Below are positions 1 through 36,875 of a stretch of 36,875 nt of DNA, one piece after another. Both the position numbers and the translations under genes were made by a program. This stretch comes from a virus, in IMG/VR virus record IMGVR_UViG_3300046536_000305, positions 1 to 36,875 of that record, one strand, 5' to 3'. Numbering within the stretch: position 1 is the stretch's first letter; each line of letters begins with the position of its first letter. A model generated the notes under the pieces. The model saw only the letters and a program-made list of their open reading frames with translations. It was not told where the DNA came from and made no database searches.

Positions 1-1
1 T

Positions 2-886
2 TGGATGGAACTCGGCAACCAGGCGGAATTCCTTGGCGTCATGACCGCCGTCGAAATGCTCTCGACATTCTTTACGCACGACGGCGGCGACACCGGCAAG
101 TGGCGGCTCAAGGGGCACGGCAAGGTCAAGTTTTGGGAGTGGATGGCGACGTGGGCAGTCTGTATCCGCAGCCCTGCCGACCTTGGTTTCGACGGCTCGC
201 GCTATGTCCTGCCGCCGCTCGAACTCGTTGAGCATGTGGTGGAGAGTGATGCCGCGCCAGAAGGACAGCTTTTCACGATCATCGCTCAAAGCCTGACGGA
301 GCGCCGGCAAGCGAAGAAAAGCACGATCGACCAGCGTATCGAGCTTGCAGCGAGCATCGCGAACAGCACCGACGAGCCGGTCATTGTCTGGTGCCACCTG
401 AATGAGGAAAGCGAGCGCCTGACAAAAGCTATTCCCGGCGCCGTCGAAGTGACTGGCTCAATGAAGCCCGAGCAGAAGGAAGCAAACATCATGGCGTTCG
501 TCCATGGCGAGGCGCGGGTGATTGTCAGCAAGCCGTCCATCATGGGTTTCGGATTAAACCTCCAGCACGTCTGCCGGCGCATGGTGTTCGCCAGCATGGA
601 TGACAGTTTCGAGTCCTATTACCAGGCGGTGCGCCGCTGCTATCGGTTTGGGCAGAACTGCCGCGTGCTGGCGCACATCATCACCGCCGATACCGAGGGC
701 GCCGTGAAAGCCAACATCGCCCGCAAGCAGGCGCAGAGCGACGCTATGGCGGCCGAAATGGTGGCCCTGATGCGCGAGATCACCAAGAAACAGATTGAAG
801 GCGCCCGGAGCGGGACCGAGGCTTACCGCCCGATGACCCCGCTTGTCCTTCCGGCATGGATTTTCGATAACGTGGAGGCGGCGTGA
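2..886 (+). CDS. Superfamily 2 (SNF2/DEAD-like) helicase, C-terminal part (5' truncated by window edge)
   Basis: The reading frame is open to the left edge, so only the C-terminal ~294 residues are present. A RecA-like helicase C domain is visible: VIVWCHLNEESERL (helicase motif IV region), then SKPSIMGFGLNLQ (motif V-like) and AVRRCYRFGQ (motif VI; the QxxRxxR arginine-finger class appears here as Q-A-V-R-R-C-Y-R). Phage proteins of this type couple ATP hydrolysis to DNA translocation or remodelling, often in replication or recombination. Its stop overlaps the GTG of the following gene in a GTGA junction, which places it at the head of the visible early operon. The N-terminal Walker A/DEAD half should lie just outside the window. 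The exact sub-family (SNF2-like or DEAD-like) cannot be fixed from this half alone. Confidence 0.88.
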   Translation, partial: WMELGNQAEFLGVMTAVEMLSTFFTHDGGDTGKWRLKGHGKVKFWEWMATWAVCIRSPADLGFDGSRYVLPPLELVEHVVESDAAPEGQLFTIIAQSLTERRQAKKSTIDQRIELAASIANSTDEPVIVWCHLNEESERLTKAIPGAVEVTGSMKPEQKEANIMAFVHGEARVIVSKPSIMGFGLNLQHVCRRMVFASMDDSFESYYQAVRRCYRFGQNCRVLAHIITADTEGAVKANIARKQAQSDAMAAEMVALMREITKKQIEGARSGTEAYRPMTPLVLPAWIFDNVEAA

Positions 887-1581
887 CACCCAGCGCATTC
901 CGTGAATTTGAGAAAACTCTGTTGCCGCCGTTTTCTGATAAGCCACCTGTCTATATATATGCGCTGGTCGATCCGGAGACGGGAGAGATTCGTTACATCG
1001 GCAAGAGCATCCGTCCCGCCGAGCGACTACAAAACCATATGAATGAGCGCTCAAGCTGTCATCGGTCGCACTGGTTGCAGTCCCTGAAGGCGCGCGGCCT
1101 TGTCGCGGACTTGATCATTCTGGAGCGCATCGACGGCGCGTGGCCGTGGCAACACTCCGAACGGCGTTGGATCGCATACGGCCGCCGAAACGGTTGGCGG
1201 CTGACCAACAACACGGATGGCGGCGATGGCGTCGAGGGATTGCCGGAAGAAACGCGAGCCAAGATGGCGTCGGTTTGGACTGGCCGGAAGCATAAGCCCG
1301 AATCCATCGAAAAGATGCTGGCTACCAAGAAGGCAAACGCCTACCGCACCACCGAAGAAACGCGAGCTCGCATGAGCGCGGCGCACACGGGCCGCGAAAT
1401 CACATGGGGTGACAAGTTGAGTGCGTCGCTTCGTCGCCTGTCCGGTGAGCAAGTTGAGGAAATAAAGCGGCGCTTCGCTGCCGGTGATCGGACCACTGAC
1501 TTAGCCAAAGAGTACGGCGTTCACCGGACAACGATAACCAAAATCAAGATGGGAACCTACTATGACAAGTACCGTAATTGA
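883..1581 (+). CDS. GIY-YIG homing endonuclease with NUMOD3-like DNA-binding repeats
   Basis: This 232-residue protein has an N-terminal GIY-YIG nuclease core: VYIYALVDP around residue 23 and IRYIGKS around 36, followed by R48 and a later SERRWIAY segment that could supply the metal-binding Glu. Two short repeats follow (TRAKMASVWTGRKHKPES and TRARMSAAHTGREI), typical of NUMOD3 minor-groove-binding modules. The C-terminus (LSGEQVEEIKRRFAAGD...HRTTITKIK) is a helix-turn-helix for target recognition. The order nuclease-linker-NUMOD-HTH is that of free-standing phage homing endonucleases such as the Seg/I-Tev families. It starts with GTG overlapping the helicase stop and overlaps the next methyltransferase by 20 bases, so it is translated within the operon. 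It is likely a selfish element that cuts related phages lacking it. Confidence 0.9.
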   Translation: MTPSAFREFEKTLLPPFSDKPPVYIYALVDPETGEIRYIGKSIRPAERLQNHMNERSSCHRSHWLQSLKARGLVADLIILERIDGAWPWQHSERRWIAYGRRNGWRLTNNTDGGDGVEGLPEETRAKMASVWTGRKHKPESIEKMLATKKANAYRTTEETRARMSAAHTGREITWGDKLSASLRRLSGEQVEEIKRRFAAGDRTTDLAKEYGVHRTTITKIKMGTYYDKYRN

Positions 1582-2488
1582 CCAGTACATCGCCGACAGA
1601 TTTTCGCTGTTCAACGGGGACTGTGTCGAAGTAATGCGCGCGTTGCCGGCTGACTCGATCGATATGTCGATCTTTTCGCCGCCTTACCTTTCGCTCTATG
1701 TGTATTCGAACTCAGAGCGAGACATGGGAAATGCGCGAACCGACGATGAGTTTTACGAGCACTTCCGATTCGTCATAACGGAGCTGATGAGGATTGTTAA
1801 GCCGGGTCGCTTGGTCGTAGTCGACTGCATGAACGTGCCAGCCATGAAGCAGCGTGATGGCTATATCGGCCTAAAGGACTTCCGAGGCGCTTTGATTCGT
1901 GATTTCACGGCCCAAGGCTTCATTTTCCACGCCGAATTCTGCATGTACAAGGACCCGCTGATTGAGGCAACGCGAACAAAGGCGCTGGGCCTGATGCACA
2001 AGCAATTGTGCAAGGACTCGACAATGAGCCGCGCCGGAATTCCCCAATACCTTCTTGCTTTCCGTAAGCCTGGAGAGAACGCCGAGCCAGTGGCCCATCC
2101 TGGCGGTGTCGACTACTTCGTCGGCGAGAACCCGCCGCTTGAAGGAAACCTGTCGCATGAGCGGTGGCGCCGTTATGCGTCGCCTGTCTGGATGGATATC
2201 AACTTCTCGAACACGCTGAATGTCGTAGCGGCGCGAGAGAACGAAGACGAGCGGCACATCGCACCCTTGGCTCTCGAAGCGATCGAGCGCGCCCTGTGGC
2301 TGTATTCGAACCCCAATGACGTGATTTTCACCCCCTTCCTTGGAATCGGGTCGGAAATTTATACGGCGCTGAAGATGGGGCGGAGAGGGATTGGGTCCGA
2401 ACTCAAGCCGTCATATTTCAGGCTGGCCGTCGAGAACTGCAAGAGCGCAGTACACGACAGCCAGATCGATATGTTCGCAGCCGCCTAA
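1562..2488 (+). CDS. Orphan DNA methyltransferase (N4-cytosine or N6-adenine, SPPY class)
   Basis: The 308-residue protein has catalytic motif IV as SPPY at residues 39-42 and the SAM-binding FxGxG-like motif near the C-terminus (TPFLGIGSEIY, about residue 257), followed by RGIGSELKPSYFRLA. Motif IV preceding motif I is the beta-class circular permutation. SPPY is most typical of N4-cytosine enzymes but also occurs in N6-adenine ones. It transfers a methyl group from SAM to exocyclic amino groups of DNA. No cognate restriction endonuclease is adjacent, so it probably protects phage DNA from host restriction or regulates phage functions. The ATG lies inside the 3' end of the homing endonuclease gene, 20 bases before its stop. 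Confidence 0.88.
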   Translation: MTSTVIDQYIADRFSLFNGDCVEVMRALPADSIDMSIFSPPYLSLYVYSNSERDMGNARTDDEFYEHFRFVITELMRIVKPGRLVVVDCMNVPAMKQRDGYIGLKDFRGALIRDFTAQGFIFHAEFCMYKDPLIEATRTKALGLMHKQLCKDSTMSRAGIPQYLLAFRKPGENAEPVAHPGGVDYFVGENPPLEGNLSHERWRRYASPVWMDINFSNTLNVVAARENEDERHIAPLALEAIERALWLYSNPNDVIFTPFLGIGSEIYTALKMGRRGIGSELKPSYFRLAVENCKSAVHDSQIDMFAAA

Positions 2489-2533
2489 CCCCATCCGCGC
2501 AGCGCGCGAAGCAATCGAACAAGTGAGGACGAT

Positions 2534-3031
2534 ATGAAGTTGATTTTGGACCCGTGCTGCGGCAGTCGAATGTTCTGGTTTGATCGGCAGCACCCGAACG
2601 TTGTGTTTGGCGATCAGCGTCACGAGACGATCACCGTGACTGACCGATCGCACCGCGAAGACGGCACGCGGACTTTGCGCATTGAACCTGACGTGCTGAT
2701 GGACTTCCGCTCGCTGCCGTACCCGGATGGCTCCTTCAAGCTCGTGTCGTTCGATCCGCCGCATCTGGTGCGCGCCGGCCCGCGTAGCTGGCTTGCGGCG
2801 AAGTACGGAAAGCTCGGCGCCGACTGGCGCGAGGACATCCGCAAAGGCTTTGCCGAGTGCTTCCGGGTTCTGGAAGACCACGGCGTTCTGGTTTTCAAAT
2901 GGAATGAGACACAGGTCAAGCTCGACGAAGTGCTTGCGCTCACGCCCGCGAGGCCTCTTTTCGGGCAAGTCAGTGGCCGCAGCGGAATGACGCATTGGCT
3001 CGTATTCATGAAGCAATCGAGGACGATATGA
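2534..3031 (+). CDS. Small class I SAM-dependent methyltransferase (DPPH type)
   Basis: A 165-residue protein. LDPCCGSRMFWFD at residues 4-16 resembles SAM-binding motif I (D-P-x-x-G), and SFDPPHLVRAG is motif IV with DPPH in place of DPPY. The C-terminal half (CFRVLEDHGVLVFKWNE) fits the late strands of the Rossmann-like methyltransferase fold. It is much shorter than a typical modification methylase and has no evident target-recognition domain, so its substrate (DNA base, nucleotide or protein) is uncertain. It starts at ATG after a GAGG ribosome-binding site, 45 bases downstream of the larger methyltransferase. The two adjacent methyltransferases may form a DNA-protection pair. The DPPH variant deserves note because the fourth residue stacks on the target base in DNA methylases. 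Confidence 0.8.
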   Translation: MKLILDPCCGSRMFWFDRQHPNVVFGDQRHETITVTDRSHREDGTRTLRIEPDVLMDFRSLPYPDGSFKLVSFDPPHLVRAGPRSWLAAKYGKLGADWREDIRKGFAECFRVLEDHGVLVFKWNETQVKLDEVLALTPARPLFGQVSGRSGMTHWLVFMKQSRTI

Positions 3032-3492
3032 CACAGAACACTAAAGACGCAGGGGCGAGCACTTGGGCCCAAGGCGTTGAGGCAGTTGCGAAGATGCTGG
3101 ACAAAAAGGCCGACGACTATGCCCGCGAATACGGCTCAGACGATATGGGCTCACTTTCGTTCGGCACAGGCAATCATGCCGAGGCGAAGCGCGATTATCA
3201 CTCGTCGCTGATCGAACTCGCGGAAGAAGTGCGCGCGATGATCGGCTCGGCTCTCGCCCCCACCGCCGAGCAGGCAGAGGGAGAGCTGAGCGGCGACGAG
3301 GCGGAAGAGTTCGCGAGCACCGTCGAGGATTTCGAGGACAACGGCGAGACGTCGACCGACTACGAAACGCTGATGGACTGGGCGCAGCGCGGCCTGCTTG
3401 AGTGCGTCCATTTCAATGTGACCAAGGCCGGAACGGCTGCAATCGCTGCTTTCGACGCCGCCCCTGCTGCATCTACCGGGGAGCAGGCATGA
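3028..3492 (+). CDS. Hypothetical early phage protein (acidic, 154 aa)
   Basis: No family is recognised. The start chosen is the ATG at 3028 (MTQNTKDAGAST), which overlaps the upstream stop as ATGA and has GAGG six bases upstream. A longer in-frame start at 2995 would lie deep in the preceding gene and lacks such a site. The protein is acidic, with an Ala/Glu-rich middle (TAEQAEGELSGDEAEEF) and no membrane segment. The N-terminal half (WAQGVEAVAKMLDKKADDYAREYGSDD) is predicted helical. It is part of the chain of small early genes whose products in such phages often modify host functions, but nothing here assigns one. Confidence 0.7.
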   Translation: MTQNTKDAGASTWAQGVEAVAKMLDKKADDYAREYGSDDMGSLSFGTGNHAEAKRDYHSSLIELAEEVRAMIGSALAPTAEQAEGELSGDEAEEFASTVEDFEDNGETSTDYETLMDWAQRGLLECVHFNVTKAGTAAIAAFDAAPAASTGEQA

Positions 3493-3761
3493 GCAAGCCA
3501 CTTGCCGGAAAGCGCGCCTTCGAAGCTATGGGGCGCCGAGCATCAAGCGCCGGTCTGCCGTTAATCCACAAACGCATGGAGCGGATCGGCTGGCCCATGT
3601 GGGCACGAAGCGCATACGCGCGTGGCTGGATTCAGCAGCCGTCGTCGCAGCAACTGACCGCACGCACTGTCCAGGCGTTCGTTGACAAATCGGTACGCGA
3701 CGGCGTTTCGCTCTCCGTTACCGTTGATCGGTTCCTCGAAGAAATGAAGGATGCCCCTTGA
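3489..3761 (+). CDS. Hypothetical early phage protein (90 aa, basic)
   Basis: The start is the ATG at 3489 (MSKPLAGKRAFEAMGRRASS), overlapping the previous stop as ATGA; an upstream in-frame GTG/ATG extension would only read through the preceding gene in another frame. The protein is basic in its N-terminal half and ends in a helix (TVQAFVDKSVRDGVSLSVTVDRFLEEM). No conserved domain is recognised. Position and translational coupling support it as a real member of the early operon. Confidence 0.62.
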   Translation: MSKPLAGKRAFEAMGRRASSAGLPLIHKRMERIGWPMWARSAYARGWIQQPSSQQLTARTVQAFVDKSVRDGVSLSVTVDRFLEEMKDAP

Positions 3762-4531
3762 CCGCCCCCACAACCATCGACGGAGCGATGATGACAGACG
3801 AACAGATTATCAAAATGTGGTGCGACACACCGACCTCGCTCTTTGGCGGTGAAGTTGAGGATGCCGAGATTATCGCATTCGCCCGCGCCCTGCTATCTGC
3901 AAGCAAACCTGCCGCCGAATTGCCGTTCGACACGCTCAAAACGCTGTGGAAGAACGGCAGCGAAAATCGTGATCTGCTGGAAGGGTCGATGGCTCATGCG
4001 TTCGCGTTGCGCATATTCGCGGCACAGAACGCCGCATCCCCTGCCGCGCCGATCCACGAACCCGCTACCGAGTTTAAAGCAGGAATCTGTGTGGCTCTTC
4101 AGGCTATTACCGCTTGCGACAATGGAGTATTGTGGTCTGAACTGGTTAGGGCATGCGGGACGGATGAAATGCTCTATTACGCCGCGCACGTTGAGCCCGC
4201 TGAATGGGAACTGGCTGGCTTTGCGAAATATGCTCGCGCCGAGCTTGGGAAGAAAAAGCCCGCGAAGCGCGCCTCACCCCCTGATAGCGGGAAGCAAGAG
4301 CCGACCCGCTGGCAAAAAGCACAAATGGCTTTCGGAGGCGGCGAATTGACAGACGCCGCGCCAGCGCAATCGGATAAGCAATTCGCGATCTATCAACTGC
4401 GCATGGCCAATGGATCGTGGATCGACCAGACCGAGCAGAGCTACAAATCTAACATCGAGCAAGGCCACGGAGGTTCGGTGCGCGTGCTCTACGCCATCTC
4501 GCAGACAGCACAACCGGGAGAAAAACGGTGA
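3758..4531 (+). CDS. Hypothetical early phage protein (257 aa)
   Basis: The start used is TTG at 3758, which overlaps the upstream stop as TTGA and has AAGGA about seven bases upstream. ATG codons at 3788 and 3791, with GGAG just before them, are credible alternatives. The N-terminus (TDEQIIKMWCDTPTSLFGGEVEDAEIIAFARALL) resembles the start of variable hypothetical proteins common in beta-proteobacterial phages. The middle is Ala/Lys-rich (AELGKKKPAKRASPPDSGKQEP), and the C-terminus (YQLRMANGSWIDQTEQSY) could be a small separate module. It looks like a mosaic, linker-containing protein, and no biochemical role can be given. Confidence 0.65.
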   Translation: MTAPTTIDGAMMTDEQIIKMWCDTPTSLFGGEVEDAEIIAFARALLSASKPAAELPFDTLKTLWKNGSENRDLLEGSMAHAFALRIFAAQNAASPAAPIHEPATEFKAGICVALQAITACDNGVLWSELVRACGTDEMLYYAAHVEPAEWELAGFAKYARAELGKKKPAKRASPPDSGKQEPTRWQKAQMAFGGGELTDAAPAQSDKQFAIYQLRMANGSWIDQTEQSYKSNIEQGHGGSVRVLYAISQTAQPGEKR

Positions 4532-5727
4532 GCCACAAAGCCGCAATCATTATTTCTCTGCTAGACGAGGCGTTTCGCGTATTGCAGCACGATAGCGACG
4601 AAGGAAAGCCCGAGTATGCGCACCTTCATAGCGTGCTGGGAAAGTCGTTTCGGAGGGTGCTGAAGGACGTTCCTATGGGGCAATCAGAAAGCCTTGTGGC
4701 AGCGCAATCGGGGGAGCCTGTGGCGTTGGACATACATGAGCGCAATGCGCTAAACGAAGCCGTCAAGCTACTGCCGAGTATTTCGGCATTGCGGACGTTA
4801 CGCGCCAAGTTGCTCGCCGCCCCTCAACCATCCCAGCCCGTGGAAGCTGGCGAGCAGATGACCAACGGCGACTTTCATTGTCCCGCTTGTGGTGAGGTAA
4901 TGAAGGGGCCGACTGCTTGCGGATCGTGCCTGTGGGAGGCCGATACGTGCGGCTATAAACCTGCCGTGGTGCTGGACGAACAGACCAATGCGCTTGAAGC
5001 ATGCCGCGCTATCGTCAAATGGTGCGATGAGAATCCGCCGGCGGGTGAGGCGCTGTGGTGCGTCCAACTGGCACGGCGCGCGATTGCGGCGCAATCTGCC
5101 CCGGCTGCGAAAGCTGGCGAACCTACCTACGCAAGCTCGCAGGCGACGAACTGCGCTCAGTGCGGCGAGCACAAACACACGCCGCTGCGCATCGACTGGA
5201 TGGGCGGTTATGTTTGCCTGACGTGCATAGACAAGGAACTCGAAGCGCTCGATCCTGCCGTGGTGCTGGACGATGAGCGGGCGACGTTTGAAGCAGAGTG
5301 GTGGAAAACGATATGGTATGGCGACGACGCCATGCGTCAGATCGGCTGGTGGGCATGGCAAGCCCGCGCCGCATCCCCGCAAGCCACCGTGTACTCGCTG
5401 TTCTCGTCATCCGATCGGCGCAATTTCGGACACCTTGCCCCGCAAGAGTTCGTCAACGCGGTCATTGACGCTGTGCGGGCGCAAGCCACGGCGACGCAGC
5501 CCTGTATCGCGCCTGGCTGTTATCAGTGGGATGGCACCGATTCATGCACGTGTCAGAAGGCCACGGCGATGCAGCCAGCACAGACGGAACGTGCGCTGAC
5601 ATGCGACAGCCGGAAGCGAGGCGAATACGACTGGCTCCGCTGCTGTTCGCCGCGCGACCATACCGGCGAACATTGCTACGTGACCGATTATGACGCGCAA
5701 CCAGCAAGCGGAGTCGACCATGAGTGA
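4528..5727 (+). CDS. Mosaic early phage protein with zinc-ribbon-like Cys pairs (399 aa)
   Basis: It starts at GTG in a GTGA overlap with the previous stop. Several short modules are joined by Ala/Pro/Gln-rich linkers. One Cys cluster (CPACGEVMKGPTACGSC) looks like a zinc ribbon. A second (CAQCGEHKHT...CLTC) is similar. Near the C-terminus are CIAPGCYQWDGTDSCTC and CCSPRDHTGEHC. The phrase PAVVLDE recurs at two places (PAVVLDEQTNALEACR and PAVVLDDERATFEAEWW), indicating internal duplication of a linker-module unit. Such patchwork proteins are frequent in early regions of phages in this host group and evolve by shuffling modules. No enzymatic motif is seen, and zinc binding is inferred only from the Cys spacing. 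Confidence 0.7.
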   Translation: MSHKAAIIISLLDEAFRVLQHDSDEGKPEYAHLHSVLGKSFRRVLKDVPMGQSESLVAAQSGEPVALDIHERNALNEAVKLLPSISALRTLRAKLLAAPQPSQPVEAGEQMTNGDFHCPACGEVMKGPTACGSCLWEADTCGYKPAVVLDEQTNALEACRAIVKWCDENPPAGEALWCVQLARRAIAAQSAPAAKAGEPTYASSQATNCAQCGEHKHTPLRIDWMGGYVCLTCIDKELEALDPAVVLDDERATFEAEWWKTIWYGDDAMRQIGWWAWQARAASPQATVYSLFSSSDRRNFGHLAPQEFVNAVIDAVRAQATATQPCIAPGCYQWDGTDSCTCQKATAMQPAQTERALTCDSRKRGEYDWLRCCSPRDHTGEHCYVTDYDAQPASGVDHE

Positions 5728-5983
5728 CCTGAGATTCACGGTCGCAGAGTTCGAGCGCGCATGCTCCCTGCTGCCAGAGGGAGCGACGTGGGGCGAGCAT
5801 CTGAACGTTGAGATCGTCTTGCACATCGCTGATGCATCTCGCCGCGCTGCGCTGGAGGAAGCGGCGAAGCATGTCGAGACGCTCGGGCTGGTTTTCTTCT
5901 TCGGAGAGCAGGAGTTCGCGAAGACCGGGCGCGCTTGTATCGCCGCCGCTATCCGCGCCCTTGCCGATGGAGACAAAGCATGA
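5720..5983 (+). CDS. Hypothetical early phage protein (87 aa)
   Basis: The start is ATG at 5720 (MSDLRFTVAEFERACSLLPEG), preceded by GGAG at suitable spacing and overlapping the upstream gene by eight bases. The protein is mostly helical. It has a segment (ASRRAALEEAAKHVETLG) and an Ala-rich end (CIAAAIRALADGDKA) typical of short phage proteins of unknown role. No domain is recognised. Confidence 0.65.
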   Translation: MSDLRFTVAEFERACSLLPEGATWGEHLNVEIVLHIADASRRAALEEAAKHVETLGLVFFFGEQEFAKTGRACIAAAIRALADGDKA

Positions 5984-6273
5984 CCCTCTACGCCGTCCAC
6001 GTCCAAGGCCCGGACGACATTATTGCAGCGCCGAGTAAGCGCGAGGCGGAGGTATTGGCTGACAAGCTGAATGTGTTCTTTGCGGAGATCAAGCAGAAAA
6101 GCGGGCCGGCGGCTCCGACCATTGAGGCCGTTGTCATCACATGGCCGGGTGGCGCCCTGAGTCACGTCGTGGCGCTGGCCGAGGACTGGGAAGACCACGC
6201 CAAGTTCATCGGGCCGGTCGACTCGGGGCCCGATCGAGACACGAAGACCGTCGACATGTTTGGAGAAGCTTGA
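5980..6273 (+). CDS. Hypothetical early phage protein (97 aa)
   Basis: The start is ATG at 5980 (MTLYAVHVQGPDDIIAAPSKREAE), overlapping the previous stop as ATGA with GGAGA upstream. It contains a beta-alpha-beta-like pattern: a short strand YAVHVQGPDDIIAA, a helix KREAEVLADKLNVFFAEIKQK, then the strand IEAVVITWPGG. This pattern is frequent in small phage proteins of unknown function. The C-terminus is acidic. Confidence 0.65.
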   Translation: MTLYAVHVQGPDDIIAAPSKREAEVLADKLNVFFAEIKQKSGPAAPTIEAVVITWPGGALSHVVALAEDWEDHAKFIGPVDSGPDRDTKTVDMFGEA

Positions 6274-6530
6274 TGCCTGGTATCGAGGCGATTCACCGCA
6301 CCGTCTACCGATCGCCGTCAAGTCGCCGGTCGTTTCTCACAGCCAAGGCTGCCGCGCGTTCAGAAGCGGCAATGCTTATCAAGCGGAAATACCCGAGCGA
6401 AAGCCCCGAATACGGCGATTACGGAATGATTCACTATCCCGGTTTCCACTGGTCCGAGGACGAACGGCTACAACGCGTCCATGATCGGTTGGTCCGGATG
6501 ATCTTGCGCCGCCTGAAGGAGGCGCAGTGA
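6273..6530 (+). CDS. Hypothetical early phage protein (85 aa, basic)
   Basis: The start is ATG at 6273, sharing one base with the upstream stop (TGATG). The protein begins MPGIEAIHRTVYRSPSSRRSFLT and is rich in Arg/Lys, with several aromatic residues in the middle (YGDYGMIHYPGFHWSED). The short phrase FLTAKAAARSEAAMLIKRKYP suggests a helix-rich nucleic-acid- or protein-binding element, but no family is recognised. Confidence 0.62.
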   Translation: MPGIEAIHRTVYRSPSSRRSFLTAKAAARSEAAMLIKRKYPSESPEYGDYGMIHYPGFHWSEDERLQRVHDRLVRMILRRLKEAQ

Positions 6531-6715
6531 ACCAGATCACCAACCGCCGCGCCTTCATGGAATTCGCCTACGCCTACACCCAAGCCAATCAGCCCACGGC
6601 GCAACTGATCATCGACCTATGCACGTCCTTTTCCCAGATGCTTGCCGATGACTTCGAGGGACGGGTAGCGGTGAATGTCGATGGGATTAACGTGGTAAGG
6701 GAGCCGAGGAAATGA
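6527..6715 (+). CDS. Hypothetical early phage protein (62 aa)
   Basis: It starts at GTG in a GTGA overlap with the previous gene, with GGAGG just upstream. The 62 residues (starting MNQITNRRAFMEFAYAYTQA) include a helical N-terminal half and a short beta-prone end (GRVAVNVDGINVV). No domain is recognised. Confidence 0.6.
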   Translation: MNQITNRRAFMEFAYAYTQANQPTAQLIIDLCTSFSQMLADDFEGRVAVNVDGINVVREPRK

Positions 6716-6912
6716 CGAAATGGACATGCGCTCACGGCTTCGGCTTGAGCGAGACATGCAGACAGTGCGATCTGGTGCGCGCCCGGGAAGTAGTCGCGCG
6801 GTGGGGCGATGAAGTAGACAGTGCGCGCCGACTAATCGGCAATCGAAACCTGTTCAACGAGTTGATGGAAGGCATCGAAGAACTTGGACGAATCGCAGGG
6901 AGGGAGGCATGA
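6712..6912 (+). CDS. Small Cys-containing early phage protein (66 aa)
   Basis: It starts at ATG in an ATGA overlap. The N-terminus carries C6 and a CRQC pair at residues 16-19 with His8 between them (CAHGFGLSETCRQC), a pattern that could bind one zinc ion. The rest is predicted helical (NLFNELMEGIEELGRIAG). It is short enough to act as an adaptor or inhibitor, but no function can be assigned. It directly precedes the HD-hydrolase gene. Confidence 0.6.
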   Translation: MTKWTCAHGFGLSETCRQCDLVRAREVVARWGDEVDSARRLIGNRNLFNELMEGIEELGRIAGREA

Positions 6913-7418
6913 GCATCGCGTTCAAAGCAATGCAGTTTGCGCGAGAGGCGCATAAGAATCAGGTCCGAAAGTACACCGGCAATCCGTATGTCGATCATTT
7001 AGCGGAGGTCGCGGGGATTGTGGCCGCGCTGGGTTGGTTCGACGGCAATACACATCCGACTACGGTAACAGCGGTCGCATGGCTGCACGACTGTGTGGAA
7101 GATCAAGGGGTCTTGGCCGAGACGCTGCGCGAGGAGTTTGGAGAAATCGTCGCTGCGGGCGTTCTGTTGCTATCCGACTTGGAGGCCGGCAATCGAGCTG
7201 AACGCAAAGCCGCGTCTCGCGCTCGATTAGCCGAAGCGCCGGGCTGGGTCCAAACCATCAAGTGCGCCGACCTGATTAGCAACACGTCGAGCATCGTCAA
7301 GCACGATCCGAAGTTCGCAGTGACGTACCTGGAAGAAAAGCGGCTGCTGCTGGATGTGCTGACGAAGGCCGATTCCCGGCTGGTTGAGATTGCGCGGAAA
7401 CAGGCGGAGGGAGCATGA
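6909..7418 (+). CDS. HD-domain hydrolase resembling Mesh1/SpoT-type (p)ppGpp hydrolases
   Basis: This 169-residue single-domain protein matches the length of small alarmone hydrolases. Metal-binding and catalytic residues are in the expected order: H30 in NPYVDHLAEVA, the HD doublet H60-D61 in AWLHDCVED, E64-D65 of the ED pair, and D121 and N125 in KCADLISN. This corresponds to the H, HD, ED, D...N pattern of Mesh1 and the SpoT N-terminal hydrolase (AREAH..., G.PY..H, LHD.VED, K.AD...N). Members remove the 3'-pyrophosphate of (p)ppGpp, and Mesh1 also acts on NADPH. A phage enzyme could lower the stringent-response alarmone during infection; this role is inferred. It is translationally coupled to genes on both sides by ATGA overlaps, directly upstream of xis-int. 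A generic HD nucleotidase activity remains possible. Confidence 0.8.
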   Translation: MSIAFKAMQFAREAHKNQVRKYTGNPYVDHLAEVAGIVAALGWFDGNTHPTTVTAVAWLHDCVEDQGVLAETLREEFGEIVAAGVLLLSDLEAGNRAERKAASRARLAEAPGWVQTIKCADLISNTSSIVKHDPKFAVTYLEEKRLLLDVLTKADSRLVEIARKQAEGA

Positions 7419-7705
7419 GCCGATTTGTTACTATCAAGAAATTCTGCGAACTGACCGGGATGACCGCAGCCGCCGTGTACACGAGAAAGTGTAAGGGAAC
7501 CTGGCTGGAGGGGACCATCTGGCGTTACGCACCGGGATCAAAGACGATCCTGATGGACATCGAGGCTTACGAAAAATGGGTAGAAAAGGGACCGGAGTCT
7601 CCATCATCTCGGACTCCAGCTACGAAATCACCTTCGCGTACAAGGGCGTCCGATGCCGCGAGCGCGTCAAGGCAAAGCCCAGTCCTGCCAACACTCGCGA
7701 ACTGA
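7415..7705 (+). CDS. Excisionase-like protein (Xis) overlapping integrase
   Basis: The first ~60 residues (MSRFVTIKKFCELTGMTAAAVYTRK, then GTWLEGTIWRYAPGSKTI, then MDIEAYEKWVE) are a winged-helix/MerR-like excisionase domain of the type encoded just before phage integrases. It would bind attachment-site DNA and direct the integrase toward excision. The start overlaps the HD-hydrolase stop as ATGA. The reading frame continues for 130 bases past the integrase ATG, giving a Ser/Pro/Thr/Ala-rich tail (residues ~59-96) that is probably a low-complexity by-product of dual coding, as typical family members end near the WVE motif. Confidence 0.82.
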   Translation: MSRFVTIKKFCELTGMTAAAVYTRKCKGTWLEGTIWRYAPGSKTILMDIEAYEKWVEKGPESPSSRTPATKSPSRTRASDAASASRQSPVLPTLAN

Positions 7706-8805
7706 TCAAGTTTCGCCAGCGCATCCTGTTCTCCATCGAGGACGGCAGTTTCGATTATGCGCAGTCCTTCCCCAACTCGAAAAACATCACCCTGTTTGCC
7801 ATAAAAGGCGGCTCACTCACGGTAACGTCATACCTTGAGGAGTGGCTTGAAGTTGAGAAGACGCAGATCGCGGCGAGCACGGCCCGCGATTATCACGGGA
7901 TAATCTTCAATATCATCATTCCAAAATTCGGGGCTTTCCCGCTGTCGGATATCACCCGAGCTTCTGTGAAGTCGTGGCTTGCGAAGATCGACGAAGGCCG
8001 CGAGAAGAAAATCACCAACAAGCGTCTTGCGAACATTCAGAGTTGCTTGCGCTCAGCGCTTCAGGATGCCGTCGACGATGATCTGCTCGAATCGAATCCT
8101 CTCGCCGGCTTCACATTTGCGCGCAATGAACCGCCTCGAGATGCCGACCATGCCGACCCCCTGGACGCTGCCGAACAGGCCGCCATCATTGCCGCTGCAC
8201 GCGATCCGCAGATAGCCAACCTGTGGCAGTTCATGATGTGGACCGGCGTACGCACGAGCGAGGTCATTGCCCTGCAATGGTCCGATGTGGATTGGATCCG
8301 CGGAACAGTTCAGGTCCGCAAGGCAATTACGCGGGCCGCCAAGGGTGTGGTCGAGGACACTAAGACGGTGGCGGGTCGACGCGACGTGAAGTTGCTGGCG
8401 CCTGCAATGGCGGCTCTGTTGGCGCAGAAGGAGCATACGTTCCTTGCCGGCGAAGCGATCTTCAATCGACCAGATTGGCGGGGGAAGCCAGGCGGCCTAT
8501 GGAGGCATGATCACCAGATATGGGACGCGTGGAAGACGACGTTGAAGCATGCGAAGGTACGGTACCGGAATCCCTATCAGACGAGGCATACATACGCGTC
8601 GATGATGCTCTCTGCGGGGGAGCGTGAGATATGGGTGGCGAACCAGATGGGGCACTCGGATACGACATCTATCCGGCGCAACTACGGACGCTGGATTCCC
8701 AATTCAGACCCGCAGGCAGGGAGCCGCGCCGTCGAATTGTTCGCGCCAGAAAATGCTGGCAAAAAAGATGGCAAATCGAACCGTAAACAGGCAAAAACAG
8801 GCTAG
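7576..8805 (+). CDS. int: Phage tyrosine site-specific integrase
   Basis: A 409-residue protein. Residues ~1-60 form an arm-type DNA-binding domain (MGRKGTGVSIISDSSYEITFAYKGVRCRE) and ~80-180 a core-binding SAM-like domain. The catalytic domain begins at ~195: R226 in TGVRTSEVIAL, K263 in a TKT beta-hairpin, the box II sequence PYQTRHTYAS with R337 (the usual first His is Tyr, common in this subfamily), H360 in MGH, and nucleophile Y370 in RRNYGRW. It recombines attP with a tRNA-gene attB. The gene is last in the early operon, starts inside xis, and its C-terminal codons overlap the left arm-type repeats of attP. Confidence 0.95.
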   Translation: MGRKGTGVSIISDSSYEITFAYKGVRCRERVKAKPSPANTRELIKFRQRILFSIEDGSFDYAQSFPNSKNITLFAIKGGSLTVTSYLEEWLEVEKTQIAASTARDYHGIIFNIIIPKFGAFPLSDITRASVKSWLAKIDEGREKKITNKRLANIQSCLRSALQDAVDDDLLESNPLAGFTFARNEPPRDADHADPLDAAEQAAIIAAARDPQIANLWQFMMWTGVRTSEVIALQWSDVDWIRGTVQVRKAITRAAKGVVEDTKTVAGRRDVKLLAPAMAALLAQKEHTFLAGEAIFNRPDWRGKPGGLWRHDHQIWDAWKTTLKHAKVRYRNPYQTRHTYASMMLSAGEREIWVANQMGHSDTTSIRRNYGRWIPNSDPQAGSRAVELFAPENAGKKDGKSNRKQAKTG

Positions 8806-8937
8806 ATTTTCACCAGCTTTAGAATCAAGGCCATTGATTTTAAAGGATTTTTTGGTGCCCAGGGCGGGATTTGAACCCGCACCGTTTCTTATAGATAGGG
8901 GCTCCGTGGGTCAATGCTGGCAAAAAGCTGGCAAATC
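8754..8937. other. attP: Phage attachment site attP with paired integrase arm-type repeats
   Basis: On the left, GCTGGCAAAA at 8755-8764 and GATGGCAAAT at 8767-8776 form a direct pair, with a third related copy CAGGCAAAAA at 8788. On the right, GCTGGCAAAA at 8916-8925 and GCTGGCAAAT at 8927-8936 form a second pair in the same orientation with nearly the same spacing (12 and 11 bases). Between them, at 8853-8888, lies a tRNA 3' end. A core flanked by arm repeats on both sides is the architecture of an intact attP. The left pair lies in the last codons of int and the right pair ends in the stop codon of the SRAP gene. Confidence 0.82.
8853..8888 (-). other. tRNA 3'-end fragment (attP core region)
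   Basis: Read on the minus strand, the segment gives a T stem GCGGG, T loop TTCAAAT, stem CCCGC, then acceptor strand CCTGGGC, discriminator A and encoded CCA. The partner acceptor strand GCCCAGG is absent from the next ~90 bases at higher coordinates, so this is not a complete tRNA gene. It is the duplicated 3' end that phages carry to restore the target tRNA after integration. A GCCCAGG acceptor would suit a leucine-type tRNA, but the anticodon is not present here, so the identity is a guess. Confidence 0.88.
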
Positions 8938-9613
8938 ACGGTCCCAGTAGATCGCCACCATTTGGCGCTGCCGGCGCTACTTTGGGTGGCTTTGGAGCGG
9001 GCTCAGCCGCCATCTCGTCAGCCGGAAACAGATTCAGAAACGACCGCGCCTCGTCGGTTGATCGAGCGCCCAGCCAGTCGCCATATTCCTCAGGCCGCAG
9101 GATGACGACCGATCGTTTCTCGGCCCCGGGACGATGGAATCGCCTCATCATCGGATGCTCGTCGGCGTTGAGCGTCAGCATCGTGAACGACAACGCGACG
9201 CCTTCTGGTTCTTCCCACGCTCGCCATAGACCGGCAATCGCGAACGGCTTGCGGTCAGGCATTCCAATCTGCCATCTCACGGCTTTACCCGTCTCCCAGT
9301 TCGGCTCATAGAAGCTCGCGCAGGGTATCAGGCACAGTTGCAACTTCTTCCATGCACCACTGAAACTGCGCTTCTCCCCGATCGTTTCTGCGCGCGCATT
9401 CATCGTGTCGAACGCCTTCACGCCTGGCGGGATGTGCTTGCGCGGCACCATGGCGAACGTCGCCGGATCCGTGCTGCGTTCGCCGGCACTCATGCGAAGG
9501 ATCGGCGCCACATAGTCCTTGTAGGTCTCAGGCGGATAGTCGAACCGCGGCACGGGGAAATCGGTGAACGCCTCGAACAGATCGGCCTGAAGTGGCCGGG
9601 AGTTGGTGCACAT
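8936..9613 (-). CDS. SRAP (SOS-response-associated peptidase, YedK/HMCES-like) abasic-site protein
   Basis: A 225-residue protein with the SRAP catalytic set: Cys2 directly after the initiator Met, N72 and E76 in MNARAET, E103 in ASFYEPNW, and H153 in NADEHPMM. In YedK/HMCES the exposed Cys2 forms a thiazolidine cross-link with abasic sites in single-stranded DNA, shielding replication forks. The start ATG is preceded by GGAGG. The gene converges with int and its stop codon lies in the right attP arm. It diverges from 9701 across a LexA box. The C-terminal ~20 residues are Pro/Ala-rich (PAPKPPKVAPAAP). It likely protects phage DNA during SOS-triggered induction. Confidence 0.93.
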   Translation of the reverse strand: MCTNSRPLQADLFEAFTDFPVPRFDYPPETYKDYVAPILRMSAGERSTDPATFAMVPRKHIPPGVKAFDTMNARAETIGEKRSFSGAWKKLQLCLIPCASFYEPNWETGKAVRWQIGMPDRKPFAIAGLWRAWEEPEGVALSFTMLTLNADEHPMMRRFHRPGAEKRSVVILRPEEYGDWLGARSTDEARSFLNLFPADEMAAEPAPKPPKVAPAAPNGGDLLGP

Positions 9614-9669
9614 AGGAACCTCCGTGGATGCTCCATGATAGTGCCAGATGCGTCCATCCGAATTCTGGC

Positions 9670-9675
9670 TATACT
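9670..9675 (+). promoter_or_regulatory. Putative -10 element of the promoter for the 9701 gene run
   Basis: TATACT at 9670-9675 fits a sigma-70 -10 box and would start transcription near 9682, giving a leader of about 20 bases to the ATG at 9701. No good -35 hexamer is seen at the proper distance. Its last base is the first base of the LexA box, so LexA binding would block polymerase. Confidence 0.45.
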
Positions 9676-9694
9676 ACTGTACATTCATACAGTA
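9675..9694. promoter_or_regulatory. LexA (SOS) box
   Basis: TACTGTACATTCATACAGTA is a 20-base site with perfect TACTGT/ACAGTA half-sites and an eight-base centre. It fits the CTGT-N8-ACAG LexA operator used by gamma- and beta-proteobacteria. It lies between the divergent SRAP gene and the gene at 9701, overlapping the end of the TATACT hexamer. Both genes are therefore likely to be derepressed on DNA damage, when prophage induction also occurs. Confidence 0.9.
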
Positions 9695-9700
9695 CTAGCC

Positions 9701-10003
9701 ATGCCAGATCACCCGCCCCTAACCGCCACCCAACTGGCCGAAATCTACGATCGCGAGCCGACGCCCGCAGTCCTGCAACTGCTTCGCGAGATACGCAGGC
9801 TGCACGGGATTGTGCGTCGGGCCGATCAGATCCGGCAGATGTGCGCCGGATGCGCGCCTGTTGCGCAGGTGGTGTGGGACTGTTTTGTGCGTGAACTAGA
9901 TGCCGAACCGTGCCTCCGTGATCCGCCGACACCACGACAGCAGCGGCGCATCGATGAGAGCGTGCGGAGGATAGAGGAACGGCGGAAGAACGAACGGAGG
10001 TGA
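9701..10003 (+). CDS. Hypothetical protein under a LexA box (100 aa)
   Basis: The start is ATG at 9701 (MPDHPPLTATQLAEIYDREP), seven bases after the LexA box. An upstream in-frame extension would run through the antisense of SRAP. The protein has a helical N-terminal half (TPAVLQLLREIRRLHGIVRRADQI), a CAGCAPVAQ segment, and a strongly basic C-terminus (RQQRRIDESVRRIEERRKNERR), suggesting nucleic-acid contact or a coiled coil. No family is recognised. The position suggests an SOS-induced partner or neighbour of SRAP. Confidence 0.72.
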   Translation: MPDHPPLTATQLAEIYDREPTPAVLQLLREIRRLHGIVRRADQIRQMCAGCAPVAQVVWDCFVRELDAEPCLRDPPTPRQQRRIDESVRRIEERRKNERR

Positions 10004-10005
10004 AT

Positions 10006-10221
10006 ATGACGCTAGATGACCTGAACCAGTTTGGTATCGTGACCGCCTACATCGAGGATTCGGAACTCGGTAGGCGATACATCGCATGCGTCGGGCAGCG
10101 GACGGCGGGCGGGATGAGGTCCAGCGACGGCCAGTATTGGACGGGCGATACCGAGCTTGAGGCGGCTCGGCGGTGCTACGATGAGTCCGGGTTCGGAGCG
10201 GCGCCGGATTCGGCAGAATGA
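10006..10221 (+). CDS. Small hypothetical protein (71 aa)
   Basis: The ATG at 10006 (MTLDDLNQFGIVTAYIEDSE) has GGAGG five bases upstream; a GTG two codons earlier is in frame but too close to that site. It follows the 9701 gene with a gap of two bases and should be co-transcribed from the SOS-type promoter. The sequence alternates short strands and a helix (EAARRCYDESGFG), and no domain is recognised. Confidence 0.65.
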   Translation: MTLDDLNQFGIVTAYIEDSELGRRYIACVGQRTAGGMRSSDGQYWTGDTELEAARRCYDESGFGAAPDSAE

Positions 10222-10269
10222 GCGCTGGGCTCGGTTCCTGCTGATAATCCGCACCCACAGGAGACCGTC

Positions 10270-10563
10270 ATGACGCTCGAAAACTTCAAATCGCAACTCT
10301 CGATGCTGTTGCGTGATCTGCCTATCGGCACGACAGCCGACCTCACGGATTTTGCAGTGGCGTTCTGGGGAGGCAGAGAATTGACGTTCGCGTTTCTGAG
10401 CGAGGATCGACCCAACGAAATCGACGAAGAGTTCGACCTGGACGATTATCAGTGGGGCGAGTGGGAAGCGAGTTTCACTGCATGGGCTCATGCGCCCAAG
10501 TTCAGCGAACGACAGGAAGTATTGCGGTGGATTAAGGATGCGCCGCCGTTTGAGGCGGGCTAA
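10270..10563 (+). CDS. Hypothetical acidic phage protein (97 aa)
   Basis: The ATG at 10270 follows AGGAGA. The protein (MTLENFKSQLSMLLRDLPIG...) has an amphipathic N-terminal helix, a beta-prone centre (DFAVAFWGGRELTFAFLSED), an acidic stretch (NEIDEEFDLDDYQWGEWE) and a short helix (ERQEVLRWIKD). It resembles no family I can name. It lies in a run of four small plus-strand genes separated by short gaps. Confidence 0.65.
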   Translation: MTLENFKSQLSMLLRDLPIGTTADLTDFAVAFWGGRELTFAFLSEDRPNEIDEEFDLDDYQWGEWEASFTAWAHAPKFSERQEVLRWIKDAPPFEAG

Positions 10564-10598
10564 AGACGCGCCAGCGACGCTGGGCTAGGGGAGGGGTG

Positions 10599-10946
10599 AT
10601 GCAGGACAAGGAATTACTGAAACTGGCGGCGAAGGCTGCGGGATATGGCGACCTTCGGTTTCTTGACGACAGTTCGATCATTGTCAATGCGCGGCGATGG
10701 AACCCACTCGCCAACGATGGCGACGCGTTTCGGCTGGCCGTGGAACTGGATATCAGCGTACGCCAGCAATTTGCGATGGTGACCGCCGAGTATCCTTGGG
10801 TCGATGAAGACTTCAACACCCGGAAGGTACTGTGCGAGGGCGTGGGTGCGCTCAACGACTATTGCGCCGCCACCCGTCGAGCTATCGTAAGGGCGGCCGC
10901 CGAGATTGGGAATAGGGTAGACGCGCCGCTAGTGCGGGCTGATTGA
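10599..10946 (+). CDS. Phage ABA-sandwich (DUF2591-like) protein
   Basis: The ATG at 10599 is preceded by GGGGAGGGG; a GTG one codon earlier is in frame. The central part (NARRWNPLANDGDAFRLAVELDISV) matches the W-NPL-DGDAFRLAV-L signature of phage ABA-sandwich proteins, which are small early or accessory proteins of unknown biochemical role. The C-terminal part is helical (CEGVGALNDYCAATRRAIVRAAAEIG). Recognition rests on that signature, and the function is unknown. Confidence 0.75.
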   Translation: MQDKELLKLAAKAAGYGDLRFLDDSSIIVNARRWNPLANDGDAFRLAVELDISVRQQFAMVTAEYPWVDEDFNTRKVLCEGVGALNDYCAATRRAIVRAAAEIGNRVDAPLVRAD

Positions 10947-10972
10947 TGTGCGCTTAGGCGCGGGAGGCGGGG

Positions 10973-11221
10973 ATGACGCTAATTCTGGAACGAGACCACT
11001 TCGCGGCTATTCAGGCGCGTGTTCGAGAAGAGTTTCCTGAGTTCGATGAGGGTGCAGTTCGCCATGCATCGAACAAAATCACGAACGAGATTCGGCGTGG
11101 CCATTTCGACGTCTACAACATTGATGTGAGTCACGGTCCGATGGATGACAACGGGTATTACGTCCACTTTGACGTTGAAGCGAGCGGGAAGGCGGTTTAT
11201 GTGCGGGTAACGGTGGATTGA
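10973..11221 (+). CDS. Small hypothetical protein (82 aa)
   Basis: The ATG at 10973 follows a GGAGGCGGGG purine stretch. The N-terminal half is helical (LERDHFAAIQARVREEFPEFDEGAVRHASNK is spread over residues 5-35) and the C-terminal half beta-prone (YVHFDVEAS, AVYVRVTVD). No family is recognised. It is the last plus-strand gene before the convergent late region. Confidence 0.62.
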   Translation: MTLILERDHFAAIQARVREEFPEFDEGAVRHASNKITNEIRRGHFDVYNIDVSHGPMDDNGYYVHFDVEASGKAVYVRVTVD

Positions 11222-11250
11222 TCGTCGCCAAAGGCGAGAATAGAGGGGTG

Positions 11251-11436
11251 CCGTCCGAAGCGCAATGCCTCGGACGGGATACAGCAGATAGGGCGGAGTG
11301 GCCGGATCTGAACCCGGCAGGGTCGGTATTCGTCGGCGTACTCTCAGCCGATCCCAAGTTTCCTATTTCCGACCGTCTGGCCATTACAGGTGCGTACCAG
11401 CTACGCATTCACTCCACGTACATCGTAACGCCTGTA
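11251..11436. other. Densely structured convergent intergenic region (candidate ncRNA or bidirectional terminator)
   Basis: The 288 bases between two converging genes (11222-11509) hold no convincing gene but many complementary segments: CCGTCCG/CGGACGG (11251-11257 and 11271-11277); TGGCC/GGCCA (11299-11303 and 11379-11383); GCCGG/CCGGC (11301-11305 and 11314-11318, competing with the previous stem); GGTCGG/CCGACC (11321-11326 and 11369-11374); TCGGC/GCCGA (11333-11337 and 11347-11351); TACAGG/CCTGTA (11385-11390 and 11431-11436) enclosing TGCGTA/TACGCA (11391-11396 and 11402-11407). Palindromic pairing works on both strands. No T-run follows, so a plain intrinsic terminator is not evident. 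The region after 11440 is AT-rich. Confidence 0.5.
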
Positions 11437-11509
11437 GACATCGTTTACAAGTCAATGCCTGTCGTCATAGTTAAATTAAATAGGATTACTACTCAATTTA
11501 CGACTGGAA

Positions 11510-11887
11510 TCAGGCGGTAGCGCCGTTCCAGTGGCTCCCGCCGCCGCCAATGCGCACGCCAGCCCACATAAGCCATGCCCGCCATTGCGGGACGCCGGTC
11601 AGAAGCGACGCCTCTTTGAGGACGGCATCGGCCGTAGCGCGATCGACCGGATGTGTGCTGTAGATGAAGTCATGCACGACGCTGGCTTCGTTCGACGTGC
11701 CGCCAGCCAGCAGATAAGCGATCGGCATGCGCGGCACTGACGCCAGATCTGAGATAAACCCGGCCGGCACCGTGAACGTCATCTTCGCGACGTCTGACTG
11801 ATAGACCAGCGGCGCCGTGAGACGCCACAGACCATCATCGCGTGGCGTGGCGTTCTCCATCTGCAATTCAGATAGAAACGCACTCAT
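11510..11887 (-). CDS. DUF1353 family phage protein
   Basis: A 125-residue protein. The signature AGFISDLASVPRM followed by ASVVHDFIYSTHPVDRATAD matches DUF1353, a family of small phage proteins often encoded near lysis or tail genes. The conserved S-D-x-A-S-V-P and H-D-x-x-Y motifs are present, and the C-terminus is Trp/Gly-rich (WRAWLMWAGVRIGGGGSHW). Its biochemical role is not established. It is the last gene of the leftward late transcript and overlaps the preceding lipoprotein gene by four bases. Confidence 0.85.
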   Translation of the reverse strand: MSAFLSELQMENATPRDDGLWRLTAPLVYQSDVAKMTFTVPAGFISDLASVPRMPIAYLLAGGTSNEASVVHDFIYSTHPVDRATADAVLKEASLLTGVPQWRAWLMWAGVRIGGGGSHWNGATA

Positions 11888-12306
11888 ACGCCGCTCGCCG
11901 CCGATGCTGGCTCCACAGTAGCCGGCAGCGCAGCGATGACGCTCGATAGAACGATTTGAGCAACCGTGAGGTCAATGCCGATCTTCGTCTTATCCTGATC
12001 CGAAAGCGGCGATGCGTTGACGACAGCCATAACAGCCGGCAGCGCAGTCGAACCGAGAGATTTCAGGTCAGCGACATTGACGCTGGAGCCTGCCGAGCAG
12101 ACGGCGGCGACGACCGGGGCGGCTTCGGCAAGTTTGGCCTTTGCGTCATCGCTCAGGCCGACAACGGCTTGCAACGATGCGATGGCAGTTTGGGTTGGCG
12201 GACAAACCTGAGCGGCGACCTGCGCCGGAGTTTGAACTATGCCAGTGGTAGCGCAGCCGGAAATGAGCGCGACAAGGCCTGCCGCAAGCAGCATAAATTT
12301 ACGCAT
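11884..12306 (-). CDS. Phage lipoprotein (140 aa)
   Basis: The N-terminus MRKFMLLAAGLVALISGCAT is a lipoprotein signal with lipobox ISGC, so Cys18 would be lipidated and the mature protein anchored facing the periplasm. The mature part is Ala/Val-rich and helical, with two Cys residues (QVCPPTQ, AAVCSAG) that could form a disulfide. It lies next to another lipoprotein gene and a small membrane protein. A role in lysis (spanin-like) or superinfection control is possible but unproven, as no Rz1-like proline-rich sequence is seen. Confidence 0.75.
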   Translation of the reverse strand: MRKFMLLAAGLVALISGCATTGIVQTPAQVAAQVCPPTQTAIASLQAVVGLSDDAKAKLAEAAPVVAAVCSAGSSVNVADLKSLGSTALPAVMAVVNASPLSDQDKTKIGIDLTVAQIVLSSVIAALPATVEPASAASGV

Positions 12307-12315
12307 GATTGATTC

Positions 12316-12630
12316 CTAGGGAGTGATTTTGACGATGGCAGCAGCAGCTTGGGCTGCTGCTGTTGCGACGTTGGAAATGACCGCGCCTTGAGCCGTGACG
12401 GGCGCCGTAGCGCCTACGCCGGTCTCGTTGAAGTGGACCGTCACGACACCCTCAGCCGAGGTCGTCAGGTCAAAGGAGAGCGCGGCAATGTCCTTGGAGT
12501 TCAGCGCGAGGGCTTCGCAACACACCATGCGCTGCAAATTGGGCTCATAGAACGGCTTGACCGAGTAGGCGGCTTGCCCGGCGCAGCCACCCAATGAGCA
12601 GGCCAACAGTGCGATAGCTGGAACTTTCAT
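12316..12630 (-). CDS. Phage lipoprotein (104 aa)
   Basis: MKVPAIALLACSLGGCAG has a short hydrophobic stretch ending in lipobox LGGC, so Cys16 is the lipidation site. The mature chain begins GQAAYSVKPFYEPN, contains a CC pair (MVCCEALALNSKDI) and ends in an Ala-rich helix (NVATAAAQAAAAIVKI). It overlaps the next upstream membrane-protein gene by four bases. No family is recognised. Confidence 0.74.
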   Translation of the reverse strand: MKVPAIALLACSLGGCAGQAAYSVKPFYEPNLQRMVCCEALALNSKDIAALSFDLTTSAEGVVTVHFNETGVGATAPVTAQGAVISNVATAAAQAAAAIVKITP

Positions 12631-12833
12631 GCTGTGGGAGCAGCCTTCGCCGCAGAGCGGGCCGCGACTGTCTGGCTGACCCAGTGCGCGCCGGCCACAA
12701 TCAGCACGACGACAGCGCTTTGCACATCGGCCGGAAGAGTCGCGTGAAACATGCTCGCGACATACGAAACTACGGGTGCGACTACGGCACCGGCGCCGAC
12801 TGCGGTTGCGGTGTTGATGGGGGTGCTATTCAT
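12627..12833 (-). CDS. Small membrane protein, holin-like (68 aa)
   Basis: The 68-residue protein has two hydrophobic stretches, about residues 9-29 (TAVGAGAVVAPVVSYVASMF) and 40-54 (AVVVLIVAGAHWVSQ), and a short basic tail. Size and topology fit a class II holin or antiholin, but a better placed holin candidate sits beside the endolysin at 16110-16328, so this could be an antiholin or an unrelated membrane protein. It overlaps both neighbours by four bases. Confidence 0.6.
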   Translation of the reverse strand: MNSTPINTATAVGAGAVVAPVVSYVASMFHATLPADVQSAVVVLIVAGAHWVSQTVAARSAAKAAPTA

Positions 12834-13330
12834 AGATGCTCCGGATCGTGATGGATGACTTCAGTCGGGGAAAATTGATACCCCTCGACGGCGTACTTGG
12901 TGAACAGCCAAACGGGGAAGGGCAACCTGTGAATCCCCTGGTCCTTTCCGATATGCGGGCCAAGGCCGAGCAACATGCCGTTGACGGTCATGTCGTCGAC
13001 GAACTTGTATGGGTCATTGACCGGATCAAAATTGGCCCAATCGAAAGCCTGAGCGTGCGGCCCCCATAGACCTTTCTTGCAATCAGCCGCGAAGCGCGGC
13101 CAATCCCACGCCGTGGCAAAGCAACGCTCTACAGGGAAGTGATGTGCCTGCAGTGGTGCGCCGAGTTCTTCGGCAGTCATGTTGGTGACGAAGCACCGGC
13201 CGCCTTCACGCTCGATCAGCAATTTCTTTGAGCGTTCGAAGAGGGCCGTCGTCTTACGCTCTTCGTGACCGGGGACGAAATAGTCAGCGGTGAGCGTGTC
13301 TTTGAGTTCGTGGACGTTTTCTACGGGCAT
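12830..13330 (-). CDS. Phage protein with HNH-like motif (166 aa)
   Basis: The centre reads REGGRCFVTNMTAEELGAPLQAHHFPVERC: a Cys/Thr-N element followed by a His pair, recalling the front half of an HNH nuclease (R-x-C-x-x-T ... H-H). The third HNH residue is not obvious in what follows (DCKKGLWGPHAQAFDWANFDPVNDP). It could be a degenerate or divergent HNH protein. The ATG lies immediately after the T-run of a terminator-like hairpin and no ribosome-binding site is visible; no alternative start exists before residue 51. It begins the lipoprotein/membrane gene group. Confidence 0.6.
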   Translation of the reverse strand: MPVENVHELKDTLTADYFVPGHEERKTTALFERSKKLLIEREGGRCFVTNMTAEELGAPLQAHHFPVERCFATAWDWPRFAADCKKGLWGPHAQAFDWANFDPVNDPYKFVDDMTVNGMLLGLGPHIGKDQGIHRLPFPVWLFTKYAVEGYQFSPTEVIHHDPEHL

Positions 13331-13354
13331 AAAAAAAGCCCGCAGAACGCGGGC
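13331..13354 (-). terminator. Intrinsic terminator (minus strand)
   Basis: On the minus strand GCCCGC-gttct-GCGGGC is followed by seven T. It lies between the fibre-tail adaptor gene and the 12830-13330 gene, with the T-run touching the next ATG. Confidence 0.82.
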
Positions 13355-13375
13355 CTCATAAGGAGTGGGACTAGA

Positions 13376-13660
13376 TCAGGTGACCTGAAGCAGGAACCAC
13401 TTTCGATTCGTGGCGCCAGTGCTATCGGTGATGACGCATGCGATTTCGTAGGCAACGCCAGTAGTCCCCCCCGATAGCCAGAACACGACTTGTGTTCCTT
13501 CGATGACGCCAGCTTGCGATAGCGTGATGCCGGTCGGAACGGTGATCGTTGCCTGCGTCAGCGTTGCGCCGAGCGCCAGCTCGGCGGCCCACTCGAACGC
13601 ATAGGGAAGGTTCGCTATCGGGTCTTTCGGCGATATACGATTGTTTGGAAGGCCAACCAT
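13376..13660 (-). CDS. Fibre-tail adaptor-like phage protein
   Basis: The start is taken as ATG at 13660 (MVGLPNNRISPKDPIANLPY), with AGGAA upstream; an upstream in-frame extension to 13723 lacks a ribosome-binding site and would overlap the preceding gene. The sequence ANLPYAFEWAAELALGATLT, then TITVPTGITL, and VVFWLSGGTTGVAYEIAC is the Ig-like pattern of phage fibre-tail adaptor proteins, which link fibres to the tail or baseplate. Length (94 residues) fits the family. The gene lies 25 bases downstream of the repeat-rich structural protein. Confidence 0.78.
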   Translation of the reverse strand: MVGLPNNRISPKDPIANLPYAFEWAAELALGATLTQATITVPTGITLSQAGVIEGTQVVFWLSGGTTGVAYEIACVITDSTGATNRKWFLLQVT

Positions 13661-13685
13661 AGTGAGTTCCTGGCCATGCGGCCTG

Positions 13686-15128
13686 TTATCCGACTTTGAA
13701 CACTCGCGTTTCAGGCAGCACAACGTATGTCCGCGTCTCGCCAGCGACCGTAAATAGGCGGTTCTCTGCGGAGACGTGGAAGATCGCCGGATTGACGTCG
13801 GCCGAGGTGATGACGCCGGTAGCGATGCAGACGTTTGGTTGCTGAGTGCTGGCAGCGGCGCCGACTATTGGCGCGAGAATGACTTCGCCAGTTGCAGTGG
13901 ACGTATTGACTTGCTGAACACTCGCTGCGGAGCCCGACACTTGAACAGCGCCGCTGGCCGAACTGGAATTAGCCGCCTGAAGTGATGCCGCCGACCCGGC
14001 TACAGCGACCACGCCCACAGCCAGCGAGGCATTCTTGCTCTGCGTCGAAGCGCCGGCACCCGAGACAGCGACGCCTACCGATGCCGCAGAAACGTTCGGT
14101 GCTTGAGTGCTCGCGGCACTCCCTTGAACGATGTTGCCGATCGCGCCCGAAGCGCTCGATATATTCGGCGCCTGGATGCTTGATGCTGCGCCGGTGACTG
14201 CAACCGAGCCGGAGGCAGCCGATACATTCAGCGACTGCGTTGACGAGATCGAACCGGAGATCCGGACAGCGCCGACCGCGCTGGCAGTGCTAGGCGCCTG
14301 ATTCGACGCCGCGGCACCACCTACAATGACCGCGCCGACAGCAACGCTGGTGTTCGCCGCTTGGGCCGAAGCCGCCGCGCCAGATATGCGGACAGAGCCA
14401 GAGGCAGACGAAGCGTTGGCGGCTTGCGCACTTGCCGACGATCCCGAAACTGAGATTGCGCCGGCAGCAGACGAGACGTTGGGCGCTTGTGTCGATGCGC
14501 CCGAGCCAGTAACCGGACTGGAGCTTGTGAGATACTTGGCCGTCTGCAACGTGATGTTGCAGAAATTCCCGGCGCCAGCATTGACTGTCGTCAGCGTGAC
14601 CGCAAGAGTGAGCGTTTGGCTCGCACTGTTCGCGCTATACGTCAGGGTCGTGAGGTAGTCGGCAGATGCGCCAGCCGCAACGCCAGCGGGCGTGTGCGTA
14701 ACCGCAGGAGCGCTGCCATCCGACAGTGTGGCTACCAGCTTCGCTGCGGCAGTATTCGCCCCAGTGTCACCGCCGTACATCCCCCACGCAATGACAACTG
14801 TGCGTGTCGTGGTATCGGCGGGAACGGTGAACTGGAACCCGTTGCCGACAACTGCTGAACCTGACGCCGGAGCAAAGATGCCATCCCCGCTAGTGGCGCT
14901 GGCAGTCGGCGTGCCATCTGTCCACGTAACGCTCCGTGCATCGGGTCCGTAGCCGCCAAGCGTAACGCCGGAACCGACAGCGGTAGGCAGGGAGATGGTT
15001 GAGCCGCCACCACTCCTACGGTTCGGGCTCGTCGCGCTTTGCGGGAACTGAATCCAGTCAGTCTGTGCGGGCGAGCTCAGGTTGACGGCGGATGAATTTA
15101 CAGCAGTGGAGCCGGATAGGCTTCCCAT
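13686..15128 (-). CDS. Repeat-rich phage structural (tail/fibre-associated) protein
   Basis: A 480-residue protein in three parts. Residues 1-200 form a beta-rich, Gly/Ser/Thr-rich domain (around FQFTVPADTTTRTVVIAWGM) that may be an Ig- or carbohydrate-binding-like module. Residues 208-442 are eleven tandem ~21-residue units with a G-x-A-S-x-Q-A-x-N-x-S-x-A-x-G-x-V-x-V-x pattern. The C-terminal ~35 residues (HVSAENRLFTVAGETR, VVLPETRVFKV) resemble the E-x-R-x-x-x-V tails seen in phage proteins encoded just before fibre-tail adaptors. The repeats likely form a beta-solenoid or extended stalk. It lies between a small tail protein and the adaptor, so a fibre or decoration role is inferred. The start has only a weak GGGGG-type site. 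Confidence 0.75.
   Translation of the reverse strand: MGSLSGSTAVNSSAVNLSSPAQTDWIQFPQSATSPNRRSGGGSTISLPTAVGSGVTLGGYGPDARSVTWTDGTPTASATSGDGIFAPASGSAVVGNGFQFTVPADTTTRTVVIAWGMYGGDTGANTAAAKLVATLSDGSAPAVTHTPAGVAAGASADYLTTLTYSANSASQTLTLAVTLTTVNAGAGNFCNITLQTAKYLTSSSPVTGSGASTQAPNVSSAAGAISVSGSSASAQAANASSASGSVRISGAAASAQAANTSVAVGAVIVGGAAASNQAPSTASAVGAVRISGSISSTQSLNVSAASGSVAVTGAASSIQAPNISSASGAIGNIVQGSAASTQAPNVSAASVGVAVSGAGASTQSKNASLAVGVVAVAGSAASLQAANSSSASGAVQVSGSAASVQQVNTSTATGEVILAPIVGAAASTQQPNVCIATGVITSADVNPAIFHVSAENRLFTVAGETRTYVVLPETRVFKVG
13803..14507 (-). repeat. Eleven-copy ~63-bp coding tandem repeat
   Basis: Residues 208-442 of the encoded protein split into eleven units of mostly 21 residues; two have a two- or three-residue insertion (GNIVQ, ILAPIV). 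Units are divergent at the DNA level, so the array is old rather than freshly amplified. Conserved positions are G1, A4, S5, Q7, N10, S12, A14, G16 and V18. Confidence 0.88.
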
Positions 15129-15148
15129 GCGAGCCCCCGGTTACTTGA

Positions 15149-15568
15149 TCAGTTGCCGTTGGTCAGCGTGAAGCTGGAGATCGAAACTGTTTGGCCGGTA
15201 GCGATCGACGCTGAGCCGGTGAAATTCAGGTCGGCCCCCGATGTGCCAGCAGTGCCATCGATAACCGCAGTGCCGCCCGAAGTGGTGATGCGGAACCACG
15301 TCGCGACAGTGCCCGTGGATGCACCGGCCGAACCAACGCCGCTAGTGATTGCGTTCAAGGTGAGAATGCCGCCCGATGCAGCAGGCGCGAACGTCGCGTT
15401 GCCGGTGATACCAGTGGTCAGGGCTGTCTGCGATGTGATGGCAGTATCTGGCGATGCAGGCTGAGTGCCGTTATAGAAAGTGATGATGCAGGAAGCGCCC
15501 ACTGCTGATGTGATGGCGTTCTCCATCGCGTTCTTCAGAGTGGTGCTGAACTTCAGATTCGTTGCCAT
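15149..15568 (-). CDS. Small phage structural protein (139 aa, Ser/Thr/Gly-rich)
   Basis: MATNLKFSTTLKNAMENAIT begins with an amphipathic helix, followed by a beta-rich Ala/Gly/Thr body (CIITFYNGTQPASPDT, TVATWFRITTSGGTAVID, VSISSFTLTNGN). Such proteins occur beside fibre genes in phages of this host group and are usually annotated as hypothetical structural proteins. The ATG has AAGGAA eight bases upstream, and an intrinsic terminator lies immediately before that. Confidence 0.72.
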   Translation of the reverse strand: MATNLKFSTTLKNAMENAITSAVGASCIITFYNGTQPASPDTAITSQTALTTGITGNATFAPAASGGILTLNAITSGVGSAGASTGTVATWFRITTSGGTAVIDGTAGTSGADLNFTGSASIATGQTVSISSFTLTNGN

Positions 15569-15585
15569 GGATTTCCTTCAGGCGT

Positions 15586-15606
15586 AAAAAAAGCCGCTCA
15601 GCGGCT
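15586..15606 (-). terminator. Intrinsic terminator (minus strand)
   Basis: On the minus strand AAGCCGC-tga-GCGGCTT is followed by T7. It separates the endolysin gene from the 15149-15568 gene and lies 18 bases before its ATG. Confidence 0.82.
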
Positions 15607-15649
15607 TATTCGTGTGGCAGATATTCTGCAAATATTCGTGTGGCAGATA
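15607..15649. repeat. 17-bp direct repeat pair
   Basis: TATTCGTGTGGCAGATA occurs at 15607-15623 and again at 15633-15649, a period of 26 bases, between the endolysin stop and the terminator. It may be a protein-binding pair or a duplication scar, and nothing else in the region explains it. Confidence 0.75.
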
Positions 15650-15659
15650 AATCGCGCGT

Positions 15660-16106
15660 CTAGACGTCGAGCATCCCGAGGTTATGGGCCTTGATGATCG
15701 ACACGATTTTTTGCGCGTACAGCGGATCGGTGGCGTAACCGGCAGCGGCCACAGCCTGAGCGAACAGGGCGCCAGTCGTGTAGGCGAACGCGGGCTGATA
15801 CCGCTTATTCGTCAACAGGAACTGCGCGTGATCAGTGATCGAGCCAAGCCAATCGTCATAGGCTCGGAACTTGGCGGTGATCGAGATCGTTTTGCCACCG
15901 ACCACCTCGTGTGTGATCTGCGTCGTAACCGGGCCTTTCCACGATGGGTCGGCCTTGATGCCGAACAGATTCATGCCTGGTGCATGTGCGCCCCACGCCG
16001 ACTCCAGAGCACCTTGGGCCGTCGTGAATGACGCCGGGATTTTCGTCGTCTTGGCGGAGACCTTGGCCGCTGGAGAAACGGCTTTGATGAAGTCGTCGGG
16101 GGTCAC
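15660..16106 (-). CDS. Endolysin, glucosaminidase (FlgJ-like) family
   Basis: A 148-residue single-domain enzyme. SFTTAQGALESAWG (catalytic Glu about residue 35), MNLFGIKADPSW, and the later FRAYDDWLGSITDHAQFL, then RYQPAFAY, then AGYATDPLYAQKIV are the hallmarks of the glucosaminidase family (PF01832-like), which cuts the N-acetylglucosaminyl linkage of peptidoglycan. It starts at GTG with AGGAG upstream. No signal peptide is present, so it needs the holin encoded immediately upstream to reach the wall. Confidence 0.92.
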   Translation of the reverse strand: MTPDDFIKAVSPAAKVSAKTTKIPASFTTAQGALESAWGAHAPGMNLFGIKADPSWKGPVTTQITHEVVGGKTISITAKFRAYDDWLGSITDHAQFLLTNKRYQPAFAYTTGALFAQAVAAAGYATDPLYAQKIVSIIKAHNLGMLDV

Positions 16107-16109
16107 GTC

Positions 16110-16328
16110 TCACTCCTTTCTATGCTTCCTGTGGCGCGGCCAGAACTTGTCTCGGATCAGCGCGAAGGTCTGTAACACCGTGTAGATCAATGTGGCCGCC
16201 ATCACCCAGTCTGAGATCTGGAACCCCAGCCAATGCATGCTCGCCACCGATACCGGGGGAAGTGATTTCACTGCGCTTGCAACGAGGTCGCTGCGTGCGA
16301 GGTCTGCGGCTTGATCGCCGATAGCCAT
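16110..16328 (-). CDS. Holin-like membrane protein
   Basis: A 72-residue protein with one strong transmembrane stretch (DWVMAATLIYTVLQTFALI, about 40-58) and a weaker one before it (VSVASMHWLGF). The tail is strongly basic (RDKFWPRHRKHRKE). Size, charge pattern and position directly upstream of the endolysin, three bases from its start, fit a phage holin that permeabilises the inner membrane at lysis. The ribosome-binding site is weak, which would suit delayed expression. Confidence 0.82.
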   Translation of the reverse strand: MAIGDQAADLARSDLVASAVKSLPPVSVASMHWLGFQISDWVMAATLIYTVLQTFALIRDKFWPRHRKHRKE

Positions 16329-16353
16329 AGGTAAAGCCCCGGGGTAGAAATGG

Positions 16354-16376
16354 AAAAAGCCGCTCGAGGGCGGCTT
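16354..16376 (-). terminator. Intrinsic terminator (minus strand) upstream of holin
   Basis: On the minus strand AGCCGC-cctcga-GCGGCT is followed by TTTTT. It would stop leftward transcripts coming from the moron island before they reach the lysis genes. Confidence 0.75.
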
Positions 16377-16399
16377 GGATGGTCAATTTGTAACAACTC

Positions 16400-16428
16400 T
16401 TGTTGTGTATCTCAAGCTGAGATACTGT
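16400..16428 (+). promoter_or_regulatory. Promoter and palindromic operator of the higBA operon
   Basis: TTGTTG (16400-16405) and TACTGT (16423-16428) are separated by 17 bases. The spacer and -10 box hold a perfect 8+8 inverted repeat GTATCTCA-agc-TGAGATAC at 16407-16425, a natural antitoxin operator. A second shorter palindrome AACAA-ctc-TTGTT (16392-16404) covers the -35 box. Transcription would start near 16435, the toxin ATG. Confidence 0.75.
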
Positions 16429-16434
16429 TCGTGC

Positions 16435-16716
16435 ATGCGAGTCATATCCAACAAAGCCCTGATCGAGTTCGCCGCCAAACACCCGGATGCGGGCGTGCCG
16501 CTCCAGATCTGGCGTAAGACGATTGAGGCGGGAACGTTCGCAAGTTTCGCGGACCTGAAGCGGGCGTTCAATGCCGCCGACAAGGTCGGAGCGTTCTACG
16601 TGTTTGATATTGGCGGCAACAAATTCAGGCTGGTTGCAGCCGTGCACTTCAACGTGCAGAAGCTATATGTGCGACATGTTTTCACGCACAAGGAGTACGA
16701 CAAATGGAAGCCTTGA
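16435..16716 (+). CDS. higB: Type II toxin HigB (RelE-superfamily mRNA interferase)
   Basis: The start is ATG at 16435 (MRVISNKALIEFAAKHPDAG), immediately after the predicted promoter; an upstream in-frame extension would contain the operator. The 93 residues match the HigB family: LIEFAAKHPDA, PLQIWRKTIEAG..., FDIGGNKFRLVAAVHF, VRHVFTHKEYDKW. HigB toxins cleave mRNA on the ribosome. No Shine-Dalgarno sequence is visible, so the message is probably leaderless or poorly translated. The gene overlaps the antitoxin gene by 13 bases in the toxin-first order typical of higBA. In a phage it may stabilise the lysogen or block competing phages. Confidence 0.9.
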   Translation: MRVISNKALIEFAAKHPDAGVPLQIWRKTIEAGTFASFADLKRAFNAADKVGAFYVFDIGGNKFRLVAAVHFNVQKLYVRHVFTHKEYDKWKP

Positions 16717-17138
16717 AATTTTCGCGAGACGACATTGAAGAGTTGGCCACCCATTTCGAGGCCATCTCACAGAAGGTGCCGCTGCATCCGATCAATTCGG
16801 ATCTTGAATATGACTTTGCCGTGCGCGCACTGAACGCGCTTCTTGATGCCGGCGCTGCCGACGAAGGCCATCGCTTGGCACCCCTAGCTGATACGCTCGG
16901 CGACTTTATCGGCGAATACGATGCCTCACACCATCAGCTACCAGAGGCGTCGCCGGCTGATGTTCTGAAGCAACTGATGCTGGAGAACGATGTGCGCCAG
17001 TCCGATCTGCCGGAGATAGGTAGCCAAGGAGTGGTGTCAGAGATTCTGAGCGGTAAGCGCGAACTCAACACGCGCCAGATTTCCGGATTGTCGCGACGGT
17101 TCCACGTGAGCCCAGCCGTATTCTTCCAAACCGCCTGA
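16704..17138 (+). CDS. higA: HigA-type antitoxin with C-terminal HTH
   Basis: The 144-residue protein starts within the toxin gene (MEALKFSRDDIEELATHFEA). Its N-terminal half is the HigA toxin-neutralising part (HPINSDLEYDFAVRALNALLD, RLAPLADTLGDFIGEYD). The C-terminal ~60 residues form an XRE-like helix-turn-helix (ADVLKQLMLENDVRQSDLPEIG, VVSEILSGKRELN, ISGLSRRFHVSPAVFF). It should bind HigB and repress the palindromic operator upstream of higB. An intrinsic terminator follows 20 bases after the stop. Confidence 0.9.
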   Translation: MEALKFSRDDIEELATHFEAISQKVPLHPINSDLEYDFAVRALNALLDAGAADEGHRLAPLADTLGDFIGEYDASHHQLPEASPADVLKQLMLENDVRQSDLPEIGSQGVVSEILSGKRELNTRQISGLSRRFHVSPAVFFQTA

Positions 17139-17158
17139 TTTACTTTCTTTCATCAACG

Positions 17159-17188
17159 GCCGCCCTGCGAAAGCTCGGCGGCTTTTTT
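17159..17188 (+). terminator. Intrinsic terminator of higBA (plus strand)
   Basis: GCCGCC (17159-17164) pairs with GGCGGC (17177-17182) around a 12-base loop, followed by six T. It closes the toxin-antitoxin operon. Confidence 0.85.
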
Positions 17189-17204
17189 GCGTCTGATTTA
17201 TTGC

Positions 17205-17233
17205 TTGACGTTAGACCCCAATGGGGCTAATAT
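17205..17233 (+). promoter_or_regulatory. Strong sigma-70-type promoter with palindromic operator
   Basis: TTGACG (17205-17210) and TAATAT (17228-17233) are spaced by 17 bases. The spacer and -10 contain the near-perfect inverted repeat TTAGaCCCC-aat-GGGGcTAA (17211-17230), so a repressor bound here would block polymerase directly. A strong AGGAAG ribosome-binding site with ATG at 17287 follows. The small regulator encoded next is the obvious candidate to bind it; this is inference. Confidence 0.8.
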
Positions 17234-17335
17234 TTTCAATACAGGGAGGCCTTTCCGGCAACCCGCCATCTCCGAAAGGAAGAATCATGAAATACTCTTT
17301 TCGTGCCGCCGCGCGCACAATTGGACGAACCCTTC

Positions 17336-17632
17336 ATGCTCTACAAGGCTCTCACGACCGACGACTTGGCGCGCCTTCAGAAGGGGCTCGGATTCACGGG
17401 TGCCCAGATGGCAAAGCTGCTGGGCGTATCCAGCGACAAACAGTACAGGAAGTACACGGGCGGGAAGAATCCGCGTGTGGTGAGCATGCACATGCTGTTC
17501 TGGGCCATGGCTCATCGCGTGCTCAAGCAGAAAGACATCGAGACCGTGTACGACGCGATGCGAGAGGCCGGAGCGGTGCTAGACCCCAACGCCGATCCTG
17601 CCCCGGAGCAGGATGGAGAGCCGCAGCCATAG
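17336..17632 (+). CDS. Small HTH-type transcriptional regulator
   Basis: The start used is ATG at 17336 (MLYKALTTDDLARLQKGLGF); a GTG at 17303 would add 11 residues. The sequence FTGAQMAKLLGVSSDKQYRKYTGG is a helix-turn-helix of the small XRE-like regulators found in phages and mobile elements of this host group. The next part (RVVSMHMLFWAMAHRVLKQ) is helical and the C-terminal ~30 residues are disordered and acidic (DPNADPAPEQDGEPQ). It lies just downstream of a palindrome-covered promoter and ends two bases before the ATG at 17635 used for the outer-membrane protein. Its DNA segment appears inserted between the two halves of that protein's signal-peptide code. Confidence 0.75.
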   Translation: MLYKALTTDDLARLQKGLGFTGAQMAKLLGVSSDKQYRKYTGGKNPRVVSMHMLFWAMAHRVLKQKDIETVYDAMREAGAVLDPNADPAPEQDGEPQP

Positions 17633-17634
17633 CC

Positions 17635-18342
17635 ATGACACTCGGCTGCGCTGCCGCTGGCGCGCACGCTGAATCGTTTTTCCATGCTGAAGCCGGCCTT
17701 GGCGCCACGAACTTTACGGCGATGGGTGATGGAATGTACTTCCAGGAGGGTTTCTCCCACCACCTGAAGCTCCGCGTCCCTGCTGGCCGAATCGGCGTTG
17801 GATTGACCGCGCTCCCATACACCCGCGGGTCGTGGCTACCTGGCATCGATCTGAGTCTTGCATACATGTATTTCGGCACCGCCAAGATCCAAGGCGATGC
17901 CGTGCCGGACGCCACCGATTATTCAGATGGCATAGGCGGCTACAACCCCAAGACGCACGCTTGCAATGGCGAATGCGGCCCGATGCGCTACTTCGACACT
18001 GGCGGCTCGCTTCAGGCGATCGCGCTGACCATCGAGCCATACTATGAAGTCGGCAACTGGCGATTCAGCGTCGAGGGCGGCCCGGCAATCTTCAAGGGCA
18101 CATGGACGTCAACCATGACCGTCATGTCGGCCACAAGCCCTTGGGGGCCGCGTGGCTCTGTGGAAACGCTGGCGCATGATCCCAAGCCGCAGCTCACATG
18201 GGTGGCTGGCGCATCAGTTGCCTACAAGAAGGTGACTGTGCGCTACACCTACATCAGCACGCCGTCGAAGAACGTCAGCAATAGCAATGTTCCGCTTGGG
18301 TTCAGGGCGGCGCACATGGTGACGCTGGGGTACAGATGGTAG
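17635..18342 (+). CDS. Outer-membrane beta-barrel protein (Lom-like conversion protein), signal sequence interrupted
   Basis: From 17635 the product begins MTLGCAAAGAHA and then ESFFHAEAGLGATNF, i.e. the C-terminal end of a Sec signal (AHA cleavage) without its positive n-region. The rest has alternating hydrophobic strands (HHLKLRVPAGRIGVGLTALP, IDLSLAYMYFG, ALTIEPYYEVGNWRFSVEGG, KKVTVRYTYIST) and ends in HMVTLGYRW, a terminal aromatic as used for outer-membrane barrel assembly. The same frame is open back to an ATG at 17287 with a good ribosome-binding site (MKYSFRAAA...). Joining that n-region to IAMTLGCAAAGAHA would give a normal signal peptide. Expression as drawn is uncertain. Phage barrels of this kind alter the lysogen surface. 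Confidence 0.72.
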   Translation: MTLGCAAAGAHAESFFHAEAGLGATNFTAMGDGMYFQEGFSHHLKLRVPAGRIGVGLTALPYTRGSWLPGIDLSLAYMYFGTAKIQGDAVPDATDYSDGIGGYNPKTHACNGECGPMRYFDTGGSLQAIALTIEPYYEVGNWRFSVEGGPAIFKGTWTSTMTVMSATSPWGPRGSVETLAHDPKPQLTWVAGASVAYKKVTVRYTYISTPSKNVSNSNVPLGFRAAHMVTLGYRW

Positions 18343-18478
18343 AACTTTGTAAATTCAGCCAATGAGCGCACCCAAGTTAGGATGGGCGCATCGTATATGC
18401 AGCCCGAGCAACTGACTTTGAACATTCCCGATCGCAGCCCCAACAGTCGACAAGATGATCTGATGTCTTTTGCTCAGA

Positions 18479-20245
18479 TCACTGTGCTGTGTCGAACCAC
18501 GATTTCGGAACGACCACGGCGTCGCCGGATGGGTTCATTGGCTTTGGAATGTCACGCACCGAGATATTCGAATAGCGGTTGAACGCAGTGTTGAAAGTCT
18601 CTGCGTCGACCTTGTCGCGGAATTGCTCCCAGAAGTGCCATTGCGGGACGGCGGTCGTGTAGGCAATCGACTTGAATCCGAGCCCGTTCTGCACCGACGC
18701 AGGGAAAAACTGCTTCACCAGATACCCGGTTTTCGGATCCACTGCGTCACGCATCTGCGCCATGACGGGCGTGTCTTCACGGTTGAAGATCGGCCACGCC
18801 TGCTGCAACGGGTTGAACCGGCCAATGACTAGCGCCACGGTCACGAGTGACGCGGCAAGCAGCGGCACGGCCGGGTCGATCTTCGTGTGGCGCGCGACCA
18901 GATAGGCGGAAACGGCGAACGGGATGATCAGCAGGTCGATCAGGTTCGGCCAGAACGGGACTTCGGAGCGGGCCTTTGTCAGCATCCATCCGATCACTAC
19001 CAGTGAAACGAAAGCCACGATGCGCGCAGGCTTTACGGAATAGCCAAGGCGTGTCACCACATGCACGACGAAGAAAAGCAGCAGCAAGCCCTGTGCGTAC
19101 TGCATCCGGCTTGGGTGGACGTTATCCCACAGCAAGAGTCGGCCGACGCTCGAGGGAATCGGCAGCAGTTCCCACGCCAGCATCATTGCGAGCGCGACGC
19201 CGAGAATGAGCGAGCGACGCAAAAACACACGGTCTTTCACCGCGGCCGGCAGGTTGCGATAGTTCGCGAAGCATATGGCCAGCAGGACGAAGAACACGCC
19301 GAACGTGGCGGATTCGCAGATGTTCGAATTCGGCACCAGCTCATGAAAATGCCCATCGAACATCGAGAAGGGGAACAGTTGCGAGATAGCCTGACGCAAA
19401 CCGATGCCGGCGCCCGAGAAGGCGCGGCCACCCGGATACAGCGTCTTCATCGTGGCGAGCAGATAGTCCTTCAGGTAGAGCGCGGTGGTCGCAGATGCTG
19501 CGCCGGCCGCGATCACGAGCCCGGCGAACGGCGCGGGCCGCATCCACTCCTTGCCGTACACGATGACAAAGACCGCGCCGACGAAGGCTAGTGACACGAT
19601 GTACGGGGGATAGAACATCTCGATCATCATGCCGGTGAGCAGCCAGTAGAACAGCAGCAGGCGGCCCCACTTCGGAATGCGGTGCACGAATAGAACGGCC
19701 ATCGCCGCGCCATAGAGTGCGAACAGCACGCCCTTGTCGGTCCACCAGAACTGCGAGTAGGCGGTAAAGTACGAGCAGAAAGCCAGCAGGACGGACGCCG
19801 CTCGCCCGGCACCGATCACCCGGAACAGGTACGTGTACCCGAGGATGAACAGGGCAAACGTAGCGAAGTAGTGAAAGGAGAACGCGTAGGCCGGGTTGAC
19901 GAAGCGATACAGCATCATCGTCGGTTTGAAGAACCAGCCCCAGTCGTTGATCGGAACTGCGAATGCGATACGCATATCATCGCTATAGGGCGACGTCTTG
20001 TTATAACGCTCAAAGTGATTGTTTACCGATCCCGCAGTCAACGATGTGATAACCGCCCACTCATCCGACCGGATCGGTCTGGGCTCGCCAGCCACGATTC
20101 CGGTGTCCTTTGCGTGGAGCACCTGTAGCACAAGTCCGTATGACGAAGGTGACCACGTTTGGGAGATATACACGACTCCCAGGAGCGCAATGGCGATTGG
20201 GAGCAACCATCGAAAACTGAGCAGGCGTTTGGTGCAGTTGGTCAT
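18479..20245 (-). CDS. Multi-pass membrane glycosyltransferase (GT-C/Gtr-like), probable surface-sugar modification
   Basis: A 588-residue integral membrane protein with about ten or more hydrophobic segments (e.g. WLLPIAIALLGVVYI near the N-terminus, FHYFATFALFILGYTYLF, LLLFFVVHVVTRLGY) and a soluble C-terminal domain of ~100 residues. The motif EPRPIRSDEWAV at residues 54-65 is typical of phage and bacterial GT-C-like membrane enzymes, where acidic residues in the first periplasmic loop are catalytic. Such proteins add sugars to O-antigen and change phage adsorption (seroconversion). No GtrA flippase or GtrB bactoprenol transferase is seen nearby, so it would rely on host partners or act differently. 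It is encoded convergently to the barrel protein. The assignment rests on topology and the SDEW motif. Confidence 0.72.
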   Translation of the reverse strand: MTNCTKRLLSFRWLLPIAIALLGVVYISQTWSPSSYGLVLQVLHAKDTGIVAGEPRPIRSDEWAVITSLTAGSVNNHFERYNKTSPYSDDMRIAFAVPINDWGWFFKPTMMLYRFVNPAYAFSFHYFATFALFILGYTYLFRVIGAGRAASVLLAFCSYFTAYSQFWWTDKGVLFALYGAAMAVLFVHRIPKWGRLLLFYWLLTGMMIEMFYPPYIVSLAFVGAVFVIVYGKEWMRPAPFAGLVIAAGAASATTALYLKDYLLATMKTLYPGGRAFSGAGIGLRQAISQLFPFSMFDGHFHELVPNSNICESATFGVFFVLLAICFANYRNLPAAVKDRVFLRRSLILGVALAMMLAWELLPIPSSVGRLLLWDNVHPSRMQYAQGLLLLFFVVHVVTRLGYSVKPARIVAFVSLVVIGWMLTKARSEVPFWPNLIDLLIIPFAVSAYLVARHTKIDPAVPLLAASLVTVALVIGRFNPLQQAWPIFNREDTPVMAQMRDAVDPKTGYLVKQFFPASVQNGLGFKSIAYTTAVPQWHFWEQFRDKVDAETFNTAFNRYSNISVRDIPKPMNPSGDAVVVPKSWFDTAQ

Positions 20246-20351
20246 TGTCGATCGGCTCTCAGACTACTATTATGGGTTTTCTGCTGAAGAAGCCGGATTT
20301 TACCGCAGTCAAGAATTTATCTGCGAATCGAATAACCAACCACGACGAGTC

Positions 20352-20495
20352 ATGCAAACAATTTCATCACCGAAACCGCATTTCCGAACGGCCCACCGTA
20401 AGCATGGCGCCGCTAGGCTTTGCGCCATCGCCATTCTTGTGTTGGCATATGGCACGCTGCTTTATTACGTTTCACTTGGGACCGGAGGTCTCTAA
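20352..20495 (+). CDS. Possible small membrane protein (47 aa)
   Basis: A plus-strand ATG at 20352 opens a 47-residue frame with a basic N-terminus (MQTISSPKPHFRTAHRKHG) and one hydrophobic segment (CAIAILVLAYGTLLYYVSL). The ribosome-binding site is poor (GACGAG). It lies in the 352-base gap between the membrane glycosyltransferase and the 63-residue tail-region gene. It may be a real single-span peptide or a chance frame or remnant. Confidence 0.3.
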   Translation: MQTISSPKPHFRTAHRKHGAARLCAIAILVLAYGTLLYYVSLGTGGL

Positions 20496-20577
20496 GAGGC
20501 GACACCTCTGCTATCTGGAAGCCAACCCAGATTCCCGGGCGGCTGGCTCAGATCCAGCGCAACACCATCTACGCTTC

Positions 20578-20586
20578 GGGGGGGGG
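20578..20586. repeat. Nine-G homopolymer tract
   Basis: Nine consecutive G (C on the minus strand) occur about 10 bases from the stop of the minus-strand 63-residue gene. In one plus-strand frame the tract encodes Gly residues of ...TIYASGGGGGVIK. On the minus strand it lies in the start of a nine-codon frame (MTPPPPPEA) that would lengthen if the tract changed length. The rest of the 20246-20597 gap shows no other supported gene. Confidence 0.7.
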
Positions 20587-20597
20587 TGGCGGGGTCA

Positions 20598-20789
20598 TCA
20601 AGTAATCTCTGTCGGGGCCGGAAGTCCGCTTTGCATGAACGGCTCAGAATCGTAGAACGTCTTCCATCGCGCGTCGCTCGTCTCGACGGTCCCGTAGCCA
20701 GGATATACCGATGGGTCTTGTGGACTACCGAAGTATGAAACGATCACAGCCTCGGTAGTATCCGAGTATTGAACGCAGAGTGTCGTCAT
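20598..20789 (-). CDS. Small phage protein downstream of tail fibre (63 aa)
   Basis: MTTLCVQYSDTTEAVIVSYF, then GSPQDPSVYPGYGTVETSD, then ARWKTFYDSEP is a short sequence of the kind found directly after tail-fibre genes in related phages, where it may be a fibre-associated or chaperone-like protein. The ATG is three bases from the fibre stop. No domain is recognised. Confidence 0.68.
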   Translation of the reverse strand: MTTLCVQYSDTTEAVIVSYFGSPQDPSVYPGYGTVETSDARWKTFYDSEPFMQSGLPAPTEIT

Positions 20790-20791
20790 GG

Positions 20792-22225
20792 TCAGAAGTC
20801 GTACCCACTGATAGTCACTTGGTATCCCACGGTGCCCGTCGTCACATTCGCTGTGTAGTAGATGGTTTGTGGTGTTTGCATTAGTAGCTTCGAGAACGCA
20901 ATATTGATAGCCCCACCCGCAGACGCTTGCGAGTTCAAGTAGCAGAACACTGCACCGAAACCGAAAGAAGACGGATACAGCGCGCTAGTGCCAATGGCGG
21001 TGGCAGAGACTTGCGTTTGCTGGTTTCCACTAACACTTTTTGCGTTTTTTGGAACAAACGAAGCAATGTTCAACGCTGTAACGATAGATGCGGGGGTCGA
21101 CGTGTTCAGCGCCGTACCAATAACTGTCGAAACGCTTCGTCCAAACTGGAATAGTGGCGGAAACAGGCCGCTCGCATTGGTCGGTACAACCGAAACCAGC
21201 GCGCTTGCCGTGTAGCCACTCGGCATGTTTGCGCCGCCGTACACTTCGGGCTGCTTTGCAGCCGTGGCATTCGTAGCCAGAAGCGCACTTGTCCCCGCGG
21301 TCGGATTGTAGATCGCGTACAGCGCGACATAACCGCTAACTGGCGCCGTACCGGTGTCCATTCCGCCGGCACCGGTCGTCGCGAGGTTGATGGTCTTTGC
21401 AAAATTCGACAACACATACGAGTTTGCGCCGAGCGCCGACTTGACGATGATTTCGTCTGCGGCCAACGATGCCGAGGCCGACGCCGCGGTAACGCTCATT
21501 GCAACGTTCCGCGCGCCTCCTACCACCGATGGCGATTGCTGAACCTGCGTCAATATCGGCGTCGACAGGAACGGCGCACCGGGATAGGGCGCAATGTTCG
21601 AGCTGGTTAGCGTCGTGGCGCCAAAGGGCACCGAGACGACCCAAAGACCCGTCCATCCGGCATCGGGAGTGGGGGTGATCTGCGCTCCCGTATTGGCCGC
21701 CGAGCCAGCCTTGAGCTGGTAGGCAATGACGCCGTCGCGGAACGTGTTGCTGGTCGAACCGCTGTTGTTCGGGCCGGACCAGGGAGCAGCCGGGTTGGCT
21801 GCGTTATAGAACTGCAGAACGACAGGCGCAATGCCCGTAGTCGGGTCCAGGCTGATATCGGAGTCCTGATACTGGGCTTCGATCAGGTAGTTGATTGATT
21901 GGCCCGTAGAGACAGGGGCAGCCAGCGTCGCCGACGTGTACGAATCAAGCTGGATGCCTTGCTTGAGGATGGTGTGTGACGTGTCGGCCGGCAATGTCCC
22001 GCACGGCGTAGCCTCGAGCGATTGCATCGAGTAAATCTCGCCGGGGCCAACTTGTACTTTCATCGATGCAGGCGCAGTCGGGGCGCACGGAAGGCCGTTG
22101 ACGAGCGTGCTGGTGCCGAACAGCGCGGCGCAGACTTTGGCGAGCGCCGTCATGGTGCTTTGAGCCTGCGCGCTATCAATCCACTCGTAGCACTGCGACC
22201 CTACGTACGTTTCTACACGACGCAT
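20792..22225 (-). CDS. Tail fibre protein
   Basis: The start is ATG at 22225 (MRRVETYVGSQCYEWIDSAQ), with GGAG six bases upstream; a start five codons earlier lies before that site. The 477-residue product has an N-terminal attachment region, then long beta- and Ala/Ser/Thr-rich parts typical of fibres (IEAQYQDSDISLDPTTGIAPV, GLWVVSVPFGATTLT, QSPSVVGGARNVAMSV) and a C-terminal beta domain (QTIYYTANVTTGTVGYQVTI) that would be the receptor-contacting tip. Two terminator hairpins separate it from the tailspike gene upstream. Confidence 0.82.
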   Translation of the reverse strand: MRRVETYVGSQCYEWIDSAQAQSTMTALAKVCAALFGTSTLVNGLPCAPTAPASMKVQVGPGEIYSMQSLEATPCGTLPADTSHTILKQGIQLDSYTSATLAAPVSTGQSINYLIEAQYQDSDISLDPTTGIAPVVLQFYNAANPAAPWSGPNNSGSTSNTFRDGVIAYQLKAGSAANTGAQITPTPDAGWTGLWVVSVPFGATTLTSSNIAPYPGAPFLSTPILTQVQQSPSVVGGARNVAMSVTAASASASLAADEIIVKSALGANSYVLSNFAKTINLATTGAGGMDTGTAPVSGYVALYAIYNPTAGTSALLATNATAAKQPEVYGGANMPSGYTASALVSVVPTNASGLFPPLFQFGRSVSTVIGTALNTSTPASIVTALNIASFVPKNAKSVSGNQQTQVSATAIGTSALYPSSFGFGAVFCYLNSQASAGGAINIAFSKLLMQTPQTIYYTANVTTGTVGYQVTISGYDF

Positions 22226-22242
22226 GAATACTCCGGGCAATG

Positions 22243-22264
22243 AAAAAAGCCCGCGATTGCGGGC
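22243..22264 (-). terminator. Intrinsic terminator 5' of the tail fibre gene (minus strand)
   Basis: On the minus strand GCCCGC-aatc-GCGGGC is followed by T6, 18 bases before the fibre ATG. Confidence 0.82.
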
Positions 22265-22270
22265 TTAGAA

Positions 22271-22295
22271 ATGAAGAAGCCGCCCGGAGGCGGCT
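22271..22295 (-). terminator. Second intrinsic terminator-like hairpin after the tailspike gene (minus strand)
   Basis: On the minus strand AGCCGCC-tccg-GGCGGCT is followed by TCTTCATTTC, an interrupted T-run. With the neighbouring hairpin it forms a tandem terminator. Confidence 0.7.
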
Positions 22296-22316
22296 GAGGT
22301 GTTTGGTGCGGCTGGG

Positions 22317-23669
22317 TTAATTACCGGCGCATAGGAACTGCACGGTATCTGTGCTGGTACCGGTGAAAGTAATTGACGTACCAGATGCCTGATTGACTCT
22401 CACTGAGTTTGCTGCGGTCGAATCGTTTGCGGTGCAGGTGAAGCTGGTCGACGATGTGAATACAGCAGAGCCGCTCAGCGTTACGGTAGCCGTACCGGCG
22501 GCCAGAGCGATGCTCCCCTGCACCATATGAGGCCCAATGACGTTGGAGCCCGTCGTGCTGGTCATTGGCATTGCCCCTATTCCACCAGGTGTCTTGATGC
22601 TGCCAAACTGCTCCGTTCCGTAATTCGTCCCATACGCTACGACTCCGTTGAGCGTTGTGCCAATGGTGCTGCTAGTGCTGAAATTGGTGCCGATGAATCG
22701 ATTGAAAGAACCCGCCGACGCGTTGATACCCGCCGTCGCCCACACGAACTGGCCGCCATACCAGGTATTCTTTGTGGCATTCGCACTATCGATCGTAACC
22801 GCCGTCCCGACCACCTCATTGTCGATGGCAAGAAAATTATTCGCAAACGTGTAGCCGCCAGTCAGATGCAGACCGTTAAGCGCGGTCGAATAAGAACCGA
22901 TAAACGTATTGAACTGAGCCTGTCGGAGGCGCAGGGCATCGCCTACCGTGTTCCCGCTGTTATTTGCGACGATCGAGACAAGCGAATTCAGAACATAGTT
23001 CAACTCAACGGCGCACGTGTTGGCGCCGGTATTCGTATTGTTGACAACCAGATCAAACGTGAAAGAGTTCATCGCATCGGCGAAACTCTCCTGACCGACC
23101 TGTACGCCAACGCCATTGACGTTAGTCCGAACTGCAAAGCCACGGAACGACGAATAGAAAGCTCCGGTATTGTTTGAATTCTGAATGAGAAGCGCAGGGC
23201 CGGCGCTTACCGACGACAAGTCGAGGATCGACTGTGGACCATCGCCGTATATCTTGACGCCCTTGTTTTGCGCGCCCGCGACGTCCCACGTCACCTGGCT
23301 CGAAATCTTGTAGGTGCCCGCCGGAATATACCCGGCCTTCCCGGTCAGCACGACGGCGGCATAGAAATTGCCTAGTGCCGTTGTGCTGTCTGTTGAGCCA
23401 GTGGCATCCGCGCCAAAATCAAGCAGGCTCATAGCGTCCTGCATCTTGCTCGCTGCAGATCTAGCGGTGGCGCCCGCCTCGGGCCGCGCGAAGCCTATCA
23501 GCCCCGCGCCACTTGCCGACGACAGGGACGCTGACGCCGCCTTCCCAGCCAGCGCGCTATTGAGCTGGGCGGCAGTGAGAATCTGGCCGGGAGTGAACTG
23601 GGCGTTGGCCGAGCTCGTTACGAACGCCGCCAAAAGCAGTAAGCCGATGTTCCGCAGAATTGCTTTCAT
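22317..23669 (-). CDS. Tailspike / pectate-lyase-like right-handed beta-helix protein with an N-terminal signal-like segment
   Basis: The start is ATG at 23669, overlapping the upstream stop as ATGA. The N-terminus MKAILRNIGLLLLAAFVTSS, followed by ANAQ, looks like a cleavable Sec signal, odd for a virion protein. After a linker (FTPGQILTAAQLNSALAGKA) comes SLLDFGADATGSTDSTTALG, the entry motif of pectate-lyase-type beta-helix tailspikes, then repeated short strands rich in Asn/Gly/Ser (VKIYGDGPQSIL, ALLIQNSNNTGAFYSSFRGF, GLHLTGGYTFANNFLAIDN). The C-terminal beta domain (GSIALAAGTATVTLSGS) is a trimerisation or tip module. It probably binds or depolymerises host polysaccharide. Confidence 0.82.
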   Translation of the reverse strand: MKAILRNIGLLLLAAFVTSSANAQFTPGQILTAAQLNSALAGKAASASLSSASGAGLIGFARPEAGATARSAASKMQDAMSLLDFGADATGSTDSTTALGNFYAAVVLTGKAGYIPAGTYKISSQVTWDVAGAQNKGVKIYGDGPQSILDLSSVSAGPALLIQNSNNTGAFYSSFRGFAVRTNVNGVGVQVGQESFADAMNSFTFDLVVNNTNTGANTCAVELNYVLNSLVSIVANNSGNTVGDALRLRQAQFNTFIGSYSTALNGLHLTGGYTFANNFLAIDNEVVGTAVTIDSANATKNTWYGGQFVWATAGINASAGSFNRFIGTNFSTSSTIGTTLNGVVAYGTNYGTEQFGSIKTPGGIGAMPMTSTTGSNVIGPHMVQGSIALAAGTATVTLSGSAVFTSSTSFTCTANDSTAANSVRVNQASGTSITFTGTSTDTVQFLCAGN

Positions 23670-24412
23670 GAGATCGTGGACGAGTCGAGAGTGAACGTTG
23701 AATCGAGCGTGAACGGCGCGATGCCATAGTTTGTGACGCATACACCGATATTTGTTGCGATCGGGCGACAGGCATTGATGGCGGCGTATATATCGGCGTC
23801 AGATGCGCCGGTAACTTCGTCTGCCAGAGAGCCGAAATAGCCGTGTGAAAGCGGGGCGCCGTAAGCCGACCACTGCGGCGCATCGTTGTATGCAGAGCCT
23901 AGCAGGCCGCCAGTAACGAGCGGGCGATATGCGATGATCAAAGCGCTAAAAGGTGCCCCAACCGAGCCAAACCGGCCCACGCCGAAGAAGCTGTTAGCCC
24001 CACTGTTCGGGCCGAAGTTTGCTGTATCAAGTGGTCTTGCCGGCTCGAAGATGATCGGTGCGTTGCCGGTCAATTGCGTCAGCATGCTCTCCATCGCGGG
24101 ACGCGTTGCTCGCTTCTGGAAGATCGCAATCTTGATGCGGGCGATGTAACTGGAGTCTGACTCGTTCGGCTTGCGCGGCAGCGTGTTGCCGAGAAAATCT
24201 GAGGCCCATATGTCGATCCATCCACCGCTTGACGTGTCCAGCCGGGTTTGCGCCCAGAAGAACATGATCAGGAGGTAGGCGGTCGATAAAGCTGATGCAA
24301 TGCCGTTCAGCAGTGCGCTAATGATCGGAGCGTCGGCCCAGTCGCCAAACCACGTCGGCGGCATGTAGGAGCGCAGCCGGCCAAGCAAATCCGATTGGTC
24401 GCCGATCGCCAT
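23666..24412 (-). CDS. Baseplate/tail protein, Mu gp48 / P2 I positional equivalent
   Basis: A 248-residue protein starting MAIGDQSDLLGRLRSYMPPT. ADAPIISALLNGIASALSTAY and GWIDIWASDFLGNTLPRKPN, then SDSSYIARIKIAIFQKRATR resemble the N-terminal part of proteins joining the wedge to the fibres. It follows the baseplate J gene, as gp48 follows gp47 in Mu and gpI follows gpJ in P2. Its last codons (FTLDSTFTLDSSTIS) overlap the tailspike start by four bases, so tailspike translation is probably coupled to it. Confidence 0.72.
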   Translation of the reverse strand: MAIGDQSDLLGRLRSYMPPTWFGDWADAPIISALLNGIASALSTAYLLIMFFWAQTRLDTSSGGWIDIWASDFLGNTLPRKPNESDSSYIARIKIAIFQKRATRPAMESMLTQLTGNAPIIFEPARPLDTANFGPNSGANSFFGVGRFGSVGAPFSALIIAYRPLVTGGLLGSAYNDAPQWSAYGAPLSHGYFGSLADEVTGASDADIYAAINACRPIATNIGVCVTNYGIAPFTLDSTFTLDSSTIS

Positions 24413-24413
24413 A

Positions 24414-25544
24414 TTAATTTACCGTTATTGTGCCGGGCGTGAAGCACTGTTGATAGCCGATCGACAGATCAGACGTTCCGCCGTTGACCAGGACATTTGT
24501 TACGTTGGTCACGCCTTCAACGCCCCACGCCTGGGTGGCGATGTTCGTATAGGGAAGCGTGGCGCCGCTTGAAGTGGTAACGATGCCTGCGATGTATGCG
24601 TTGACAGCGGACTGCACCAGCGGCGCGACATCTGAGTGGGCGTAACCGCTGCCTACGGTGACCGTCATGGACACAGTAACCACGGACTGAGTCGGGCCAT
24701 GGACACTGTACGTAGAGCAAAGCGGCCGAACTGCTTCTACGGCGTTTTCAACGCTCGTTTTCTCGGTGGACGAGAGATTGCCGCTGCCGTCATTAGCAAT
24801 GACGGTGAAATAGCCATTTTGCGCAGTCCCGTTGTATTGCTGATTCTCTGCAACGATGCCGGTCATGCCGAGTTGAACACTCGTAATGGCATTCATCACT
24901 GCGAGCAGGGTGGCTGCCTCAAGGCTTGCGATGAAGATGACGAATCTGGAACGTGCCGCAGGGTCCGATTCGGCCGCCTCACCGTTTTGAACGGTGGATG
25001 CATTAGACACATAGTCAACGCCAGCGATTGCAGTTCCTAGCGTATTGAGCGAGCCGGATGCCACATTGCCGGCCGTGCCTGCAGTTGTACATTGAACTGA
25101 GACCGTTGCGCTGGCCTGCCCGGCGGGCAGCACGTAGCCTCCTTGGCTCGCGCTATAGGCTGCATTCGTGGTGTCTGCAATGACGGCGAATTGGACCGTT
25201 CCGTCAGCCGTCTGAACGATGGCTCCGACAGGAATCAGAGCCTGATTCGTGGGCGTGAATCGCGAGAACGTTTCCTGCGTCGTCGCTGCCGTTGCCGGCA
25301 GCCGGGAGAACCCGAACTGGGCAAACCATGTGTCCAGATCCGTGCCGTTCGATGTGGCCGCGCGGGTCAATGCGACGCCGGCAAGCACGAGTCCCTGAAG
25401 CCACATGACGACCGACGCCGTCGCCTCAACGGCCGATCGGAGAATTGAGCCAATCGTTAAGTCTACGAGGACTTTAGCGTAGCCTTGGATATTGGCAACG
25501 GTCTCGCTAACCAGCGTATCGAAGTCTTTGGTGGAAATGGCCAT
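24414..25544 (-). CDS. Baseplate J-like wedge protein (Mu gp47 / P2 J family)
   Basis: A 376-residue protein. The N-terminal region (GSILRSAVEATASVVMWLQG, then TDLDTWFAQFGFSRLPA) and the central beta domain (IPVGAIVQTADGTVQFAV, then VSVQCTTAGTAGNVASGSL) are the typical layout of baseplate J/gp47 proteins; the sequence AAESDPAARSRFVIFIASLE matches the conserved SD-x-x-x-R-x-R region. The C-terminal third contains short strands (VVTVSMTVTVGSGYA) and the VEGVTNV motif common at the end. It forms the wedge around the hub. The stop lies two bases before the next start. Confidence 0.9.
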   Translation of the reverse strand: MAISTKDFDTLVSETVANIQGYAKVLVDLTIGSILRSAVEATASVVMWLQGLVLAGVALTRAATSNGTDLDTWFAQFGFSRLPATAATTQETFSRFTPTNQALIPVGAIVQTADGTVQFAVIADTTNAAYSASQGGYVLPAGQASATVSVQCTTAGTAGNVASGSLNTLGTAIAGVDYVSNASTVQNGEAAESDPAARSRFVIFIASLEAATLLAVMNAITSVQLGMTGIVAENQQYNGTAQNGYFTVIANDGSGNLSSTEKTSVENAVEAVRPLCSTYSVHGPTQSVVTVSMTVTVGSGYAHSDVAPLVQSAVNAYIAGIVTTSSGATLPYTNIATQAWGVEGVTNVTNVLVNGGTSDLSIGYQQCFTPGTITVN

Positions 25545-25546
25545 GC

Positions 25547-25927
25547 CTACACGTCCACATTAAAGCTGAGGAGCACCGGTTTGCGCGAAAGCGCATCGGT
25601 GTACTGAATCTGGATCTGCATCCCGGCGGTGATACTGCTGATCGTGACGAGCGGCACTGGCAACTGAAGGATTGAATCCTCGAGCTTGAGCTGCGACTGG
25701 ACGATAGCTTTCACTTCGGAAACCGACGCATTCGAGCCGATCAACTTCGGCAGGCCGCCGCCGTACTCAGGGTGAAAAATGTAATCACCCGGGTTCGTGC
25801 ACAAGCGGCGAATGATCCGTTGCTGGCTGCGAGTGTCGCCAGTCGCCGTTTGCAGATCGCCAGTCGCACTGGCCGAAATATCGCCGCCGTACCAGTGGTA
25901 CAGGTCGGAGAAGAGTTGCTGGGTCAT
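25547..25927 (-). CDS. GpW/Gp25-like baseplate wedge protein (Mu gp46 equivalent)
   Basis: A 126-residue protein: LQTATGDTRSQQRIIRRLCT, then GDYIFHPEYGGGLPKLIGS, and later VKAIVQSQLKLEDSILQLPV, the usual pattern of gp25-like wedge proteins (R-x-x-x-L-x-T-x-x-G-x-x-x-x-x-P-x-Y-G). It contacts the sheath and baseplate J. It overlaps the spike gene by four bases. Confidence 0.87.
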   Translation of the reverse strand: MTQQLFSDLYHWYGGDISASATGDLQTATGDTRSQQRIIRRLCTNPGDYIFHPEYGGGLPKLIGSNASVSEVKAIVQSQLKLEDSILQLPVPLVTISSITAGMQIQIQYTDALSRKPVLLSFNVDV

Positions 25928-26592
25928 TGAGGAACGCCACCGAGGCCTGAGCCGCCAGAGTTAATGTGTTTGTGCGTGCTGCCGATGTCGTGACCGTTGT
26001 TCGTGATGGCGCCATTTGTGTTCAGGTCGCCGTCGATAGATAACGTCTTGCCGGAGCCGTTATCTCCGGAAATTGCCATGCCACCTTCGCCGCTCAACGT
26101 TTCGGTCACGTTTAGCGTGTTGTCCATCTGCACCGGACCGATGACGTGGTGCTGCGACGCGGTGCGTGTCGCCGTGCCGGTTACAGTCTCCGTATAGTTG
26201 CCTGCAACATGCAGCGTGACGTCCCCGTTGGTCAGGAACTTCAATGCAGACGTCGATTTGTGAACGGTCCAGATCTCGCCAGACGGAACCGGAGGCGGGC
26301 GGTCCTGATCGCTGTAGATGAAACCGGAGACGGTCGCCGCTTCAGGGTCGCCATCGGCGAAATCTACGATCGCCTGGTCGCCGATCTGCGGGCCATATGC
26401 AATTCCCCAGCCATCGCCGATCGCGTGCGTCTCGATCGGAATCCAGCCGGTCAACACGCTGCTCGGCTGAAGAGTGACCTTCACCGAATAGGTGTTCGGG
26501 TCATAGCTCTGCACCAGGCCGTGCATGCGCGAAATCTTCTGCGCCGCGGCTAGCATGGCCCGCTGCGTTATCGCGTTCTGAAGTTGTCTCAT
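25924..26592 (-). CDS. Baseplate spike protein (gpV / Mu gp45 family)
   Basis: A 222-residue protein with an OB-like N-terminal domain (GLVQSYDPNTYSVKVTLQPS, GWIPIETHAIGDGWGIAYGP, IGDQAIVDFADGDPEAATVSGF), then a beta-helical stem (VAGNYTETVTGTATRTASQH, GPVQMDNTLNVTETL). The C-terminal DIGSTHKHINSGG contains the H-x-H metal-binding signature of contractile-tail spike tips, where His side chains hold an iron ion. It pierces the outer membrane during contraction. Confidence 0.9.
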   Translation of the reverse strand: MRQLQNAITQRAMLAAAQKISRMHGLVQSYDPNTYSVKVTLQPSSVLTGWIPIETHAIGDGWGIAYGPQIGDQAIVDFADGDPEAATVSGFIYSDQDRPPPVPSGEIWTVHKSTSALKFLTNGDVTLHVAGNYTETVTGTATRTASQHHVIGPVQMDNTLNVTETLSGEGGMAISGDNGSGKTLSIDGDLNTNGAITNNGHDIGSTHKHINSGGSGLGGVPQ

Positions 26593-27725
26593 GCGGCAAG
26601 GTTGCTGACTTGAAGGTCGGGGTTTTGGTTTTTCGCGCGCACATGCATCGAATAGCCTGCATCCAGGCTGAATTCGCGCGTGACCGAATCAACGTAGAAC
26701 GTCTGGTTGAAACTGCCGGGGAAACCTTCCGTCTGGATCATGACGCGCGCTGTCAGCAGGTCGTCTGCCGGGCCGTCATAGGCGAAATTCACAGCGTGCC
26801 GGATGATCTGGTTGTACAGAGCCTGCGCCCGGGCGACCGCCTGTTGCTGAGTCAATCCGGGGATATTGAATTCGTACGTCTGCGTATTGCCGAAGGGACT
26901 TGCCTTGCCAGCCTGAATCGCCTTTGGGCGGCTAGGGTAGTAGCCGTCGAACCCTTTCTTTTGCTTGTTGTTCCAGCTATGAACAACCACAGTGATGCCC
27001 TTGGCGACGGTCAGGCTGCGGTGAAAACTGGCGCGACCGCCGTTCATGGTCGAATAGCCAGCGGTGTCGCTAGGTGCCTGCCATCTGACGAGATAGGGTG
27101 TATCTGGCGTCCTCGGATCGGGTCCGAAGTAGAGCGTGTGCCCCTTGGCATACACGACGAAACCTTCTTCGGCTGCGAGCCATGCCAGCAAATCCCACTC
27201 GCTGCGTTCAGCGTTGATGCGAACGTGGTCGATCTGGTAGTACTTGCCGATGATCTCTGTCGTTGCCGTGACCTGCGGCGTCAGACCGTGCTTGTTGGCT
27301 AACTGTGTAGCCACCCCGGAAGCCGTCAGATTGTTCCACTGCTCCGTCAACTTCGTGTCGATCATCGCCGCAGTCAGATCTCGCCCGGTTAGCGTGATCT
27401 TCGTGCCGCATGGATCGAAATCGATATCATCGACGCGGCCATAGATTAGGCTCGACAGGTCCGCCGGTGAATAATTGGTCGGGTCGTCAGGAAAGCCTGC
27501 GAAGATCTCGACAAACGCTTCGGTGACAGTCGAAAACCAATCAACGTTGAACGCGGCCGGCAGAAGCGATGTCGCGAACACGACACGAAACGTGTCGGCC
27601 GAGTAAAACGAATTGCTGTCCACCGAAAAATCAATCATCCCCGGGACGATCGTGTCATTAATCTTGACGAGCGCGCGAGGCTGCCGCGCAACAGACTGCG
27701 CGGGCGCTTGATTGAGATAGGCCAT
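26589..27725 (-). CDS. Baseplate hub protein (Mu gp44 / late control D-like)
   Basis: A 378-residue protein of the gpD/gp44 hub family: an N-terminal barrel (RALVKINDTIVPGMIDFSVD), IYGRVDDIDFDPCGTKITLT, ATQLANKHGLTPQV, then the conserved SEWDLLAWLAAEEGFVVYAK and HTLYFGP, followed by a second barrel with TVVVHSWNNKQKKGFDGYYP. It forms the central hub above the spike, whose gene follows. A C-terminal beta domain ends LDAGYSMHVRAKNQN. Confidence 0.87.
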   Translation of the reverse strand: MAYLNQAPAQSVARQPRALVKINDTIVPGMIDFSVDSNSFYSADTFRVVFATSLLPAAFNVDWFSTVTEAFVEIFAGFPDDPTNYSPADLSSLIYGRVDDIDFDPCGTKITLTGRDLTAAMIDTKLTEQWNNLTASGVATQLANKHGLTPQVTATTEIIGKYYQIDHVRINAERSEWDLLAWLAAEEGFVVYAKGHTLYFGPDPRTPDTPYLVRWQAPSDTAGYSTMNGGRASFHRSLTVAKGITVVVHSWNNKQKKGFDGYYPSRPKAIQAGKASPFGNTQTYEFNIPGLTQQQAVARAQALYNQIIRHAVNFAYDGPADDLLTARVMIQTEGFPGSFNQTFYVDSVTREFSLDAGYSMHVRAKNQNPDLQVSNLAA

Positions 27726-28690
27726 CAGGAATTGAGAACGCCACCAGAAGTATCCGCGTTCGGCGGAATCGTGATCGTGTTGATGCCGGTCAGTTGCGGA
27801 TCACCGCCAAGTTGCGGATTAGCCTTGGCAATGCCAGTCCAGGACCGGAAATCTCCGTATTCCTTCGCCGCGATCTGCATCAGGTTGCCGCCCGCTATCG
27901 TGGTCTGTTTCGCGCTCGAATAAAGCGAGCCAACATTGGCGCCAATCCGGCCCGTTACCCGGTCAAGATTGATCAGCAACGGAATCTGCTGCGTGGCGGT
28001 CAGACTGTTCGTCAGGTTCGACACGTTCTGCGACAACGTATTGTTCGGCAGCACCCCTCCGAGCGTCGTCACGTTGATCAGAACGTTGTTCGTCTGTGCG
28101 ATTGCCGTCTGAACCTGCAATCTGAACTGCTGGATCGGCTGCAAAACGCTGTTCAACTGGCTTTGCGCTGCCGTAGCGAAGCTTGAGACCGCCGAAACTG
28201 CGCTTTTCACCGACTCAAAAGCTGCTGTAAGCGTCGAACTGCCGATCTTGTCGAGCAGGCTACTGGCGAATGACACATCGCCGTTGATCAGGTCGTCCGG
28301 CCCCTGCGTCGACAGCGAAGTGACTGCCTGCGTGAGGTCGGCGATGACCTCGCATTCGATCCGATACGGAATCTCATAGAACCGCTCATAGACCGGCAGA
28401 AATCGCCGGACGATGACCAGATACGAGAATTCAGACCAGGTGACGTTGGTTGCTTGGCCGGAGATCCGCAGGCCGTCCACATATCGCGCACGATCAAGAG
28501 CGGTCTGCCCGCGGAACCGGCCCGACCACGCCAGGGGCTCGGAGAACGCGCCCATTGCGTCCACCACTTTCTGGCCGCCAATGAGTTCATGAACCGAAAG
28601 GCGCTGCTCGCCGCCGAATCCGATCGACTCCGGAACCTCAAACTGGTAAAAGCTGATGCCGCCGAGGGTCAGGAGAGTGTCTGGAGTCAT
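27725..28690 (-). CDS. Baseplate/tail protein with C-terminal LysM-like domain (Mu gp43 position)
   Basis: A 321-residue protein. The N-terminal ~120 residues (GGISFYQFEVPESIGFGGEQ, AFSEPLAWSGRFRGQTALDR, SYLVIVRRFLPVYERFYEIP) resemble the N-terminal domain of Mu gp43/DNA-circularisation-type tail proteins. The C-terminal ~50 residues (GGNLMQIAAKEYGDFRSWTG, then IAKANPQLGGDPQLTGINTI) are a LysM-like fold ending in IPP. The middle is Gln/Ser/Thr-rich and helical. It links tail tube and hub and lies directly between tape measure and gp44-like genes. Confidence 0.8.
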   Translation of the reverse strand: MTPDTLLTLGGISFYQFEVPESIGFGGEQRLSVHELIGGQKVVDAMGAFSEPLAWSGRFRGQTALDRARYVDGLRISGQATNVTWSEFSYLVIVRRFLPVYERFYEIPYRIECEVIADLTQAVTSLSTQGPDDLINGDVSFASSLLDKIGSSTLTAAFESVKSAVSAVSSFATAAQSQLNSVLQPIQQFRLQVQTAIAQTNNVLINVTTLGGVLPNNTLSQNVSNLTNSLTATQQIPLLINLDRVTGRIGANVGSLYSSAKQTTIAGGNLMQIAAKEYGDFRSWTGIAKANPQLGGDPQLTGINTITIPPNADTSGGVLNS

Positions 28691-30639
28691 CGTTGGTAGC
28701 TCAGGCCGGGTGTCGGAAGGCCCATGGACATGTCAAAACTGGTCGTGCCGGTCAGCGGGCTGCTTGCCTGCCGGCCCATGTGGTCGGCCATGAAGTTGCC
28801 AACGAGTCGCCCGTCGAGATGGACGGTACCCTTCATAGCGTTGCTCATGGTGCCGCGCGAGGCCACCGGATTTATCGGTGCCGCTCCTGAGCCGGGCTCT
28901 GCCGCATTAGCATTGCCGAACATGAGCCGGTACGGCCACGCGAACGCGTGTACGGCGCCATTGGTGAATCCTTGGATCGCCTTGAATGCCGGACTATCTG
29001 CTACCGTCGCGAGAGAACGCAGCATCTCCGAGCCGACTTTAAGCATGTTCGTGACCTGGGGAAGCATGCTTGTCCCGAATACCGTCTTAAAGTCCGTCCA
29101 CGCAGCGCGAAACTCGTCTTCAGCGCCTTGGGGCGATTTCTGGTACTGCTTCTCAAGTTCCGTAATGCCCATCGCGCCGGTGGTCACGGCAATGTTCTTG
29201 TCGATCTTATGGCGCTGCAGATACATCTGCGCAAACGCATTGCTGGCCGTGCGCTGACTGAACAGGGTATTCAGTTCATTGACGATCTGGTCATCGGTGA
29301 TCTTGTCGCCCTTGACGAGTCCGTCATGACCGCGCACCCCACCGGAACGGATTGCGGGGATCAGCACGTTCAGCAACCACTCATACTTCGACTGGTTGTA
29401 GAGGCCTTCATCCTTCAGCGCACCGGGAAGAACCTGCTTGATCGTGCCGATTTTGGTGTACTCGATCATGCTCGGGTCGATCAGGCCGATCCGGGCCGCC
29501 TCCTTCATGGACTTTAGCGAACCGCGACCCATGGCCAGATTTTGGTGCGCACTCATGAGAGCAGTACCGAACCGACTGCCGCCCATTTCCTGAATCATCG
29601 GTGCGGACTGCGCATAGAACGCCTGGTTTGACAGGAGGCGCGTTGCAACGCCACCGGTCTTCATGAACGCGAGCAGATCCGTCGGCGTCACGAGGCCGGC
29701 AGAACCGGTCAGAACCTTCTGCGCAAAATCGGCCTGCTTGAACATCTCATCGGGAGACGATGTGCCGCCGCGCATCTCGATGACCTTGCCGAGAGCTTGG
29801 AAAGTCTTCGTATCAAACTTGTTGCCTTCCTCACCGAATACGCCGCGGTTCGCAGCAAGCATGCGAGTAAAGAGTGGGGTAACGGCCTTGGCTTCTTCAT
29901 AGCTGCCCATGACTTCGTGCATGTCGCGCAGCACAGTCATGCGCTCCGTCATCGATACGCCGAATTGCTTCGTGCCGCGCGCGAAAGCGTTGGCGTCCTG
30001 GTTGACCTTGTCGCCCAGATTCAGCGTACGGAACCGCGTAAAAGCCATGTCATAGTCTTTCGCGGCCTCGTAGAACTTGTGCCCTACGTAGATCGACGCG
30101 CCGGCCGCTGCCAGCGGCACGAGCATGTCCGTTGCGAGGCCCATGCCGACGCCGCCAATCCCGAACCCGCCGGGGCCGACGTGCATGTTGCCGCCGTGGA
30201 TGTGGCCGCCTCGACGACCGCCGCCACCAGCGCCACCTCCGCCCGGGCCCGGCAGAATCGGCGGAACACCGCCGCCACCGCGCCCCATCCCACGCATACC
30301 AAGCAAGCGTCGCTCGAGCGTTGCGGCCTCAACGTTAGCCGCTGCCAGTTCTCGCTCAATGCCGATGCTGCCTGTCGGCAGGGCGCCCTTGATACCTCGC
30401 AGATTGCGTTCCGCCAACAAGGCTTCCGTATTGACGCCCTTCAATCCTGCGTCAAGTGTCTTTGAAGCGGCTGCCAGATTGCGCACGCCAACAACCTCGG
30501 CGCCCATCTTCTGCAGGCGCTTGTTGACCTGCAATGCCAATGCATCAACCTTGGCGAACTGCTCCGACAACTTCAGCAGTTGCGGCGTGACAAAGTCGTG
30601 CAGCTTGAGCGTTGTGCCAATCGCGTAGGCGTCGATCAT
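28687..30639 (-). CDS. Tape measure protein
   Basis: A 650-residue protein, the longest in the tail region. It has an N-terminal coiled-coil part (LSEQFAKVDALALQVNKRLQ), a Gly/His-rich hinge at about 116-170 (RGGHIHGGNMHVGPGGFG), a hydrophobic stretch just after it (LATDMLVPLAAAGASIYVGH), and a long helical C-terminal part. It is placed after tube and chaperone genes and before the baseplate set. It determines tail length and probably reaches into the host membrane. The size predicts a fairly short tail. The ATG at 30639 lacks a strong ribosome-binding site. Confidence 0.85.
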   Translation of the reverse strand: MIDAYAIGTTLKLHDFVTPQLLKLSEQFAKVDALALQVNKRLQKMGAEVVGVRNLAAASKTLDAGLKGVNTEALLAERNLRGIKGALPTGSIGIERELAAANVEAATLERRLLGMRGMGRGGGGVPPILPGPGGGGAGGGGRRGGHIHGGNMHVGPGGFGIGGVGMGLATDMLVPLAAAGASIYVGHKFYEAAKDYDMAFTRFRTLNLGDKVNQDANAFARGTKQFGVSMTERMTVLRDMHEVMGSYEEAKAVTPLFTRMLAANRGVFGEEGNKFDTKTFQALGKVIEMRGGTSSPDEMFKQADFAQKVLTGSAGLVTPTDLLAFMKTGGVATRLLSNQAFYAQSAPMIQEMGGSRFGTALMSAHQNLAMGRGSLKSMKEAARIGLIDPSMIEYTKIGTIKQVLPGALKDEGLYNQSKYEWLLNVLIPAIRSGGVRGHDGLVKGDKITDDQIVNELNTLFSQRTASNAFAQMYLQRHKIDKNIAVTTGAMGITELEKQYQKSPQGAEDEFRAAWTDFKTVFGTSMLPQVTNMLKVGSEMLRSLATVADSPAFKAIQGFTNGAVHAFAWPYRLMFGNANAAEPGSGAAPINPVASRGTMSNAMKGTVHLDGRLVGNFMADHMGRQASSPLTGTTSFDMSMGLPTPGLSYQR

Positions 30640-30677
30640 TTTGTATTAAACTCAAACACTTACGGGATGGAGGCGAG

Positions 30678-30926
30678 ATGAAGTTCGTTTATCGCACGCA
30701 CGAATGGCTGGCGGATCATGTTTCATGGGTGCAGTACCCGAAACCGACGATACGCAGCGTGAGCGGTCACGCGGTTGGCTGGCGAGCTCGTTGGGCGCAC
30801 CGGCCGCCGATGAACCGATGGCTTGCGGTCATTGCGCCAATGGGGATCATGCTGCTCCCATATATCGGCGTGTATCTGGCGATCGCCTGGATACTGTTCC
30901 TGTTCGCCTACTTCAAAAGGACGTGA
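30678..30926 (+). CDS. Small plus-strand membrane protein (moron) inside the late region
   Basis: The start is ATG at 30678 (MKFVYRTHEWLADHVSWVQY), with GGAGG upstream; the longer in-frame start at 30612 lies in the tape-measure code. The 82 residues are basic and Trp/Tyr-rich at the N-terminus, then carry one or two membrane segments (WLAVIAPMGIMLLPYIGVYL and AIAWILFLFAYF) with a KRT end. It is the only plus-strand gene in the tail module, lying between tape measure and the gp10-like gene, whose end it overlaps convergently by 14 bases. Such opposite-strand inserts are often lysogenically expressed and may block superinfecting phage DNA entry (compare the membrane exclusion protein HK97 gp15); this is inference. 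Confidence 0.7.
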   Translation: MKFVYRTHEWLADHVSWVQYPKPTIRSVSGHAVGWRARWAHRPPMNRWLAVIAPMGIMLLPYIGVYLAIAWILFLFAYFKRT

Positions 30927-31392
30927 GTCGCGGCTTGCGCCAGCCAGCGCCAGCTACCCATGCGAACGCTGTCGCGCCGATGATCGTTTTCACGCGGTCC
31001 ATGCTGTGCAATGCAGCGGGGCCGAAGACGGGCCGCGGCGGCTGCTTCGGCGTGCCTTGATCGAACCAGACAATGTGTGGATCGTTTGAGCCAACGGCCA
31101 TTTCTTCACTGGAAACGGTACGTTGAACCGATCTTTGCATCTCGCCGGTACGGAAACCAGGATCATTCTCCGAGTAGCCAAGCCGCGAGCGTTCAGCCTT
31201 AGTCGAGTCGGCCAGTTCTTCCCACGTGGGGTAGGGGCCGACAGCCTGCTGATAGTCGCCAATCATTCCTTGCGCGGTTTTCTGCACTTCCTCGCCGGCC
31301 TTGTCCAGAATATGGTGCTTGACCTCTCCAGAGGTCGCCGCCAGCCGCTCGAGATGCAGGGCGAAGGCGCCAAAACTCTTGAACTCCCTCAT
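30913..31392 (-). CDS. HK97 gp10-like minor tail / tail-completion protein
   Basis: A 159-residue protein: SFGAFALHLERLAATSGEVK, then AGEEVQKTAQGMIGDYQQAV, WEELADSTKAERSRLGYSEN, GFRTGEMQRSVQRTVSSEE, then FDQGTPKQPPRPVFGPA. The L-x-x-S-T-x-x-x-R/K and F-x-x-G-T-x-x-x-P-x-R-P-x segments are the signature of gp10-like tail terminator and virion morphogenesis proteins. Its ATG overlaps the stop of the frameshift extension (ATGA). Confidence 0.78.
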   Translation of the reverse strand: MREFKSFGAFALHLERLAATSGEVKHHILDKAGEEVQKTAQGMIGDYQQAVGPYPTWEELADSTKAERSRLGYSENDPGFRTGEMQRSVQRTVSSEEMAVGSNDPHIVWFDQGTPKQPPRPVFGPAALHSMDRVKTIIGATAFAWVAGAGWRKPRLTSF

Positions 31393-31939
31393 TCCTTCCT
31401 CGCGAACTCTTTGGTATGCCAGTTGAAAGTCACGCCCCCTTGCTGCTCAGAAATGATGATCGCGAACGCATTGAGCGTCGTGTCATCCATCGAGAAGGCG
31501 AGATCAAATGGCACGCCATGGCTCACCAGCCACAGGGCATTGCGGACGGCGACGTTACCGACTATTTTTTTGCGGCTTCCTCGTCGACCTCCGCATTAGC
31601 AAGACCGAAATTGCCGGGCAGAGCTGCGGCGATTGCCTCCATGCCCTCCTCATCGAGGCGCTGATACAAAGCCTCAATCTCGCGCTTCGTCGAAGGCATC
31701 AGAATCACGTCTCCATCAATCGAATGCACGTACATGAGGGGCGCCACCATGCCGCGCCACATCGGATTGCCCGACGATTCGTCCATCGCGTCCACGAAGC
31801 GCAATTTGCTGAGGGCGGCCGGCTTGCGCAGCCTGATCTCGCGCCCTTTAGCGTCAGTCGTGACGACTTCCGCCTTAGCCTGAGCGACGATCTGTTGCGA
31901 CGGCGTCTGTTCCGTCTGATTCACTGTGACTTTCGTCAT
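31389..31939 (-). CDS. Tail assembly chaperone GT-like fusion made by -1 ribosomal frameshift
   Basis: The upstream frame ends ...GCC GCA AAA AAA TAG. The seven-A run at 31571-31565 on the minus strand is an A-AAA-AAA slippery heptamer. Slipping back one base continues as ATA GTC GGT..., an open frame of 58 further codons (IVGNVAVRNALWLVSHGVPF, then DLAFSMDDTTLNAFAIIISE and a C-terminal end KEFARKE) to TGA at 31391-31389. That extension has coding character, no start codon of its own near its beginning, and abuts the next gene start. This is the G/GT (P2 E/E') arrangement conserved upstream of tape-measure genes. The fusion would be 183 residues. Frameshift efficiency is unknown. Confidence 0.85.
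31562..31939 (-). CDS. Tail assembly chaperone G-like (non-shifted product)
   Basis: The 125-residue product of normal termination: MTKVTVNQTEQTPSQQIVAQ, then EIRLRKPAALSKLRFVDAMD, YVHSIDGDVILMPSTKREIE, and ALYQRLDEEGMEAIAAALPG, ending EEAAKK at the slippery run. It lies directly downstream of the tail tube gene. In the G/GT system this major form coats the tape measure while the frameshifted minor form recruits tube protein. That role is taken from lambda and related phages. Confidence 0.86.
   Translation of the reverse strand: MTKVTVNQTEQTPSQQIVAQAKAEVVTTDAKGREIRLRKPAALSKLRFVDAMDESSGNPMWRGMVAPLMYVHSIDGDVILMPSTKREIEALYQRLDEEGMEAIAAALPGNFGLANAEVDEEAAKK
31565..31571 (-). promoter_or_regulatory. 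-1 ribosomal frameshift slippery site
   Basis: Seven A residues on the minus strand (AAAAAAA, then TAG), positioned in the X-XXY-YYZ phase A-AAA-AAA and immediately followed by the zero-frame stop codon, which favours slippage. A downstream stem or pseudoknot was not resolved by eye. Confidence 0.82.
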
Positions 31940-31947
31940 GTTTTGCC

Positions 31948-32379
31948 TTATGCAGTCTTGGTGCGGCGCGAGCCGGTCCAGTTCAGCGAGATTTTCACCG
32001 TCGCATCACCCATCCACTCGCCAGCGTCAGCCAGCGACAACAGCACTCCATCGTGGCGGAACTGGGTCGTGGTGCCATTCGGCTCCGTCAGCGTCTCATA
32101 AATCTGGCACGGCTGCTCGTTGATGCCGGCGTAGTAGTTCGCCTCAAGCTGAGAAAAGTAGTCGTCGACTACGCTGTCCTGACGCTCCACGTCGAACGAA
32201 CCGGACCAGCCATCGAAGAAACGCAATCGATCCGTGATGCCGTCGAGGCGCTTCACGCGAACCTCGGTGGATTCCTGCTTGGAACTGAACTTCGTGATCT
32301 TGTTGAGCGTCAGTGCGCCGTTCGGCGTCTGGATCACAAGCGTGATGTCGCGCCCAACGGAATAACCGTTCATCGGCAT
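31948..32379 (-). CDS. Tail tube protein
   Basis: A 143-residue protein with a strong ribosome-binding site (AAGGAGG). MNGYSVGRDITLVIQTPNGA, then LNKITKFSSKQESTEVRVKR, then FFDGWSGSFDVERQDSVVDD and a final beta strand (DATVKISLNWTGSRR) fit the two-sheet tail-tube fold of contractile phages, and the size matches. It lies directly after the sheath gene, as is usual, separated from it by a terminator-like hairpin. Confidence 0.82.
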   Translation of the reverse strand: MPMNGYSVGRDITLVIQTPNGALTLNKITKFSSKQESTEVRVKRLDGITDRLRFFDGWSGSFDVERQDSVVDDYFSQLEANYYAGINEQPCQIYETLTEPNGTTTQFRHDGVLLSLADAGEWMGDATVKISLNWTGSRRTKTA

Positions 32380-32398
32380 TGCTGCCTCCTTAAACGAG

Positions 32399-32418
32399 AA
32401 AACCCCGCCGCAGCGAGG
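32399..32418 (-). terminator. Intrinsic terminator-like hairpin between sheath and tube (minus strand)
   Basis: On the minus strand CCTCGC-tgcg-GCGGGG (one G-U pair) is followed by TTTT. It is weaker than the others and could be an attenuator that raises tube over sheath or marks a module joint. Confidence 0.65.
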
Positions 32419-32440
32419 TCAGAATTGGGAGTAGGGAGGC

Positions 32441-33964
32441 TTAGGTGCCAGCGGGCTTGACGATGACGGTCGTCTGACCGCCCTGCAAATTCACCAGGAA
32501 GTTGCGGACAACCGCCTTGTAGCGGGCCTGAACATCGGCCTGCATCCAACCCTGCATGATTCGGGCGTCGGTGTTGTTAGACTTGTCGAGCGTCACCTTG
32601 TACGAGTCGATCATTCCGGTGTCGACCATGTTCTGCATGAACTGGGCGAGGCCGGCATATGCATTGGCGCGCGTCTGATCGTAAGTCTGGAAGCCCTGCA
32701 ACTGGCCGATGAATTTACCGCCCCACGCGTTGATGCTGTAGGCGATGTAATTCGTCAGGCGCGTGTACGAGTCTTCGTGCAACGCCTGATCGGAACTCGT
32801 ATTGAGTCCGATCGGCGAGCCATACTGGTTGCCAGCCGGAATCGGGTTCGTGATCAGGTCAATGCCAGCCTGCACGAGCTGCAGCAGTTCGGCTTGCGAG
32901 TACGGCTGACCGGTGTAGGTGCGCTGTGTGCCGACGATGCCCTGCATCTGCTTGTTCAGCGACGAGTTCTGCGGCGAAGCGTTCGCGAAGTAGCCGGCGA
33001 AGAAGCCTTGCGGCGACGTCAGGCGGACCTGGTTGTTGACCGTGTCGTTGATGTAGACCCAGTCGCCGAAAATCAGCTTGCCAGCGTACGAATCTATGCC
33101 GGCCGTCGCCTTGGTCGTGACAGCGTTGCTGATCGTATCGCCTGCGGGGCCCACCATCAGCATGTAGACGCCTTCGGACAGACCGAAAGCGACCTGATTG
33201 GCGTACGACGTGGTGTCGTCGCAGTCGACAAGCGCCGCAACCGAGGCGCCGGTCATGCGAAGGGCGTACATGCCTTTTCGCGGCGCTGTATCGGTGCCAA
33301 GCAGTACCGAACTGGTGATCGTCGTGGCGCCGTCAGTGCCAGATGCGAAGGCAACGGTCGTCGGTAGCGTGGGCGCGGTCGATGCTGCACCCGCAGAGGC
33401 AGTGACCAGCGCAGATGGGCCGCGGAACTGGCTATTGCCGCTGTTCACCGCAGAAACGATGGCGTCACGAAGCGTTGCGGCCGTGCCGGGAATATTGTCG
33501 AATACTTCCGACGTGAATCCAGGCGCCGACAGCGTCAGCTTGGTCGTGCTCGCCTTGGTGCCGACCGAAAGCGTCGCCGAAAGGGTGTTGCCGAGCGTGC
33601 CGGTGTACTTTGCCGTCAGCGTAACGAACGTGGTGCCGAGCGCAGCGGTAGCGGCGACGTCCGTGCCGTCCGTGACGCGAACGAGAGCGTATGCGCCAAC
33701 ATTACCCTGCTGGCTGGCATTCCACAGCGCAGTCGAAAGATCGTACTTGCGCGCCTGCATCTGGCCGAACTTGGCCGAGCCATCGTTGTAGGCGCTCGCG
33801 AAGACCGGGACACCGACCGGTCCCCAGGATGCGATGCCGACGAGGCCGGCGATGTTGCTCGGAACACCGTTGATCGGTGCCGGACCCGGCGGGATCAGTT
33901 GTACTACTATGCCTGGAACCTGCTGCGCTGTAAGGTTCACAGAACCATTCTGGACGACACTCAT
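32441..33964 (-). CDS. Contractile tail sheath protein
   Basis: A 507-residue protein. The N-terminal part (NIAGLVGIASWGPVGVPVFA, YALVRVTDGTDVAATAA) and the C-terminal part (MIDSYKVTLDKSNNTDARIM, ARYKAVVRNFLVNLQGGQTT) match phage tail sheath proteins; the LTAKYTGTLGNTLSATL segment is the common sheath sub-domain. The central region carries FGDWVYINDTVNNQVRLTSP, then QGFFAGYFA. Its presence shows the phage has a contractile tail. The ATG has GGAG upstream, just after a strong terminator hairpin. Confidence 0.92.
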   Translation of the reverse strand: MSVVQNGSVNLTAQQVPGIVVQLIPPGPAPINGVPSNIAGLVGIASWGPVGVPVFASAYNDGSAKFGQMQARKYDLSTALWNASQQGNVGAYALVRVTDGTDVAATAALGTTFVTLTAKYTGTLGNTLSATLSVGTKASTTKLTLSAPGFTSEVFDNIPGTAATLRDAIVSAVNSGNSQFRGPSALVTASAGAASTAPTLPTTVAFASGTDGATTITSSVLLGTDTAPRKGMYALRMTGASVAALVDCDDTTSYANQVAFGLSEGVYMLMVGPAGDTISNAVTTKATAGIDSYAGKLIFGDWVYINDTVNNQVRLTSPQGFFAGYFANASPQNSSLNKQMQGIVGTQRTYTGQPYSQAELLQLVQAGIDLITNPIPAGNQYGSPIGLNTSSDQALHEDSYTRLTNYIAYSINAWGGKFIGQLQGFQTYDQTRANAYAGLAQFMQNMVDTGMIDSYKVTLDKSNNTDARIMQGWMQADVQARYKAVVRNFLVNLQGGQTTVIVKPAGT

Positions 33965-33978
33965 CCGGATGCTCCAAT

Positions 33979-34001
33979 AAAAAAGCCGCCCGAAGGCGGC
34001 T
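33979..34001 (-). terminator. Intrinsic terminator after the HNH gene (minus strand)
   Basis: On the minus strand AGCCGCC-ttcg-GGCGGCT is followed by T6. It sits between the HNH endonuclease gene and the sheath ATG; the UUCG tetraloop makes it very stable. Confidence 0.85.
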
Positions 34002-34021
34002 TGAATGCGATGTTTAAATGG

Positions 34022-34738
34022 CTACAGCAGGAATCCCAGAGATTGCATGTAATCAATAGGGTCTTTCGCGTGCTTCTTGAGATTGCACGGCGGGCACAGC
34101 AACTGCAAATTCGATGGGTCGTTGCTGCCGCCCAAGGAAAGAGGCGTTCGATGATCAATGTGAAAATCGCGCAACTTGTCTCGGCAGCATGCGCAGCGAT
34201 CCCGCTGCAGCGACCTCAGGCGGTCGATATCTTGCGGAGTGAATTTGCCTTCCGCTGAGCGCTTTCTCGCCTTGTAAGCACGCTTGAGTATTGCAAGACG
34301 ACCTTTGTTCGCTGCGCGCCACTTCATGCTTATATCGCGCACCCTCTCTTTGTTGGCCTCGCGATAGGCTTTCATTGAAGCTAGGCGGGCAGGTCGGTGT
34401 CTCTCGTAGTTGGCCAGCGACCAGGCGCGCGCCTTATCCTTGTTTTTCGCTCGGTACTTGTCGAATGCTGCCTTCGCGGCTTCAGGATGCCTTTCGGCGT
34501 ATCGATCCTTTATTGCCTTAACCTTGTCCGGGTTGTTGGCTCGCCAGATTTTCTTCTGTTCGGCTACGCGGTCTGTGTTCTTGGCGTGCCACGCAGCAGA
34601 GTCAATGCTCTTGCAGGCTCGACACCACGGATTGCGACCGTCCTTCCTGCGCTTTTGGAAGCCGAAGTTATCGGTCGTCTTCGTCTCGCGACACTTCGAG
34701 CAGCGTTTATGCGTGGTGCTAGAATGGGCGTCAGCCAT
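34022..34738 (-). CDS. HNH homing endonuclease
   Basis: A 238-residue protein. At the N-terminus, CSKCRETKTTDNFGFQKRRK and WCRACK form a zinc ribbon. The middle is a long basic helical region of repeated K-A/R-x-x-x-A-x-N-x-x segments (WRANNPDKVKAIKDRYAERH, FDKYRAKNKDKARAWSLAN, MKAYREANKERVRDISMKWR). The C-terminal nuclease is CACCRDKL, then FHIDHRTPLSLGGSNDPSNL, then QLLCPPCNLKK: a Cys-bounded HNH with H-I-D-H as first His motif and N at the central position. It is free-standing between the small tail gene and the sheath gene, a typical niche for selfish endonucleases. The start has AGGAG eight bases upstream. Confidence 0.93.
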   Translation of the reverse strand: MADAHSSTTHKRCSKCRETKTTDNFGFQKRRKDGRNPWCRACKSIDSAAWHAKNTDRVAEQKKIWRANNPDKVKAIKDRYAERHPEAAKAAFDKYRAKNKDKARAWSLANYERHRPARLASMKAYREANKERVRDISMKWRAANKGRLAILKRAYKARKRSAEGKFTPQDIDRLRSLQRDRCACCRDKLRDFHIDHRTPLSLGGSNDPSNLQLLCPPCNLKKHAKDPIDYMQSLGFLL

Positions 34739-34759
34739 CTGTTCATCTCCTGATAGATG

Positions 34760-34813
34760 AATGAGTGGTTAGAGCCCTCATCGTGTTGGTAGCACGTTGG
34801 GGGCTCGCTCATT
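34760..34813 (-). promoter_or_regulatory. Long nested hairpin upstream of the HNH gene
   Basis: Three nested complementary pairs: AATGAG/CTCATT (34760-34765 and 34808-34813), GAGCCC/GGGCTC (34772-34777 and 34801-34806) and CGTG/CACG (34782-34785 and 34793-34796). No T-run follows on the minus strand, so it is not a standard terminator. It begins inside the stop region of the 34809 gene and ends ~12 bases before the ribosome-binding site of the HNH gene. It may control HNH expression or mark its insertion site. Confidence 0.6.
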
Positions 34814-34982
34814 TTACGCCCAAACTTTCTTTTTCGTCAGCAGTACTTGCGGCTTCCGTATCAGCCACCTGCACCACGTACTGCGCCTGCGTCGACGCGA
34901 GCACCGCGGCAACCGCTTTTGCGTCGATGATCAACTCGCCTTGCTTATAGCCGCCAAACGGCTCGATAACTCGTAGTTGCAT
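34809..34982 (-). CDS. Small phage protein (57 aa) in tail region
   Basis: The start is ATG at 34982 (MQLRVIEPFGGYKQGELIID), with GAGG upstream; a longer frame from 35030 overlaps the preceding gene. MQLRVIEPFGGYKQGELI is beta-prone, followed by AKAVAAVLASTQAQYVVQVA and a polar acidic tail. Such short proteins with an F-G-x-Y-x-x-G-x-x-I motif are common in head-tail regions and are of unknown function. Confidence 0.7.
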   Translation of the reverse strand: MQLRVIEPFGGYKQGELIIDAKAVAAVLASTQAQYVVQVADTEAASTADEKESLGVK

Positions 34983-34989
34983 TGCTGCC

Positions 34990-35841
34990 TCACTGGTATG
35001 TCGTAACGACCGGAGGCTGCGTTGAGCCATCGGCAGACAGGTTTGTTTCGATTGCGATGATCTGGTATTGCGGATCGGCGACCGTCGTGCCGTATTCGCA
35101 CGAATAGAACAGGTCGTGCCGGTAGAGCTTTGCGTCCTGCGGGTTGTCGTTCGGGCCGGGACTGCCGACGTAGATCAAGCGCCCTGCGGTGCCATCGGGC
35201 AGCGTGATGAAGAAGCTGTCGGCGAGTAGCGCCTTGATCGGTCTCACAACAGCCTTTCGATGATCTGGCGTATCAGCCCAAATGGTGATCTGGAAGCGTC
35301 GCTCTTGCCGGCTGACTTCGCGGATGCCGTTGCCCGTTGTAGCGACACGCAATGCGCCAATCTGCGCACCTGCGGCGACCGTGATTACAGGGCCGCTGCT
35401 GGTCGTGCCTGCGACATCCACCGCGATGAGTGCGGCGAGTGCCGTGGCGATGCTGGTCAGCGTGTCAGACTGCTGGACTGCATACAGATACGGCCTGGCA
35501 TTCACGAACACTGCCAGATTGTGCGCCGTGAAGGGTGACGGAATCGCACCACCGACCGTCACTGCCTGACCTGAAACAGAAAGCGTAAGCGTCGGCGTGG
35601 TTGCCGGCACCGACTCGGTCTGCGTCATGTAGCGCGTCGTGTTCTTCTCTTCCGGCCGCGCAAAGACAGTCACATGAATCTTTCCGGCCTTCAGATCGGC
35701 GTCCAGCCTCGATGCGGTCGGCCAACCGGCGTAGAAGATCACGGGAGCGCCTGCGGACGATGGCTGACTGGTGCCATTTGGATACACCGCTTGCGCGCTC
35801 ATGCCGGCCAGCACGTCCATCACGTCATATTCGTCGGCCAT
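34990..35841 (-). CDS. Head-tail connector region protein (283 aa), function unknown
   Basis: The start is ATG at 35841 (MADEYDVMDVLAGMSAQAVY), overlapping the upstream stop (TAATG). The first part contains FYAGWPTASRLDADLKAGKI and HVTVFARPEEKNTTRYM; the middle is a domain with beta and Ser/Thr-rich character (LTLSVSGQAVTVGGAIPSPF, LAALIAVDVAGTTSSGPVIT). The C-terminal part (QERRFQITIWADTPDHRKAV, VVRPIKALLADSFFITLPDG, YRHDLFYSCEYGTTVADPQY) resembles tail-terminator-like proteins. The position between head-side genes and the sheath supports a role in tail completion. Confidence 0.68.
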   Translation of the reverse strand: MADEYDVMDVLAGMSAQAVYPNGTSQPSSAGAPVIFYAGWPTASRLDADLKAGKIHVTVFARPEEKNTTRYMTQTESVPATTPTLTLSVSGQAVTVGGAIPSPFTAHNLAVFVNARPYLYAVQQSDTLTSIATALAALIAVDVAGTTSSGPVITVAAGAQIGALRVATTGNGIREVSRQERRFQITIWADTPDHRKAVVRPIKALLADSFFITLPDGTAGRLIYVGSPGPNDNPQDAKLYRHDLFYSCEYGTTVADPQYQIIAIETNLSADGSTQPPVVTTYQ

Positions 35842-36482
35842 TATGTCTGTGCGCTCTGCGCCGTAAGTCGCCAGCCCAAGTCGGTCAATTCCGCGCTCGA
35901 GACGATGTAGCGACGGTCGATATCGTCGGTAATGATGTCGGCGGTCCGAATAACGACGCCCGGGAACGCCGGGAAAAGGATCTGCCACCACGGATTGCGT
36001 ACGTCGCCGGGCAGGTTCGTTTCGTTCTTTTCGCCCTTCGTGCCTTGCAGCACTGACGCGGGCCAGCCGGACATCAGGAGCGTTTCGTTGCCGTCCGTAT
36101 CGCCGCCGTATCCGACAGCGCCCACGCCCGTCTGTTGCTGCGGACGCAGAACATTGATCGTCCGGTTACAGTCGACTGCCAGAATCGGCAGGATCGGCTG
36201 CATTGCCGCGATGAAGAACGTCTGTATGTCGTTGATCAGGTAATCGCCGACCATCGTCTGCGTGCCATCGACCAGGCAATACCATGTGGGCTTGCCGTAT
36301 TTGTTCGGCCGGCCATAGGTCATGTCTTCCGCGTTGAAACTGGCATTCAGCGTGACGATTGGGCCGAATCCGAGCGGGTTGAGCGGGTCCGAGGGACGGA
36401 AAACGTTGAAAAGGGGGCCGATGCGAAGAGCAGCTTTGGCGTAGCCGGCGTAGACTTTTTTCTGGAGCTTGGTTGCATCCAA
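35841..36482 (-). CDS. Phage structural-region protein of unknown function (213 aa)
   Basis: The start chosen is TTG at 36482 (MDATKLQKKVYAGYAKAALR), because GAGG lies six bases upstream and the previous gene ends just before; no ATG is in frame in the N-terminal region, and a longer frame to 36569 would overlap that gene. KKVYAGYAKAALRIGPLFNV, then FRPSDPLNPL and FGKPTWYCLVDGTQTMVGDY, then LINDIQTFFIAAMQPILPIL are characteristic of a protein placed after head genes in related phages. The C-terminal half is beta-rich (RTADIITDDIDRRYIVSS). Its role in the virion is unproven. Confidence 0.7.
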   Translation of the reverse strand: MDATKLQKKVYAGYAKAALRIGPLFNVFRPSDPLNPLGFGPIVTLNASFNAEDMTYGRPNKYGKPTWYCLVDGTQTMVGDYLINDIQTFFIAAMQPILPILAVDCNRTINVLRPQQQTGVGAVGYGGDTDGNETLLMSGWPASVLQGTKGEKNETNLPGDVRNPWWQILFPAFPGVVIRTADIITDDIDRRYIVSSAELTDLGWRLTAQSAQT

Positions 36483-36484
36483 TT

Positions 36485-36875
36485 TCAACCTCGCATGACC
36501 GAGATCGAGCCAGTACCAAGCCCGGGGCCCGGTGCGAATCCGATAAAGCCACACATACGACGGCGCCACGAATCGAACAGTCGATCCCTGTCGGCCTGTT
36601 CGCGCGCGTTATGCTTCCACACTGCCGCCTGATCTGTGTCCAGATTGTCCGCGGTAGCCGGGATCGCCGACTCCAGCGCACTTAAATTCGTCAGATACGT
36701 GTTGATGAGGACTGCTTCCTCACTGGCAGAAAGCGATGTCAGGCGCTGGTGCAAAGACATGATGACCATGCCGAACTGGCCGTAGACGAGGTCCTGATCG
36801 TTCGTGATCTGCATCGTCGTGCCGGCGAGCTGATAGCCCATGTACCGGCGCACGTCGGTGAGTTGGGCATCAGTC
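36485..36875 (-). CDS. Phage head-tail region protein, 5' end cut by window edge
   Basis: The frame is open to the right edge: upstream of the internal GTG at 36853 the codons read TDAQLTDVRRYMGYQLAG, so the natural start is probably an ATG immediately outside the window. The visible ~129 residues are helical (GQFGMVIMSLHQRLTSLSAS, EEAVLINTYLTNLSALESAI) and end in FIGFAPGPGLGTGSISVMRG. Its stop is placed a few bases before the TTG of the next gene. Connector or completion function is inferred only from position. Confidence 0.65.
   Translation of the reverse strand, partial: TDAQLTDVRRYMGYQLAGTTMQITNDQDLVYGQFGMVIMSLHQRLTSLSASEEAVLINTYLTNLSALESAIPATADNLDTDQAAVWKHNAREQADRDRLFDSWRRRMCGFIGFAPGPGLGTGSISVMRG

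What the first reader, a model, noticed from the sequence alone, without database searches (positions are those of the whole stretch)
8754..8937. Intact attP in the middle of the phage genes, implying unintegrated or circular phage DNA
A tRNA 3' end (8853-8888) has no tRNA body on its 5' side and is flanked on both sides by the same pairs of direct repeats (GCTGGCAAAA/GATGGCAAAT on the left; GCTGGCAAAA/GCTGGCAAAT on the right). In an integrated prophage one end carries the full tRNA and the other faces host DNA. Here phage genes lie on both sides, so the site reads as attP. The window therefore probably comes from a virion genome, an episomal prophage, or a tandem prophage.
Basis: partly seen in the sequence, partly recalled or inferred. 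Interest (0 to 1): 0.7.

Follow-up and report, generated by a model that had tools for sequence, protein, structure and literature searches.

The report
Intact phage attachment site (attP)
This is the ordinary docking site that a temperate phage uses to insert itself into a bacterial leucine-tRNA gene, caught here uncut with phage genes on both sides, which suggests that the sequenced phage DNA was not a single copy sitting in a host chromosome.

Summary
The window is one linear IMG/VR virus record (36,875 bp). It carries a compact recombination cassette: an excisionase gene (7415-7705), a tyrosine integrase gene with an arm-binding domain (7576-8805), left arm-type repeats inside the last int codons, a 30-nt tRNA-Leu(UAA) 3' end (8853-8882), right arm-type repeats (8916-8935), then more phage genes. 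Comparison decides it. In five other viral records with related integrases the same repeats bracket a tRNA 3' end at nearly the same spacing. In three relatives next to a complete tRNA-Leu gene (integrated form) the left repeats are present and the right ones absent; for two of these three, the right repeats were found at the far prophage end, beside a displaced tRNA-Leu 3' fragment. The two ends of the Paraburkholderia silviterrae prophage align to either side of the window's core and overlap only over 8850-8881. So the site is attP, and the contig crosses a junction expected only in unintegrated phage DNA (virion, replicating, excised circle) or between tandem copies. The host's own attB was not found, and virion, circle and tandem cannot be told apart here.

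The parts
7415..7705 (+). xis: excisionase gene (96 aa), overlapping the start of int
   Evidence: PHROG 9668 excisionase E=1e-19; conserved directly before int in many relatives (first 60 rows shown); no Pfam family at E 0.001 and only a sub-threshold 'putative excisionase' match, E=0.21
7576..8805 (+). int: tyrosine integrase, 409 aa, with N-terminal arm-DNA-binding domain
   Evidence: PF12167 E=2e-17, PF00589 E=3.4e-13, PF14659 E=1.7e-10; phrog_1 integrase E=4.7e-59; R226, K263, R337, H360, Y370 invariant in a 7-sequence alignment (that these are the catalytic residues is recalled family knowledge)
8755..8763 (+). left (P) arm-type site 1, GCTGGCAAA, inside int coding sequence
   Evidence: same offset (-51 from int stop) with 0-2 mismatches in 9 of 9 loci compared
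8767..8775 (+). left (P) arm-type site 2, GATGGCAAA, inside int coding sequence
   Evidence: same offset (-39) with 0-2 mismatches in 9 of 9 loci compared
8787..8795 (+). weak further arm-like copy (2 mismatches)
   Evidence: 0 to 2 mismatches at this offset in the 9 loci compared
8809..8817 (-). weak inverted arm-like copy (2 mismatches)
   Evidence: 0 to 3 mismatches at this offset in the 9 loci compared
8817..8852 (+). possible weak intrinsic terminator of int, abutting the core
   Evidence: hairpin then T run; MFE of 8806-8856 -13.1 kcal/mol, z -2.67, 3 of 200 shuffles as good; not listed by the consensus scan
8853..8882 (-). attP core: tRNA-Leu(UAA) 3' end, T-arm to CCA
   Evidence: 30-nt exact match to a displaced tRNA-Leu(UAA) fragment in L128; blastn alignments of the two P. 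silviterrae prophage ends overlap on the window at 8850-8881
8916..8924 (+). right (P') arm-type site 1, GCTGGCAAA
   Evidence: same distance from the T-stem in attR of the P. silviterrae prophage
8927..8935 (+). right (P') arm-type site 2, GCTGGCAAA
8936..9613 (-). SRAP-family gene: first phage gene on the far side of attP (marks the attR end in an integrated relative)
   Evidence: PF02586 E=1.9e-28; homologous stretch directly inside attR of the P. silviterrae prophage

Best explanation
7415-8936 is the integration/excision cassette of a temperate phage with a contractile tail (xis, int, attP). The integrase would bind the two pairs of GCTGGCAAA arm-type sites with its N-terminal domain and the tRNA-Leu-derived core with its catalytic part, and recombine the core with the matching 3' end of a host tRNA-Leu gene. 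The tRNA gene is regenerated on the int side, and a 3' fragment plus the right arm ends up at the far end of the prophage. With Xis the reaction runs back. Because the core here still has both arms and phage genes on both sides, the sequenced DNA was not a single integrated prophage: it came from virion, replicating or excised phage DNA, or less likely from a tandem prophage. Shown by comparison: the anatomy, the split of the two arms in integrated relatives, and the core. Inferred: that GCTGGCAAA is what Int binds, that strand exchange lies at or near the T-loop, that Xis drives excision, and the physical state of the DNA.
For: Int with arm-binding domain and xis adjacent. No tRNA body. Repeats of 9 nt or more bracket the core in 6 of 6 loci of attP type (window, L046, L056, L058, L060, L061) and in 0 of 3 loci with a complete tRNA-Leu at the same offset (L011, L050, L054); per-locus shuffles give such a pair in 40 to 80 of 500. 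Sites sit at -51/-39 and +110/+121 from the int stop. P. silviterrae prophage: int end next to complete tRNA-Leu(GAG), far end about 54.5 kb away with a tRNA fragment, right arms and a SRAP homologue; shared block 28 nt; window alignments 7421-8881 for one end and 8850-8933 plus 9011-9464 for the other. Second provirus (record 2728369113_000003): complete tRNA-Leu(UAG) with core at contig position 1612, right arms at 27503, shared block 29 nt. Core equals 30 nt of a displaced tRNA-Leu(UAA) fragment.
Against: The host tRNA with the exact core was not found: 0 in genome contigs with a 30-mer that includes one base beyond the homology; 0 of 398, 0 of 17 and 0 of 369 whole genomes with a 27- or 28-mer. 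In 399 genomes of the order a degenerate pattern found tRNA-Leu genes that differ in the T-loop, none with the exact core. The motif-free repeat statistic in the window alone is moderate. No IHF-like site within 1 mismatch in 8746-8945. No read data. The tRNA of the L046 core was not identified.
Confidence: 0.96

Rival explanations
1. The junction is the internal one of a tandem (double) prophage, where an intact attP lies between two integrated copies. (The site would still be attP; this rival concerns only the state of the DNA, so its odds overlap with those of the best explanation.)
For: A tandem of identical copies gives exactly this sequence. tRNA-Leu loci can be used repeatedly: P. silviterrae scaffold6 has a degenerate int/tRNA remnant about 110 kb from the intact int end. 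Islander's table lists 125 'Tandems > = 2' beside 3919 islands (PMC4383910, passages).
Against: A tandem with a different element would not be expected to give the same arm motif on both sides followed by the gene that marks the attR end of a relative. Five other viral records show the same layout, so a rare state is not the simplest reading. Not excluded for the window itself.
Confidence: 0.06
2. The tRNA end and repeats are chance or an unused remnant, not an attachment site.
For: Motif-free repeat statistic in the single sequence is only moderate (4 of 1000 shuffles; 4 of 367 sampled windows); a shared 9-mer on both sides alone occurs in 50 of 500 shuffles of the window's flanks.
Against: Position, spacing and presence/absence in attP-type, attL-type and attR-type relatives; 14-nt exact repeat reached by 0 of 2000 shuffles; open int and xis frames with family matches.
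Confidence: 0.01
3. Assembly chimera joining two phage ends at the repeated tRNA 3' end.
For: The core is a short sequence of a kind also present in host tRNA genes, where assemblers can mis-join.
Against: The junction joins the arms and genes that the prophage ends of a relative predict; five other records give the same junction with other cores.
Confidence: 0.02

Closest known systems
Prophage in Paraburkholderia silviterrae 4M-K11 scaffold6 (L011/L126/L127; the IMG/VR provirus L003 has an identical int)
   Same: Integrase 81-82% identical, xis 76%, same arm motif and spacing, SRAP homologue next to the attR arm, tRNA-Leu target
   Different: Integrated, at tRNA-Leu(GAG); core sequence differs from the window's
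IMG/VR record 3300037418_000653 (L002/L046)
   Same: Integrase 86% identical, DNA alignable from just before xis to the outer edge of the right arm (7405-8937), no complete tRNA
   Different: Different tRNA 3' end as core (tRNA not identified); no match to the window directly beyond the right arm, matches resume further out (10920-10973, 12969-13273)
Pseudomonas phage phiCTX int/attP (D13409)
   Same: Tyrosine integrase followed by an annotated attP core (1737-1766), tRNA-like and with repeats on both sides by inspection
   Different: Integrase only 31.6% identical; GTTCCCA-type repeats by inspection; target a tRNA-Ser (recalled, not tested)
Mycobacteriophage Ms6 attP
   Same: [quoted passage not shown] changing the core redirects integration among tRNA-Ala genes (PMC1762012, passages)
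   Different: tRNA-Ala, mycobacterial host; not compared by sequence here

Membership tests
tRNA-targeting tyrosine-recombinase attP | Adjacent tyrosine integrase gene with arm-binding and catalytic domains | tested here: met
tRNA-targeting tyrosine-recombinase attP | Core equal to the 3' part of a tRNA gene, without the tRNA body | tested here: met
tRNA-targeting tyrosine-recombinase attP | Same repeats on both sides of the core in attP, on one side only in attL and attR | tested here: met
   (on relatives)
tRNA-targeting tyrosine-recombinase attP | Matching attB in the actual host | tested here: inconclusive
   no exact core; host unknown
tRNA-targeting tyrosine-recombinase attP | Integrase binds the repeats and recombines attP with attB | not testable with these tools
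   needs protein work
Single integrated prophage end (attL or attR) | Complete tRNA or host DNA on one side of the core | tested here: not met
   no tRNA; phage-family genes on both sides; prophage-end homology on both sides
Excisionase (recombination directionality factor) | Small protein of a known excisionase family next to int | tested here: met
   phrog_9668 E=1e-19; activity not tested

The most novel reading that the evidence does not exclude
In this integrase lineage the target is reset by exchanging only the roughly 28-bp tRNA-derived core, between arm sites and a xis-int pair that stay largely unchanged, and the xis-int-attP cassette moves as a block between phages with other neighbouring genes. 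Cores matching tRNA-Leu GAG, UAG and UAA are seen, and in more distant members the core is reversed.
Probability: 0.35. Interest if true: 0.4.

Novelty: new member of a known kind. Interest (0 to 1): 0.18.

Why it matters
It gives a precise attachment site and an integrase/excisionase pair for this phage, predicts a tRNA-Leu(UAA) host target, and shows that the record most likely comes from unintegrated (or tandem) phage DNA. It does not change what is known about phage integration.

Tried and rejected
Exact-core host search: a 30-mer pattern in viral contigs (0) and genome contigs (0; that 30-mer includes one base beyond the homology); a 28-mer in viral contigs (one contig, L128, with no other similarity to the window by tblastx); 398, 17 and 369 whole genomes (0 each). 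A degenerate 28-nt pattern hit 25 of 399 genomes of the order; ARAGORN reads 24 of the 25 loci as tRNA-Leu (CAA or TAA) and one as a tRNA with a four-base anticodon; none has the window's T-loop.

IHF: 6 of 9 loci have a match to the recalled IHF consensus within 1 mismatch near the core, one of them exact, but the window, L011 and L056 have none, and 41 to 69 of 300 shuffles per locus have one. No claim is made. The conserved TTGATTTTAAAG left of the core may instead belong to a terminator hairpin, supported in the window (z -2.67) but weakly in L011, L046 and L062 (z -0.90, -1.77, -0.26); the consensus terminator scan did not list it.

Five named phages with the nearest integrases were fetched (JBD68, Hali, MR13, CF79a, Halomonas H4907; 43-48% identical): none has a copy of the arm motif within 1 mismatch from -80 to +400 of the int stop; MR13 has another tRNA-like end by inspection. 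No structure prediction was run.

Of the 82 loci examined, many could not be used: records cut at the int stop (e.g. L047-L049, L052, L053, L065, L066), one without a stop (L092), and many of the 48-52% relatives with no tRNA end or another one. Among nearer relatives L051 and L055 show no tRNA end and L057 has a complete tRNA-Leu 400 nt after int; they were left out of the comparison of nine. L062 and L063 are nearly identical and not independent; L003 (the same record as L047) carries the same int as L011.

Full report
What is there. The window is a complete IMG/VR virus record of 36,875 bases classed as linear; no exact terminal direct or inverted repeat of 10-200 bases was found. ORF 7576-8805 (+, 409 aa) is a tyrosine integrase with an arm-DNA-binding domain. 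ORF 7415-7705, overlapping its start, matches an excisionase family at E=1e-19. The finding lies at the 3' end of int: two GCTGGCAAA-type repeats inside the last int codons, a tRNA 3' end on the - strand at 8853-8882, and two more repeats at 8916-8935. ARAGORN finds no complete tRNA in the window. To the right follow a SRAP-family gene, holin and endolysin families and tail genes including a sheath and baseplate parts. Among the 40 proteins scanned with PHROGs no family described as terminase, portal or major capsid was listed (one 'head and packaging' structural protein at 15149-15568 was), and the left end probably lies inside a helicase gene, so the record looks like part of a larger genome. 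Not every ORF was scanned.

Chance. In the single sequence the repeats are moderately unusual: 0 of 5000 shuffles for the named motif, 4 of 1000 without naming one, 0 of 2000 for a 14-nt exact repeat; 4 of 367 windows sampled along the record also hold a family of four 9-mers. The decisive evidence is comparative.

Relatives with an uncut site. A scan with an integrase alignment kept the best 80 of 570 loci; with the window and L011, 82 were examined for tRNA ends after int. Nine have a tRNA 3' end on the - strand 48-49 nt after the int stop: window, L046, L056, L058, L060, L061 (no complete tRNA) and L011, L050, L054 (complete tRNA-Leu). Without naming a motif, direct repeats of 9 nt or more bracket the core in 6 of 6 of the first group and 0 of 3 of the second; shuffled flanks of each locus share such a 9-mer in 40 to 80 of 500 trials, so one locus alone would prove little. 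The motif sits at -51 and -39 before the stop in both groups (0-2 mismatches) and at +110 and +121 only in the first (0-2 mismatches, a shift of one base allowed; 4-6 in the second). Cores differ between loci while arms stay; the cores of L056, L058, L060 and L061 resemble the tRNA-Leu(UAG) end of L050, L054 and L057, and that of L046 was not identified.

Integrated prophages. In Paraburkholderia silviterrae the int end abuts a complete tRNA-Leu(GAG). About 54.5 kb away a tRNA-Leu fragment is followed by the right arm pair and a SRAP homologue. The two ends share 28 nt exactly. Aligned to the window by blastn, one end covers 7421-8881 and the other 8850-8933 and 9011-9464; the overlap, 8850-8881, is the core. 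A second provirus (record 2728369113_000003; an isolate genome judging by its name only) has a complete tRNA-Leu(UAG) at the int end and a fragment with right arms about 26 kb away, with 29 nt shared. This is what integration of an attP like the window's would produce.

Which tRNA. The window's 8853-8882 equals 30 nt of a displaced tRNA-Leu(UAA) fragment in an otherwise dissimilar contig, L128; the complete tRNA-Leu(UAA) at the other end of that contig differs in the T-loop. Two complete tRNA-Leu(UAA) genes in the order of P. silviterrae share the acceptor strand and T-stem but not the T-loop (L039, L040). The exact host gene was not found. If strand exchange lies in the T-loop, as suggested for phage Ms6 (PMC1762012, passages), the host's T-loop should match the window's; that is an inference.

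What it means. The junction int - left arm - core - right arm - SRAP is expected only in unintegrated phage DNA or between tandem copies. Since five other viral records show the same layout of arms and core, unintegrated DNA is the simplest reading. Islander describes the general principle, that the island attP carries a tDNA fragment and integration restores the tRNA gene (PMC4383910, passages). The feature is therefore an ordinary attP. Paper searches were seen as listings with abstract starts, for context only; they are no claim that this lineage is missing from print.

Mildly interesting. The same int-xis-arm arrangement carries cores from different tRNA genes, and the L002 record is alignable from just before xis to the outer edge of the right arm, with no match directly beyond. 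Three more distant relatives, two of them nearly identical, carry the core reversed, with other flanking repeats.

Noticed in passing
L059, L062, L063 (54-83 nt after int stop): Related integrases (53% identical) have a tRNA 3' end in the opposite orientation relative to int, with other repeats on both sides (AATGGACGTTTTTTGG; GAAATGACA); L062 and L063 are nearly identical.
   Followed up: partly
window 5-2488: A GIY-YIG/NUMOD3 homing-endonuclease-like ORF (883-1581) lies between a helicase C-terminal part (5-886) and a DNA-methylase part (1562-2488); the latter two match separate stretches of one PHROG helicase profile, so a helicase-methylase gene may be interrupted.
   Followed up: partly
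window 34022-34738 and 12830-13330: Two further HNH-type endonuclease-like genes, one next to the tail sheath gene.
   Followed up: no
L012 / L015 (P. silviterrae scaffold6, about 86 kb): Degenerate second copy of the int 3' end and attachment region about 110 kb from the intact int end.
   Followed up: partly
window 7415-7705: xis overlaps the first 130 nt of int in another frame; in L058 and L060 DNA identity in the xis stretch (81-83%) is higher than in the later part of int (64-65%).
   Followed up: partly
L128 66-93 and 9411-9498: A 9.6 kb IMG/VR contig with a complete tRNA-Leu(UAA) near one end and a displaced fragment reaching into the anticodon arm near the other: possibly a different integrated element at the same kind of tRNA.
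   Followed up: no

What the first reader, a model, noticed from the sequence alone, without database searches (positions are those of the whole stretch)
31389..31942. Probable -1 programmed ribosomal frameshift in the tail-assembly chaperone gene (A AAA AAA TAG)
The G-like frame ends on a seven-A slippery run followed at once by TAG, and the -1 frame continues 58 codons with coding character and no start of its own. Gene order (tube, chaperone, tape measure region) matches the lambda G/GT and P2 E/E' decoding system. Unusually, a gp10-like gene and a plus-strand membrane gene lie between the GT stop and the tape measure.
Basis: partly seen in the sequence, partly recalled or inferred. Interest (0 to 1): 0.65.

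Follow-up and report, generated by a model that had tools for sequence, protein, structure and literature searches.

The report
Phage tail chaperone ribosomal frameshift site
A bacterial virus carries a "slippery" stretch at the end of its tail-assembly chaperone gene that should make some ribosomes slip back one base and build a longer chaperone; this is a well-known trick of tailed phages, found here across a largely undescribed phage group with very strong evolutionary support.

Summary
Confirmed; ordinary in kind but unusually well supported. On the minus strand, ORF 31939..31562 (125 codons) ends GCA AAA AAA TAG. A -1 slip on A_AAA_AAA (31571..31565) adds 58 codons, ending at TGA 31391..31389. 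I collected 63 loci by the neighbouring tail-tube gene, not by this site. In 56 of 57 scorable loci (phiKX1 included), an in-phase A_AAA_AAN or G_GGA_AAC heptamer precedes a 54-68-codon -1 extension; in prophages of sequenced bacteria it is 25 of 26. Chance predicts about 0.06 of 35 non-redundant loci. The extension evolves as protein only in the -1 frame, and codon choice at the slip site is fixed even where the amino acid changes. The G-like model's best solved-structure match is HK97 tail assembly chaperone, though weakly. The gp10-like gene after GT is a lineage trait. Selected 3' RNA structure exists across the lineage but not detectably in the window. The opposite-strand membrane gene belongs to a conserved unnamed family, always antisense, beside the tape measure gene. 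Frameshifting itself is inferred; no product was measured.

The parts
31562..31939 (-). 0-frame tail assembly chaperone (G-like), 125 aa, TAG stop
   Evidence: (phrog_20383, E 8.9e-34, function unknown); AF2 model pLDDT 80.5 whose top PDB match is HK97 tail assembly chaperone 2ob9 (E 0.026, prob 0.94; VIA Z 4.4, rmsd 6.0, 99 aligned)
31565..31571 (-). slippery heptamer A_AAA_AAA, directly before TAG
   Evidence: conserved as A_AAA_AAN or G_GGA_AAC in 56/57 scorable loci and 25/26 prophage loci
31389..31565 (-). -1 frame extension (T-like domain), 58 aa plus TGA
   Evidence: pS 0.46, pN 0.12 in close pairs; AF2 pLDDT 91.2, three helices and two strands
31572..31593 (-). candidate upstream Shine-Dalgarno-like stimulator (GGAGG..GAGGA)
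   Evidence: anti-SD pairing -10.2 kcal/mol, best 2% of local positions; not significant against synonymous recoding (p 0.43)
31948..32379 (-). tail tube protein, 143 aa
   Evidence: (phrog_12993; weak phrog_1407 major tail protein)
32441..33964 (-). tail sheath, 507 aa
   Evidence: (phrog_23 tail sheath, E 3.7e-38)
30913..31392 (-). gp10-like tail completion/Neck1 protein, 159 aa; its ATG overlaps the GT stop
   Evidence: phrog_26, E 1.9e-8; found downstream of GT in most loci
28687..30639 (-). tape measure protein, 650 aa
   Evidence: (phrog_28, E 8.9e-7)
30678..30926 (+). antisense small membrane protein, 82 aa, with RxHEWLADxxSWVQYP motif; neighbour, not part of the frameshift

Best explanation
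This is a lambda G/GT-type (P2 E/E'-type) tail assembly chaperone gene with -1 programmed ribosomal frameshifting, in a contractile-tailed phage. Most ribosomes stop at TAG and make the 125-aa G-like protein. A minority, with Lys-tRNAs on AAA AAA, slip back one base on A_AAA_AAA, miss the TAG and add 58 residues, making a 183-aa GT-like fusion. By analogy with lambda, G coats the tape measure protein and the T domain recruits tube subunits; the G:GT ratio is set by the slip. Shown here: the sequence elements, their conservation, selection on the -1 frame, gene order, and compatible folds. Inferred: that slippage occurs, its efficiency, and the protein interactions.
For: Loci chosen by the tube gene, not by the slip site, carry an in-phase heptamer plus a 54-68-codon -1 extension in 56/57 cases, although the 0-frame stop varies (TAG, TGA, TAA) and lies 0-39 nt downstream. 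Prophages in Ralstonia, Cupriavidus, Pantoea, Paludibacterium and others show it in 25/26. Chance expectation is 0.06 of 35. At the slip, the XXY codon is AAA in 32/32 A-type sites, though AAG makes up 75% of Lys codons elsewhere; the preceding codon encodes Leu, Ala, Val or Ile but always ends in A, and CTA, GTA, ATA and TTA are rare there. The extension shows pS 0.46 / pN 0.12 in close pairs, while the other two frames give pN/pS 1.1 and 1.5. The extension alone folds with pLDDT 91. The G model's top PDB match is HK97 tail assembly chaperone. 3' RNA structure exceeds synonymous recoding across the lineage (mean z -1.96, 23/35 with p<0.05). Order sheath-tube-G/T-tail completion-tape measure also holds in phage phiKX1.
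Against: No product has been measured. The window itself has no significant 3' stimulatory structure (z +0.48), and its upstream SD-like element is only suggestive. Neither G nor T matches a Pfam family; the fold match to 2ob9 is weak (E 0.026, Z 4.4). One distant locus (L060) has no canonical heptamer and one prophage (L080) has A_AAG_AAG.
Confidence: 0.95

Rival explanations
1. RNA polymerase slippage on the A run makes mRNAs with an altered A count, giving the same fusion.
For: Seven A's could slip a little; one prophage (L079) has nine A's.
Against: Most members have only six A's, three non-redundant viral members use GGGAAAC with no long run, and the run sits in the X_XXY_YYZ phase in nearly every locus, which transcriptional slippage does not need.
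Confidence: 0.03
2. The -1 frame is a separate gene started internally or by re-initiation at the stop, as in the deposited annotation of phiKX1.
For: phiKX1 annotates the extension as its own ORF.
Against: The first start codon varies from codon 6 to beyond codon 40 and is absent in L027; much of the conserved WLVxNGVPFD segment lies before it in many members, so a separate gene would lose conserved residues.
Confidence: 0.01
3. The extension is a degenerate frame-shifted tail of the gene, or an assembly error.
For: None beyond a single contig considered alone.
Against: The same arrangement occurs in dozens of separate contigs and isolate genomes under purifying selection.
Confidence: 0.005

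Closest known systems
Phage lambda G/GT (reviewed in PMC5009743)
   Same: -1 slip near the end of the chaperone gene, which lies between major tail protein and tape measure; short G product and longer GT fusion
   Different: Lambda is non-contractile; here the heptamer is A_AAA_AAN abutting or close to the stop, and a tail-completion gene lies before the tape measure gene
Phage P2 E/E' (general knowledge; PMC5009743 mentions its higher frameshift efficiency)
   Same: Contractile-tailed phage with -1 frameshift after sheath and tube genes
   Different: In P2 the tape measure gene T follows E/E' directly (from memory); no family match shared here
HK97 tail assembly chaperone (PDB 2ob9)
   Same: Top solved-structure match of the G-like model
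   Different: Weak match (E 0.026, Z 4.4, 13-16% identity)
Komagataeibacter phages phiKX1/phiKX2 (LC644975, LC644976; PMC8566455)
   Same: Same gene order; phiKX1 has an A_AAA_AAC TGA slip site and homologous extension
   Different: About 29-30% identity; annotated as separate hypothetical proteins, frameshift not noted; no antisense membrane gene found

Membership tests
[quoted passage not shown]
   a tail-completion gene intervenes before the tape measure
Lambda G/GT-type tail assembly chaperone | In-phase slippery heptamer near the end of the 0-frame | tested here: met
Lambda G/GT-type tail assembly chaperone | Conserved -1 frame extension under protein-level selection | tested here: met
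Lambda G/GT-type tail assembly chaperone | Chaperone fold of the 0-frame product | tested here: inconclusive
   HK97 chaperone 2ob9 is the top match but weak
Lambda G/GT-type tail assembly chaperone | Sequence match to a named chaperone family | tested here: inconclusive
   no Pfam match; phrog_20383 of unknown function
Lambda G/GT-type tail assembly chaperone | G and GT both made in a fixed ratio, absent from mature virions | not testable with these tools
   needs expression data
Lambda G/GT-type tail assembly chaperone | G binds tape measure, T binds tube protein | not testable with these tools
   needs binding assays
-1 programmed frameshift with stimulatory elements | 3' RNA structure beyond what the protein sequence requires | tested here: inconclusive
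   present across the lineage (mean z -1.96, 23/35), not detected in the window (z +0.48); RNAalifold found no single consensus structure

The most novel reading that the evidence does not exclude
Within one lineage the stimulator of the same frameshift may have turned over: most members use a downstream stem-loop or pseudoknot, while the window's clade lacks it and relies on an upstream Shine-Dalgarno-like element. One search supports the structure part; the trade-off correlation is not significant (Spearman -0.31, p 0.07).
Probability: 0.25. Interest if true: 0.45.

Novelty: new member of a known kind. Interest (0 to 1): 0.3.

Why it matters
It lets two 'hypothetical' ORFs in a largely unannotated group of contractile-tailed phages and prophages (Ralstonia, Cupriavidus, Pantoea, acetic acid bacteria and others) be annotated as one frameshifted tail assembly chaperone. 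It also gives a deep natural data set of slip sites (A_AAA_AAC, A_AAA_AAA, A_AAA_AAG, G_GGA_AAC) and possible stimulators around one conserved protein, useful for studying how a frameshift is kept while its signals change.

Tried and rejected
tblastn of the fusion against INPHARED at E 1e-5 found nothing, and only phiKX1/2 at relaxed E; a plasmid search found nothing. The single-sequence scan of genome contigs found nothing; the tube alignment then gave 29 loci. RNAalifold gave no consensus structure. A fixed 9-bp stem (columns 14-22/54-62) pairs better than slid versions (61.8% of cells against 39-46%) and shows some covariation, but is complete in only a few members. Upstream SD enrichment is weak after controlling for synonymous codons (mean z -0.44, 1/35 with p<0.05). 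Profile searches of PDB sequences with G and T gave only chance-level matches. Fold search with the T model gave no solved-structure match worth naming and one uncharacterised phage protein (A0A6J5SEC2, E 0.007). A +1 or -2 shift was rejected: +1 frame lengths vary without conservation.

Full report
Observation. On the minus strand the window holds an ORF from ATG 31939 to TAG 31564..31562 (125 aa) ending GAG GAA GCC GCA AAA AAA TAG. The seven A's form A_AAA_AAA in the X_XXY_YYZ phase at 31571..31565. A -1 slip reads ATA GTC GGT AAC ... for 58 codons to TGA 31391..31389. The TGA overlaps the ATG (31392..31390) of the next gene. The window is a 36,875-base virus record.

Conservation test free of the site itself. 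The fusion protein finds only close relatives, so I collected loci with the neighbouring tail-tube protein, which says nothing about the slip site: 63 loci at 48-100% identity. Leaving out seven truncated ones and adding phiKX1, 57 can be scored. 56 have an ORF after the tube whose last codons hold an in-phase A_AAA_AAC, A_AAA_AAA, A_AAA_AAG or G_GGA_AAC, and a -1 extension of 54-68 codons (L026 corrected). The exception is L060. At 90% redundancy this is 35 loci: 21 AAAAAAC, 9 AAAAAAA, 3 GGGAAAC, 2 AAAAAAG; the 0-frame stop lies 0 nt (20), 3 nt (11) or 6-39 nt (4) downstream and may be TAG, TGA or TAA. In other ORFs of the same loci such in-phase heptamers occur 11 times in 89,243 codons, so 0.06 of 35 would be expected. 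A second set from bacterial genomes gives 25 of 26 scorable loci (L092 read by hand); L080 has A_AAG_AAG. This set overlaps in lineage with the first (for example Ralstonia prophages), so it is a replicate rather than fully independent.

Selection. In the -1 frame, close pairs of extensions differ at 46% of synonymous and 12% of non-synonymous sites; the same DNA read in the other two frames gives pN/pS of 1.1 and 1.5. Window-type sequence against L010 alone: pS 0.67, pN 0.21 over 58 codons. At the slip site the XXY codon is AAA in 32/32 A-type loci, although AAG is three times commoner elsewhere; the codon before it encodes four different amino acids but in A-type sites always ends in A, and CTA, GTA, ATA and TTA are rare codons there. 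Start codons in the extension fall anywhere from codon 6 to beyond codon 40, or are absent, which speaks against a conserved separate gene.

Protein. The extension consensus is LxxxxxxREALWLVxNGVPFDVAFSLDDxxRxAxAIxxSExEGxxFDxxTMxFKE. AlphaFold2 gives the G-like part pLDDT 80.5; its best PDB match is the HK97 tail assembly chaperone 2ob9 (Foldseek E 0.026, probability 0.94; VIA Z 4.4, rmsd 6.0, 99 aligned). This is suggestive, not proof. The extension alone gives pLDDT 91.2, three helices and two strands, with no solved relative found. No Pfam family matches either part. PHROGs has the 0-frame part as phrog_20383, function unknown.

RNA signals. Against synonymous recoding of the extension, the 70 nt downstream fold more strongly than expected across the lineage (mean z -1.96; 23/35 with p<0.05), often as a stem starting 6 nt after the heptamer. 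There is no single consensus structure. The window shows no such signal (z +0.48), nor do L010 and L030. These share GGAGG-type sequence upstream of the slip, but after synonymous recoding this is not significant for the window (p 0.43), and the proposed trade-off is not significant (p 0.07).

Context. Sheath, tube, G/T, tail-completion (gp10-like; phrog_26) and tape measure (phrog_28) follow in this order. phiKX1 has the same order with the slip site A_AAA_AAC TGA, its two halves annotated as separate hypothetical proteins; its paper does not contain the words frameshift or chaperone. The gp10-like gene after GT is found in most loci, so it is a lineage trait. The opposite-strand membrane gene is conserved as well: a profile finds it in 47 loci other than the window (44 distinct contigs), always antisense to the tail operon, with invariant R, W, A, S, Q, Y, P positions in RxHEWLADxxSWVQYP and mainly third-position substitutions between the window type and L010 (10, 4, 34 at positions 1, 2, 3). 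Pfam and PHROGs have no family for it.

Mechanism and known systems. In lambda, gpG coats the tape measure and the T part of gpGT, made by low-level -1 frameshifting, recruits the tube protein; the system is widely conserved in long-tailed phages (PMC5009743). Measured efficiencies for two chaperone genes of another cluster were 6% and 7% (PMC3711429). The present case fits this in position, slip site, extension and plausible fold. What is shown: sequence elements, conservation, selection, gene order. What is inferred: slippage, its rate, and the interactions.

Verdict. A very well supported new member of a known kind; low-to-moderate interest.

Noticed in passing
window 30678-30926 (+); 44 related contigs, e.g. 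L010:4500-4745 (-): Small membrane protein encoded antisense between the tail-completion and tape measure genes; N-terminal RxHEWLADxxSWVQYP motif conserved, C-terminal hydrophobic part variable; no Pfam or PHROG family. By position and type it could be a tape-measure-directed superinfection exclusion protein like HK97 gp15 (predicted inner membrane protein, exclusion escaped by tube/tape measure swaps; PMC10883804); this is inference only.
   Followed up: partly
L060:5438-6051: Distant relative with a -1 extension (66 codons) but no canonical heptamer in the overlap (0-frame ends ACG GGG GAG CGC TAG); may use another slip site.
   Followed up: partly
L080, end of the chaperone ORF: Prophage of Candidatus Glomeribacter gigasporarum BEG34 has A_AAG_AAG where its relative L082 has A_AAA_AAG; possibly a decaying prophage.
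   Followed up: no
L031, L033-L036, L066, between tube and chaperone: An extra ORF of about 131 aa sits between tube and chaperone genes in this branch.
   Followed up: no
window 34022-34738 (-): ORF of 238 aa with an HNH-endonuclease-like C-terminus (CxxC ... HIDHRTPLSLGGSNDPSNLQLLCPPCN) just upstream of the tail sheath gene; possibly a homing endonuclease (read by eye).
   Followed up: no
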